Assembly: GCA_020744425.1 (NCBI GenBank)
Contig: JAGMUV010000022.1
Span: forward strand, 744,001 to 808,000
Length of the DNA stretch: 64,000 bases
Reading direction: 5' to 3'
Source of the DNA: Dactylonectria macrodidyma
Taxonomy: Eukaryota > Ascomycota > Sordariomycetes > Hypocreales > Nectriaceae
Positions 1 through 64,000 of this stretch are shown here, one piece after another (positions within the stretch are counted from its first letter, which is position 1; every line of letters starts with the position of its first letter). A model generated the notes under the pieces. It saw only the letters and a program-made list of their open reading frames with translations. It made no database searches and was not told the origin of the DNA. The translations under genes were made by a program, and so were the position numbers.

Positions 1-2119
1 TAGAGCAGATCATATTCACTTACAGGCTATAACAGCCAAATGCAGCAGTATTAGTCATTAATAGAGAGATTAGAGCGGATCATGTTCACTTACAGGCTAT
101 AATAACCAAAGGCAGCTGTATTAGTCATCAATAGAGCTCAGAGCGGATCATATTCACTTACAAGCTACAATAGCCAAAGGCAGTAGTGTCAGTTATTAAT
201 AAAGAGATTAGAGCAGATTATATTTACTTACATACTATAATAGCCAAAGGCGGCAGTATTAAGTCATTAATAGAGAGATCAGAGCGGATTATATTCACTT
301 ACAGACTATAATAGCCAAAGGTAGCGGTATCAATCATCAGTAAAGAGATTAGAGCAGATTATATTCACTTACATACTATAACAGCCAAAGGCAGTAATAT
401 CAGTTATCTATAGAGAGATCAGAGCAGATTATATTCACTTACATACTATAACAGCCAAAGGCGGCAGTGTCAGTCATCGATAAAGAGATCAGGGCAGATC
501 ATGTTCACTTACAGGCTAGAGTAGCCAAAGGCAGTAGTATCAGTTATCAGTAGAGAGATTAGAGCTGATCGTGTTCACTTACATACTACAATAGCCAAAG
601 GCAGTAGTATCAGTCATCAATAGAAAGATTAGAGTGGACTATGTTTACTTACTCTCTATAACAGCCAAAGGCAGCAATATCAGTCATTGATAGAGAGATT
701 AGAGCAGATCGTTTTCACTTACAGACTATAATAGCCAAAGGCAGCAGTGTCAATTATCAATACAGAGATTAGAGCAGATCATATTCACTTACTTCCTACC
801 ACAGCCAAAGGCAGCAGTATCAATTATCAATAAAGAGATTAGAGCGGATCATGTTCACTTACAAGCTACAATAGCCAAAGGCGGCAGTATCAGTCATCCA
901 TAGAGAGATCAGAGCGGATCATGTTCACTTACTTGCTGTAATAGCCAAAGGCAGCTATATTAGTCATCAATAGAGAGATCAGAGCGGGTCATACTCACTT
1001 ACTTTCTACAATAGCCAAAGGCAGTAGTGTTAGTTATTAATAAAGAGATTAGAGCAGATCATATTCACTTACTTCCTACCACAGCCAAAAGCAGCAGTAT
1101 TAATTATCAATAAAGAGATTAGAGCGGATTATATTCACTTACAAGCTACAATAGCCAAAGGCAGCAGTATCAGTCATCCATAGAGAGATCAGAGCGGATC
1201 ATATTCACTTACTTCCTATAACAGCCAAAGGCAGCAGTATTAGTTATTAATAGAGATCAAAGTGGATCATATTCACTCACTCTCTATAATAGCCAAAGGT
1301 GGCAGTGTTAATCATCAATAGAGAGATCAGAGCAGATCATGTTCACTTACATACTATAACAGCCAAAGGCAGCAATATCAGTTATCAATATAGAGATTAG
1401 AGCGGATCATATTCACTTACTTGCTGTAATAGCCAAAGGTAGCTGTATTAGTCATCGATAGAGAGATCAGAGCGGGTCATATTCACTTACTTCCTACAAT
1501 AGCCAAAGGCAGTAGTGTCAGTTATTAATAAAGAGATTAGAGCAGATCATATTTACATACATACTACAACAGCCAAAGGCAGCAGTATTAGTTATCAATA
1601 GAGAGATTAGAGTGGACTATATTCACTTACTTCCTATAATAGCCAAAGGCAGTAGTATTAGTTATTAGTAGAGAGATCAGAGCAGATTATATTCACTTAC
1701 AGACTATAATAGCCAAAGGCGCCAGTATTAGTCATTAATACAGAGATTAGGGCAGATTATATTCACTTACAGGCTATAGTAGCCAGAGGCAGTAGTGTCA
1801 GTCATTAATAGAAAGATTAGAGCGGATTATATTCACTTACAACCTACAATAGCCAAAGGCAGTAGTATCAGTCATCAATAGAGATCAGAGCAGATTATAT
1901 TCACTTACAGGCTACAGTAGCCAAAGGCAGCAGTGTCAGTTATCAATAGAGAGATCATAGTGGATTATGTTCACTTACAGACTACAATAACCAAAGGCAG
2001 TGGTGTCAGTCATCCATAGAGATCAGAGCAGATCATATTCACTTACAGCCTACAATAGCCAAAGGCGGTGGTGTCAGTCATCCATAGAGAGATCAGCGCC
2101 TATTATGTTCACTTACCGT
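1..2119 (-). repeat. Tandem array of intron-like 70-bp units separated by single-codon (3-nt) exons
   Basis: About 31 head-to-tail units with a period of about 70 bp (a few 68 or 71) fill the left end and run off the window. On the minus strand each unit reads GTAAGT, about 40 nt, a branch-like RCTRAY (ACTGAC, ACTGAT or ACTAAT in most), a CTGCCTTTGG tract and a final TAG or CAG. Then come exactly 3 nt before the next GTAAGT. Donors are GTAAGT in all visible units except one GTGAGT (plus-strand 1290s) and one GTATGT (1550s). Visible triplets are TAT x6, CCT x5, GAA x5, TCT x4, CTT x3, AGA x2, CAA x2 and one each of AAA, GTT, GCT and ACG. None is a stop. Intron lengths are 65-68 nt, typical for ascomycetes. 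The array lies downstream of, and in phase with, the last ankyrin exon of the NLR-like gene. Splicing is inferred; the pattern itself is directly visible. The alternative is a non-coding minisatellite that grew from one intron. Confidence 0.85.
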
Positions 2120-5100
2120 CTGCGACGAGTGGAGAGAACAGCGTTAATTATCGATTCAACTGCGAGGTCAGTGCAGGATTACTCACAGGGAGTTGGAATG
2201 AGTAGTTCACTTTCGCGCGGTTTTTGAGCAGTATCTCAATAATATCCGCAGACCCGTTGTCAATTGCGCGAGTTAATGGTGTGCGGCCTCCTGTTTCATT
2301 CGTATTAACGCAGGCTCCTTTGTCTAGCAGAAGCCGCGCAACGGCCACGTGCCCGCCGTCGGCGGCATACGACAGCGGCGTCCGGCCAGTGCTATCCACC
2401 ACCTCGGTGGCGGCGCCATTGTCGAGCAGTCGCTTTACGATAGCCTCGTGGCCCTTCTCGGCAGCGGACAAGAGTAGCTCCTGACTAATCTTGTCCACTG
2501 AATCGACCTGGGCTCCCTTCATTAGTCGGCTAGCTACAGCCCCCTGTCCACTGCAAAGGGCATAGGATATTGGCGTCCCTCCAATTTCGTCCTTTGAGTC
2601 GACGCGGGCTCCTGCCTTGACCAGCAGTTGGACGACGGCCATGTGACCATTCCAAGCGGCGTATGATAGCGGTGTTCGACCATATCTATCTCTTGCGTCG
2701 ACTTCCGCGCCTTTCCAAAACGACAGTTTGGCGATGTCTTTGAAGCGAATATTTGGACCCTTGATCAACAGCTTCACGACACCGTCAAATCCGTTCTCTG
2801 AAGCCCAAGAGAGCGCCGAACGCTGATAAGTGCCATCTCTAGAATCTACTTCAACATCGTCTATTCTAAGCTGAAGCTTTACAATTTGCTCAAGTCCGAA
2901 ATATGAGGCAATCATGAGGGTTGTGAAATCCTGAGGAAAGCCCGTGTGTGTGCTCGCCCAGTAGATCCTGAACCAAGTCATACAACATCCTGACCTAGCG
3001 TCACAGATTCGCAGCAGTGTTGCTATGACTGCATTGTCTTCGATACCTGACGCTCGGAAGTGGGCAGCCCAGTTTGTAGCAGAGTAGTCGAGCAAAACGT
3101 GATCGCGAAGGTAGTGGGATGCTTTTCCGTCCAGGTTTTCGTCCAGAGGGTGGGTCTCAAACTCGGTAAAGAGCAGGTGCCAGATACAGATCTGGAAAAG
3201 AATGCGATGGGACTCGGGTGGCTGGAGTGAGGATTTCCATATGAGTTGATTGTCGTGGTCTCCTCGAGGATCCGGATCGTGTTTCGGAACCAGAAATTCT
3301 TTCGCGGTCTGGTGGAGCAGATATATCTTCGAGTCTGTGATGGTTACGAAGAGGCCGCAGAGGTCTCTGACATACCTGCCGAAGCGCGCCTCTGGTCTGC
3401 CATCCAGGTCTTTATAGGACCGGTGATTTTCTTGAAGAGCCAACGCTAGGTCCATTTCTGCCAGAGTCAAGGGCCGTGCTGCCGCAACGACAATATGCAG
3501 CAGTTTCTTGGCTTCTTCGGAATTGATACTCTTAGCAAGAATCCTCTCGTACGCATCATCGACGGTTCGTGGAAGTGAGGAAGTTATCTTGCGAATCTTG
3601 GTCTTATCGATGCTGATGTCGCTTTCGATCAATTCCAGGGTGAGATAAACCCACAGATATGTCTGGTTAGGAATACGCCGGAGCTCCTGCAGGAGCAGCT
3701 GTTCCTCGTCTGGGTTGAGATCCAGGCTAGCTTGGATGAGCGAAACCCTGTCTTTTATATAGACATCGATCTCTCGGGCAATCTTCGATATCTCCGCTTG
3801 GCTTTCTCCTTTCAGGTGGATGACAGGCAGCCCCGGAATATTGAGAGGCTGGAAGGCCCGACCGATTTTGTCGTAGGGCCGACTTGTTACGAGAAACTTC
3901 AAGTTGAAGTTATTCTTCGTGCTATAGAACTTGCACAGGGCTTCGGCAAGCTTGTCCCGTTCTTGGTCTTCGCATTCGTCGAATGCGTCAAGAATACAGA
4001 CTAACTCGCCAGCATTCTTGTCCTGTGAAGCCATAACCAGGACCTCCCAGAGTTCATCAAAGGAGCTGGTAAGATGTGCTTTATAGGCTTCGAGCCGCTT
4101 GACAATCTTGTCAGAGAAAAGGTCCTCTCTCTGTATGAAGAGCTGATGTAGGATGCAGCTGAGAGCGCTTTTGGCGCTCCTCTGATCCTCGAAGTCGTCC
4201 TTGAAAAAGTAATAGCAGGACGTTCTGGATTTCGTAGTCTGAAGCTCAGAGCCCACCAGATATTTTGCTAAGACGGACTTTCCGCATCCGGGATTTGCAG
4301 ATACCCAGAGCATACTTGATGATTTGCTTTCTCGCCATTGCTGAAAGTGGTCGTGACCTATGAACCACTCACACGTCCCTGGGACCCGATCTGGATTCCT
4401 ATTCTTTCTATCCAGATATGGTGAGGTATGCAGGGTCTGGAGGATATCTCTCCGAGTCTTGGAGTCTTCACTGGATTGAACTGCAGAGCAGGAAAGGTCA
4501 GTCTATTGGTAATAATGAATCTGGCTATCAATTCCGTGATTTCGTACCGAAGGTCATAGTCTGCGCAATATACTGTTCGCCACTGCCAGGGTTGATGTTA
4601 TGGCCTTGGCCGGTAATGACAGACAGATAGCCCGTTCCCCCAGAGGCGATATTCTGGGAATTTGTCATAGAGCCCTCAAAATCCGAGTCTGGCACAGATG
4701 ACTCCACGTTCGACAGCTGGTCAATCGCGTCCTTCAGCTGGGCCATCTGGCTTCGGGTTGCCGTCTTGAACAACTGATTGGTAGCCAATGCATCCAAGCC
4801 CCTCAGGATGCCCTGCATCAGGGTCTCCACCCGGTGTGCTTTTCCCAAGCGGAGCAGAAGGGTGCGATAGAGGTCAAGCACTGATCCGTCCTTCGATTTC
4901 TTCGTCCCTTTTTCAACTTTCTCAAAGATGTCCTGCAGAATTTTGGCCTTCTCTTCGCAGCCACTGACGATAGGCTGGATGGCCTTTTTAGATGGTTCAT
5001 CCAGGGCCAGGCCTTGGAGTTGATCACGGGCCAGACCCAGAGTGTCTTGCACGAGAGGGAGATTCCGGTTCACTTCATTGAACTCGTTCGGAAGGCCTCT

Positions 5101-5181
5101 GAGGTGTTGAATCGCCTTATATGTCGAAGAGATGGCTTGAACGACTGCGATTGTGGACGCAACGATGCTGAGGGGATCCAT
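1..5181 (-). CDS. NLR-like STAND protein: SesA-type N-terminus, NACHT, ankyrin repeats, then single-codon exon array (3' end outside window)
   Basis: Probable cytosolic non-self or heterokaryon-incompatibility receptor of the fungal STAND class. The start is the ATG at 5181 (MDPLSIVASTIAVV), the usual opening of SesA-type domains. Exon 1 is 5181-4548. Intron 1 is 4547-4481 (67 nt, GTACGA, ACTGAC, CTGCAG) and joins in frame to exon 2, 4480-2187, giving 976 codons. The NACHT domain shows a Walker A PGCGKS, a Walker B LVCILDAFDE and FLVTSRP. About six ankyrin repeats follow (for example GRTPLSYAADGGHVAVARLL). Exon 2 ends after CCT at 2187, followed by a strong donor GTGAGT. The next intron (2186-2120) ends CGCAG before the first triplet ACG, and the array follows. 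If that intron is kept, the frame stops at 2148-2150, giving a 988-residue protein. Domain calls are from recognised motifs; the receptor role is inferred from the family. Confidence 0.85.
2120..2186 (-). other. First array intron, with in-frame stop if retained
   Basis: This 67-nt segment joins the last ankyrin exon to the triplet array. It begins GTGAGT, has a possible branch site near TTAACG, a pyrimidine run and ends GTCGCAG. Its interior is unlike the repeated units, so it is probably the ancestral gene intron or an outside boundary of the amplification. Read through, it adds twelve residues and a TAA at 2148-2150, so splicing here would be a switch between a short and an array-tailed protein. 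Confidence 0.65.
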
Positions 5182-7119
5182 TTCGATCTTCAGGTTACGG
5201 GTATGACGAGGTTCGGGCAGACGGGAGTTGGGAAGGATTCGGCTACCTGCGATCATCGTGAGTTGTTGTACAACTAGTCATTCATACGGGTTCGTACGTC
5301 TTAGCTGCGAGTCTCCAAGGGGCTCCGAAGAGTACTGAAGGGGGAAGGCTTGGGACGTCTTGAGGCAGCGATACAGACGCCCCTGGCTGGTACTCTGCCA
5401 GGAAGATGAGAGTTGGGGATATTTCGCGAGCGAAGGATGGCCTTCGTTCGATACCGACAAGGCTGCCTAGGCCGAAAGTTATCAGAGCTTCGTACGGAAG
5501 CAAAAGGAAAAACTGGGCGAGGAGATGCAACGAGCAGGAAAGGCGGGGTCGAGGCCAGCCGAAGGTCATAAGCCATCCTTTTGTCAGCGGCTGCGGCGTC
5601 TGCTGTTCTATTCTGGCTGTTAGCGTTCCAGCTTGGGTAAAGGATTCAACCCTTCCAGACTGGAGCATTGTCATAGCGAATGCGGATTAGCGTTCTATGT
5701 CTCTCCAGCTCCTACGTGGACGAATGGATGCTACGGTGGACTCCAACTAATGTTCAGCTCCGACACCCCTGCCACGCCAATTCAACAGGCGTCCATGCCC
5801 TGTTCGGCTTGGCTTTGCCCGTACTGGATATCAATCCTGTCAATCCTGTCACGCTCATCTTGGGTCTCGTTGGAGGATGTACAAACAATATGTAGCTAAG
5901 GCCTGTCCAGCGGTCGTTATATGTCTTCGCTTGCTTGAATCTTCCTCGCCATGACCGTCCCGTGCAGTAAGCGCCTTCCTATAAAGTGAAGCTTAAAATT
6001 TCTCACACTATTCAATGTCCACTGAGTTATAGGATACGAATCTGGAGCAAAGTCTCCCATGCGCAGATATAGAACTCGTCCAAATCGTTCGGGTCTTATT
6101 GAGATACAACCCCTGCGAGGCTCCGCATCGACAATCCTTGCATTTCCGGGTCGCCCCTTTGATCGACTGTACAGCAGCTCATCTCATTGGGGGAGCCTGA
6201 TAAGGCCCTGTAGCTAGGGCTGACTTTCCCACCCACTCATATTTGTTAGGCTCAGGTTCTTGCCCATCACGGTCCCATGTTGCTGCCCACTTGCCACTTT
6301 GCGCAAGCTGGACCTATTCGCGACAGCCGAAAGGCACTTATCTGCTATTTTGAATGGCTAAATCTGGAGGATGCGGAAGCTGTGAGAGTGCGGCTGCAGC
6401 CGCATTCCGCAGAGGCAGTGGGGCGGGACAGCCACGTAGCAACGCCACCTTTCTCCAACCAGCCATTTCTACCTTCTAGCTAGGTCAAAGCGCTCCACGG
6501 CCAATCATCGACACGAGAGGGCGGCAACATGATAGAATATTCTGGGCGTATCGAGTCCAATGAAAACTTGATCACTAGGTCCGACTTCTGGAGGAATGAC
6601 CTACCCAACAGCTTCCTTATGCGCCGTAATCCGGCGAAGCCACCCCTCGCGAGCGCATACTTGCAGTCGAATCAGCACATCTCGCCCAATAAACACCGTT
6701 CTCATGTGTCACGGCAGGTCGGTATCACCCGCTTCACCAGTCGTGTCTGACTGCTAGCTCGTGGGCCAAGGGACTTCGCCGCCACGTATCCTGCTACATA
6801 CATAGTATGATCTGGTTGGGCATTGGGTCGAGTGGTTGCGCTATGTCATGTCTTCTGTCCAATCCACCGCAGACAGCCGCCTTTGATCGCGTCAATTCAG
6901 GGACCAGCCTCTCGTCCGCCTGAAAATGGCTGACAATTCTCAAACGGAGCCGAAATTATAAGGCCGCAGGGTCGAGTTATTCGCCGTTTGTGCTCTCCGA
7001 CGTTGGCTTGTTGTCACATTCAGTATATCTATAGTATTTGCACTACGCATTAGCGGAGTGCGCATTCCCTTTTAGTGTAGCTGGCAATGCGACACTTGTT
7101 CATGCTAACAATTCTGGTA
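5182..7119. other. Intergenic stretch, no supported gene
   Basis: Upstream region of the NLR-like gene. Short frames on both strands (for example minus 5282-5674) lack recognisable domains and overlap each other in several frames. It presumably holds the NLR promoter. I see no repeat, RNA gene or transposon end here. Confidence 0.5.
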
Positions 7120-8046
7120 ACAGAGTCCCCCATTCCCCATCCAGCTCCTCGAGCGCGAGAACGAGCATGGCGCGGACGCGTCGCGACGCGACCTCGACCA
7201 GCTCCTATCGCTCTTACCCGCGTCGTACAGCACAGACTTCGGGGACTTGGCCGCCGTGGGTCTTCATGTCTCCGCCCGCGTCGAGAATGAGCTCGACCTA
7301 CAGCGGCTAACTAGCATTCACGGCTGGCTCTGGGTCGCCGGGCGGCCGATGCTGCCGAGACCACTGCACCACCAGCTCGTCGGTCGGGAGATCGTCGCCA
7401 CAGAGCGTACGGACATGCGTCTCCTCTGGATGACGGGCCGGATGTTCCTCAAGCCCCTCCCGCGCTTCTGACTTGAGCCTCACTTCTGGACCAAATATCT
7501 CTCCTGTGGAGTGGAATGCGGCTGCTCTCGCGACAAGGTCGGCGCCCATGGATGCACCTGGAGTGCAATCGAGAGCTTCGGAGCGTGTGCTCGGCTTCCT
7601 GTTCTCCTATGCTGCGCTAATATCCCACGAGAGCAACTTCCACATCGCCAGGGAGAATCACTTGCTCTACTAGAAGTATCGTGGCCTGCGTGGAAATCTT
7701 TGTTGAGCAGCTGGATACGGAGCGCATCTACCCGCATATCGACCCGCGTTTCTACCACGGCGAGCGACGTCTAAGCCAGCTAAGGAAGATCTACTGTCTC
7801 CAGCGGAACCTGCTACACGGGTATATGCCGTGCTGGAACCAAAATAGCGACTTCATTTGCAACAACCTCGCCTTATTGGCTAGCTCGACGGTTTACATCG
7901 CCATTATGCTCACCACGATGCAGGTTGGGCTCGGCACCAAGCTTCGTGATAACGATGCCTTCTTGGCCGCGTCATACAGCTGTACTGTCTCCTCCGTTGT
8001 GGGCAAGGGTCACGGGCAATCTGGCTCTCTAAAGCAGCCCACATGT
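7120..8046 (+). pseudogene. Decayed DUF6601-family gene
   Basis: Three consecutive reading frames together match the fungal DUF6601 family of putative membrane proteins, as I recall its conserved blocks. The segments are GREIVATERTDMRLLWMTG and GRMFLKPLPRF, ending in a TGA at about 7469-7471; then LGFLFSYAALISHESNF in another frame; then RIYPHIDPRFYHGERRLSQL and ASSTVYIAIMLTTMQVGL in a third. Stops and at least two frame changes break the gene, and it lacks the usual start and C-terminal part. The right end abuts a transposase relic on the other strand at 8046, which suggests the 3' part was lost at that junction. The family function is unknown to me. Confidence 0.7.
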
Positions 8047-8258
8047 TAAGTAACCTTCTTGGGTCGGTCGACGGTATTGAGGGGCGCGTCGATGATCCCG
8101 AAATGCAGTATGTTCGATCGTGCATAGCGTACGGTTCGTGTCGAGCAGCCGCCAAGTTTGGCGATGTCTTCGTCTTTAATTTCCTCCTTGTGTCTTGACT
8201 TACTGAGGATGATGTCCTGAATGAGGATACGCGAAGTGGCTGGTAGATTTGGAGCCAT
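8046..8258 (-). pseudogene. Tc1/mariner-type transposase N-terminal relic
   Basis: About 70 residues starting at the ATG at 8258 (MAPNLPATS) resemble the helix-turn-helix N-terminus of fungal Tc1/mariner transposases: EDIAKLGGCSTRTVRYARSN, then FGIIDAPLNTVDRPKKVT. The frame stops at 8046, just where the DDE part should begin, and no catalytic domain follows. It is a truncated copy lying against the DUF6601 pseudogene. No terminal inverted repeats were identified. Confidence 0.6.
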
Positions 8259-8483
8259 GCTGGTTGGAGAGAGCAACATGGTCGAGCGAAACAAAGCGTG
8301 TGACTCATTCATTTTTGCCTTCATCTTCAAGCGCTGTTTCGGGTATCGGTAAAAGCTTATTCCGTAGGTCACACGAGCGGCTTGAAAGGTTCACTGTGGT
8401 CAGAACTTATTATTTATACTATGTGGGTCCAGTGACACTCTTTGAGAGTGTAAGGGAAAGAGGAAGGCAATAATGAACATTAC

Positions 8484-8496
8484 TGTAGCATAGCAA
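8484..8496 (+). repeat. Target-site duplication, left copy (LINE)
   Basis: The 13-mer TGTAGCATAGCAA occurs here and again at 14059-14071, immediately after the TTGA tail. This marks both ends of a target-primed LINE insertion. Confidence 0.85.
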
Positions 8497-8535
8497 AAAA
8501 CTGTATCTCTTCGGGAAAAACTGTATCTCTTCGGG
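8496..8535 (+). promoter_or_regulatory. Two 20-bp tandem repeats at the LINE 5' end
   Basis: AAAAACTGTATCTCTTCGGG occurs twice in direct succession (8496-8515 and 8516-8535) at the extreme 5' end of the element. Tandem 5' monomers drive transcription in some LINEs, so this may be part of the internal promoter. That role is inferred. Confidence 0.55.
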
Positions 8536-8651
8536 AGAATTGGTGATGAGACAGAAAAGCGATATCGAGTCGGGGAAATCTCATTATTTATCTTCTTTAT
8601 AACTTTTGAAATACCCGGTGGCCGCTTGGCGGAGATTCAGGCCTTTGGCGA

Positions 8652-9962
8652 ATGTCTGGTGTTGTGAACCCCGCATCAGACGTCATTGTCGTCATGGAAG
8701 GCGAACCCGATGTTCCGGGCGGGGGATATCATCGTCCCCTGCGAAAAAGGACCAGAACGACGAGGGCATTGGAATGCGAGCAGCAAAAAGGCGATATGGA
8801 ATGGCAGGAGGAGGAGAGCAGCGAGGGAGCTCTGAGTCACACGCGAACTAAGAAAAGAGCCACGCCTAAGGCAGCTGGCAACATGACTGAGGCTATCCAG
8901 GGCCTGAAGCGAGTCCTGGAACAAGATTTCAATAAGAGGATGGAAACAATGAAGGCAGAGTTTCAGCTCGAGTTTACCAAACTTAGCGACCGCATGGCTG
9001 AGGAAGTCACCAGAACCACGGCCCAGATGGCACAAGAATTATCACAAGTCCGAGAGCAGCTTACCCAGGTTTGCGGCGAGCTGGAGCAGACCCGACTACA
9101 GCTGGATGCACTGAACAAGGCTCAGGCACCACGACCGCCGGGTCGGACATATGCAGACGTGGCCAGAATAACACCTATCAGTACTCCCACTCAATCTCCA
9201 TCTTCGGCCCGTTTGGCAACTCCAGAACCGGTGTTCTGCACGGTAGACACATCTAGGGTGCCCGAAGATCATATTGGAGATGCTACGCCTGCAGTGCTAC
9301 GCAGGACCGTTGAACAGGAAATGCGAACGTCTAGCAACCAGCCCAGTTGGCGATGTGTTGCAGTGACCAGAGATGGGCGAAATACCAACCGCCTGAGGGT
9401 GATTGGTAGGAACGAGGAAGAACTGAAGAGGATCAAAACCATTATTGAAGCCAAGAAGGCTCCAGGTGCGAGAGTGCTCCGAGACCAACTGTACCCAGTC
9501 AAAGTTGACAACATCAACCGTGCTGCCGTTCTCGACCGGGAAGGCAAGGTCCTTCCTGGAGCGATGGACGCTTTGAGCCAAGAGAATGAAGTCCAAATTG
9601 CCAAGATGGCTTGGTTGAGTCGAAAGGACAGCACAAAGGCTTATGGATCCATGGTGGTATACCTCACCAAAAGCAACGATGCCAGGAGACTCTTGCAGGA
9701 ACACTACTTCCTTGCAGCTGGTGAATCGGCATATACCAGCGCGTTTGAGCGGAGAACTGGTCCGATACAATGCTACAACTGCCAGGAGCTTGGTCACAAG
9801 GCCTTCTCGTGCAGCAAGAATCGGGTATGCGCGAGATGCGCCGCCGAAGGCCATCACCATAGCGAGTGCCAGACGCAGGTACCCAAGTGTGTGCCCTGTG
9901 GTGGACCGCACGAGTCGTTCAGCAGAAGCTGCCCGAAACTCTATCCTACCCGGCATGAGTAG
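8652..9962 (+). CDS. LINE ORF1 protein (Gag-like, CCHC zinc knuckles)
   Basis: A 436-residue RNA-binding chaperone-like protein of the retrotransposon. The N-terminus is acidic and basic and low in complexity. Residues about 90-165 form a long heptad-rich coiled coil ([18 protein letters not shown]). The C-terminus has zinc knuckles: [28 protein letters not shown] and a third cysteine/histidine cluster [15 protein letters not shown]. The ATG at 8652 follows a 155-nt 5' UTR. The stop codon TAG at 9960-9962 overlaps the ORF2 start (ATGAGTAG at 9955-9962), suggesting stop-start coupled translation. ORF1 would package element RNA into a ribonucleoprotein. Confidence 0.88.
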
Positions 9963-12900
9963 GATGTTTCAGGTAATGCAACTGAATGTAAGAAAACAGG
10001 ATATGGTACATGAAAGCCTAATGAACGACAAGCAACTCCAAGACGTTGCAGTTATTGCGATCCAAGAACCACAGGCACGGAATGTTGACGGCAAACTACG
10101 TACAGTCCCTATGGGACATCCCAAATGGATCAAGATGGTCCCCACAATTTGGAGGGATAGCAGATGGGCGATCCGGAGCATGTTGTGGGTGAACAAGGAT
10201 GTGGAGGCGGAGCAGATACCAATAGAGTCAGCGGACATGACGGCAGCCGTCTTACGGCTCCCTGAGCGCCTGGTCCTGGTAGTATCAGCTTATGTACCAG
10301 GAGGAGACACTCAGGCTCTACGAGACACCTGCGATATCTTACGCCAGGTGATCACAGATACGAGAAGAGATGCAGGCAGGGTTGTGGATGCGGTGGTTGT
10401 CGGAGACTTCAACCGGCACGACCAGCTATGGGGAGGAGACGATGTTTCTTTAGTGAGACAGGGCGAAGCGGACCAGATTATTGACCTTATGTACGATCTC
10501 GGTCTCACTAGCTTGCTCCCCAGAGGGACGAAGACGTGGAGTGGCGGAGACTTTGAAACAACGGTCGACTTGGTCTTGGCTTCGGAGGAGTTGACAGCTT
10601 TGACTGTCAAATGCACGATACACGGGACGGAACACGGCTCTGATCATCGGGCGATTGACACGGTTTTCGACATCTCGGTTCCCGTACCAAAACAGCAGGA
10701 TCGACTTCTCCTGAAGAATGCGCCTTGGAAAGACATCAACGCAAGAATTGCAAGCGCGCTGGAGATAACACCATTGGAAGGCACAGTGCAGCAGAAGACT
10801 GACCGGTTGATGTCGGTGGTTACGGAGGCGGTTCACTCCCTGACACCAAAAGCCAAGCCATCGCCGTATGCCAAACGATGGTGGACGACGGATCTGACAC
10901 AGCTTCGCCAAATATACACGTACTGGAGGAACCGTGCTCGAGCCGAGAGACGGGCAGGACGGATCAGGACGGAACTGGAGGAGATGGCGAAGGGGGCCGC
11001 GAAGCAGTATCATAGCGCTATCAGGCAACAAAAGAAGAAGCACTGGAATGAGTTTCTTGCGGATAACGACAACATCTGGGAGGCAGCTAAGTACTTGAAG
11101 TCGGGGGATGATACAGCATTTGGCAAAGTACCGCAGCTGGTCAGGGCTGATGGGACAACTACTACAAACCACAGAGAACAAGCGGAAGAGCTGCTGTCCA
11201 CGTTCTTTCCTCCCTTGCCGAACGACATCGGCGACGAAGGCACTAGGTCCCAGAGAGCCCCGGTACTGATGCCCGACATCACACTGGAGGAGGTGGAACG
11301 ACAACTATTCGCAGCGAAGTCATGGAAGGCACCCGGGGAAGATGGACTACCAGTGGTGGTGTGGAAACAGGTGTGGCCAGCAGTCAAGCATTGGGTGATG
11401 TCCATTTTCCGAGCGTCTTTGGAGGAGGGAACGCTACCTGATCAGTGGAGGCATGCAAAGATCGTACCGCTTAAAAAGCCTGATAAAGAGGACTACACGA
11501 TGGCCAGAGCCTGGCGGCCGATCTCACTGCTCGCCACCCTTGGCAAAGTATTGGAATCGGTGGTAGCTGAAAGGATCTCACATGCTGTGGAAACGTATGG
11601 CCTGCTCCCGACGAACCACTTTGGGGCCCGCAAACGGCGATCGGCGGAACAAGCGCTTCTGCTATTGCAAGAACAGATCTATATCACTTGGCGGCGTCGA
11701 CTGGTGGTGAGTCTCGTCAGTTTCGATGTCAAGGGGGCCTACAATGGAGTGTGTAAGGAAAGGCTGCTCCAGAGAATGAAAGCACGTGGCATCCCGCAGA
11801 AGCTACTTCGATGGGTCGAGGCATTCTGCTCAAACCGCACGGCAACGATTCAAATCAACGGCGAGTCATCAGAGGTTCGAGAATTACCGCAAGCTGGCCT
11901 CCCACAAGGTTCTCCGCTGTCCCCAATCCTGTATCTCTTCTTCAATGCGGATTTGGTCCAGCGGCGGATCGACAGCAATAGAGGGGCGATAGCATTCGTG
12001 GACGATTTCACAGCCTGGGTCTCAGGTCCAACAGCACATAGCAACCGCAAGGAAATCGAATCAATTATTAAAGACGCATTGGACTGGGAGAGGAGGAGCG
12101 GTGCGACGTTTGAGGCGAGCAAGACGGCGATCATTCACTTCACCCGGAAAGACTACAAGTCCGACTCCGAACCGTTCACAATCAAAGGACAGTCAGTGCA
12201 ACCGAAACACCATGTCAAAATTCTAGGAGTCATCATGGACGCTGGGCTCAAGTACAAGGAACACATCGCAAGGGCGGCCTCCAAGGGGCTTGTAGCAGCA
12301 ATGGAACTGAAGAGGTTGAGGGGCCTGTCGCCAGCAACAGCAAGGCAATTGTTCACAGCTACCGTAGCCCCGGTGGTGGACTACGCGTCCAATGTGTGGA
12401 TGCACAGGTTCATATACAGACTCATGGCACCGATCAACAGGGTTCAGAAAGCAGGGGCACAGGCAATCGTGGGGACGTTCAATACTGTAGCGACAAGCGT
12501 GGCAGAAGCAGAAGCTCATATCATTCCAGCACAGCAACGGTTTTGGAGGAGAGCGATCAAGATGTGGACGGATATCCACACATTGCCTGACACCAACCCT
12601 CTTCGCAGGTTGACGTCCCGCATACGAGCATTCAGAAAGTCATATCGGTCACCACTCTACCAGGTAGCAACAACGCTTAGGGACGTACCAATGGAGCAGC
12701 TGGAAATCATTCAGCCTCTCACGCTAGCGCCATGGGAAGAACGAGTAGAAGTTATCACTGATGAGGCAGCAGCGAGAGAGGCGGAAGCAAGTTGGGCCAT
12801 ACGCATCGCGGTGAGCAGCTCTGCTCGGAACGATGTAGTAGGTGTCGGTGGCGCAGTCCAGATATCAGCAGCGGTACGAGGCGGGCCAGAGCTCGTGACT

Positions 12901-13713
12901 TTCTCGTTCACTCTTGGTATGAGAACAGAACAGAACCCGTACAGCGGAGAGCTTGCAGCAATGGCGTATGCCCTAAGGCGAACCATACCAAAACTTCGAC
13001 ACCGCAGCATCGCACTGATGACGAGTAACAAAGCTGCCTCGCTTGCAGTCAAGCAACCTCGCCAGCAATCGGGTCAAGAATATATACGGTGCATCTACGA
13101 TTCTGTCAAAGAGCTCCGAAAGGATGGAAATGTTTTAAGGATCGTGTGGCTTCCCTCTAGCGACGAAAACAGGCTCCTGAAGCATGCTAAGGAGGAGGCT
13201 CGGAAGGCAACACAGCAGGGAGCTACCCCCGAAAAGCAGTTCCCCAGCATGCAATCCACAACACTCAGCACTACACGCTCTAAAGTCAACACTAAGTGGT
13301 CACTGCCAGAGAAAGTTGGAAAACACTCCAAACGAGTCGATGCAGCACTACCGGGTAAGCACACAAAACAACTCTATGACCAACTATCGTGGAAGGAAGC
13401 CAGTGTACTTGCCCAGCTGAGAACAGGTATAGCGAGATTGAATGCATACCTCTTCCACGTCAAAGCCGTACCATCGGACTGGTGTGATTGTGGACGAGCG
13501 AGGGAGACAGTTGAACACTTCCTCTTCCGATGCCGAAAGTGGACAGCATACCGTGCAGAGATGCTTCAATGCACTAGCGCCCAGAGGAGCAATGTCTCTT
13601 TTTATCTTGGAGGAAAGTCGCCATCTGATGATCAAAAATGGGTGCCAAACATGAATGCCGTTCGGGCGACAATCCGATTTGCGTTGGCCACGGGCCGCCT
13701 CGATGCAAGTTAA
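9955..13713 (+). CDS. LINE ORF2 protein: AP endonuclease, reverse transcriptase, RNase H-like domain
   Basis: 1252 residues from the ATG at 9955; the same frame is open further upstream but overlaps ORF1. The N-terminal AP-endonuclease has [20 protein letters not shown] (around residue 150) and HGSDHRAID (around 230). The reverse transcriptase has [32 protein letters not shown] and FVDD (around residue 680) in place of YADD. The RNase H-like segment around 945-1080 keeps the glutamate in [12 protein letters not shown], but the usual aspartates read as serine/asparagine ([10 protein letters not shown]). I recall this form from fungal relatives. Near the C-terminus there is [18 protein letters not shown], a CCHC-type motif. 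No stop or frameshift interrupts it, so it could be active. Confidence 0.9.
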
Positions 13714-14058
13714 CTGGGGAGACAGGCCTCTCCCTATCCACCCCCCTTACAACCCTCCTATTTCGACCTCACCCTACCCTCACCCCGTGCCGAAATAGCG
13801 AACACCGCTTCAGCCGCCGTAGATAGGACACTGAACACTTGGAGAATAGGCTTCAAGCTAGCTCGTTAACAATATTACTAACCCACGGGAACCCGTAGAG
13901 AGAGAGAGCAAATGAGAATGCATAAGCAAGGCGAGGACATAGTATTGGGCTTGAGGAGACTAGGACACAATTTGGGCAATGTATGGTAATATTACTAACT
14001 GGTGCCCTTTCGGCTTAAGCCGCCGGGCGTTAATAAATTGATTGATTGATTGATTGAT

Positions 14059-14071
14059 TGTAGCATAGCAA
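14059..14071 (+). repeat. Target-site duplication, right copy (LINE)
   Basis: TGTAGCATAGCAA directly follows the TTGA repeat tail and matches 8484-8496 exactly. The first TG also fits the tail register, so the true duplication could be 11-13 bp. Confidence 0.85.
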
Positions 14072-14703
14072 CAGATTCGCAGAGTGTAACATCGTATTGT
14101 AAGGTTTAGGTTGTATGAAGACCCAATCAAGCAGCCTGTCTCCCCAACCATCAATTGCGGGCCGAATGAGGGCATCCGAGAGCGGGCTCCCGAGACAACC
14201 CCTCACACCCCACATCCCACACCCGCTAGCCTGGGTATTGCACAAAGCATGTTTTCAGAATTGGTGGTGTTGATACACAGACGGAGCACCGTACTGTCAG
14301 GATACCACTGGGTGGCGCCAGGAGATCATCGATTCCAATTGATCTCTTCACAGAAGCCATTGCGGGACAAGAACAATCAGCAGCCATATTCCTCATTGCA
14401 TGGATATCGGCACTAGGTGCCTCCCAACAGATTCTCCCATTTCCTGCTTGGTTCCATCGGCCAAACCCATCCACATTCATTTGAAGAACTCGAACTCGCT
14501 ACAGACTGGAGTAACCTTTTCAAAACCTCTTCATTTTACGGTCGTTTCGCCCTGCGCTATCAGGGAGCGAATTAACACGTGTTGAAGGTCCGCACACCTG
14601 TTTGGACTCATGCAGTGCTCCCAATTGGCCTGGTAACAGAGCGGATATCTTCCAGCAGTCATCCTCTAAGCCGCCCCAGTTGGAGACTTGGCTTCTAGAG
14701 ACA

Positions 14704-17700
14704 ATGTCCCGTAAGTCAGATCCATAATTGTCGAAAGAGGCCTCACCTGACCAGAACCAGACAGTATCCGAGCTCTCTCACAGAACGATGACTTAACAGG
14801 CGGGGCCCTTTACCAGTGTGTACACTGCATGCGATCCTTCTCACGCTTAGACCATTTGTCTCGACACGAAAAAACGCGTAAGTAGCCCCTAATTGCCTCT
14901 ATTTTCTGATCTCGATTGACCATCTCCATTGGAACAGATACATTAGAGAAACCGTATGTCTGCACTGTATGTAACAAAGCATTTTCAAGGGCGTACGTAT
15001 CGTGTCTAACATGGCATATGGCCCGAATGTCCCGAAGGCTAAGACTACATCTAGCGATCTTTTGAAGAGACCCTGGCGTCGCCATCTCTCGGACCCTGCT
15101 GCAAGGTCCAAGCTCACGGAGAGCATCCAGAATGTGTCGAATCGCGTGGCTCGCGCTTGCGCCGTTTGCGCCACGTCAAAATTGAAATGCAGCGATACGA
15201 AGCCATGCCAGCGTTGTGTCCGGAAAAACATTGTCTGTCAGTATGTCATCAGTAATCGTCATCCTGAGTCTGGCTGGGTAGCAGATCAGACGTTTCAGGG
15301 GAGTCAAATGACTCTTGACGAGAACCAGAATGTCGAAGAAGGTGATGGCTCTCGAGTCGGGGTCTCCCCCCCAGACTTCTCGAACTTAGAATCTTCCGAC
15401 GAAGGAAGCCCTCTCAGTTCTCCAGAATTACAGGAACAGCATCAGGACTCCGAACTACAGCTTCCAGGATCCTCTAATCGGGAAATTACTAGTTTCGTGG
15501 CTCCGGAATTGGCTGTGACCACAATCGGACATGCCACGCTGGGTGGAGAAAGGAATAGTGGCCTAACCGGCAATAGAAGGGCATCTACAATAGGCGGCGC
15601 TGGTGGAGACAAGGTCTCTGAAGATATTGGGGCTCACCCAAGAGGCAACGATGTTTCTGCATCTGGTGTCAACCATTTTGACGAGGTAGACGAGCCTTTT
15701 CCCGGGGCTTCTTCGGAGATTTGCTGCCAGAAAACGCTCATCATCCTTCGATTGGCATTGATGGCGACTTCGACATCTTGGATAGCTTTGTGGACCCTTC
15801 GTTCGATTGGGCCACGGACTTGCAGGCTATTGAAAACGATCACGGAGGAGTTTGGCGCGATAGACCATCTCTAGAGCAGTCAACTTCCAATGACGCCGCG
15901 TCAACGTCGACTGACAAGGCTGCCGCTATCGATACTGCTGTCAGCGCGTACAAAGCTTCAGTCTGGAACTGGATCCCAAGCCCAGCAGACTCGGCCCTTG
16001 CCAGCCAGAAGGACATCTCACCTCTGCCTACCGCCGTTGATAGCACCGAATCTTGGCATGAGGTGAACCCTGGATTGCTTGGAAAACGCTGTCTATCTAG
16101 CGATCGTTCCCGGGTCCTCGAGACTCTCATTGCAACATGCTCCAAAGATTTAACAGTTCGACTCGTTTCGTCCTTTCCCTCGCCACACTTCATGAGCTAT
16201 CTCATGCATGTGTTCTTGCACTGTCATGATATGAGGAAGCTTAGCTGGATTCACATCCCGACATTCGACCCCTGTACGAGTCTCGAACAGCTGCTGATAA
16301 CAATAATTGCGGTCGGAGCTTGCTCAACGCAAGCGCAACCAGTACAGCGTCTTGGGTATGCTATCTTGGAACTTATGAAGACGTCCATTACGACGCAAGT
16401 AGGTTTCGGCTGATATCCACTCTTCTTCGGCGTTTGTGTTGACTATCTAGTGGGAGAGCGACAGTAGCAAAACACGAGATCTTGAGTACCTCCAGGCGTT
16501 TAGTAAGTATACTTCTACCTGTTTTTGCGATATGGCCCTACTAACATTCTTCCCATGCTTGATACTCGTACAGTGGTTCTGGAGTGGCAACAAAAGGAGG
16601 ACGGAATTGGCCGAGGGTCTATCGCAACCCCTAGTAACCGTATGTGAGCTTAAGATCCATGAGGTGAATTGACGCTGAGGTCTCATCTACAGATATTTAG
16701 AGCAGCAGGATGGTTACGGTTTGAACAATATGAAAGGATCTCTCCAAGCACACGGGATGAAGGAGATACCCTCAAAGAAAAGTGGCATAATTGGGTTGAG
16801 CAAGAATCTCGAAAGAGGTAAGAGCGGTCAGCCCCATTCAGAGACGGCAAAGTAGGGAACTAATTTAGCTTCGTTATACGTGGAAGGCTTGCGTATGAGA
16901 TATTTGTTTACGATGCACAGATGTCGATGGTCAACTCGCACGCTCCGGTAATGTCACCATCTGAAATGAGAATACAACTGCCTGAATCCGATGTCCTGTG
17001 GCGCTCAGAGACTGCTGAGGAGTGGAAGTGGCAATTTTTTAGTCACCCGCCAATTCCCAACCAGGTATCGACATCAATGGCGGCCAGCGTTCGGGCAGTG
17101 CTCACCGACAGCTCATATCTTCAATCTACAAAGGACGATCATCCATCCCATATGGTCATGCTGTACGCCATGTGGAGGTTTCTTTGGCAGTCCAGAGAAC
17201 ACCGCAGTCTGCTCTCCGGCAGTCCTTTCTCGGCCGACCAGTCCTCGTTACTACTGTGCGCCCACTTGCCCGCTCTTGCCAAGACGATACAAAGCCTTTA
17301 CGGTGTCAGCCACTCGACCGGCTTCTATTCTGACTACAGAGGAGTCGACCCTGAGGTTGCTTTGTTGCATGCTTTCCTGTTGCTGAATCTATATGCCCCG
17401 TTGGATGACCTTCAAGCGTTCGCCGGCAGATACGGGAGAGGGGAAGTTCTCCAGGCATATTCACGCCTGCAAGAATGGATTCTCACGCGTGAGGCGCGGC
17501 TCGCAATATGGTACGCATCTCAGATACTACAGGCTTCCAAATCCCTAGCGAAACATCTCCTGTCCGAGTTCTACGCTTTCGCGCTATACGAGGCAAGCAT
17601 TACTCTCTTTGGATATGGCACATTTACTGCGAAGCGTGAGCAAAGATATCAGCTCGAGCCTCAGTCTCACCTAGAAGATTCTCAGGGTGAGGAAGAGAAA

Positions 17701-17994
17701 GGTGCAGATGAGGCCTTATGGCTATGTAGCGGCCCGATTCACCAGGTACATAAATTTGTCGCACTAGACGCAGGAAAGCCAGCCATCCGAGGGTTAGAAC
17801 TGCCGTCAAGCCGGGCTCCATGTCCTTGGAGCGTTTTGAGATGTCCAGGGAGGACATTGAACGTTGTAATTCAGATCCTGACGCGAGCAGAGAGGAATGA
17901 ACCCGGTCCAAATGTGCTGCCGGGTTTCGTCGAAGGCATCGTCGTTCTTTTACGTGAGCTGGTGCGGGCAGCCGAAGCAGCAGGCCATGGGTAG
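14704..17994 (+). CDS. C2H2 plus Zn2Cys6 transcription factor with fungal_trans domain (multi-exon, apparent frame breaks)
   Basis: Probable nuclear regulator of the neighbouring catabolic genes. Spliced start: ATGTCCC (14704-14710), intron 14711-14799, exon 14800-14877, intron 14878-14937, exon 14938-14992, intron 14993-15054, exon from 15055. It encodes YQCVHCMRSFSRLDHLSRHE and a second finger PYVCTVCNKAFSRADLLKRP, where a proline sits at the usual first histidine. The Zn2Cys6 cluster follows: CAVCATSKLKC, CQRC, CQYV. Later introns are 16399-16450, one at about 16503-16574, one at about 16630-16692, and 16818-16886. The fungal_trans body shows WFWSGNKRRTELAEGL and LAYEIFVYDAQMSMV. Two frame breaks against the family remain: near 15710 (frame moves by one base before LLPENAHHPSIGI) and at the junction before WFWSGNK. 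They could be errors, unseen splicing or real decay. Confidence 0.7.
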
Positions 17995-18557
17995 ACCGCG
18001 GACGCATACTTCCAATGCATGTTCCTGCTGTCCATGACAACAGATGAAGCCTTCGATACCTAGGGGTCGTGAGCATTGAAGGGTCCTAGTTGTTTAGGCT
18101 AGGGTATTACAGGCCAATATTCCAGATCGCTCACCAATTCAAAACTACCATAGTTGACGCCTCAAAACGCCAATGGTGGGCTCACCAAGTGTGAGTGTTA
18201 ATGTACTATCCTACATCCCTGAAAATACGCTTACGTAGAGGCCCTGTTGTCTAGTCTCTGTCTACGTCAAGCATCCGTAGCTGGAGGCTGCCTGGAGACA
18301 GAGAGCGACTGCACGCAGAGGCGTTTCTGGAAGGCAAAGGATTTACGTAGGATGCCCGCAAGCAGACTGTATTTACTAAAACTGGCTCTACCCGAGAGAT
18401 GTGTGTTGGACAGAATCAGCATGCAGATGCTCCTCCTCCGTAGATTCGTGAGTGGCAGATTCATTTAGCCAAATCCGTCGGAACAGAATCGCCCATTCTC
18501 AGAATGGCAAAAGACATACGACTGTTTTCAATCAACCACAGAATCGATCTAAGCGTC
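17995..18557. other. Intergenic stretch, no supported gene
   Basis: Tail-to-tail gap between the regulator and the minus-strand aldolase gene. I see only short unsupported frames and probably the two 3' UTRs. Confidence 0.5.
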
Positions 18558-19376
18558 TTAGGCAGAGTTAACATAGAGCCCACAAGCCTCAACCTCCCTT
18601 AGCCACAACTTCCACGGTCTCTGCGCAGACCACTTGGTCATCTGTGCAGCTGCCGCCGCCTCCTCCACGCTCAAGTACTTGATATCATGTTGCGTTGTCT
18701 GTCCTCCGAAAGCGGCACTTATGGTTAACGTCATAGTCTGAATGCTGGCGTTGTTTTGCGTGTAGATGGCTCGCAGAACGCAGCTTTCCATGTTCTCGGC
18801 GACCACCGTGAACCCGTGCCCTCTCATCAACGAAACGGCGTGATCCGGTAGCTCAGTCTTGTTGTTGTCTATCCTTCGTGAAAGACTGGCGGCTAACGAA
18901 CTACCTAAGCGCGTATCTCTGACCAAAAGATCCTTGATATCGCCGTCGCAATACGCGTCGCTGATATCCCACACGGGCACCCCCGAGCCCAAAAACCCGG
19001 CCATGTGATAGCATGGCTTGAGCGGTACCCCGCTGATCGTGTATGGTAGCACCGCCTCGGAATGGCTGTGTATGACAGCTCGCACACCCGGGTAGCGTTT
19101 GTAACACTCACTGTGGATGCATCGTTCGGCGTAACCCTTTGCGGACGTGGGATCCACGGGCTCAGCGTCGGCGACATAATATTCAATCACATCGCCTGGC
19201 GATGAGATGGTGCCGGGGGCAATGCTGCGAGCCATGAAGAACTTGTCGGGGTCGACGGGGTGGCGAAAGGAGAGGTGACCATAGGCGTCAAGGACGTTGT
19301 GGTAGTGGAGGATGTGGCAAGCGGATATGAAGGTGCGATGGAGTTGCGCCAACGATGGGTTTTCACTGGCGGCCAT
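18558..19376 (-). CDS. Class II aldolase/adducin family protein
   Basis: A 272-residue cytosolic metal-dependent aldolase-type protein, single exon, full family length. The zinc-binding HxH is in IHSHSEAVLPY and the later histidine in LMRGHGFTVVAE; YGHLSFRHP near the N-terminus is the usual substrate-loop signature. Fungal members of this group are often annotated as putative aldolases or decarboxylase-like proteins in catabolic and secondary-metabolite clusters; the substrate cannot be read from sequence. Start MAASENPSLAQLH at 19376 fits the family N-terminus. It is divergent from the aldehyde dehydrogenase gene, with about 1.15 kb between the starts. Confidence 0.85.
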   Translation of the reverse strand: MAASENPSLAQLHRTFISACHILHYHNVLDAYGHLSFRHPVDPDKFFMARSIAPGTISSPGDVIEYYVADAEPVDPTSAKGYAERCIHSECYKRYPGVRAVIHSHSEAVLPYTISGVPLKPCYHMAGFLGSGVPVWDISDAYCDGDIKDLLVRDTRLGSSLAASLSRRIDNNKTELPDHAVSLMRGHGFTVVAENMESCVLRAIYTQNNASIQTMTLTISAAFGGQTTQHDIKYLSVEEAAAAAQMTKWSAQRPWKLWLREVEACGLYVNSA

Positions 19377-20532
19377 CCCTTCGTCTGTAGCTGAGACGCT
19401 CCAGGAACGTGCCTCGCCCGCTTCGCTTCACTTTTCGGAAATGACGTATTGGGTGGACCGAGAGTCCCTGCCCTGTCGTGACGGCCGAGTGCCTATAGTA
19501 GTGGACCTTCTGGCCGCGCTGAGTCGGGGAAGTTCTTTGGACGTGCCTTGCACTGCGAAGAACTGATGGGGCAGCAAATGACAATCCGTTGGGCCGGAAG
19601 GGGCTTGTAGGCGCTGTTCGTAATGATGCCTGTCACGTCGCAGGGGTACATATGAGTGCGTACAGAGCATATCAGTGGGTGGTGATGAGCTGAGATTCTT
19701 AAACTGCTCTCAGAGAGCTCAAAGCTGCCGTAGGTACTTAGAGTCAAAACATATAAATGCCTCAAAGTTACTTAGACTTAAACTAGTGTAAAATGTTTTA
19801 CAAGTATGATGTATTGTTTATGCTGGCCTTAAAGTACTTGTTCTTCACCTATTTTTGCTAAGCCTTCGCTGTAACTTGACTTATAAGAAGCCGTAGATCA
19901 CTTAAAGAAGCTGCCGAGTTCCAGACTTGGTTTATCCCTGGATCTCCACTCCAGCACCATCCGATCGGAGAACGTTCTACTCGGCATTTCACCTCGGGAG
20001 TTCCGATTCAGCCTCCCGATAATCTTTTTCGGCTCTTCAAAAGGCCTCGAGTTAGCATTTGTCCTCTGCCGATCGGCTGAGGGGGGGAGGGGGAGTCTAG
20101 GAGCAAGGACAGAAAGTCCCGTCTCTTCGGGTTCGTGCAACCTAACCCTCTCCTCCTTGTCCTTCGGAGGCTACTCCACACTGCAGTCCATGAGAGAATC
20201 GGGTTCCGCAATGTAGAAACGTACGATGCCGAACACACGTCAAAGTGATGCCGTCAAGTTGATGACGGATAATGTACATACAGTGCGCCGTGCTGGTGAG
20301 GTCCCGAGCCACCTCGAACCAGTCCCGGCCATCCGAGCCCAGCATATCGGCTTCCTCATATCCCCCAAGTTTTGGCAGGGTCAGGAGGTCGTAAAATTTC
20401 TGACAGAGTAGCACCCACGCTGTAATTGTCCCAGTTGCAACAACCGATCCAAATTCAATACGACATCGAAGCATCTGCGTCTCTTTCGTGGTGTTAGTTA
20501 GACAGTTGAGTCCTCTGCAGACGAGAACACCC
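19377..20532. promoter_or_regulatory. Divergent intergenic region between aldolase and aldehyde dehydrogenase
   Basis: About 1.15 kb between two divergent starts. It contains an AT-rich middle (19740-19880) and a G-rich run at about 20078-20092. No gene or clear binding motif was identified; it presumably carries both promoters. Confidence 0.45.
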
Positions 20533-22026
20533 ATGACGTCCCCCGTTCCTCCTCTTGACAAGGCGTTGCCTTCGCACTATGATCTATTCTATGGCGGTTC
20601 TTGGCATCGGCCCATGGACGAGATGGTCCGCGAGATCGTGAACCCGGGCACGGGTCAAGGCATTGCGCATGTCGGCCAGGCCACGGCGGTCGACGTTGAC
20701 GCCGCCGTTCAAGCTGCGCAGGCTGCGTTCACATCCTGGCGCAGGACCAGTGGCCGCGAGCGGGCAGGGCTGCTGCGCCAGGCGGCGGCGGTGCTACGCG
20801 AGCACGGGGCGGAGCTAGCGTTGCTGGATGCTCTGGATACCGGCAACCCGGTGGCCGAGACGATCAAGGACGCAGCGGCGGCGGCGGCCAGCCTTGACTA
20901 CTACGCGGGTCTGACGCCGATGCTGCGCGGCGAGACGCTGCCGGGCCCCGAGTCGGCCGACGAGTATCTGCACTACACGGTCCGGGAGCCTTGCGGCGTG
21001 GTGGCGCGCATCGTCGCGTCGAACCATCCGCTCATGTTCGCGGGTGCCAAGCTGGCCGCTCCGCTCGCAGCGGGAAACACGGTCATCGTCAAGCCGCCCG
21101 ACCAGGCACCGCTGGCGGCCTTGCGGCTGGCCGAGCTCCTCGGCGACATCTTTCCCCGGGGCGTCGTCAACTTCTTGCCGGGCGGGCCGGACTGCGGCCG
21201 CGCGCTGACGACCCATGCCGGCGTCGCCGTGGTGACGCTCATCGGCAGCGTGCCCACGGCCAAAGCCATCCAGCGCGCGGCGTCGCACACGCTGAAGCCC
21301 ACGCTGCTCGAGCTGGGCGGCAAGAATGCCCTGATCGGCTTCCCGGACGCCCATCTTGACACCCTGGTGGACGGCGTGGCACGCGGCATGAACTTCACCT
21401 GGGCCGGCCAGAGCTGCGGCTCGCTTTCGCGCGTCTTCCTGCACGAGAGCCTGCACGACGAGGTGCTGGCGCGCGTCGTCCAACTCGTCGCCCAGCGTTA
21501 CCGTCCCGGCGACCCGACCGACGCCGCCACGACAATGGGCGCCCTCATCGACCGCGCGGCGCAGGACCGCGTGCGAGATCACATCGCGTCTGCGCAGGCA
21601 GAGGGAGCCCAGCTGGTCTGCGGGGGAGCCGACCTGCCTGCCGGCCTGGACCCACGGCTCGCCGGTGGCTTCTTCGTTGCCCCAACCATCTTCGCCAACG
21701 TGCAGCCGCACATGCGCATCGCGCAAGACGAGATATTCGGCCCTGTCATGGCCGTGTTCCGCTGGCGCGACGAGGCAGATATGCTACGCACTGTCAACTC
21801 GACCGCGTACGGCTTGACCACGGCCATCTTCACCCGCGACTTGGTCACAACCCAGCGCGCCATCCGGGCCATTGACGCCGGTTTCGTCTGGGTGAACACG
21901 GTGGGCAAGCATTTCCAGAACGTGCCCTTTGGCGGCATGAAGGAATCGGGTCTGGGCAGGGAGGAGGGGCTGGAGGAACTGCTTGCGTTCACCGTCACCA
22001 AGAGTGTGAACATCAGTCTGGTGTGA
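20533..22026 (+). CDS. Aldehyde dehydrogenase, NAD(P)-dependent
   Basis: A 497-residue cytosolic enzyme oxidising an aldehyde to its acid with NAD(P)+; no introns. Motifs are in the right order: VASNHPLMFAGAKLAAP with the catalytic Asn, TLLELGGKNA with the general-base Glu, WAGQSCGSLSR with the nucleophile Cys, and EIFGPVMAV and NTVGKHFQNVPFGGMKESG near the C-terminus. Start chosen at the ATG 20533 (MTSPVPPLDKAL); the frame is open 45 nt further up but only with non-ATG codons. It has no targeting peptide. The gene is visibly much richer in G and C than its neighbours and alanine-rich. It resembles betaine/gamma-aminobutyraldehyde-type ALDHs, but the substrate is not determinable. The context suggests oxidation of an aromatic or sugar-derived aldehyde. 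Confidence 0.92.
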   Translation: MTSPVPPLDKALPSHYDLFYGGSWHRPMDEMVREIVNPGTGQGIAHVGQATAVDVDAAVQAAQAAFTSWRRTSGRERAGLLRQAAAVLREHGAELALLDALDTGNPVAETIKDAAAAAASLDYYAGLTPMLRGETLPGPESADEYLHYTVREPCGVVARIVASNHPLMFAGAKLAAPLAAGNTVIVKPPDQAPLAALRLAELLGDIFPRGVVNFLPGGPDCGRALTTHAGVAVVTLIGSVPTAKAIQRAASHTLKPTLLELGGKNALIGFPDAHLDTLVDGVARGMNFTWAGQSCGSLSRVFLHESLHDEVLARVVQLVAQRYRPGDPTDAATTMGALIDRAAQDRVRDHIASAQAEGAQLVCGGADLPAGLDPRLAGGFFVAPTIFANVQPHMRIAQDEIFGPVMAVFRWRDEADMLRTVNSTAYGLTTAIFTRDLVTTQRAIRAIDAGFVWVNTVGKHFQNVPFGGMKESGLGREEGLEELLAFTVTKSVNISLV

Positions 22027-22675
22027 TCGAGACAAGGACAGCCGCAAAAAGGCCGGGCCGGATGCCGAGAACCAGCCCGCAGGACTCGAAAGACAGGGGT
22101 GAAGGTGACGAACCAATGCTGATTCAAACTACGGGACGCTGGCAGAGTTATAGCACAGGTTTTCTGATAGTGCCTGATTCCTTTCCCTAAATTTATTACT
22201 CGCCAGAAAATGCTTCCAGCCGGAATTACTTAGGTACCTAGCGAAGATAGGCCCGGGTAGCAGTCTGTAAGCCTCCGGGCGTGTTGACTCACACAACCTC
22301 CAGGTGGCACAACACAGCATAAAGCCACGAAATCTATGTAAGAACAGAATTAAGGAATGTAGCGGTACTTAAACAATAGGCAGTTAGTGAATAGCGAACA
22401 GGGCGAGATAGATGTGTCCTCTCGCTAGAAAAAAGCGAATAGCCTTAATGAGACTAAGACCACATACTCTCATAAAGCAAAATAATCATCATTAATGCTT
22501 ACGAACTTTAATAATGACTTTCAAGTAACTAATCTTACTACGATTCTACAATCAAGTCGTACGGGTCTAAAGGCTGCGAAATGGGGCGAGAGCTGTGCGG
22601 CATGTAAACCTTCCTATGCTGGTCACCGCAGTGTGGAAAATACATACACTCCACCGAAAACTCGAAAGGTGCACC
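22027..22675. other. Intergenic stretch, no supported gene
   Basis: AT-rich convergent gap between the aldehyde dehydrogenase and the quercetinase-like gene. Nothing recognisable apart from probable 3' UTRs. Confidence 0.5.
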
Positions 22676-23809
22676 CTAATATTCAGCTGGGAACATCGGG
22701 CTGGTGGCCCATTCACCGCTCTGAATGAGCTGCTGATCGATTCCACGAGACCCTCCCGAAACATACAAGACCTTAGTGAACGACGCCTGGCTGTAGTAGG
22801 TAAACTTCGTCTCCTTCGGGATAAAGACAACATCGCCAGTTCCCAGATGGGCGCTGTCGTAGCCCTCAATGATCACTGTCAAACTGCCCTCGATGACCGA
22901 GAAGGCGCAGCCATTCGGCTGTTTGAAAGAGGGCACGCTGGATGGCGAGCGCCGAGGCAGTAGTCCGTTTATTGAAATGGTCGCCAGGCTGAAGGTGGTG
23001 TTGCCGGACGCCTCGGGTGTGACCAGCGGTTGTACTAGCTGCCAGAACCCTGTCAGGTCACGGTCGAGGTACTTGGGCCCGAAGCCGTTGGCCACGAAGT
23101 AGGCTGTGTCGCTATCGTTTGCGATGGGGTTGAAGCCCCGGTGCCAGGGTTGACAGGCTGGCGCGGCGCCGTTGATGAGGTCGCGCCGGGGGACGAAGTC
23201 GAGCTGGCTCCAAACATCGAAGCGCCTGAGGGAGTCGAGAAGCGTGTGGTTGGTGCCTGGGTTCCTAATCGGCGGCAGCGAGGGATCGTAGGGCACGGCG
23301 TTGGCCGCGTCCCACTTGTCGCCGATGTAGTAGAACATGTCCTCGAAACCACCCGGAACCACGGCGCCGAGCAACTCGGTATCCGGGTCGACCAGCCGGA
23401 GAGTGTGGTTAGTATAGGTCGGAGCGGCGCCAAAGTCCCCCTGGGTCAGGGAGCGCGCCTGTTGCTCGGTGTTCCCGCCGTGCTGGGTCCACAGCTCGAC
23501 GCGGCCTTTGATGTTGTAGAAGCTCTCGTAGTGCGTCTTGTGTATATGTGGAAGCACGACCAGGTCCTCGGAACCCGGCCCGTTGGTCCCCACAAGAGTG
23601 AACTCGTTGTCGGAGGCAGGGCCAGTGACGGGGAAGCGAAAGACAATATTGCCCGTCACGATCCCGTTGGCGGGAGCATAATGGCGGATCACGTATGGCC
23701 TCGGATGATGAGGCGGGTTCAACAACTCGAGGCTGGGGCCTGACCTGAGCGGAGTTTGCGCAGGGACAGTATAGAAGAAGACAAAAAGCTGGCGGATGAG
23801 CTCAAACAT
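22676..23809 (-). CDS. Quercetin 2,3-dioxygenase-like secreted bicupin
   Basis: 377 residues, single exon. Fungal quercetinases cleave the flavonol C-ring with O2, releasing a depside and CO. The first cupin has the metal-binding block PHIHKTHYESFYNIKGRVEL, with the expected two His and Glu, and the fourth ligand His in YTNHTLRLVD. The second cupin has GCAFSVIEGSLTVIIEG and GDVVFIPKETKFTYYS. The start at 23809 (MFELIRQLFVFFYTVPAQTP) gives a hydrophobic N-terminus ending in a signal-peptidase-like AQ site. Several N-glycosylation sequons (NHT, NDS, NTT) fit secretion. It diverges from the tannase gene with 410 bp between the starts, pointing to shared control of flavonoid and ester breakdown. 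The exact substrate is inferred from the family. Confidence 0.82.
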   Translation of the reverse strand: MFELIRQLFVFFYTVPAQTPLRSGPSLELLNPPHHPRPYVIRHYAPANGIVTGNIVFRFPVTGPASDNEFTLVGTNGPGSEDLVVLPHIHKTHYESFYNIKGRVELWTQHGGNTEQQARSLTQGDFGAAPTYTNHTLRLVDPDTELLGAVVPGGFEDMFYYIGDKWDAANAVPYDPSLPPIRNPGTNHTLLDSLRRFDVWSQLDFVPRRDLINGAAPACQPWHRGFNPIANDSDTAYFVANGFGPKYLDRDLTGFWQLVQPLVTPEASGNTTFSLATISINGLLPRRSPSSVPSFKQPNGCAFSVIEGSLTVIIEGYDSAHLGTGDVVFIPKETKFTYYSQASFTKVLYVSGGSRGIDQQLIQSGEWATSPMFPAEY

Positions 23810-24219
23810 TGCTGGTGACGACAAGGGGAAACACGTTTCGAGCGTGAAGTGGAAAGGTTCCAGGCGATTAAGGAAAAACAGACCGCATGCCCTTATACGA
23901 GCCAGTCTCTTCTCCTGTCCCACGCTGCCGACAGCTGCATAATAACGAATTAGCTCACGCCGCCGGGTTTGAACCAGGCACGGGTCATCGGATTTGTGAA
24001 GATGCATTCGGGTGTTGCGGGGGAGGGGCAGCTTCTCGGGTTTTCTGGGGCATCATGGTGCGGGGAGGTTCGGCTGAGGGCATCCGAGTAATCCCCTAGT
24101 CTAACATATCGTCCTGCTCGCGAGACTCGTAATGCTTCACTCAGAGGCTTGGTCCTTTTTTTTTTTTTTTTTTTTTTTTTTGAAGTTTCTGAAGGCACGA
24201 CTATTCGATCGCTCAAACC
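23810..24219. promoter_or_regulatory. Divergent promoter region, quercetinase-like and tannase genes
   Basis: 410 bp between divergent starts. It contains several CGG/CCG triplets (for example CGCCGGG near 23959 and TCATCGG near 23987), as expected for zinc-cluster regulation, and a 26-nt T run near the tannase start. No defined operator is certain. Confidence 0.4.
24156..24181 (+). repeat. Poly(T) tract of 26 nt
   Basis: An uninterrupted T run ends 38 bp before the tannase ATG. Such poly(dA:dT) tracts exclude nucleosomes in fungal promoters. It could also be the reverse-strand A tail of a small retroposed sequence, though no source is visible. Confidence 0.8.
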
Positions 24220-26154
24220 ATGATTCTGCCCTCACTGCCTGAGCTCCAAAAGGTGGTAGCCACGGTCGCCTTTTCTATGCCATGCAACCCTCATTTTGCC
24301 CGCGACCTTCTACCCAGCCATGCAAGCCTAGTCTCAGCGCAAGTCTTGGATGATAACTCGACCTTTGTTGTCCCCCCCTCAGATCTGGGCTTCCCCAAAT
24401 CACCATCGGGTTTGCCCGCTCTCTGTGCACTTCAAATCAAAGTCGCGGCAGACCACAACTCCAGTTACGACCTTGGACTGTTCTTGCCCAACCATTGGAA
24501 TGGCCGATTCCTGTATGTGTACTACTGGTCGCCGCCACGTTATCTCGAAGTAGACGGCTAATATTTCCACAGCGCAGTTGGCAACGGAGGGTTTGCTGGC
24601 GGCATCAACTGGCAGGATATGGTACAGCCACCTCCTAGCACATTCTCGAGTCCACCGAGGTTTTCATCGCATTAACCAAGCAAGATAGGGCGCCGGCGTA
24701 CAGTACGGCTTCGCGACCATGTCCACCGATACGGGCCATCTCTCCGCGCCGCACGATGGATCATGGGCGGCGAACGATCCAGAGGCGGTGGCCAACTGGG
24801 GCTACAAGTCGATGCAGGGCTCGACCCAGGTGGCCAAGCAGGTCATACAACGATACTATGCACGTGACGTCGCCTATAGCTATTACAGCGGATGCTCGAC
24901 CGGCGGCCGGCAGGGGCTCAAGGAGGCTCAAGAGTATCCTGACGAGTTCGACGGCGTCCTTGTCGGTGCCCCTGCCTGGTGGACCACGCACCTCCAACCA
25001 TGGAGTGTCAGGATCGCCCTCCATAACTTGCCAACCACTGCTTCGTATCACATTCCTCCGGAGCTGTATCCGATCATTGGAGCCGAGGTCTTGAAACAAT
25101 GTGATCCTCAAGACGGCGTTGTGGATAACATCATTTCCTTCCCCGCGGGCTGCGAATTTCAGCCCGCGGCACTCTTGTGTAACTCTGGCTCTCCTACAGG
25201 GTCGTGCCTCACGGCTGAGCAGCTCCCAACGCTGTATAAAATTTACAATGACTGGGTTGAAACTAATCAAACATTCATCTTTCCACACTTGCTCCTCGGG
25301 AGTGAGGCACAGTGGGCACAGTATTCCTTAGCGGACGAACCTAGTGGACTAGGAATAGGTCAGGACCATCCTCTTTCCTCTGAGATCCTGTTATAACTGA
25401 CTCCGGATAATATGGCCAGATTACATGAAATACATGGTCGGCCTGGGATCTAGCTGGCAATGGCAGGACTTCACTTCCAACCTCATTGCTGTTTCAGAGC
25501 AGGTGGACCCCGGCAATGCGACAGCGGATAACTTCGACCTCTCTCCGTTCTTCCGGCGTCATGGGAAGCTGCTTCATTATCATGGCCTTGCGGACGGGGG
25601 AATTGCACCCGGCCTCAGCCAGTATTTCTACAACCGGGTGCTAGAGACGCTCAAGCCGTATGGAGTAGAGCTGAGCGAATCATACAGGCTGTTCTACGTA
25701 CCGGGAATGCAGTGAGTAGTCCCTTGCGCCATGATCTCCGTCTCCCTCCCGGGGTTACTTAGTATCCCTCGTTTGTTAGAACATGCCGCCAGCTGCGTTA
25801 AATACTCATCCTCTTCATAGGCACTGTTTTAAAACGCCGGAAAATATGAAGGCGCCGTGGTACTTTGCCGGGGCAGGCCAAGCCGGAGCCTTGGCGCCTG
25901 GCCTAACAGCCCACTCTGTGCCCAAATTCGAGAACGCCCAGCACGATGTCATGTTGGCTTTGATGGGGTGGGCTGAAAATGGGACAGCTCCCACGCAGAT
26001 TATCGCCACCAAGTGGGAGAATGACGACCCAGATGCGCCTATTATTAGGCAGCGGCCGCTCTGTATGTATCCGCAGCGGGCGAAGTTGCGAGAAAGGCTG
26101 GGGCTCAACATGGACCCGAGTGCGGCTAGCAGTTGGGTTTGCGAAGACCCTTAG
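24220..26154 (+). CDS. Tannase/feruloyl esterase family, five exons
   Basis: Hydrolyses ester bonds of gallate or hydroxycinnamate conjugates. Exons: 24220-24512, 24573-24621, 24689-25358, 25420-25711, 25821-26154, giving 545 residues. Introns are 60, 67, 61 and 109 nt, and the joints restore family blocks: RFL/AVGNGGFAGGINWQDM, then GAGVQYGFATMSTDTGH. The nucleophile is in YYSGCSTGGRQGLKEA, the acid in HGLADGGIAPG, and the histidine in VPGMQHCF. This keeps the CS-D-HC arrangement in which neighbouring cysteines pair. The N-terminus from 24220 lacks a clear signal peptide, although the family is usually secreted, so an upstream start or exon may have been missed. It is divergently paired with the quercetinase-like gene. 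Confidence 0.85.
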
Positions 26155-26621
26155 ACTGGATGGACTCCCCGGGTTTTACTTGGAGGAATTCATACGGGTT
26201 TCATTCTTTGGTCAGAAATGTTTAGTAATTTGCCTTATAAATTTTTCAGAAGTTATTAAACAGACGTTAGTTGGTATCAGTGGATTAATGTACTATTCCA
26301 ATAGTGTGTTCATGGCTGAAACAAAAGTTCAAGAGATGGACGTGGCTCAGTGTAATATGAAATTTCCAAGTCTTAGATGAATTGCTAACATATAACCAAC
26401 TAGGACTAGTCTATCCCAAACTGACGAGTCCAGTGTAAAACCCAGTAGTTATACATCCGTGCCGTGTCAAGGTGCGTTGTCCAGCCCACATCAGCTGCGA
26501 GGAATGTCTAAAGGTCCTAATCCATACAGGACAAACAGATCCATAGGAGCTCCCAGCCCGCTACTCGTCGACTAAATAATGATAATGGCGGGCTAGGACT
26601 GGAACAGGGATGTGATCTTGC

Positions 26622-28034
26622 TTAGACGAAAGTCTCCCCTTTCCCGAAGAAGATTCTCGCCACCGTAAAGAAACACCCGCCAAGCACCGTGACACAGCCG
26701 CTGAAGACGATACCCTCAGTATATCTGCCATACGCACTGATAAGTGCTCCCGTAATCGGAGCTCCAGTCAGCCCTGCAATTGCAATGATTGACGAGCCCA
26801 TGCCAATATACGTTCCGATCTGATATTATTCATTAGCGCACACTCTTTGAAAGACTAAGGCTAAGTACAAACCTGACTTGGATGAGGCGCAGTATGCCCC
26901 ATTGTCGATACCATCAACCCATTTATTGTGCCAGAGGTGGCGCCATAGAGCACTGCAAATACAGCCAGCCTTTGCTCTGAGATAGCCCTCAGCCAACAGA
27001 AGAGTAGAATTGCATTGAGCGTTGCAGCCAATATCATCACGTTAAAAGGGCCGAGATGTAAAGTCAGTGCTCCTGAGAATAGACGTCCAACAAGCGATCC
27101 TCCATTGAGGAACGCAAAGATATAAGTGGACAGCGTTCCTAACATATTATGTCTCAATGCGTACTCTGCGAGATAAAAGTAGGGCGTCAGAACACCCAAC
27201 CACATGAGAAACAGCCCGACAATTTGAAATGCATACGCCGGGTTTTTAAAGGCCGAAAAGAGAATGAAGGGACCGCCTCGGTGCTTGAAACTAGGATTGG
27301 AGCCTAGGAACGCCACACCTACGATCACAGCGACCATGAGGGCAATGACGCGCTGCGTCCAAGCAAAGCCCAGCGAAGAGTTGCTCAGCATCTTTGTGAG
27401 GATGATGGGGTAGACGATGCCGCCGAGGGGCGAGCCCATGGATGCCAATGACATGAACAGCGCTCGCTTTTTATGAAAGAAGTGCCCAAGAACCGCCATG
27501 ACGGGAGCCAGCAGCATGCCGCTAGAAGCACCCTGGAGAAAGCCCTGGCAGAGGAGGAATTGGTAATATTCCCGGCAGAAGCTCGTGCCTGCGATGGCAA
27601 GGACTAAAGAGACAGCAGACGGCCAAATCACGACCTGTGCTGTGCGTCAACAAGATTGTACCAATGAGTGGAAAGAACTCACCAACCTGAAGGCCATACC
27701 GATCAGCAAGAGGGCCGCTCACTACCATTGCCGAAAGCTGCGCCCACATCTGGATCGACCCTATCCAGGCAATCTCTGAAAGGGAGCAATCCCGCAACAT
27801 GGTTTGCAAGTAATATGTCTCGTACACGCCGAAGGAGGTGATGTAGCCAAAGGTGACGAATTGCACACTGAAGGCGCTCAGCACGGCAAGCCAGCCACGG
27901 AGACCTCCTTCGGGGAATAACACGGGAGGCTCTGTCGAAGTCGTGGCATAGGACGTGGGCGTAGTTGTTTCCCCTCCCAGGAGAGGGTCAGCTTCGGAGG
28001 GCTGCGATGTGTTAGCTCTGTCATAGTGGGCCAT
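26622..28034 (-). CDS. MFS transporter, monocarboxylate-transporter (MCT/MCH) type
   Basis: Plasma-membrane carrier with 12 predicted helices. Exon 1 starts at the ATG 28034 (MAHYDRANTSQPSEADPLLG) and runs to about 27677, with FPEGGLRGWLAVLSAFSVQF, FGVYETYYLQ and GPLADRYGLQ, all typical of the fungal MCT family. A short intron follows at about 27634-27676; its exact borders are uncertain, with two in-frame choices. Exon 2 runs to 26873 (CREYYQFLLCQGFLQGASSG). Intron 26872-26820 leads to exon 3, 26819-26622 (GTYIGMGSSIIAIAGLTGAP). Substrates in the family are monocarboxylates, riboflavin and related organic acids; in this cluster an aromatic acid released by the esterase would make sense, which is inference. 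It is divergent from the FAD oxidoreductase gene. Confidence 0.85.
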
Positions 28035-28468
28035 TTGCGTTTTCGTTCGCTTCAAAGCGGTTAGTTAGAGAAAGAATAAAGTTGTAGTAACCGTACTGGA
28101 GAGACCTGAAATGAAATGGACGAGCGGCATTAGTGTATTCACTGAGACTGGCGGGTTCATCCAACCGGTGTTTCCGAAGTTGCGGGCACCCGACGTCAGT
28201 TCCCGAAGACCTGAGTCCGACGCCCTCTCCAAGCCGTAGTACCCACTCGTCCTTCGGGAAGTGACAAACCTTACCATCAAGCGCTAATCGGAACACTACA
28301 ACTCCGAATTTCCTGCTGAGTATTGTCATCTTGGTGCTTGAGAAAGCGTTATTCCGTTATAAGAGCAACCGTGAGCGCAGATCGCAATGGCGCGTCTGAG
28401 CTTACCCACACCGAATCCTGGCCTTTATCCCGCAGATCACCAGACCACACACCTTTTCCCTTCCTACA
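28035..28468. promoter_or_regulatory. Divergent promoter region, MFS transporter and BBE oxidoreductase
   Basis: 434 bp between divergent starts. An everted CCG-N6-CGG pair lies at 28174-28185 and more CCG triplets follow (28200s-28260s), which could be zinc-cluster factor sites. This is suggestive only. Confidence 0.4.
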
Positions 28469-30044
28469 ATGACCGATTCCATTTCCTATGGCCTCCCTGA
28501 TGGTTTTCCCATTCTGTGGCGAGACACGGCGGACCCGGCCGAGTTCCAGGCCGCACGGGATCGCGTATGGAACGCCAAGCGCACGTCTCGATCTCCTCGG
28601 GCCATCGTGAAACCCAAGACCGTGGACGACATAGTAGCATCTGTCAAGCTTGCTGAGAGACTCGGTATCAGAGTTTCCATCCGATCGGGCGGTCACAGCT
28701 GGGCCCTTTGGAGCGTCCGCGAGGATGCTGTCTTAATCGATCTGGTTGATTTCAAGCACCTCGAATACGAGGAGACCACCAGGATTGTCCACGCTTCCCC
28801 AAGCACCACGAGCATCGAGCTAGCTTTATTCTTGGAGTCAAAAAAGAGGTTCACGCCTTCAGGTCACTGCTCCGGAGTTGGACTGGGTGGATTTGTGCTC
28901 CAGGGTGGGATGGGGTCAACGCCCGGGTAAGAATCACCCCTAATGGAAAATCAATTTGTCTTGCTGATGCTCTAAGTAGTCTTATGGCTATACCTGCGAG
29001 TACCTCGTCGGCCTCGATGTAGTCACGGCTGATGGGGAGGTCAAGTACTGCGACGAGTTCGAGAACTCGGACCTGTTCTGGGCCGCTCGGGGTGCTGGCC
29101 CAGGTAATATTGACGAAAGTCTGGTTCTTGAAGGTGGTTCTGATTGATTTCATAGGTTTCCCTGCTATCGTTACGAGATTCTTCTTTAAGACTCGACCAC
29201 TTGCCAAGGTTTACAAACGAAACGCGTACATATGGCCAATTGACAAGTACGAAGTGGTGATGAGGTGGCTAGTCAGCGTAAGATAAATTTTCCCTTCTAC
29301 CACCACCCTTCAACCCCCCCCAGAAGCTAATAGCTTGTTGCTCAGCTCACTCCCACTTTGAGTGATGATATTGAAGTCGGCGTTACCACCCTTGTTCCGC
29401 GCGGTCGCGATGAACGTATCATCATAGTCAACAGCACCGTCTTCGCAGAATCCGAGGCCGACGCGCTTTCAAAGCTGCAGCCTCTGATCAAAACGCATCC
29501 CTCGGGAACAGTGATGGCTGAGGATTGCGTTGACACCAGTTTTGCGCAGGAATATAAAGAAGCAGAGAAGGCGGTCTGGGTGGAGGGTTTCCGCTATATC
29601 GCTGACACTGTTTGGCTGAATCAGAGTGCCGACATAGTAGAGGTCTGCAAGAAAGCCTTTGCCGAGCTTCCATCCAAAGACGGCGTGGCCTTCTGGGAGC
29701 CGATGAATCCTGTGAGCAGACGACCTCTGCAAGACATGGCGCTAAGCCTGCAGACGGACTATTACATCGCCCTCTACGCGATTTACGAGCATGCCGAGGA
29801 TGATGAGCGAAATGGAAATTGGATGCAAGAGCACATGGCGGAACTCGAAGTGCACTCCGTTGGGACCTACTTTGGAGACCATGATATCGCAGCCCGCCCA
29901 ACCAAGTACTGGTCTAATGAGGCGGGAGAAAGGCTGATGGCTATACGAAAGACGAGGGACCCGAAAGGCAGGATCTGCGGTTATTTAGATGCGGCAGATG
30001 AGTCCGGAGTTGGAGGTTTAGCGAATGAACTAAAGCGGCTGTAG
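28469..30044 (+). CDS. BBE-type FAD-linked oxidoreductase (four exons, apparent one-base frame break)
   Basis: Berberine-bridge-type FAD enzyme that oxidises alcohols, sugars or phenolics. Exon 1 (28469-28926) has the FAD-anchoring histidine in RVSIRSGGHSWALWS and SGHCSGVGLGGFVLQGGMG. Introns are 28927-28979, 29104-29155 and 29278-29345. Later exons give YTCEYLVGLDVVTADG, LFWAARGAGPGFPAIVTRF and the BBE C-terminus VGTYFGDHDIAARPTKYW. The end of exon 1 is one base out of frame with exon 2: the family reads GGMGWN-like before the intron, while here the frame goes to STPG and a stop in the intron. The break lies at the GGGG run near 28912. There is no signal peptide on the ATG chosen. Either a sequencing slip in the G run or a disabling mutation would explain it. 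Confidence 0.75.
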
Positions 30045-31632
30045 AAAATATGCGATAGATAGCGCTGACTGAAGCCTGCAAGGTCACCTAAGCATTCTGG
30101 ACAATTAGGAGCACTGGACACACTGTCTGCTCAACACGCCGCAGTGGTACGAAACTCATTCAATGAAGCTATCAAGCATGTCTCTGATCTATCTGGCCAT
30201 GTTTCAAGGTGTGAAGGAAGGAACACTTTCTCAGTGCCGACGTTCCTTGTGTAGTCTGAGTCTAGTGGACTGATTGCTCTAATGCTTAGTGTTGGTTGCT
30301 GAGGCAGCAGGTATACAAACTACATACACTTCTGTCAATGATGCACACATACTCTCGGAAGGTCTCCAGTGTGAAATTTCACGAGCGATAAAGAAGTGCT
30401 CGGAAGAGCTCACAGATGTCCGCTAAGAAAGAACTCCCACGCCATACACGGAGACGAACCTCGGGCCGCCCGGCATTGCAGTCGTGGGTATTCGGAGTTG
30501 CCAAAGATGCACTTGACAGTGTCTGGTCCAGACAATATCTCGTTGGTGATTGGCAGTGATTTTGCGGCTGTCTCACACAAGGCCCGCGTCTCTCAGCAAC
30601 TGCAATGAGCGGCCCACGCCGTTCTGTGGACAAATCCGAGCCCCAGACATCCTTATTAGCGTGGCACTTGAATGAATTGATGTTTGTGTATTGTGTGTAG
30701 TCCTATCCCGATCAGATGCCACGTACATGACCTAATCTGACAGTTACAAACTCCTAGAGATACGTTGGGTGTCAACCTACCCCCGTCAACTGGACATGGC
30801 CGGAGGATTCAAGCTTGACAGAAAATGTATCAAATCTTATGCATCATCACTTATGTATCCTTCATATCGAAGAAACGATCGTAGTGCCACCCCAGCCTTG
30901 TTACGGAGGAACCTAGTGAAAAAGTCCATGCGTTTCAGATATGACGCGGCCAAACAAGCATACTTTTGGAGGGTAAGATTAGCCGCGCGGCGACATAATG
31001 CTAGCTTTCATCCCAGTTCGTTTATCACAGCTCCGCACCCAGTTCTCTCACTTAGCTGTCTGCTAATTGAATCTTATAATGCGAATATCCTCCAAAAGAT
31101 GGAACTAACAAGGATCAAACTGACAAGCCCTGTTACAAGTAAGTCTAGAATTAGCTTAAGGCAACCTATATTCGCGCACTGCGCGCGCTTACTTACTAAT
31201 GCCATTGTATTATTACGTTGACCTAATGAAAGAGCGGCAGTCCTATACCGCCTTGTCTTAATCGAGTATAGTAAGGGGATTATTACTAAGATAGAATTAG
31301 GATCTTCGCTAGCATTTAGTGGTCCGAGTCTTGGCGTAAACCCGTACTTCCATCACATCGTCCCTAAACCGCTTACAAATTAGGTCACGGCATTTCCGGC
31401 GGGGTCATTAGTAACTCAAAGGCAGTAAAACAAGTCTGTGACGATTCAAGGGTATAGTCAATATCATTATAGATCTATTTTATTGTAATAACGGTGAAGG
31501 TATTACTTTGCTTGCCAAGCAAATGAGAAGAATAAGAGTCGAAGCAATCGCCGCAATGTCAACCACTTCATGTCTCACATGTCTCGTTATCTTATGACAC
31601 ACTTTCTTCTATACCCCAGCGACACGTAAAGT
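30045..31632. other. Intergenic stretch, no supported gene
   Basis: 1.6 kb with no recognisable gene. The frame 30769-31221 (150 codons) shows no domain and begins with a non-ATG codon. The right part (31200-31560) is AT-rich and presumably carries the amidohydrolase promoter. Confidence 0.5.
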
Positions 31633-33162
31633 ATGGTCCAACTCGTTAGTCTCGCGGCCCTTCTGGCTTTTTCTTGTGCCGGTAGTTGTGCCAGCAGCTC
31701 CTCGTCAAAGCTATTCTCGGGTGGTACAATTGTCGCCTGGGACAACAAAACAGAGCTACCTAATGTCATTCGAAATGGCTCCATTCTCATAGTCAACGAT
31801 CGGATCAAAACGGTCAGTCCCAATGCTAAGCCGAGCTCCCTTCCTGATGACGTTGAGATCATCGACATCTCAGGACAAATCATCACGCCTGGCTTTATCG
31901 ACACCCATCGTCACGGATGGCAGACAGCCTTCAAGACGTTGGCATCCAATACCACCCTGGCTGAGTACTTCTCTCGGTACAGCTCGTACGCAGCGGCAGC
32001 CCACTTCCGTCCCGAAGATGTCTATTTAGGCCAGTTGGCTGGTCTGTACGAGGCGCTCAATGCTGGCGTCACAACGAGTCTGGATCATGCGCATCACACT
32101 TGGTCGAACGAAACGGCTTACGCTGGGCTGAACGCGTCGATTGCGAGTGGCGCTCGTGTATTCTGGGCCTATACGTTCCACGATGTCCCAGCGATCAATT
32201 ACACCATCGTCGAACAAATTCCCAACTTTCGCGAGATTGCGTCAAGCTCGATTCTAGATGGTGCCAACACTGAGCTTGCAATTGCCTACGACGGCTGGGG
32301 TCCTGATCCGGGCGCGCAAGCCAAGCAGATTGCTGCTCTAGCAAAAGAGTACAATGTCTCTGCATTGACGACACACTGTCTCGCTGGTCCTTGGGGAGTC
32401 ACCAATCTTCCCGAAGATGTTTATCCTTTTGGAATTCTTAATGGCTCTCTGCCTGTTGTCTTCTCTCACGCAAGCTTTATCACTGCTCGCAGCGCGCACC
32501 TTCTTCAAACGACGAACCAGTACCTATCAATCACTCCCGAGTCGGAGATGCATTACGGCCATACGCACCCCCATTCATACGTTATTCAAGACCAGGCAGC
32601 TCTTGGCGTGGACACGCACTTCACTTTCTCAACCGACGTTCTCACCCAAGCGCGAATTTGGCTGCAATCCGCTCGTTACCACTTCTACGACGAAGTGTTG
32701 TCGGAATGGCAAGTTCCACGGAATAATCCGATGAGTGTCGTCCAGGCCTTTGCGCTTGCCACTCGCTCAGGTGGTCTAGCTCTCCGTCGATCGGACTTGG
32801 GTGTCATCCAAGAAGGTGCTAAAGCCGACCTGGTTGTTTGGGATGCGCGCGACTCCCCGGCGCTCTTGGGCTGGAGCGATCCTATCGCCGCCGTCATTCT
32901 GCATGCGAGCGTAGGCGATATTCTCCACGTCACAGTTAATGGGAAGTTTGTCAAACGTGATGGGAAGATTACAGCGAAGAGATATTCACAAGTCCGCAAA
33001 GACTTTTTGCAGAGTGCGACACGCATTAAGGAGATTTATGGGAAGATCCCATTGCCAGTTCTGGAGGGAGATGAATTGGGCTTTTTGTTCGGGTATGCGA
33101 ATGCTAGAACGGCTGACACGAAGAGAGGAGCCGGAAATGGATATGGCAAAGTGTACGTATGA
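31633..33162 (+). CDS. Secreted amidohydrolase (metal-dependent deaminase/hydrolase family)
   Basis: 509 residues, no introns. A clear signal peptide (MVQLVSLAALLAFSCAGSC) and many NxS/T sites indicate secretion. The TIM-barrel amidohydrolase metal sites are visible: GFIDTHRHGWQT (HxH), ALTTHCLAGPWG (His), FSHASFIT (His) and HFTFSTDVLTQA (Asp). The C-terminal beta-sandwich part returns with KADLVVWDARD and VHVTVNGKFV-like residues. The arrangement fits the ATZ/TRZ-SsnA branch, which deaminates or dechlorinates heterocycles; the substrate is unknown. It lies at the right border of the enzyme island and transcribes in the same direction as the BBE gene, 1.6 kb away, so membership of the cluster is uncertain. 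Confidence 0.85.
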   Translation: MVQLVSLAALLAFSCAGSCASSSSSKLFSGGTIVAWDNKTELPNVIRNGSILIVNDRIKTVSPNAKPSSLPDDVEIIDISGQIITPGFIDTHRHGWQTAFKTLASNTTLAEYFSRYSSYAAAAHFRPEDVYLGQLAGLYEALNAGVTTSLDHAHHTWSNETAYAGLNASIASGARVFWAYTFHDVPAINYTIVEQIPNFREIASSSILDGANTELAIAYDGWGPDPGAQAKQIAALAKEYNVSALTTHCLAGPWGVTNLPEDVYPFGILNGSLPVVFSHASFITARSAHLLQTTNQYLSITPESEMHYGHTHPHSYVIQDQAALGVDTHFTFSTDVLTQARIWLQSARYHFYDEVLSEWQVPRNNPMSVVQAFALATRSGGLALRRSDLGVIQEGAKADLVVWDARDSPALLGWSDPIAAVILHASVGDILHVTVNGKFVKRDGKITAKRYSQVRKDFLQSATRIKEIYGKIPLPVLEGDELGFLFGYANARTADTKRGAGNGYGKVYV

Positions 33163-33414
33163 GGCGGTACTGTGTCGGTAGTTAGTGGGCTGCTGAGCCC
33201 GAGATGACCAAGTTCAAGCTATGATGCCTTAGATGCGTATGTTTGGCGGTGTCCTCCTAGAGCTAAGTCAGGCCAGGCTTTCTAACCATACGCGTATGGT
33301 TTAGTTAAACCATATATTACTCATATATTGCCCATATACCTATACCATACGGTCGGAGGCGTATGACCATATATGATCATATGTCACATCTATCAACTAT
33401 TTGAAGACTGAAGA

Positions 33415-33545
33415 CCAGTCTCAAAGGCTCGGATCTCTAGCAAACCGGTCTCAAAGACCCGGCTTCCTAACAAGCCGGTCTCGAAGACCCGGCTTCCTAA
33501 CAAGCCGGTCTCAAAGACCCGGATCCCTTGGGATCCGGTCTACCG
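33415..33545. repeat. 30-bp tandem repeat made of short hairpins
   Basis: About 4.3 copies of a 30-bp unit around CCGGTCTCAAAGACCCGG. Each contains perfect stems: GGTCT-CAA-AGACC, CCGGCTT-CCTAAC-AAGCCGG, and in the last unit GGATCC-CTTG-GGATCC. The copies differ mostly at stem positions while pairing is kept. Confidence 0.8.
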
Positions 33546-33849
33546 AGAACCTTATCATAGCTATGAGGGCAACCTACAAATAGGTCTGCCGCGAGCCCTC
33601 AGTTAGATAGAAATCAAGAGCTTCTACTTACATCACAATGCACCCTTCCTATCAGATGCAACATCATACGCGGGATAAAGTTGCTCCGAGTCAAAAATAG
33701 TCAGGTAAGGAATCGGCGGCACTAGAACACCTTGACCATCCTCCTGGTCCTGAAAGGCCTCCCTTTCTGATGCGAATAGGGTCGCTAGTCACGTAAGTGA
33801 GGGTATCATGTAGATGTGTAAAGAAGGTTGATTTCCATCTCACAGTTGT

Positions 33850-33935
33850 GGGCACGGGACCGTAAGGGTCCCGGTCCACGTGACTGAGGGAGGCCTGATG
33901 CCTCAGGCCGGACCCCGAGCTTGAGGCTCGGGATC
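33850..33935. repeat. Run of three GC-rich hairpins
   Basis: GGGACC-GTAAG-GGTCCC, CCTGA-TGCC-TCAGG and CCCGAGC-TTGAG-GCTCGGG lie within 90 bp. They resemble the hairpins at 33415-33545 in size and spacing, but the sequences differ. Confidence 0.6.
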
Positions 33936-35425
33936 CGTCTTTCCGCATCACTTTCCAATAGATCCATAAGGTAGAAAGGATACTTGAATGGCAAATCGGT
34001 TGCTTAAGCTATGCGTGAGCAACTTGGACTGCCGTGCAGCGTCTCCGTAGCTCCAATCACGCTATGATAGCTGGAGTCCGAGACCAAGATCTGAGACGAA
34101 GTAGAGTGTGGAGGTGATTCGTGTGGTGCCTCGCCCTTGTCGGTATTCTGTGAGGCGACCCCTACCCTGGGGGCGGTTTTATGCAATTAATACCCCGCTA
34201 TTCCTTTTCTTTCGATCAACAACCCTGCACCATTGCGCCCAGTTTCTCTCCCTGCAGCCATGCACACGCCTTCTCTACGATCATTACACACACGCAAATC
34301 GCGGCCACTGCATGCAGTCGTCTCAAGATGATGGCTAACCAAAGAAAGAAAAGTCACCTGACCGTCAAAGCTGCGTATGAGGCACTTCTTCGGTCGACAA
34401 GCAGCGGGTGCAAAAGGAGCAAGCTCGAAAGGGGCTAACTTAAAGATTGCCAACACGAGTTTGCCTCAATTCTCTATCCTATCGCTACGGAAATAACGCC
34501 ATTGACAACCTGCATGGGGTCCCCCAGTCCCAAATAATCGGCCGCGGCGCGATGAAACAAGACAAAGTACCTGCATCAGTAGGTTCACATTTTCATCCAT
34601 CCTCATTTGTCGGTTACGGCACCTTGGTTGTGCTTGGTTACTGACTGGTTCTTTAGGACTGACACTCTTACTTATTCCCCTCCCTCTTCTCCAAACTCAT
34701 CTAGAAAGATCACTACGCTATAATATCGCCAAGGCTCCCGAGCTTTATTGTAACAATGGGTCATTAACTCTAATACCTAGTCTCGCTTGCTCACTTTATC
34801 TTCCTCCCTTGGCCATTTTATTGTACTATGTTTGATCTTGATACTGACCCTCCTCAGGGTTTTCCGCCCCGTTGCTTATATCTCATCCATCGTTTATCTC
34901 TTTTCCACGTTATCACCAGCTTCATCAGATCCTCCGTCTTCATCACGTTCCCCACAAACCGACATCGTCACTCTCCAACGACTACGCCATCGGCACAAAA
35001 GCCCAAGGCTGCCTTCTCGCTCTGTCTCGCATCGACCATCTCGACAGTTTCTATTCTTTGACACCTCCAATCTCTACTTTCTTGTTTCTTGCGTTGAATA
35101 ACTCAAACGCATTAGATTGTGGGGTGTGGTGTTTTTGAGATTACTTATCTTGTTCACCTTTGACGTTAAGATGCTAAGCTTCAAGAAAGAGAGGGGCAAG
35201 TGCTTCGGAACGTACTTAATCTAAAGACTGCAATAGAAGCCTTAGTCCAGCTGGTTACTGTCCGCAATCTCCCATATAATTGCAATACTTAGCCAGAGTT
35301 ACACGCTCTGCTTATAGCGGCAAATTATACTGCAGAAGAGCTTAAAATACTTCGAACACCCGTTAAGTTGCCAAGGCAAGAGACTTAACGGCTGAATATC
35401 CAGCCCGAAGGGTAAATATCGTATA

Positions 35426-37284
35426 ACGTACATGATAAGCGAGTCGGAAATACAAGCGAGTCGGAAAAAATCCCTCAACTCTCCTTCTTTTTATTCAATC
35501 AATCATTTCTCAACCACCAAATATGTCACAGTCAAGCAAAGAGGCAAATATCATCCTTGCCCTTCAGGCTCTTCAAAATGATCCAAAATTACGCGTCTAC
35601 CCTACTGCAATATTGTATAAAGTCCCGCCTAGTACCCTCTATGACCGACATCATGGCAAACCTTCTCGAGGCGATATTATCCCTAATTCGCGTCGACTAA
35701 CCGACCTCGAGGAACAGATCATTGTTCAATTCGTTCTCGACCTGGATTCGCGAGGATTCCCCCCGCGACTGCGTGGTGTTGAAGAAATGGCCAACCGACT
35801 GCTCGCCGACCGCGATGCGTCACCTGTCGGCAAGCGCTGGGCTTCTAACTTCGTCAGGCGACAACCAGACCTCAAGACGCGTTTTTTTCGTAAATACGAC
35901 TATCAAAGAGCTAAATGCGAAGATCTGACTATTATTCGCGAGTGGTTCAGGCTCGTGGAGAATATAATCGCGAAATATGGTATCGACCTAGCTGATATCT
36001 ACAACTTTGATGAGACCGGCTTTATGATGGGCATAATCGCGAGCGGAATGGTCGTCACAGGCGCAGATAGGCGTGGAAACCCGAAATCAGTCCAGCCTGG
36101 AAACCGGGAATGGGTTACGGTCATTCAGGCGATCAATGCAGAAGGCTGGGCGATCCAGCCGTTCATCGTGGTTGCGGGCCAATATCACCTCGCTAGCTGG
36201 TACCGGGAAAGCAACCTCCCGGGTGATTGGGCTATTGCAACAACTCCAAATGGCTGGACCGATAATGAAACAGGTCTTGAGTGGCTCAAGCACTTTGATC
36301 GGCATACAAAGAATCGATTGACCGGTCGCTATCGTCTTCTGATCCTCGATGGGCATGAAAGTCACCACTCCGTTGACTTTGAGAAATATTGTGAAGAGAA
36401 CCACATTATTACACTTTGTATGCCGCCTCATTCATCTCACCTGCTTCAGCCTCTTGATGTCGGGTGCTTTGGGCCGCTTAAAATAGCTTATGGTCGAGCA
36501 ATTGAGCAATTGATCAGATGCTCTATAACTCACGTTTCGAAGACCGAGTTCTTCTCAGCCTTCTACGCTGCCCACAAAGCGGCTATGACAAAGAGTAATA
36601 TTGAGGGAGGTTTTCGAGGGGCCGGACTTGTTCCCTTGAACCCAGAAAATGTCATATCGAAGCTTGATGTGCAGCTACGGACTCCAACACCGGTTGAGGA
36701 GGAGATCAGCCTCCCTGACCCTTGGGTCTCGAAGACCCCAAAGACTGTGCTTGAGGCTAGCTCTCAGTCTGAATACCTCGAAAGACGAATGAGAAGACAT
36801 CAGAGCAGCTCTCCAGCATCAATTCTTGAGGCGCTTAAGTCACTTTCAAAGGGAACTAAGGCGATAATGCATCAGAATGCCTTATTAAAGTCTGAGATCC
36901 AGATCCTTCGACAGGCAAATGAGACTCTTAGCAAGCGGCGCAGAGCGAAAAGAACCCGCCTACGTAAAGGAGGGAAGATGACTCTAGATGAGGGAAGGGG
37001 TGAGATAGATCAGAGAGATGTTGATGCACAGGTAGCAGCTGAATCGTCGAGAAGTGGTGGTCGAGGGAGGTCGGCGATGCCGAGGCAAAGGCGCTGTGGA
37101 AATTGTGGAAAGGCCGGCCATAACGTAAGGACCTGTCAAGTTATAATTGAGACTTCTGAAGAAGAGGATAGCGATTAGTTTTAATTGATTGAAGTTGTTG
37201 TTATATTTTTATTGAAGTTTTTATTTTAATAGTGTGGGATTTTTTCCGACTCGCTTGTTTTTCCGACTCGCTTATCATGTACGT
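35426..37284 (+). mobile_element. Intact pogo/Fot-type DNA transposon with long inverted repeats
   Basis: A 1.86-kb element. The inverted repeats are about 50 bp. They begin ACGTACATGATAAGCGAG and contain the 12-mer AAGCGAGTCGGA twice, ending near AAAAAATCCC; the right copy differs at one position (AAATAC versus AAAAAC). TA dinucleotides flank both ends (35424-35425 and 37285-37286), as expected for Tc1/mariner/pogo insertion. The single ORF is undamaged. It sits inside the Helitron relic, and the two sides join to match the intact Helitron sequence around 60560-60600. Confidence 0.9.
35523..37178 (+). CDS. Pogo/Fot1-type transposase with C-terminal zinc knuckle
   Basis: 551-residue DDE-type transposase. 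The N-terminal helix-turn-helix (ALQALQNDPKLRVYPTAILY and LYDRHHGKPSRG) and a CENP-B/Tc5-like second DNA-binding region (residues about 60-115) recognise the ends. Catalytic acids are in IYNFDETGFMMG, LLILDGHESHHS and HLLQPLDVGCFGPLK (a DDD triad). The C-terminal part has a leucine-rich helix around QNALLKSEIQILRQAN, a basic KRRRAKRTRLRKGG stretch and a CCHC knuckle RCGNCGKAGHNVRTC, a common addition in fungal members. The ATG is 97 bp inside the left end. No stop or frameshift suggests recent activity. Confidence 0.9.
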   Translation: MSQSSKEANIILALQALQNDPKLRVYPTAILYKVPPSTLYDRHHGKPSRGDIIPNSRRLTDLEEQIIVQFVLDLDSRGFPPRLRGVEEMANRLLADRDASPVGKRWASNFVRRQPDLKTRFFRKYDYQRAKCEDLTIIREWFRLVENIIAKYGIDLADIYNFDETGFMMGIIASGMVVTGADRRGNPKSVQPGNREWVTVIQAINAEGWAIQPFIVVAGQYHLASWYRESNLPGDWAIATTPNGWTDNETGLEWLKHFDRHTKNRLTGRYRLLILDGHESHHSVDFEKYCEENHIITLCMPPHSSHLLQPLDVGCFGPLKIAYGRAIEQLIRCSITHVSKTEFFSAFYAAHKAAMTKSNIEGGFRGAGLVPLNPENVISKLDVQLRTPTPVEEEISLPDPWVSKTPKTVLEASSQSEYLERRMRRHQSSSPASILEALKSLSKGTKAIMHQNALLKSEIQILRQANETLSKRRRAKRTRLRKGGKMTLDEGRGEIDQRDVDAQVAAESSRSGGRGRSAMPRQRRCGNCGKAGHNVRTCQVIIETSEEEDSD

Positions 37285-39539
37285 TATCTGCAATTCAACT
37301 CTCCTGAGAAGATCCCCTAGAGCCCCCCTTTCTCTTGTGGCGGGTAACCAGCTGTTAAACCGCTTGAAACCTGTAGTAAGGAAGTTTGTTCCCTCTCACG
37401 CTTCCTGACACACCCAATCTAACTATATACTGTCTGTCAAACCTCCCCTTTCCCTATAGCTTATAGGAAAACGTCATTTAGTCAATGTAGCGTGGTGGAT
37501 ACGGCGGATCGGTCAGCTGTTAAGCCTGACGGCGTTGTTGGTCAGCAAGTCGTATCTTCATCCCTGCCTTATAGTTAGCCACAAACGCAGTACTTAGGAA
37601 GCGCAGGCGTATAAACCTTCCGTGGGCGTGTGGTTATAGAGGCTCTGACGATCGAAAGGCGCCTCAAGGAGTAGGCCCTGCAGCGAGGTAACTCGCGAGA
37701 CAGCAACATAACTAATACCGGCCTGGAAGTCGCGTATAGCGAGGTCAGTAACTATCTGATCCTTCGTTAGGCTCTGGCATTTATGAACAGTGATAGCAAA
37801 TGCCACGATCAGAGGAAACTGCGTATGAGCGCAAGTCTTATTGCCCACTAGGAAATCACGCGTGACTAGAAGGATAGGTATGATTTTCCTACTATCATTA
37901 GTTATTAGATATGGCAGTCCATTATAGCTATTAAAATCTACTATAATAATGGCTAGAGGGTCTTCCCATAGTTTAGCACCTGCATTCCAGGCGATATCAT
38001 ATATAGTAACCTGGGCGCCATTAACTAGGCCAGCTGGCTGCTATAAATTAGTTATAAGCATTACTCTAGCGCCCTTAGCAATAGGAAACTTATTAGATAG
38101 ATTACTAGCATGATCGCTTGCCGCCTGCCCCGCGCCATTGCCCTGATTCTTTGCCCCTACCTGTATTATCAGGGCGTTAAGGTATACTATATGCTCGTAA
38201 TTATATTCATTAACGCGGGCTTTTGTAGAATATACCCGCAAAGCGACCCTGAATCTGTCAACCTCGCTCTGCGTTAGCTTGGCCTGTACCCGATTGCTAA
38301 GGAGGTTCTAGGACGGTATAGATAACTTAACTTCACGCAGTTCCTGCAAGGCCTGACGGAACCGGGCCTGGTATCACCAGCCTGGCGCTACACCGTGGTC
38401 AGGAAGACGGTACGGTCAAATAACCAGTAGGCCACTTGCCCTCTCATTTCCAACGAAGACAGGCTCGTACTAGTCAAATACAGAGGCTTTTGTCGGACTG
38501 GTGGTAACTAGAAGAAATCGCCTATAAGCAAGATACTCACACCACTAAAGAACTCGAATCTACGCTGTGGAAAGGCCTGCCGCAATCAGGAATCGATCCG
38601 CGCCAGCTGCTCAAGCCCTAGCATGCTCTTTTCATCGATAACGAGGTACTTGACATACTGTAGACAGGACTGAAGGGCGGCTGCGTCGGCTAGGGGAAGG
38701 TCAGTAAAAGCACCACGCACTAGGAGACGTAACAACGGATGTATAGTACTGCCCTATATCTAGTTACTCGCAACGCCTATTAGCACTACGCGGAAAATAG
38801 GGCTAGGATTTGGTAGAGCAGCTGCCTAAAGATGGGAGGAAAGCACCTTAATAAGGAAGGACTTGCCTATACCACTACTACTATCAACATGGAGAAGGAT
38901 TTGAGTAGGATTTTATGCCTAGAAGTGGCCTATAAAGGTATCGTACACAAGCCGTTATTATAGGTTAAGCTAGTCACGCTAGTAAGGGCCAAGGACCTCT
39001 ACATCATTAGCTATAGAGTGGCTAGCGATAAGGTCTTTCTAATAGCTATCTCAAAATTCCGGATAAGTGCCTACATGCCGTGTCCAGTCGTAATTAATGT
39101 TAATATCATAGCGGCTAAGTAGGTTAAGACCGTCTTAGGTAAGGGGGTTATCAGGTAAAAGGGCGGCGAGGCGGATCCAATCTTCATTATTAAATTCCTC
39201 TACAGGCAGAGTCTCATACTGATCCTCTTAAGGTTATAATCGAGCCTCTTCTGGCCGGCTATAATGGTCATTACTATGACTATAGTGCTGCTAATAATAG
39301 GAGAAGGCCTGAGCATGAGAATTAAAACGCTGGCCGTTACAGGTAAGGTGTCACGGGCCGTATGAGATCAACTCAAGAGGTAATGCCACTGTATTGCGAG
39401 AATACTACGATGAAGAGGAAAGAGAAAGCGGGCAGGCGCGTAGACGCGTACACGCGTTGATAGTCCCTGTGGCCTGCCCCGTGCGTCCTAGTTACGTATC
39501 GACCCCACCCTGGGTCCAGCACTCCAGACGCTCCCGTCA

Positions 39540-40011
39540 CATCCAGCATCTATCCTCGAAGCGCTCGAGTCATTTTCTAAGGGAATAAAGGCAATAATGC
39601 ATCAGATAGCATTATTAAAGTCTGAGAACCAGATCCTTCGACAGGCAAATGAGACCCTTAGTAAGCGGCGCAGAGCAAAAAGAACCCGCCTACAGAATAG
39701 ATGAAAGATAACTGTAGAGGGAAGGGAAGCAATTGATCAAATAGATGTCAATACGCAGGTACACGCTGAATCGTCGAAAAGTGGTGGCCAAGGAGGGTCG
39801 GCGCGACCGAAGGAAAGGCGCTGTGGAACTTGTAGAAAGACTGGTCATAATGCAAAGACCTGTCAGGTTGTTATTGAGATATCTGAGGAAGAGTATAGCG
39901 ATTAGTTTTAATTAATTAAATGCTGTGTTGTGTTTTTATTTAAGTTCTTGTATTGAAGGTTAGGAAAAGTGCGTCGCATACTTGGATGCGCCGCATGCTT
40001 ATCACATACGT
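39540..40011 (+). pseudogene. Relic 3' end of a second pogo-family transposon
   Basis: Matches the C-terminal coding part of the pogo transposase (helix, basic stretch, CCHC knuckle) with stops and changes, followed by a right inverted repeat. That repeat, read inward, begins ACGTATGTGATAAGC and again contains a doubled motif (ATGCGGCGCA then ATGCGACGCA). A TA follows at 40012-40013. The left half is absent, so this is a truncated sister family of the intact element. Confidence 0.75.
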
Positions 40012-40013
40012 TA

Positions 40014-41507
40014 GTTATGTTAGTATTTAAAAAAGAGTATAGTGATTAATTTTAATTATTAAATGTTAAACTCAAATAAATATATAAATATATATATCTC
40101 CTTTAATAAGTGTAAAGGCTATAGCAGTAGAAGGAGTGGAAGGTTATTAGTGGAACTCGGCGATTGTGGGTCAAGGAATTGACCAATTAGAAAAAGGATT
40201 GAAGATTCAAAGGAGCAGGAAAAGACGATTAGAAAGGTAGTCGGTTTGATTTGATTGGTTGAGAAATGCATGTATTGATGATGATAATCCTTCTAGACTG
40301 GCTAGAGAAAAGCCCCAGCTTTATAAAGAGATTGCTGTCCAGTCACATGTCCAGTCACATGTCCAATCTAACAGGGGATTTGGACAATTTGTCATAGTAA
40401 AACCGGGTAAGATGTGTCCCGAGTTTTAGGACTGTTAGACGTATGTCTGATGCTTGAACTCTAACCTTATTGAAGGTTCTTATTATAGATGTCCTTTGTA
40501 GTTGTAGTATTGTGTTGGGCAGGGGGACAAGAGGGACACCACCACCCGAAGTGATGGATGCAGTAGGGTAGGCGGGATGCGTAGCAGAGCGAGGGTGGAC
40601 AAGACTCGCAAAACAAAACAGACAAAAAGAGGGCCTGAGCTGCAATCAAGCGGCTGGCTAGAAAATAAATCAGATATTCCAGTTGATCAAATAAATCTCA
40701 TCATAATGACATCAAAAACAATTCAATAATTCAAAAATAAAGGTGGGCAAGAACATGATTGATTGCTATCTGTGTCCGAGTTGTCTCTGCCTTTTATCTC
40801 AGACCAACTCCAGTTATCCTTATCGATAGCTTTATCAAGACCGGCACTCAAATTGGTCGGCCAATTAAAATGTTCGGGCCATTCTAGCTAGTGGGCCCTC
40901 AGCCCCGACACAGTATAAGGAAGGTAGGCTTTCTGAGGCATAATATATACCATTATAAAGCTAAAAATCAGGAGATTTTGAATATCTTATTTATAGTCTT
41001 ATCTGATAAGAGCTAAAGGAGATATTTCCTTATCAGTTATATATTTTATATATAAGGACTTTACAATTAGTAGCTGTGTACTTACAATCTGGACGAGTTC
41101 GGTAGGATGAAGAGACAGCCCTGTTAAACACCGTACTCTCACAACGCAGGCCTTGGGCTTACATAGCCCAAAATTCAATCAACTATGGAATAAAAGCAGA
41201 CGAATCGAATGATTCTCTTCAATTTACTAGATGCTTTGTGGTTGTGGTTGAAAATGAGTTTTAAGATGGAGTCTGTTTCGTGGAAAAAAACTCCGCACGC
41301 GCCCAAATATCTGGACAGGATCCTCAGGCCATTTGCTCGAGGAGCGCACGTGAGTAGCGTGCTCCGCTGCCGCAGGCACGAGCCACAATGGCCTGAGCTT
41401 GCTGAGGTAAGATTGGATCATGTACAAAGCACCTGATCGGGCGGTCACGTGGTGACCTCCAGGGTTGAGGCTGCCTATTGGTGCAGATACCTCAGGCCCC
41501 CACTTTT
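40014..41507. other. AT-rich gene-free stretch
   Basis: No recognisable gene. Strongly AT-rich parts (40020-40110 and 40930-41070) look like decayed DNA. Small frames such as minus 40355-40645 and plus 41209-41436 have no domain. Confidence 0.5.
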
Positions 41508-41522
41508 TCAGCCGAAGGCTGA
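41508..41522 (+). repeat. Helitron 5' terminal inverted repeat
   Basis: TCAGCCGAAGGCTGA is itself a hairpin with a GAA loop and pairs with 47541-47554. It also matches the 5' end of the second Helitron (54701) apart from one added C/G pair. Confidence 0.75.
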
Positions 41523-41809
41523 CTCTACATTAATCCATAAGTTTTCCCAAATAATGAGGGTTTGGTGCAGACAGGGATAAATAAGTTTCTCGGAATCTGA
41601 TTGGTCCAAATTTTGTATTGTCGGTCGCTAAAGAAGGCTGGATTGGCTGGCGGCTCTAGAAAAAGTGGGTATCCGCCAGCCACCATCTGTCACTGCTTCT
41701 TTGTTTACTTCTTTGTTTACCATCGCCAAATTTGCCTGGCGATCTGTTCGTTTGCTTGGCCAAGCAACCTTTCTTCCATTATCGATCCCGATGCACCGTA
41801 CGACTGAGG

Positions 41810-44800
41810 ATGGATTCCGATTCTAGGGGTAATATGAGCCCTGGATCTGATTTTGGAGTCCATTGCCCGTCTTGCAACCAAATAAAACCAGCAAGTGACT
41901 TCATTAGCAGGAGGAAATCTGCCAATCAAACTACAACCTGCCTGGAATGCCGGGACCAGCGCAATTCTGAGGTAACTGACATCATTGGTATAGTCTATAT
42001 GCCTCCCTAACCTGATCAAGCGTGCCAGGTCCAAAGGTGCGGTCCTGACGTTAAGGAACCTGGCCGTCCGTCCCTCCTCAACTGAGAGATCTGCCCCGAA
42101 AAGAACCGACGGAGATGCTGGCCTATCGCCTCCTGATGAGAGATCCGGAACCCAGCCTACATCACCACTGAAGCTACGGCAACTTCATACAGCTAGGAGT
42201 TTATTCGGAGAGTCAATTAGCCAGCCGCACGTAGTGCTGGGGACTCCAATTCCACCAACCCAACAAAGCACGCAGCGTTTCCGTGCTCTAGCTCCCTCAC
42301 CTCCCGTGCAACCAACGGCCCATCCAATCGCCTCACATTCTGACCCATCTACTGTCCGAAGCAACACAACTGGTTTAGATTACTCTTACTTGGCTGCTAG
42401 GTTCCACAGGGCCGGGAAGGACTCGCAAGATGATCCTTCCAAGGCCGGGGCGAGGGCCAAGCTGGCCGCTGTCCAGCGCGACCATCGTTCACGACGCCGT
42501 GCAGGGGAGACTGTGTCACTAACTCCTACAATATCTCAACTCGGCGTCTTTAATGGGTCTGAGGGTCCTAGGGAAGGTATCCTTATGCTATAGTCCTAGT
42601 AAATTGTTCAGGCTAACCACAGAGCGTAGATAGAAGTCAAGATCGACTACAACCGAGTTGGTTTCAAGACGGGGATGGGATAACCAAGGAAGGCAATGAC
42701 AGGGGACAGTTCTCTGAATCTGATATTGACGCCGAGGACTATTTCAACTTACTCCTCTCGCCTGCTCGACCACGGAGGTACCTCAAACAATTAGGAGTGG
42801 AGTGTGATTCCGATCCAGGGGACGAAGACGAGAACGGCGATAATAATTCCGTGGATGGAAGCCCTCTTCGCCATCGCTTGCCGCAGCCTTCCACACGGCC
42901 AAGGCGTGGTCGCCGTGGCCCTGCCCCTGGTACAGGAGGGCGGCCGAGACAATCTCGAAGGCAAACTCGACCGTCGAGGCCGCCACGACGGTATCGGAGT
43001 CCAGTGATGATTCTACCTGAAGAATCGGCGGTATTTCACGCACAAGACCCGGTGTGGAATGGAGACCTCGAGGCTTGCGCCTTGACCGATCGCGACAAGG
43101 CAATCCTCCACGAGTTCTGGATAAAGCTGGACAATGACCAAATGCAGTTTTGCAGTCGATGCCAAGAGAGTTGGTTCCAGATGAAGATCGATTGCGATGG
43201 CATTTGTGCGCGTTGCTATCGAAAGGATGAAAAACGCCGCCCCGACGAGCCGTATTTCTTCTCTGCGGATAATCAGCTCGACTTTGGCCCTATACCGACC
43301 CGATTGCCCCAGCTTACGCCTACCGAAGAGTCTTTGATTGCTCGTGTTCACGTCCACGTGAATATTATGCTTGTGCGAGGGCAGCAGTACAAGTATCGGG
43401 GGCACGTGGTTCACTTTCTCCGCGAGGTTGGCTTAGTGTACAACCAGCTCCCGCTGCTGCCGCAGGAGTTGAACATTGTATTACTACGTCCTGCCAATAC
43501 GTCGTCCCACGCAATTCTTAGCCGGCAATTCACCCGCCAGTTCCGTGTCCGCCGCCAGCCGGTTGTCATATGGTTAGACTACCTCCGCCGCCATCATCCT
43601 GGCTATCGATGCATCGTCATCGACGAAGAGAGGCTGAATCAATTGCCCCAAGATGGCAATGTCCTGGATGCCATCCCGCAGAGTCAGGTGGAGGCTGCGG
43701 ATGTTGGACCCGAGGAAGATCAGGAGGCAGAGCCTGACCTGGAGGACGAGGCTGCAGTGCCAGACCTATTGGCCAAGGACACGGAACTCGATGCTCTGCG
43801 GTCTATTCTCGCCGGAGAATCAGAAGTTGATTCAGGGCTTTCCACAAGCTTCCAGGTGCAGGCGCAACACGAGCTGCGGCTCCTGAATATACGACACACA
43901 CCCATTAATGAGTTCAATCGCTCTCATGCCCTACTCTCCTTAGCGTTTCCCTGCCTCTTTCCTGACGGTAGAGCCGACTTTGTTGAACCTCGATTACGCT
44001 CCATTGATTATAAGGATTACGTCGAGCACGCGATGCGCTGGCACGACGGGCGTTTTGCACGCCACCCGACATTCCGCTTCGTCGCCTTCAACACGCTAAT
44101 GCGGTCACAAGCACGTTCACGATCCAGATTCTTCGTGAAGCAACATGATGGGAGACAGCAGCCGCTGACGCGAGAGCAACTTATTCAGGCGCTCGAATAT
44201 AGCGAGGACCCCGAGGCGCAGGCGCTGATCAACTCGATCACAAGGCATGCGGTGTCTATTCGCGGTACGCGTCCATTCTGGAACAAAAAGAGGCATGACC
44301 TCGAGGCCTACGCCTATAACCTTGGTTGTCCTAGTGCATTCATCACGTTTAGCCCGGCAGATTTACACTGGCGGAGTCTCTACCAGCACATGCCCCAGTA
44401 TGACGACTGGCTAGCCGCCACCGAGCCGGAGAGGATGGCTCTATCGCGCCGCCTATTGCGGCAGAACCCTCACATTGCTGCTTTCCACTTCTACCGCCGA
44501 TACTGCCTCTTTCGGGATATCGTGCTAAGCAAGAAGTTCAGCATTACGGATTACTGGGATCGTTATGAATGGCAAGGGCGTGGGAGTCCACATAACCACG
44601 GCCTGTACTGGATGGAAAATTGCCCCGGAGCCGACATGGAGGACGAAGCGGCTCGTGATGTTTTTGCACGCACGTGGGGATTCCACGTCACTGCCATTAA
44701 CCCCGAGCCGAGTAGGACTATGCCTCAGGGTGAGGGTAATCCGCTGAGCGTAGATCCCCTGAGCATAGAGATGACATTCCTGCGGCTCTCGCAAATTGTC

Positions 44801-47503
44801 AACCGTTGCCAGCGCCACAAGTGCAACACCACGTACTGCTTGCGTGTGAGGAAGAGAACCAGTGACATCGCGAGGGATATGGAGGGTGCCGCTGCAGACA
44901 TCGAGGCGGCCAACGCGGCTAATCCAGAGAGGGAGTGTCGTTTTGACTTCCCTCGTGCCTTGCGGGAGCTGGCCGCAGTGATCAGGAAGGAAGGAAGGTC
45001 GTACCACATCTTCCAGGCGGCGCGGAACGACAGCCTCATGAACCACTTCAATCCTGCTATCATCCTAGGCTGGCTAGCCAATATCGACATATCTCCTTGC
45101 ACCAGCTTACAGGCGGTTATTACGTATGCTGCGAAGTATTGTAGCAAATCTGAGAAGAAGACTGAGCCTTATTGCAAACTTGCAGATCAGGTCTTGCCGC
45201 ATACAGCACACCTCCAGCCCTTATTATCCTTCTCCTCTCGCCTTATGAATAAGCTGATTGCTGAGAGGGATTACTCGGCGCAGGAGATTTCCCACCTTCT
45301 GCTTAACATCCCTCTGCAGGAAGGCACACGGATGGTCGTCTCTGTCGATTGCCGTCCGTTGGAGCAACATGCACGTTCGTATCGCGTCGACGAAGATGTT
45401 AATGAGACTATCGGCAGCTACAGAAAATATCTGGAGCGAAATGACCAGCATGAGGATGTAACCTACCTCGAGTACCTGCAATCGTACAATCTCAAGACGT
45501 GGAGGAAACTCGCTACTAACGCGAAGCAAAGGGTCCTAGCTTACTTCCCTCGATACAAGTCCATGGAGGCTTCTCCCCAGTTTAACGACTTCTGCCGTGT
45601 TAAATTGATGATGGTTCATCCACATCGCTTTCCAGAAGAGTTGCTCGTTGTGGGTGGCCAGCGGTTCGATTCTTTTACAACTGGGTACATGCGCTGCAGA
45701 CAGCTCCACGATACCCATGCAGACGATCATTATGGAGAGCCAGATACGGATGAATTAACTGCAGAGGACGATGAGTTTGAGCTTGAGGCCCATGAGGAGC
45801 CCATCGCGGAGGAGGATTGGCATGAACTCGCCCGCATGCTACCTGACCGCCCACTGGAGGAAGAGGACATCGACATCCTCGGCCGCCGAGACATTGACAT
45901 CAATTACGATTGGACCCCTCATGTTGGGCGGTATACCGATGATGGCATTCTCAACAGCGACTACTGGAAGCAACGCAAAGCGGAAAACACCCTTGACCTT
46001 GATGTGGATGATCAGCCCTTGGAAGCTCGCGATTCCCTAAATCGAGATCAGCGCCTAGTGTACGACACGGTGATGGGCCACTTCCTGACAGGGGTTCCTT
46101 CCCAGTTGTTACTCCATGTAGATGGGGGAGGCGGCACTGGCAAGTCATACCTCATTAACCTGCTCTCCGCGCACCTTCAAGCCGCGGCGGGCGGGAGAGG
46201 GACACCCGTCTGGCGTGCCGCGCCCACGGGCGTCGCGGGAAATCAGATTTCGGGCACTACCTTGCATTCCCTGTTGCACCTGCCAATTAATAAGGACTTC
46301 AAGCCTCTCTCAGCCATTGATAAGGCTCAGCTCCAGAAGAAGCTTAAAGATATCAAGTATCTGATCATTGACGAGAAGAGCATGCTTGGACTGCGTCAGC
46401 TATCTTGGATCGATGACCGTCTCCGAGAGGCGTTCCCGAATAAGAACGAAGAGTTCTTTGGCGGCCTGAACATCCTGTTAGTTGGTGACTTCTTTCAGCT
46501 TCCCCCTGTGCTGCAGAAGCCGCTTTATTACGATAAAGAGGTTCAGGGAGTAGAGATCAAGGGCAGAAACGCATATAGGCGATTCGATAAATCGGTCTTC
46601 TTGAAAGTTGTCCAGCGGCAGCGTGGCGACGATCAGGAGGCATTCCGCCTAGCTCTCGGGGAATTGCGGCTGCTTCAACTATCTGTGGAGCCCTGGAAGC
46701 TCCTTTCCAGCCGCGTACAGGCAAAACTAGACGATCAAGAGGTCGCAAGGTTTGTCAACGCCTTACGAGTATACGCCACTAAAGATAGGGTGAACGAATA
46801 TAACCACTATCACCTCGACCGCCTCTGCCGGCCAGTCATCCAGGTTATGGCTAAGAACGTCGGCCCCGGCGCGGCTGCTGCGCTTGATGACAAGGCGGGC
46901 AACCTTGCGAAGCAGATCCCTATATGCATTGGCTCCCGTCTGATGCTGACGTCCAACCTTTGGCAGCCAGTTGGCCTCTGCAACGGCGCTCGCGGCACAG
47001 TTTACGATATCGGCTGGGCACCTGGGGCCGACCCCATCCAAGACCCTCCCTGTGTTATCATGATAGAGTTTGACAAATACAGCGGACCAGTATTCCTGAC
47101 CACTGCTGATGGCAGGAAGATTGTCCCGATTCTCCCAGTGGAAAGGGACTTCCTCATCGGAGCCACTCTCTGCGCTCGCACCCAGTTTCCCCTGATCGTA
47201 TGCTACGCAATTACTGTGCACAAGTCACAAAGCATCACCGAAGACATGATAGTTACAGATCTGTCCTGCCGGGACTTTCAGACTGGTTTAAGCTACGTGG
47301 CTGTCTCTCGCGTGAAAACGCTCGACGGTCTGATGTTAGATGCACCATTTGATCGTAATCACCTGGTCTACGGGTCTCCCCCGGATGGCATGAAGATGAA
47401 GATGAGGGATCAGGAGCTTCGGAAACGACAGGTGCTCACACGGAATCCGTACATGTCACATAATACCAATAATGGCCATGGCAATGGATCAGTACGTAGA
47501 TAA
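41810..47503 (+). CDS. Helitron RepHel protein (Rep HUH endonuclease plus PIF1-type helicase), three exons
   Basis: Exons 41810-41971, 42021-42576 and 42630-47503 give 1863 residues in one frame. The introns (49 and 53 nt) both contain CTAAC branch sites and were placed by comparison with the second Helitron. The N-terminus has a zinc-ribbon-like CPSCNQ...CLECRD. A proline-rich linker (VVLGTPIPP) follows. A Cys pair region, CSRCQESWF...CARCYRKD, precedes the Helitron-like N domain. The Rep HUH motif is RGSPHNHGLYW (about 44580) and the two catalytic tyrosines are in ITYAAKYCSKS (about 45118). The helicase shows DGGGGTGKSYLI (about 46121), YLIIDEKSMLGL, LVGDFFQLPPV and ITVHKSQSITEDMIVTDL. All motifs needed for rolling-circle transposition are present. 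Confidence 0.9.
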
Positions 47504-47540
47504 TGCAGTAGTAGTAGTAGCTTCCCGGCCCGCGGATACA

Positions 47541-47596
47541 CAGCCTTCGGCTGAGGCTACCCCATGCACCCCATCGCCGCTCCAATGTGCATGGGG
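47541..47596 (+). repeat. Helitron 3' subterminal inverted repeat and terminal hairpin
   Basis: CAGCCTTCGGCTGA (47541-47554) is the partner of the 5' end. It is followed by stem CCCCATGCAC (47560-47569) and GTGCATGGGG (47587-47596), with a 17-nt loop. The element ends 15 nt later. The hairpin is the expected termination signal for rolling-circle transfer. Confidence 0.8.
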
Positions 47597-47611
47597 TGAC
47601 GTAGTATTTTA

Positions 47612-48989
47612 GTGGTAATTAGAACACATACGCAGTCACGGCCGGGAGACCTCCCAGATACACACAGACAATACACACACAATCAAGTCATCTAAGTGCC
47701 ACGCTAGCTTTCCGACAAGACTAGCTCTTCGGCGAGGGCTCGCTGAGCACTCGCCAAGTGAACGCTTGCACACCACCCTATACCTGCCTTCAGATCTCTT
47801 GTGTGACACCTTGACAGACCAACCCTTACAAAGAGTTTGAGAGATTTTTATTACACTCGCTGAAATATTGCACTCACTGATGAAGTACGTTAAAGTCTTT
47901 ATAATAAGTAAGACACTAGTAGAGGGAGTAGATAGCTAAGCTTGATAAAGGAGAGGAGATAGAAACCGAGGTTAAGACTGAGGTATTAGCTAAGCTAGAT
48001 ACTAAGTCTCAGACTGGGACTGAAGCTGATGCTAAAGCTAAGACTGAAGCTGAGACTGAGGAAGAGCAAGCAGACCTGGACGTCTCAGACATCGAGGCAG
48101 TTGAAGAAGCCGTTGGTGCCTGGCCTCAGCCACTCGGGCCTGAGGAGGCAGACTAACAGCGCCCCTACGAGGAGTACGACGAGGAGTATGACACTCACGG
48201 GGCATCATCGCGGCAGTCAGCCTCGGCTTCAGCTTTAGCGAAAATGGGAGCGTAAAACTCATATCACCTCCCAGGAACTCGTTAATTAGACATGCCTCCT
48301 CAGTACTATGAGGATCCTTAACGGAATAATATAAGTTATCTACACTATTAAGTTTCTTAATGGAAATGAGACTCTACTTAACAGAAGAACAAGCATCACC
48401 AGCACCATGAGGCTCATCGACGTGAATAAGACTTTCTACAACAGAACGATACGCCTCGTCGATATCACGAGATTCCCCGACTAGATGAGGCTCCTCGAGC
48501 TCGACGGGATGAGGCTCCTCGATGACATGAAACTCCCAGATCTTGACCTCAATGAGATGATGCTCCTCGACGGGATGAAACTCGTCGACAAGATGAGACT
48601 CTCCCTCGTACTAAAGAGTAACATACCTCATGGCACTTCTACGTTACCATGCGCCATAGCCAACTGCCCTCTCTTACCGACATACCAGCCCGTTCCTATT
48701 CAGGCCGTTCCTTTACTACATCCCCTGCCCCGACGAAGCCCCAATGACCCCCAGTGTGTCATAACTAGCAGCTGCTGCGTTGCGATAAGGGCGAGTGGTT
48801 CTAGAACGAGAGTTAAGTTTGCGACGAACATGATCTTCACCAGGAAAGAAATATTTCGCTCCGAATAAGGTACTACGCTTGACCATTGCAACCTTAAAGA
48901 AGTTTGTAAGAAGTGGGGCTATCCTCCTAGCGAGGCCTAGGATAGCAGGTACGCGGTCGGCGTAGTGTGGTATTCTTCGCTTGGTGGTC
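47612..48989. other. Gene-free stretch with low-complexity coding-like repeats
   Basis: No complete gene. Two degenerate repeats stand out: GAAGCTGAGACTGAG-type hexamers (about 47940-48070), encoding an acidic K/E/T-rich peptide that ends at a TAA, and GATGAGGCTCCTCGA-type units (48480-48600), encoding a Leu/Asp/Met-rich heptad-like peptide. They look like remains of a coiled-coil or transposon-related protein. Confidence 0.45.
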
Positions 48990-49650
48990 TTCCTACTTCT
49001 TATACAGCTCGCTACTAATTCCCATCGAATCCCACCTTTGGATGGCGTGTCTGCGCGCACGAGCCTTGTGAAATTTCTTGTATTTAAAACTCATCCCTTC
49101 CGGATCAGCCTCGGGGCCGCTCCTCTTTAAGCAAGACCAGTGCAAGACACCTTGGTCAAAGTGTAGGAGCCGCACACTTATCTCCCGTTCCTGGAGGGTC
49201 CAGCATCGCTTATCGACAGGCCCAGACTCAGGTAGGAAGTTCTTTACGTTCGATGGTAACACGTACCAATGACGAACAGGCGTGGAATGGCTCCGCAAAA
49301 GGCGAGGAACGCGGACATGTAGTCGCACGGGTGGCCGCAAGGGTGCATTCGAGTCGCGCGGTCGGAAAAGACCTTCACTCACACCGGATGATGGGGCGGC
49401 AGATATAGTCACGACAGCAGTCAAGTAGATATTCTGCATTTGCGCGGCTTCTCGTTCCCAGTCGTCTGGGTCATTTTGAACAATACAATGCAAGGCGCAC
49501 CGATCCAGATATACCTCAGGCCCAGCTGCATTGTTGTATTAATAGCTTGCCGCAATGTCGGTGGGAGGGAATCTATAGGCAGGGCAGTGCGATGCTTCGG
49601 CAACGACGACTTGGTGGTAGTCAGGCCTCGTGATGAGCCCTAACAATATG
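48990..49650 (-). pseudogene. HET-domain gene relic
   Basis: Reading down the minus strand, one frame gives LPKHRTALPIDSLPPTLRQA and LGLRYIWIGAPCIV. The next frame continues with NDPDDWEREAAQMQNIYLTA and CWTLQEREISVRLLHF. Together these are the central HET blocks (SLPxTFRDAI, YLWIDSLCIIQD, DW..E...M..IY, R.WTLQER), but a frameshift near 49480 splits them and both ends are missing. The family mediates non-self recognition cell death in filamentous fungi. This copy cannot encode an intact domain. Confidence 0.75.
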
Positions 49651-52213
49651 ACAGGGCGGCAAAGGGAGCACTCAATCATTGCTTTGAAAGAGGTATGGCT
49701 GGCATTTGCTGTCCCTAATGTCTATACTCTGGTTGGCAAGGGTGAATCCTTCTGGACGTGATGACGGCAAACTTCATGGTTCTTGCTGCAATCGCGCAGC
49801 CAGTTCCTCGCCATCTGCAAGGTAGTCTGTTAGTTGCAAGGCGTTTGATCGCGCGGCGATAACGAGCTCGAATCGATGTCTCGAGGAGGCGTCAGCGGAG
49901 GAGTCGAATAGCCTAGCTGTATAGAGACATGCTACGATCAAAGAATAACTAGGAAAATGGCACGTTCAGAGACGTCCTCACAACCACCATGCGTCCTGTC
50001 GGACTACCGATGGCGATTGCTAATCCATCCCTCGAAACGTCTGATTGCCCAGATCGGAAATCAGGTGGAAGCCATATTGCCTTCCGACCACACCATGTGA
50101 TCCAAGAACGGTCGCCACCTACCGGTACCCAGCCCCGGCGCAGCTTAAGCGTATGAGAGTCACGCAGTCAAGACAGATTACATAAAACCGTCTAGCGCAT
50201 GTCAAGGAGTCAATTTGGAGCCTGATAGCAGGCAGGCGATCAGTTTGTGACGGGGGCACAAGGGCTATCTCAATGGCCCTTTCGACACGCAGGCAGATTC
50301 AGGGCTTAAAAGGGCCTAGAGAGCTAGGAAGGACACGCGTTCAGCTTTGGATGGTTATTGCCTTGAAGAACATGCGTAAGGGGATTGTGGTTGGAGGAGG
50401 ACGGCGTAGCCGAGTCAGCGAGTCACGCCCACGGCTCATTCATTGCCTTATTTGTGGGGTGGCGCAGAAGCCCGTTCGCTCGCATCGCGACCCCGGTTCG
50501 TTTTTGCACAACCTGGACGACCAGATCAGCGCGAGCGGGCCGATCTTAGAGCCCGGTGGGATGATCTACGTTATCTCCTTTCCTGCGGAAAGAGAAAACT
50601 ACTTCATTGCACTGTCGGTGTTGCACTGTCGGTGTTGGTTGTGATGGAAACCTCCTCTACAGCCTAATACGAAAACCTACATGTGGCTTGTCTGACCGGC
50701 TGCAGCTAAGACGCATGAAACCAATAGATTGCGGTATTTTCTCGCCCTAACATCGCTGGAAGTGCATTTTGCTACTGCTGCCTGGCACCCAGGCCAGCGC
50801 TAACATCAGAAGTGTCATGCACTTTACTGTTATACTGTATCTGTATGTTACCTTAGTCGTCTGAAAGCATAGACATTATGTTTGAAGGACGTGTAAGCAA
50901 TAGTAATGACTAAGAACCCTCCTTGCGTTGTTTAGGACCTCCGTCAACTATGAGGTGTGTCCTCCTGGGTGGAATAAATTTCATTCATTCATCCATACAC
51001 TGGCCACCGTGCTGAATTCGTATGTGGCTTTTGGAGTCTGCGGGCATCTGTCATACCCCAGGTCTGATTGGTCGGGGATGGCAACTCCGGAATCGCTGTG
51101 ATCTTGGCGCCGCTAAGCTCTTTTTAATTAATTGCCAGTGTCCCAGAAGAACCACCTGGGCCTTCCTTACAGTCTTTATCATCTGTGCTTCTTGAGCATT
51201 CAGCCAGCGCAATTTCTCGAACAGACCAGCATCGGTTAGGGTAGCATTCAAACTCCTCCTTCCCTGCGGGAAGTCCCGTAATCAGCGGTCAATGCGCATA
51301 AGTTCGGGCTCTGTGGCTTCGCGAGAAGCGATTTTGTAGACGGAACCCCCACTTCATCCAGACAGCCAACTGACGAGGGCCAATAATCCGAATTGGGGGC
51401 GGCTGCTAATGACGGTTTCAATTTCGAAAGTGGAGGAAAAAGCGAGAAAAAGACGCCTTTGCCATGGAATCAAACCCATTGTGATTATGCTTTTTTAGTC
51501 GATTCGGCCCGCTCAGTTTAAACACATATCAAGAAATTTCCCGTCGCTGTTTCCAGCTTGTACTACGCAAGTACCTGTATGGAGGCCGCGGAGATACCAA
51601 GGACGGGTCTCGGGTACATTTCCGAGCTTCCTTCATCACACCCTAGCTTGACGCGGCGCTTATCACATTTTGATAGATCATACGGCTGCCCTTCCGAAGG
51701 TCCAGGTTATTTTACCGCTCCAAGAACGCTAGCCACCAAGAAGACTAGTCCTGGCTGCATGGCGGATGGAGGCAGGGGTTGAGATGGGAAGGTCCCCATG
51801 GCACGGACCTTGTGGAGCTGGAATGGAGTAGATGCAGGGATATTCTTGATGATCTGGGATGGTCGGAGGAGCATGATAGGCAACCAGATCACTAGGATGA
51901 GACGGCGACATGGGACAAGAGGAAACAACAGCGATGGTTACAGTACTAGGGGTGTCTCGTATACCTTTTTATTGGCTGTTTATAAAATGTTACGTGTTTC
52001 CAAGGCTGCTGTTGAATTTGGGGACCAAGCTTGGATTCTGGATCTCCTCGTTCGCCAGATCAGGCGCTGCCTCGGCCCTCCGCGCTTATGATCACGTTTG
52101 GCGAATCTGAATCCTTTGGCAAGTTGTTCGCTTCTATATCTAATGATTGGTTTCACTGTGTTCAACACAACAACATTCTAAGTCTAATTGGCACATTGCG
52201 TGATGTGGTTTTT
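49651..52213. other. Gene-free stretch with a possible LINE 3' remnant
   Basis: 2.5 kb without a supported gene. At about 50968-50992 the sequence GGAATAAATTTCATTCATTC looks like a LINE-type repeat tail ((ATTC)n after an AATAAA-like motif), possibly the end of a truncated element. The frame 50273-50644 has no domain I recognise. Confidence 0.4.
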
Positions 52214-52588
52214 TTAGACTTGCTGAACACCCTCATCCCTGGCGGTGGCTCCATGCGCCTTCTTGTTGAGCCTCTCGTTAGCGGCGGTGTTCTTGGCGTG
52301 CGGGCGCATGGCGGCATCCTGGCTGCTCATGCGGCGGTCGAGAGCACGGTCGAGCTTGGCGCAGAAGGCGAGCTTCTGCATGTAGTCCGTTTTCTCCTCA
52401 CTGAGGACGACGCGCTGGGAGGAGAGGGCTTTGCTCTCCAAGCGGTCGAGGTGGGAGGCGATGTTGCGGATCTCATTGGTGGCGGAGTCGTTAGTCTCGA
52501 CTGTGAAAGGGGGCTGTGGCGACACTGTAGATGCTGAAGAGTACCGATGTACGGGCTTTGTGCAGGAGGACGTGGCGTTAGTGGGCAT
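52214..52588 (-). CDS. Hypothetical small protein
   Basis: 124 codons from the ATG at 52588. I do not recognise the family. The product is hydrophilic: a Ser/Thr/Pro-rich start (SSASTVSPQPPF), a helical middle (EIRNIASHLDRLESKALSSQ) that could form a short coiled coil, and a basic C-terminus (NTAANERLNKKAHGAT). There is no signal peptide or membrane segment. It stands alone in gene-poor, transposon-rich DNA. Codon use looks like a real gene, but there is no independent support, and a spliced or degenerate larger gene is possible. Confidence 0.4.
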   Translation of the reverse strand: MPTNATSSCTKPVHRYSSASTVSPQPPFTVETNDSATNEIRNIASHLDRLESKALSSQRVVLSEEKTDYMQKLAFCAKLDRALDRRMSSQDAAMRPHAKNTAANERLNKKAHGATARDEGVQQV

Positions 52589-54700
52589 CGTTCGGGTTCG
52601 TGGTGTAAATTGAACAATGGGTCGGTGACGGATTACTAGAAAAAAAAAAGGAGAGAAAAATATGTATATAATCTTTAGAGAGGCGTTATTTAAATCCAGG
52701 CAGGCGTTTTTGCTTCTTTTCTTTGGACAGTGTGTCCTTGGAATCCTACATTAAGTGGCAGATTATTCCACCCGTGGACGCCCTTTTCCACGTGGCTTGA
52801 CGTCCAAGCATACCTTGTAAACTCTCAAAAGATTCTTGAAAAAGGGAGGCTGGAGCAGCGGGCCAGCGCTGGACGCCGTCTCTCAACCTCTAGACCTGAG
52901 TACCTAACTGCCATGCGACAGCCCAATCTCTCGGGTCTCACTCCTGCACCTCACCCCTGTACTGCATTGGCGGGGTCGCAAGGCGCTGGGACCGATTGGA
53001 TTGGAGAGTCGGTCGGGGCGCCACGACCGCTGGACCGCATCTGCCTCCAACCCAGCCCAAATTTCAGGATTCCGAATTCCCGCCCATGGCTGACCCAGTC
53101 TGTTGGTACAGCCCAGCTTTACCCGTGCCGGCGCCGACGGCGTAAGCCTGAGGCATGATTTACATTACCATTGGAGTTGTCACGGTCCTTGGACCCCTCT
53201 TTAGCGCAGCCGGGCATTCAGAGGCGCCCTGTCGCCCTGGGATTTATTTTCAGGCTTGTTGGCCCAAACCCCCGTTCCGGTGCCAGCATCTAAGACACGC
53301 TTGGTCGAGCCTACCACCTTAAGGGATAGGCCAAGCTTCCCCCGAAAGGTAGGAGCAATATGTAGTGTTTCAGGTCTGTGCCGCTCCCCATTAGCTGCAT
53401 ATGCTTCCCTTGTGGTCGCAGATCTTTACCGAGACGCCTGCCTTGCAGTTGGGGCACTTATATTCTGTTTAAGTGACTTGTCAAATGAGGGCACGACGGT
53501 CCATCACGGGGATGGCCCCTACAGCCAGAGCTCATGGCTTGATAGGTCCTCCCATTTTCTTCTACCGAAGGGATGTGAGGCTGGCGGTGACAAGGCCAAC
53601 GACGGCTGGCCGCCAGACGAACGCAGCCATGCTGGAAGGGGTGCTCAGCAGCGGGCGCCAAACAGCGGGCGAGGCAGGGTGCGAAGGTGAAAAGGAGGAG
53701 GTGGGAGATGGTAGGTGGACTCGTTCACTGGTCGGAAACACCCGTCTGTGCTCCAATCTGTGCTCCAGCAGAACCCAGAGCCTTGTGGGTTAGCACTCGG
53801 AGCCTCATAACCCTTGCTTGTTATAGCTCAGTAATGGTCTGAAGGAAACGAAGAGCAGCAATAGGCAGGTTCCTGCCTCTGGGGTCGGCGAGGTAACATG
53901 ACCAGGGTCTCTGGGAAGTTCTTGGATCACCGAGAGTGGGACAACTTGCTATCCTGGCAACAAGTTCCTTCCTCCCTGTCGTCAGAGCCGCAAGAACGCT
54001 CCGGCTATAAGCACGGGGAGGGTTGCTCAGCCGGTATTGCAAGCTTAATTCTCAGTTTCACACTTCATGCATCCTTCTATTTGTCAGACAGCCATCACAA
54101 TGGTGATCGTGGCTGGGCACATCGCTGGGCACATCGCAGCCAGAAGTTGCTTGGAGGGAGAGTTTGTGCCGGACTACAGAGCGGATTGAGTGCAATGGAG
54201 ATTGTCATATGAGCGGACGAACCGGAAGTGATAATTCGCCAGTCCGCAGGAACACCACGGTGAGCGACGGCTTCCTGACACTGTGTATCCTGGATACTGA
54301 GACCTGATTAAATTGAAGGGACAGTCGAAGCTGATCTTGATCCCTGCAACCCCTGGGTCGACCTCTTGTAGCGATTCTCACACGGGAACTTCCGGGTCGA
54401 GAGACAGAAACGCCAATCCTTATCCAATTGCCGAGGAGGCGTTTTCGAAGCGTAGTACGCTCACATTATGCCCCCAGTCACCGCTCCATATCATTGGCTG
54501 CCGTTTGAGGAGAGTCACTGATCGTGGAACGTCGAGTTTAAACGACAGCGCCAGTTACACGATTCATGTCTTGACGGCCAAAACTTCAAGTTGAAGTCCC
54601 TGCTTCTAATATCTGCTAGTCGAGTCCAAAAGTTGATCAAAGCTTTGGCAACTGCCAACCAAAGTCGACGTATAAGGCTCTCGATGCCAATAGCCTTAAT
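52589..54700. other. Gene-free stretch before the second Helitron
   Basis: About 2.1 kb with no supported gene. Short frames such as 53256-53690 and 53473-53793 overlap each other in different frames and lack domains. No repeat or transposon end was identified. Confidence 0.45.
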
Positions 54701-54740
54701 TCAGCCCGAAGGGCGTTTATTCAGCCCGAAGGGCGTTTAC
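54701..54740 (+). repeat. Duplicated Helitron 5' end (two 20-bp copies)
   Basis: TCAGCCCGAAGGGCGTTTAT at 54701-54720 and TCAGCCCGAAGGGCGTTTAC at 54721-54740. Either could be the true transposon start. A doubled terminus can arise by end read-through or nested insertion. Confidence 0.75.
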
Positions 54741-55296
54741 TCAGTCAGAAAGAATAGCATAAAACCTCTTCTGATTGGCCAATTAGCCTGGCCTGTGGTC
54801 AACTCGTGCGCGAATTGGTCGGCTGCTAACGCCACCAAATGAAGGCCTCGCTACAAACCACCCCCTTAAGCGTTGACTAGGTAACTAGCTAGCTTGGCAA
54901 ACTCTCCAACAGCTTTCAGTTCTTCTTTTCTTCTATGCAATCAATTTGTTGGGTTGCTAAGCATGATCCTGACTGAATAACTCCCGTGCCCTTTACTCCT
55001 TACACTAACCTATGTGGCGGCTGCTTCCCTTCTCTGTCGAATCTATCAAACCCATCAGGTTGCTAACGGTATCTAGGTTCACATATTACCTCCGCAGCTG
55101 GCCTACCTCTCCAGATTCCCCGGTTACCCTGCCTCCGGGAAGCAGTGCAGTTTCCTCCCTGATCATTCAGACCTGATCTAACTACCTCAAAGACAGCCTC
55201 TCCATCGAGTTCTATCACGGTATTGGACGTAAGGCTCCCTGCCCGAGCGATAACCAGCAGTCTAGGTGGGTAAGAGGTGGATACATATACGGCCAG

Positions 55297-58200
55297 ATGG
55301 AGGACGATATACCCCAGGCAGTTCGAAACTGCCGTACCTGCAAGCAAGACCTGCCCGAAGTCAAATTTCGAAGCGTCAAGGACCCTACGAAGTTTACAGT
55401 GGACTGTGCTAGCTGTAGGACACGTCGAAGGGAACGTGTAGCCGAATCCCGAGCCGCCGTTGCCGCTATGCGGAATATCGCCTTGCGGCTATCGCCACGC
55501 AGAACCACGAAGAGGACCGATTCTCTAGCTAACCTGACGCCTCCAAGGCGGACTGCGCCAAGGCCTGCGTCTGTGCACGGCTCACAACCTCCCGCTACGC
55601 CTGCTTTATTCCGTGGCCTGGCGCCCGCACTCCAGGGACTGCCTAGACCTCTGCTGAGGCCACCTACCCCAAGCGCGGTAGAGGGACCTTCCCCTATCAC
55701 TCCTACCCTTAGCCTGCCAACAGTAGTTCTGGGCACGCCGATTCCTCAAACGCCAATTCCTCAAGGCACTCTTCCAACGGCTCCTGTTGTGCTAGGCACG
55801 CCTATATCACAGGAATCGTTCCCTACCACTCCTTCATTACTGCCACAGGGTCATCGCCGCGGCCGCTATACACGTCAAGGCGCACATGCTCAAGAGCGAC
55901 AGTTTGACCAGATAGTTGATCCACCTTTTACAAGGGACCTTAACTTGCCTGCCCTTAGTGAGGAGGATCAGGCCCTTGTGCGGGAGTTCTATACTGCCCT
56001 GGATGACGACAAGATGCATAGTTGCATTCGCTGCCGGGAGCATTGGTTCGATATGAAGAGAAATAGCTTGAAAATCTGCAGCCGCTGCATTAGTCGAGAC
56101 AGGGAGAGAACCCCTAACGATCCCTACTTCTTTAGCGCTGCGAATAACCTTGACTTCGGGGAAGTCCCCAGTAATCTGCCTAATCTAACGATGGTTGAGG
56201 AGATGCTGATTGCTAGGGTTCACGTACACGTGAAGGTCCTACAGGTACGTGGCGCTCAGTATAAATACCGCGGCCATGTTGTCCACTTCCTTCGCAATGT
56301 TGGTAGGCTATTTAAAGAGCTCCCAGTCCTGCCTGAAGAGCTAGATATCGTACTCCTGCGGCCTCCTAATATGGAGGGCGACCCTCACTTCCAGCAGCAG
56401 TTTGCTCGTGATTTCCGGGTACGCCGCTCATGCCTGTTGACCTGGCTCCATTACCTACACCGCCACCACCCGGGCTATCGCGATATCGTTGTGAGGCAGG
56501 ATCGCTTGCAACGGCTTCCTCTTGACGGCAGCATAGTTGCTTCCATTGCTAGCCAAGTGGCTGACATACCTGACGGCGAGGTCCCCCAAGGCCCCGTTGA
56601 GGAGGCTGTAGAAGAGGATCCTAGCGATGCAGACGCATCGGCGATCCCGAATTTGCAGGTTACCGATACCGAATTAAACGCCCTGCAGTCCCGATTTCTT
56701 CGTAGTACCCCTGACCCTGAGCGTATGGCCGATCTTGAGCATATGCCGCCTACCGCGCAGGCCCAACACCAGATGCCACTACCTTCCATTCGCAGGACTC
56801 CTATCAACGAATTCAACCGTTCCCAGCCGCTGTTAACACTCGCGTTCCCTACTCTCTACCCTGACGGCAAGGCGGACTTCGTGGAGCCTCGCCTACGGAG
56901 CATCACGTACCAGGACTACCTTGCCCATGCGATGAGATGGCAAGACGGACGTTTTGCCAGCCATAAGACGTGGCCTTTCGTCGCCCTCAATACGCTATTA
57001 CGTGCGCAGGTCAGAAAGCGAAGCAACTACTTCATTAAGCAACACGAAGGCCGCCGTCAACCTCTTACGCGCGCTGACATAGAGGAAGCGATGGCTAAGC
57101 CTGACGAGCCAGAGGCTCAGGCCCTGATCCAGTCGATCACGCGCCAAGCGGCCGTAATCAGGGGCACCCGTCCATATTGGTATAAGCAAAGGAAGGAATT
57201 GGAGGCATATGCGTACAATCTAGGCAGGCCTGGCCTTTTCGTTACAGCAAGTGCAGCTGATTACCACTGGGAGTCTCTGTATCGTCATATGCCTCGATTC
57301 CAAGAGTGGAAAGCAGCCCCTGAGGCGGCGCGGATGACTCTGTCCCGGCAATTACTGCGAGATAATGCCCACATTGCCGCTTATCACTTCTATAAGCGTT
57401 ATACGCTCTTTAGGACTATTGTCTTAAAGCAGAAGTTTAACCTAACGGACTTTTGGGGTCGCTACGAGTGGCAGGGCAGGGGTTCCAGCCACCACCACGG
57501 CCTATATTGGTTAAGTGGTCACCCAGACCTAGATCCTGATAATAGTCAGTCCCAGGAGCGATTCGCCCGAATCTGGGGATATCACGTATCTGCTATGAAC
57601 CCAGAGCCTCAGCAGGTACAGGCGCCTGAGGAAGGGAATCCCCTGATCAGTAATCTATTAGAGCATCCCCTTACAGTTCAGTTCCTATCAATAGTAGTCA
57701 ACCGCGTGCAGCGCCACCGCTGCAACAACTACTGTATGCAGCTTAACAAGCATACCAAGCAGGTAGAGTGCCGCTTTGGGTTTCCTCACGGGCAGCGCAT
57801 ACTAGCCTCCCTTGAAAAGGTTCCTCATTCTAAGCACTGGAGCTTCAGGGGCGAGCGGAATGATAGCCAGATTAACCACTACAACCGCTTGCTTACCGTT
57901 GCGTAGCTAGCCAATACAGATGTCTCGCCCTGCACGAGCCTACAGCAGGTAATCGATTACGCAGCCAAATACTGCTCCAAGTCGGAAAAGAAGAGCGAGT
58001 CTTTTGCTCAGATTGGGAAAGCTCTGATGCCCCGGGTCAAGGACCACAACCCCCTGATTTCCTTCACGTCAAAGCTCCTAAATCAGCTAGTTGCTGAGCG
58101 GGATTACTCAAAACAGGAGGTTAGCCACTTGCTCCTCGGCCTGCCGTTACAGGAGGGCTCACGAACCTGCCTATACGTTGATTGCCGTAATCCTGACAGG

Positions 58201-60297
58201 CATTCCCGCTCTCTACGGATCGATGGCGATGAGGTTGACGAGGCCCCCAACGTCTACGAAAAGTACTGTCGACGCCCAGAAGCCCTAGAGGACCTGACCT
58301 ATGTTTCCTTTCTCAAATACTGGAATTTCTGCTCTAGGGACCCTTCCAAGTGGAAGCAATGGCAGTCAGGCAACGTCAATGGCAGGCCTCGTGTATTGGT
58401 CTACTTTCCTCGCTATCAGGCTGATCCAGAAGGTCAACAGTGGCCAGATTACTGCCGTGTAAAGCTAACATTGAACCACCCACATCGCCGGCTTGATGAG
58501 CTCCTCACATTTGACGGCCAGCGTTTTAATTCTCACGCTAAGGCATTCTCCTATTGTTGGCAGCACCACAGTCATAGTAATGACCATTACGGCTGGCCAA
58601 AAGAGGCTCGATTACAGCCTCAAGAGGATCAATACGAGGCTCTGCCTGTGGAGGAAGAATTTGATGATGAAGACTGGATTCGCCTCGCCGCCCTTTTACC
58701 TGATAACCCCCTTACCCAGGAAGGTCTTGACCTACTTGGCCGCCGCGATATCGACGTCAATTACGACTGGACACGGCATGTGGGCACTTATCCGGAATTT
58801 CGAGACAGCTACTGGAAAGACCTTATCGCTAGCCACCCTATAGCCAACGATGTGGAGGTTCTTGGCCCTCACTGGCGTGACCGGCTTAACCCACAACAAC
58901 GGCTCGTGTACGACACCTTCATGGGCCACTTCCAGGCACAAAATCCTACTCAAATCCTTCTCCACGTTGACGGTGGTGGTGGTACAGGCAAGTCCTTCCT
59001 TATCAAGGTGCTTTCCTCCCATCTTCAGGCGGCTGCCCTACCAAATCCTAGCCCTATTTGCCGCGTAGCGCCAACAGGCGTTGCGAGTAACCAGATACAG
59101 GGCAGCACCATACATTCGTTGTTACGTCTCCCAGTGCGTGGTGCTTTTACCGACCTTCCCCCAGCCGACGCAGCCGCCCTTCAGTCCCGTCTACGGCACG
59201 TCAAATACCTCGTTATCGATGAAAAGAGCATGCTAGGGCTTGAGCAGCTAGCGCGGATCGATTCCCGTTTACGGCAGGCCTTCCCACAGCGTAGCCTCGA
59301 GTTCTTTGGTGGCGTGAGCGTCTTGCTGGTGGGCGATTTCTTCCAGTTACCACCCGTCCGGCAAAAGCCGCTGTATTCGACTAGCACCAGCCTGTCTCCG
59401 CTGGAAAGAAGAGGGCAGGTGGCCTACCGGTTATTTGACCGCACCATCTTCTTGACCACGGTACAGCGCCAAACTGGCGATGATCAGGCCCAGTTCCGTC
59501 AGGCATTGCAGGAATTGCGTGAAGTTAAGTTATCTATACCGTCATGGAGCCTCCTTAGTAATCGGGTACAGGCCAAGCTAACACAGAGCGAGATTGACAG
59601 CTTCAGGGCCGCTTTGCGGGTGTATTCTACAAAGGCCCGGGTCAACGAGTATAATTACGAGCATATGGTGCACCTTAACGACCCGGCAGTACAGGTGGAG
59701 GCAAAGAATCGGGGCAACGGCGCGGGGCAGGCGCCAAGCGACAACGCTGGCAACCTATCTAACAGGTTCCCTGTTGCTAAAGGCGCCAGGGTGATGCTTA
59801 CGACTAACCTATGGCAGCCAGCTGGCCTAGTTAACGGCGCCCAGGGTACTGTATACGACATCGCCTGGAACGAAGGCACCAACCCATGGGAAGAACCCCC
59901 GGCGGTTATTATGGTGGATTTCGATAGCTACGACGGGCCGCCGTATCTAACAACGAACGAAGGCAGGAAAATCGTACCCATCCTTCCAGTCACGCGTGAT
60001 TTCCTAGTGGGCAACGAGACCTGCGCTCGCACGCAGTTTCCCTTGATCGTGGCATTTGCTATCACTGTTCACAAATGCCAGAGCCTAACGAAGGATCAGA
60101 TAGTTACTGACCTCGCTACACGCGACTTCCAGGCCGGTATTAGTTATGTTGCCGTGTCACGAGTTACCTCGCTGGAAGGCCTACTCCTTGAGGCGCCGTT
60201 CGACCGCCAGAGCCTCTATAACCACACGCCCACGGAAGGTTTATACGCCTGCGTTTCCTACGTACTGGGTTTGTGGCTAACTATAAGGCAGGGATGA
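55297..60297 (+). pseudogene. Helitron RepHel with a single in-frame TAG between HUH and tyrosine motifs
   Basis: One continuous frame of 1666 codons is interrupted only by TAG at 57904-57906. Upstream part: zinc-ribbon-like CRTCKQ...CASCRT, proline-rich linker with VVLGTPIPQ, Cys pairs CIRCREHWF...CSRC, and Rep motif SSHHHGLYW. Downstream part: DYAAKYCSKSEKK with the catalytic tyrosines, DGGGGTGKSFLI, YLVIDEKSMLGL, LVGDFFQLPPV and ITVHKCQSLTKDQ. In the intact Helitron the same position is TGG (GWLAN), so a G to A change made the stop. No intron is needed. Without read-through the protein would have HUH but no tyrosines or helicase. The next in-frame ATG is at 58027. Confidence 0.85.
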
Positions 60298-60827
60298 AGA
60301 TGCGCCTTGCTGACCAACAACGCCGTCAGGCTCAACAGCTGACCGATCCGCCGTATCCACCACGCTACATTGATTAAATGACGTTTTCCTATAAGCTATA
60401 GGGAAAGGGGAAATTCGATATACGGTATATAGTTGATTGGGCCTGTCAGGAAGTGGTAGAGGGACCCCTATGTCTATCAGTCAACTCCCTGACTACAGGT
60501 TTGAAGTGGTTTAACTGCTGGTTACCGCCGCAGTTGAAAGGGGGGTTCTAGGGGGTTCCCCCAGGAGAATTTAATAGCAGGCATACGGTATTTACCCTTC
60601 GGGCTGGATATTCAGCCGTTAAGTCCCTTGCCTTGGCAACTTAATGGGTGTTCGAAGTATTTTAAATTCATAGAGTATACCTAGGGATCGTGATCCTAAG
60701 CATTTCCTTATTGGCTGACCCACAATTTAGAAGCCAACAAATTCTTTCGGTCCAGGTTCTCCCGTGCGCCATTTGTTGATTCGTTTTATGGCGGCGCCGC
60801 TCGGATCATCGGCGAGCTAGCGGCGGG

Positions 60828-61641
60828 ATGGGCCAAGGCGGAAGAGGGTGTTGGATGCCGGCCGCTTATTCTTCGCCTCCGTGTCAATCTAGGTTCGTCT
60901 CTACTCCTCCCTTAGAAACATGGCCCGTCGCTCAACGCTTCCCTTGGGTAAAAGATCCAACAGCAGTGAACTGGAATCCTTTTCGAGATAGACACCCCAT
61001 TTTGCAAGTAATCGCTAGCCCCTCTACCCGCAGCCCTCCACAGTTCCAATTACTGCGCGAATGGCTTCGGGACTGTGACCAAAAGCACGTATGCAAGGGG
61101 CCAGGAAACTATTGGCCGACAAGGGTTATCTTTCTTGGAGGTCCAGACCTCAACATCTTGAAACTCGTTAAGAAGCAAGATATGGGAGAGGACTATACCG
61201 GAGGGGACTATGTTGTGCTCTCGCACTGCTGGGGTACTCCTACGGATGAAGAGAAGAAGCGATTCTGCACCACAAAACCGAACTATCAACATCGATTGCA
61301 GGGTTTCAACTACGATGATCTGCTAAAGACATTTCAAGATGCGGTTCGGGTGACTCGAGAACTTCAGAAGCAATATCTCTGGATTGATTCTCTATGCATA
61401 ATCCAAGGGGACGATGACGATTGGGAAAAGGAAGCTGGAGAAATGGAAAATGTCTTCGCCTCCGCCTACTGCACCATTGCGGCGAGTTCAACGTCTGATT
61501 GCAGAGATGGCTTCCTCGAGTGGGACCTGGATTCTCAGAATATTGAGATCCATGACATCCGAAGGGGATCGACTTATACCTGCGACTTTAACAAGGATGT
61601 GGATAAGGGCGCTCTGAGCAGGAGAGCTTGGGTGATGCAAG
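60828..61641 (+). pseudogene. HET-domain gene, 5' part, interrupted by a Ty1/copia LTR
   Basis: N-terminal half of a heterokaryon-incompatibility protein from the ATG at 60828. HET blocks are clean: YVVLSHCWGTP, TFQDAVRVTREL, QYLWIDSLCIIQGDDDDWEK and ENVFASAYCTIAASS. The frame reaches LSRRAWVMQ, where family members continue with an ER.LSPR-type block. Here it enters the LTR at 61642 and stops at 61673. The remaining two thirds should lie beyond the copia element, outside the window. The interrupted gene looks otherwise undamaged, so the insertion is probably recent. The Helitron end lies only about 160 bp upstream. Confidence 0.8.
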
Positions 61642-61902
61642 TGTTGGATAACTCAGGTATCCTGCTGTTATAGCAATTGCTCTTTCGGGCGGGTGAGACG
61701 TCAAAACCGTGATGGTTAACTTGGTGTTTTACTTGATGTCTAAAGAACAGAATCTAGGCTAGGTAATAGGGCCACGAAGTGGCCCTATATCTAGCAGGGA
61801 GGCACCTGCACGTGCCCTTACAGCTGTTACTAGCTGTGGTCTACACACGTGGGTGCCTACGATCCTGGCGCTAGCCCTGGCAGTGTTAGTGATATTCCAA
61901 CA
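61642..61902 (-). repeat. Ty1/copia LTR (3' LTR of the minus-strand element)
   Basis: 261 bp bounded by TGTTGGATAAC on the left and GATATTCCAACA on the right, so on both strands it starts TGTTGGA and ends TCCAACA, the usual copia LTR ends. It contains a perfect 10-bp stem ATAGGGCCAC-GAA-GTGGCCCTAT. The second LTR is outside the window, so LTR identity and the 5-bp target duplication cannot be compared. Confidence 0.7.
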
Positions 61903-62101
61903 CTGGCAGTCTTCAATTTTGTGCCAGGGCCCAGGATCACCTAGATATATAAAAGAAGCAGTAATTCCCGCAAGCCTGATTCCGTAACTGCGTATTCAGC
62001 ATCGCAGCTCCGGCGCCCGTATCTCGGCCGGAGCTTCCTGGTCCTGTTAGGGCTGCGCCCGCGCAGCCAGCTCTTGGGACAGCTGGTTCTTATGAAAATC
62101 A

Positions 62102-64000
62102 TCACCTTGCGACCCATCCCTCCATCCGAATCACAGCAGTTGCCGTATCCATGAAGCGCTCCAACGCCTTGTTGCAGCTGTTCTTAGTAAAGGCATCTGC
62201 TAGGTTGTCTTCACCGCTGATCCAACGGATCTCAAACAGCTCTCGGCGTTCGTATGACTGCCGAAGTGCCATTATATCGACCATCAGCCGTTTCTCTTGC
62301 GTTGTTCCGAGCTTTACCAGGCACTCGTATAGTGAGTACGAATCGGTGCATGCAATGGTGGGTACTGCTGGGAGATCCAGGCGTTCTAGCACTTGATTGA
62401 TGGTGTTTGTAATAACGTAGGCCATATCTACGCCTGCCACCATGCCATAGACCTCTGAAGCCAAGGAACTACGGGTAATGCGTTTGCACTTTGTGGAGCT
62501 GTAATGCACAAGGTTGCCAGTTAGCGTAAAGGTATCGTCGCTAACTGCTGTTTCGTTGCCTAGGATGATCGCAAATCCAAGCTGAGATGTCAGGTCAGGG
62601 TTATTTGCTAGAGACCCGTCTACGAAGACGAACAGCTTCGCAGTTGACAGGTCGATGGGCAGGTACCGGATGCCGCGGTCTTGGTGGTCTATTTGCCATT
62701 GCAGACGCTGATTCAGCGCCTTCGCCTGCTCGAGAGTTGGCTCTTGGTGCTGCGCTGCAGCAGACAGGTCGTAGCAGGCCTCGGGTTGGCAGATGGATGC
62801 AATGTATGCACCGCGCGCACGCTGTTCGGTGTACTGGGCCTTGATGGAAGCAGCGGTTGATTCAGGGGTGATCTCTAGGAGCTGCAGCTTTTCGCCTTGC
62901 CCCTTTTGCCGTAGTTGTATGATACCGGTTGCTGCACACAGTGTGATGGTCCCGCCGTTGAAGGCAAGCGGTTTGTCCGGTTGTAGGCGTTCCTTGGGCT
63001 TTGCGGTAAAGCTGGCTGCCTGCAAGGCAGTATCTTCATGTCGGTCAAACGCTTCATCTGACACGCCGATGGTGTCGTCCGTTTGCATGCCAACGATGCC
63101 GAAGTGCTGGTTTTCCTTGGTAGTTATAAGCAGGCACGGGTCGTACGTAGATGTTTCCATCTGGAGCTTTTCTCTATGGTGGGCGTAGTACGTGGCCCAC
63201 CAGTAAGTGCCTGCCTCGGCGATGCCGTACAGCGGTTTCACCACCTTCATGATGGTGTTGTCCGGGTAGTGGTGCTGTATCTGTGTCGGCAGCTTGGCGA
63301 GGATGGTGCGGTTCAGCGGCATAGCCGCTTGGACATACGCCTGCGTGATGTCTCGTAGCCATAGGTGCTGGCCACGAAGTAGCAGAGATGGTGCAAGTGC
63401 GAGGATCAACCGTTGGCTGGACCGTTGAATTGTAGGTGCTTGCGTTAAAATAGTGCGTTTTCCGTCGTCTGCGAAGCCCTGGATGACGAGGCGTGACTTC
63501 TCGTAGGGCTGTGAGGTGCCCTTGCCTTTGAGTTCGTTGACGATCCGGGAGCGGAAGATGCGGGTGCCCGAGTGCTGTTTCGGATCGAATGGAACGAACT
63601 CAAATACGCCTCTGCTGATGAGGGCGTCGATCTCCTTGTACGTGGATGCTACAAACGGCTCTCCAGGAGCTGTTATAATGCCTTCAGCACGCAATATAGC
63701 AACCAAGGCCTGATCGTCCTGTTCCTTCGACGATAGGTACGCTACCGTACACACGATGGGCAAGCTGACGTCCGTTTCGCTGATGTATACGGAGTGCTGT
63801 TGTGGCGGTTCGTCCTGTTCCACGGGGGCAAGTGGGTGTTTTCTGGGACGCCCGCGTCTCCGTCTTTGGGGAATTGGGTCTTGTGAGGTCGCCTGCTGCG
63901 GGAGATGTGACTTCCCGGGTCGACCTGGGCCACGTCTGGGCTGGGCTTGGGCTTGGGGGGGGGTATCGGGCGTAGTAGAAACGATGATCTCGTCGTGGAT
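62102..64000 (-). CDS. Ty1/copia Pol, reverse transcriptase and RNase H part (5' end outside window)
   Basis: The frame is open from the right edge to the stop at 62102, about 632 residues seen. A basic, proline-rich linker (QRRRRGRPRKHPLAP) precedes the RT. RT blocks: SRGVFEFVPFDP, SRLVIQGFADDGK, LWLRDITQAYVQA, VVKPLYGIAEAGTYWW, and MQTDDTIGVS in place of the usual YVDD box. The RNase H has the D-E-D set in KLFVFVDGSLAN, SSLASEVYGMVAG and IACTDSYSLYECL, then WISGEDNLADAFTK as in Ty1/copia. No stops or frameshifts in the visible part. Gag, protease and integrase would lie beyond the window. Confidence 0.88.
   Translation of the reverse strand: MHDEIIVSTTPDTPPQAQAQPRRGPGRPGKSHLPQQATSQDPIPQRRRRGRPRKHPLAPVEQDEPPQQHSVYISETDVSLPIVCTVAYLSSKEQDDQALVAILRAEGIITAPGEPFVASTYKEIDALISRGVFEFVPFDPKQHSGTRIFRSRIVNELKGKGTSQPYEKSRLVIQGFADDGKRTILTQAPTIQRSSQRLILALAPSLLLRGQHLWLRDITQAYVQAAMPLNRTILAKLPTQIQHHYPDNTIMKVVKPLYGIAEAGTYWWATYYAHHREKLQMETSTYDPCLLITTKENQHFGIVGMQTDDTIGVSDEAFDRHEDTALQAASFTAKPKERLQPDKPLAFNGGTITLCAATGIIQLRQKGQGEKLQLLEITPESTAASIKAQYTEQRARGAYIASICQPEACYDLSAAAQHQEPTLEQAKALNQRLQWQIDHQDRGIRYLPIDLSTAKLFVFVDGSLANNPDLTSQLGFAIILGNETAVSDDTFTLTGNLVHYSSTKCKRITRSSLASEVYGMVAGVDMAYVITNTINQVLERLDLPAVPTIACTDSYSLYECLVKLGTTQEKRLMVDIMALRQSYERRELFEIRWISGEDNLADAFTKNSCNKALERFMDTATAVIRMEGWVAR

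Follow-up and report, generated by a model that had tools for sequence, protein, structure and literature searches.

Single-codon exons have a precedent in fungi: Iotti et al. 2012 (Fungal Biol 116:261-275) is cited, in the available passages of four later papers (PMC4986451, PMC3689799, PMC10197012, PMC9815663), as the source for Tuber melanosporum NACHT-ANK genes in which dozens of 3-bp exons are spliced alternatively. The same passages contradict the initial annotation of the locus studied here, which knew of no description of such an architecture. Very short exons (3-81 bp) also occur in the micro-exon genes (MEGs) of Schistosoma mansoni, where protein variation arises by alternative splicing (PMC10526429). 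In Podospora, NLRs are reported to carry ANK, TPR and WD repeats of high similarity (PMC4986451).

Here we describe, in Dactylonectria macrodidyma (Hypocreales, Sordariomycetes), a minus-strand SesA-NACHT-ankyrin NLR gene in which an array of 53 introns, all GT-AG, leaves 52 predicted exons between them, each exactly 3 nt long. The array spans part of the window (the whole stretch of 64,000 nucleotides that was analysed) and the adjoining DNA. True single-codon exons, encoding a fast-changing and possibly splice-variable loop, are the best explanation of the sequence, and one that we hold with good confidence.

The receptor gene and its intron array

The first exon of the gene (4548..5181, minus strand) encodes a SesA domain (PF17107; Pfam E 2e-39 over 4552-5178) and then a glycine-rich stretch; its ATG was read from the open frame, and its 3' boundary is predicted from the sequence, with the help of the join seen in P0002, a protein from Ilyonectria. 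An ordinary intron of 67 nt (4481..4547, minus strand, GTACGA..CTGCAG), likewise predicted from sequence, leads to exon 2 (2187..4480, minus strand), an open frame encoding NPHP3_N/NACHT, a winged helix and ankyrin repeats, with Pfam matches that span 2187-4478. A NACHT-type NTPase and ankyrin repeats are both present (NPHP3_N, E 8e-43; Ank_2, E 7.2e-40), the match to the NACHT model itself (E 1.7e-5) falling slightly under the curated cut-off. Exon 2 stops at a complete codon (..NYSFQLP) followed by the donor GTGAGT, as the initial annotation had read it.

The first array intron (2120..2186, minus strand, 67 nt) lies outside the repeat family and links the ankyrin exon to the repeats; it has a similar counterpart in a paralog at C52, which carries a second array (array 2). 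The first putative single-codon exon, ACG (2117..2119, minus strand), comes from the sequence parse; the public gene model P0001 likewise treats it as an exon of 3 nt. The repeat part occupies 1..2116 of the window on the minus strand and extends to window position -1510. The expectation of about 31 minus-strand units with full intron signals, 65-68 nt long and 3 nt apart, was borne out: the parse gives 31 repeat introns of 65-68 nt, which begin at positions from 2116 down to 23, the last crossing the edge, and after each of which the next GT lies exactly 3 nt on. The predicted continuation past the left edge amounts to about 1.5 kb, bringing the single-codon exons to 52 in total.

Spacers measure 3 nt in 52/52 cases in the present array (array 1) and in 23/23 in array 2. 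The introns themselves vary in length (65, 67, 68, 72 and 78 nt in array 1; 64, 65, 67 and 78 nt in array 2; 53-78 nt overall) and are mostly not multiples of three. All 52 array 1 introns that precede a triplet have GT..AG and a YTRAY branch site (CTRAY in 43), and 48 have the donor GTAAGT; with array 2 included, GT, branch site and AG are each intron's own in 52/52 and 23/23. Every repeat unit (50/50 and 21/21) keeps the same GT, AG and branch A, and the probability that five such columns would all be invariant by chance is 0.0016 for array 1 and 0.008 for array 2. A rule-based search for chains of introns joined by exons of 3, 6, 9 or 12 nt returned a chain of 53 at the array; a chance origin was rejected, since the longest chain in 100 crude shuffles of this DNA, made in two-base blocks, was 3. 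Tandem Repeats Finder describes the part in the window as a 70-nt unit in 30.3 copies with 81% matches.

Retention would introduce a stop for 52/52 introns of array 1 and 22/23 of array 2, and additional AGs occur between branch site and acceptor in 3/52 and 9/23. At this site both public gene models, P0001 and P0006, include 3-nt exons as they stand. P0006 uses upstream AGs to enter several units, partly in a different frame, along a splice path that was found when introns of 20-1700 nt were allowed and not when they were limited to 40-400 nt. P0001 ends inside the array.

One claim about the position of the array did not stand, namely that the gene ends with it: a further ankyrin exon, in frame (exon 3, C15:742325-742489, outside the window), comes after it. 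There the ankyrin fold resumes in frame, and a Pfam Ank_2 match begins exactly at the last two array codons (GR) if only these are retained. The array is internal to the C-terminal recognition domain, and, judged by this match and by the ankyrin consensus, the predicted loop lies between two ankyrin repeats.

Paralogs and distribution of the intron family

A protein piece from the C52 gene, whose array has 23 single-codon exons, matched 23 places, seven of them close: two with arrays, one (L052) with five micro-exons and four without. In the more distant L052, six introns at the same site enclose exons of 9, 9, 3, 3 and 3 nt although the introns have diverged; these micro-exons come from a search that admitted only multiples of three. 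One array-less paralog, L048, carries a premature stop, and ordinary ankyrin ends were seen in four of the other 16 places, where 2 kb at the 3' end was read.

Outside the two arrays the intron family was not found: at least 62/62 pattern matches and at least 45/45 DNA matches fall inside them. A scan of a viral collection with the unit pattern gave two single matches, both blank for the intron profile and taken as chance. A protein search that used the third exon of the C52 gene as query returned two proteins, one from the C52 gene and the other a weak ankyrin match from an insect; because it missed P0018, whose end resembles exon 3, little can be concluded from what it did not list. The end of exon 2 together with the start of the first intron retrieved six proteins, none new beyond the other searches, and no Tuber protein was among the 120 of 1847 protein matches listed.

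Codon content and competing explanations

The array codons contain no stop (0/52 and 0/23), where shuffled first bases would give 6.2 and 2.1; this avoidance is non-significant when each distinct codon type counts once (P 0.18-0.65) and, in array 2, weak with all columns shuffled (P 0.24). Diversity in the three codon columns is 0.74/0.67/0.48 in array 1 and 0.76/0.75/0.63 in array 2, while the introns average 0.162 and 0.168; no intron column of array 1 reaches the diversity of the codons, and a single one does so in array 2. The codon columns show few transitions and look near-random (diversity about 0.75). Codon pairs are the same in 133, synonymous in 0 and non-synonymous in 1092 comparisons in array 1 (18, 4 and 188 in array 2).

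When introns on both flanks are compared, pairs that differ by at most 8 nt in total (10 pairs, 4.7%) differ at 30% of codon positions; a one-sided comparison (14 pairs, 3.9% vs 52%) exaggerates the contrast, and the two-sided version is fairer. The closest copies show no fast codon change: 0% where the flanks differ by 4 nt or fewer (2 pairs), 3.0% vs 8.3% where they differ by 6 or fewer (4 pairs), and 4.6% vs 8.3% for array 2 pairs whose introns are less than 5% apart (4 pairs). The copies are related, so that such pairs are non-independent. In most comparisons the array codons outpace the introns in divergence, and the sequence suggests that selection acts on the single codons themselves.

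The central claim of the initial annotation, a phase-0 chain of one-codon exons in an NLR-like gene, is well supported by the sequence, apart from its "3' end" and "undescribed" elements; its basis is the in-frame ankyrin exons on both sides, a set of 52 + 23 codons free of stops, the faster change of codons than of introns in most comparisons, and micro-exons between diverged introns in L052. Single-codon exons are very probably present in the mRNA. That the loop is under selection for diversity we consider likely, and for combinatorial splicing in D. macrodidyma the chances seem even.

The alternative that survives best, a minisatellite in which an intron and its flanking codon were amplified as a 70-nt tandem repeat with non-coding triplets, is unlikely. 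On this view the region would be removed as one 3.7-kb intron or by random donor-acceptor pairs. The 81% tandem repeat, outermost splice sites that can pair and the end of P0001 within the array would all fit. What it leaves unexplained are the 0 stops in 75 codons, the splice signals invariant in every unit and the codon diversity above all intron columns in array 1 and all but one in array 2; moreover, L052 keeps its in-frame micro-exon chain although its introns have diverged.

Near-random codon columns beside clearly related introns could also mean that an introner was repeatedly inserted between the codons of a pre-existing loop, codon diversity being that of an ordinary coding stretch. 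This is highly improbable: it requires insertion at each codon boundary, in phase 0 every time, by a family whose pattern and DNA matches (at least 62/62 and at least 45/45) all lie in the two arrays. Adjoining units were copied jointly: 36-37 and 44-45 have identical introns and equal codons, which points to tandem duplication. Decay of the array in a dying gene through repeat-induced point mutation, to which the stop in L048 and the share of variable intron columns with C/T before A or G/A after T (14/27 and 9/19) might be credited, is just as improbable, given open exons 1, 2 and 3, 0/75 array stops, intact splice signals and a customary depletion index, (CpA+TpG)/(ApC+GpT), that is not lowered (1.36 and 1.43 vs 1.22 in the rest of the window).

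We return to single-codon exons that probably build a variable recognition loop. Intron definition is the usual mode for short fungal introns, and each spliceosomal intron of about 67 nt would be recognised across itself, leaving one codon per intron; the mRNA would then encode a SesA-NACHT-ankyrin receptor whose inter-ankyrin loop has up to 52 added residues. Since all exons would be 3 nt in phase 0, any donor joined to a later acceptor loses whole codons only, so that array growth, shrinkage, reshuffling and varied splicing would all keep the frame, the first three proceeding by recombination between near-identical introns. Splicing of every unit, isoform differences and the recognition role of the loop are what we infer. 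Four of the seven close paralogs lack any array, which counts against this explanation.

More tentatively, the array may be a combinatorial peptide generator, with cassettes of one codon included or skipped independently. One gene would thereby yield a large repertoire of receptors that vary in the inter-ankyrin loop, with codons and codon order turning over fast through recombination between near-identical introns.

Relation to known systems

The kind of architecture is already known from truffles; what is new is the lineage, together with evidence from sequence evolution for the importance of the codons. Hypocreales, which also includes Fusarium and Trichoderma, offers easy genetics and long-read RNA. 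Public gene models treat such genes poorly, so the design may be widely overlooked; the models of the orthologous loci in Ilyonectria robusta, D. estremocensis, Fusarium oxysporum, F. langsethiae and Fusarium sp. LHS14.1 end, or skip ahead, close to the site of the array. The array is in addition an extreme natural test of the minimal spacing at which two introns both splice, and, should the combinatorial generator prove true, an immune-repertoire device would exist in two distant fungal classes.

Several described systems share single features with the array. In stwintrons of filamentous fungi, adjacent or nested short introns have multiplied too, but a splice signal is interrupted by an internal intron, whereas D. 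macrodidyma introns are complete with a codon between neighbours (own GT, branch site and AG in 52/52 + 23/23). An introner-like element would be dispersed in unrelated genes, and here at least 62/62 and at least 45/45 matches lie inside the two arrays. Schistosoma mansoni MEGs are likewise composed of very short exons, yet have secreted products and introns of up to 5 kbp (PMC10526429), in contrast to an NLR with introns of about 67 nt (53-78 nt) in which almost every array exon is one codon. Podospora NLRs combine near-identical units and concerted evolution with diversifying selection at few recognition-domain positions (PMC4986451); their unit is a protein repeat, and that of D. macrodidyma an intron plus one codon.

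The closest likeness is to the nank type of Tuber melanosporum, as portrayed in the passages that cite it: a fungal NACHT-ankyrin receptor with dozens of 3-bp exons in its C-terminal recognition part, in which the frame is preserved whatever codons are used. D. macrodidyma has 52 + 23 such units with full intron signals, predicted as exons from sequence. Alternative splicing is reported in Tuber; the D. macrodidyma units were identified in genomic DNA. The device, which the citing literature in those passages gives for truffles only (PMC4986451, PMC3689799, PMC10197012, PMC9815663), would now extend to Hypocreales, in another fungal class, the Sordariomycetes.

A probable single-codon exon array within an NLR gene

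The minus strand of the window carries 31 repeat introns of 65-68 nt, with exactly 3 nt between each of them and the next GT, confirming the series of intron-3-nt units recognized in the initial annotation. The ankyrin exon ends on a complete codon, also as described there, and leads directly into the first intron of the array, a non-repeat intron of 67 nt (2186-2120, minus strand). The predicted continuation beyond the left edge was borne out by the adjoining DNA, where the array (array 1) could be parsed for another ~1.5 kb, bringing it to 52 predicted single-codon exons and 53 introns in total. The two final introns, of 78 and 53 nt, are unlike the repeat family. Beyond the array lies an in-frame exon 3, SPLSRAVENKNRTAVELLLKYGARPDFHGYNCYTPLEVAQKLGSTTIVQMLKSAV, followed by a stop; the array is therefore internal to the gene and not, as had been thought, at its 3' end. 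In array 1 (window 1-2116), one codon is used per amino acid, arginine excepted, and the third codon base is T or A except in the first codon, ACG. Elsewhere in the window there is a 30-nt tandem repeat (33418-33528; 3.7 copies, 86% matches).

By Pfam, a SesA domain is encoded in exon 1; NPHP3_N/NACHT, a winged helix and ankyrin repeats follow in exon 2. A glycine-rich stretch between SesA and NACHT (GGTGYLSVITGQGHNINPGSGEQY, window about 4548-4640) is, we presume, reminiscent of the amyloid signalling motifs of fungal NLRs. The C-terminal end of exon 2 reads ..IIEILLKNRAKVNYSFQLP and exon 3 starts with SPLSRAV; since the last two codons of array 1 encode GR, the sequence GR-SPLSRAV resembles the opening residues of a further ankyrin repeat. 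When the exons are joined with GR only, the Pfam Ank_2 match spans residues 36-88 of 92, its first two residues being GR; with all 52 codons kept, there are still ankyrin repeats on both sides. By the known ankyrin fold, we take the position of the array to be a beta-hairpin loop.

Paralogs and public gene models

A piece of the protein of a paralog on contig C52 (L010) matched 23 places in the genome, seven of them at least 66% identical. In layout the C52 gene matches the window gene, its array 2 comprising 23 single-codon exons (TDQPFRFSIERQFIEFFISNRRR) and 24 introns including the last. Codons ending in AG are absent from array 1 and number 2/23 in array 2 (L010 4585-6017), and the codons of both arrays are drawn from few types. 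The paralog on contig C13 (L052), 63% identical in exon 2, has six introns at the array site, with exons of 9, 9, 3, 3 and 3 nt between them, then an ankyrin exon. A repeat-intron profile of 15 rows, one of them an L052 intron, matched that intron in L052 with E 3e-11 and two further L052 introns weakly and in part (E 0.0017 and 0.034); the set therefore looks old and diverged. The other four of the seven close genes have plain ankyrin repeats at the array site. One of these four, L048 (C14:180001-190000, reverse strand), carries a premature TAG in exon 2, and the array-less paralog L050 (C29:359001-369000, reverse strand) has a 2005-codon open frame with many near-identical ankyrin repeats, another mode of repeat diversification within the same family. 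The intron family was not found outside the two arrays, which contain all 62 pattern matches and all 45 DNA matches (both counts being lower bounds).

A rule-based search looked for introns that follow one another at a distance of 3, 6, 9 or 12 nt, each 45-92 nt long with a GTRNGN donor, YTRAY and YAG. The window gene gave a chain of 53 introns, the C52 gene one of 10, its chain being broken by this strict rule, and L052 one of 6; at the eight other loci examined by the same search, no chain exceeded one intron. The longest chain produced by shuffling (100 block shuffles per locus with intron-like matches) was 3.

The public predicted protein of the window gene, P0001, is accounted for by introns 2186-2120 and 2116-2050, then GCT to a stop within the next intron, so that ACG is a 3-nt exon in the predicted model. 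P0006, from the C52 gene, is exactly reproduced by a path of 23 introns and 14 three-nt exons, one of those with the fewest introns, in which an upstream AG serves as the acceptor into several units and some of the path is in another frame. A simple pattern detected the exon 2 end in 20 of 121 proteins, six of which continue into apparently the same first intron: P0004 (D. estremocensis), P0005 (F. oxysporum), P0007 (F. oxysporum f. sp. rapae), P0009, P0010 (F. langsethiae) and P0011. The C-terminal FGCYSMM of P0012 (Fusarium sp. LHS14.1) could be encoded by unit sequence in one frame, and P0018 (Trichoderma ceciliae) joins the exon 2 end to an exon-3-like end. Arrays are possible in the species of all these proteins (P0004, P0005, P0007, P0009-P0012 and P0018).

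Divergence of codons and introns

GT, AG and the branch A are invariant in the repeat units of both arrays. Intron column diversity averaged 0.162 (maximum 0.55) in array 1 (50 repeat units) and 0.168 (maximum 0.68) in array 2 (21 units), versus 0.74, 0.67 and 0.48, and 0.76, 0.75 and 0.63, in the respective codon columns. Transitions per transversion were 5.36 and 4.07 in introns and 0.28 and 0.42 in codons. Codon pairs were identical, synonymous and non-synonymous in 133, 0 and 1092 cases in array 1 and in 18, 4 and 188 in array 2. In one-sided comparisons, 52% of codon positions differed where the preceding introns of array 1 were 0.1-5% apart (14 pairs, mean 3.9%); in array 2 the share was 8.3% below 5% (4 pairs, mean 4.6%) and 63% at 5-10% (18 pairs). 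With both flanking introns considered, introns versus codons of array 1 differed by 4.7% versus 30% at up to 8 differences (10 pairs), 3.0% versus 8.3% at up to 6 (4 pairs) and 1.5% versus 0% at up to 4 (2 pairs), and those of array 2 by 5.8% versus 33% at up to 8 (2 pairs). Codon change is therefore several times faster than intron change in most comparisons, an excess absent among the very closest copies.

Stops occur in 0/52 and 0/23 codons. Shuffling first bases against the second and third predicts 6.2 and 2.1 stops (no stop-free shuffle in 20,000 for array 1; P 0.047 for array 2), and shuffling all columns predicts 3.6 and 1.2 (P 0.0096 and 0.24); counted per distinct codon type, stop avoidance is not significant. 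Retention would bring an in-frame stop for 52/52 introns of array 1 and 22/23 of array 2. We read these patterns as those of codons that are probably both translated and diversified, a reading tempered by the non-independence of tandem copies.

Repeat-induced point mutation acts on C/T before A and G/A after T, the context of 14 of the 27 variable intron columns in array 1 and 9 of 19 in array 2. At 1.05, TpA/ApT in array 1 exceeds the 0.80 of the remaining window, but array 2 is at only 0.84, and neither array has a lowered depletion index, (CpA+TpG)/(ApC+GpT), with 1.36 in array 1, 1.43 in array 2 and 1.22 in the remaining window; this mechanism is thus only suggested as a source of the intron changes, and it would not explain the codon transversions.

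Relation to truffle single-codon exons

The initial annotation knew of no description of such an architecture, which proved wrong: passages of PMC10197012 and PMC9815663 refer to 3-bp long microexons and to dozens of 3 bp mini-exons, respectively, in NACHT-ANK genes of Tuber, and like PMC4986451 and PMC3689799 they cite Iotti et al. 2012. The abstract of PMC11121469, whose references include Iotti et al., states that functional microexons were not previously described in filamentous fungi. Arrays of this type outside Tuber were not found reported in the open-licence papers searched. Judged from its sequence features, the array is real and most likely functional. Single-codon exon arrays are of a kind already known from truffles (Tuber), to which the present analysis adds a second lineage (Dactylonectria macrodidyma; Hypocreales, Nectriaceae), known from genomic sequence, a paralog with an apparently older and more diverged set, and evidence for the codons as a fast-evolving part.
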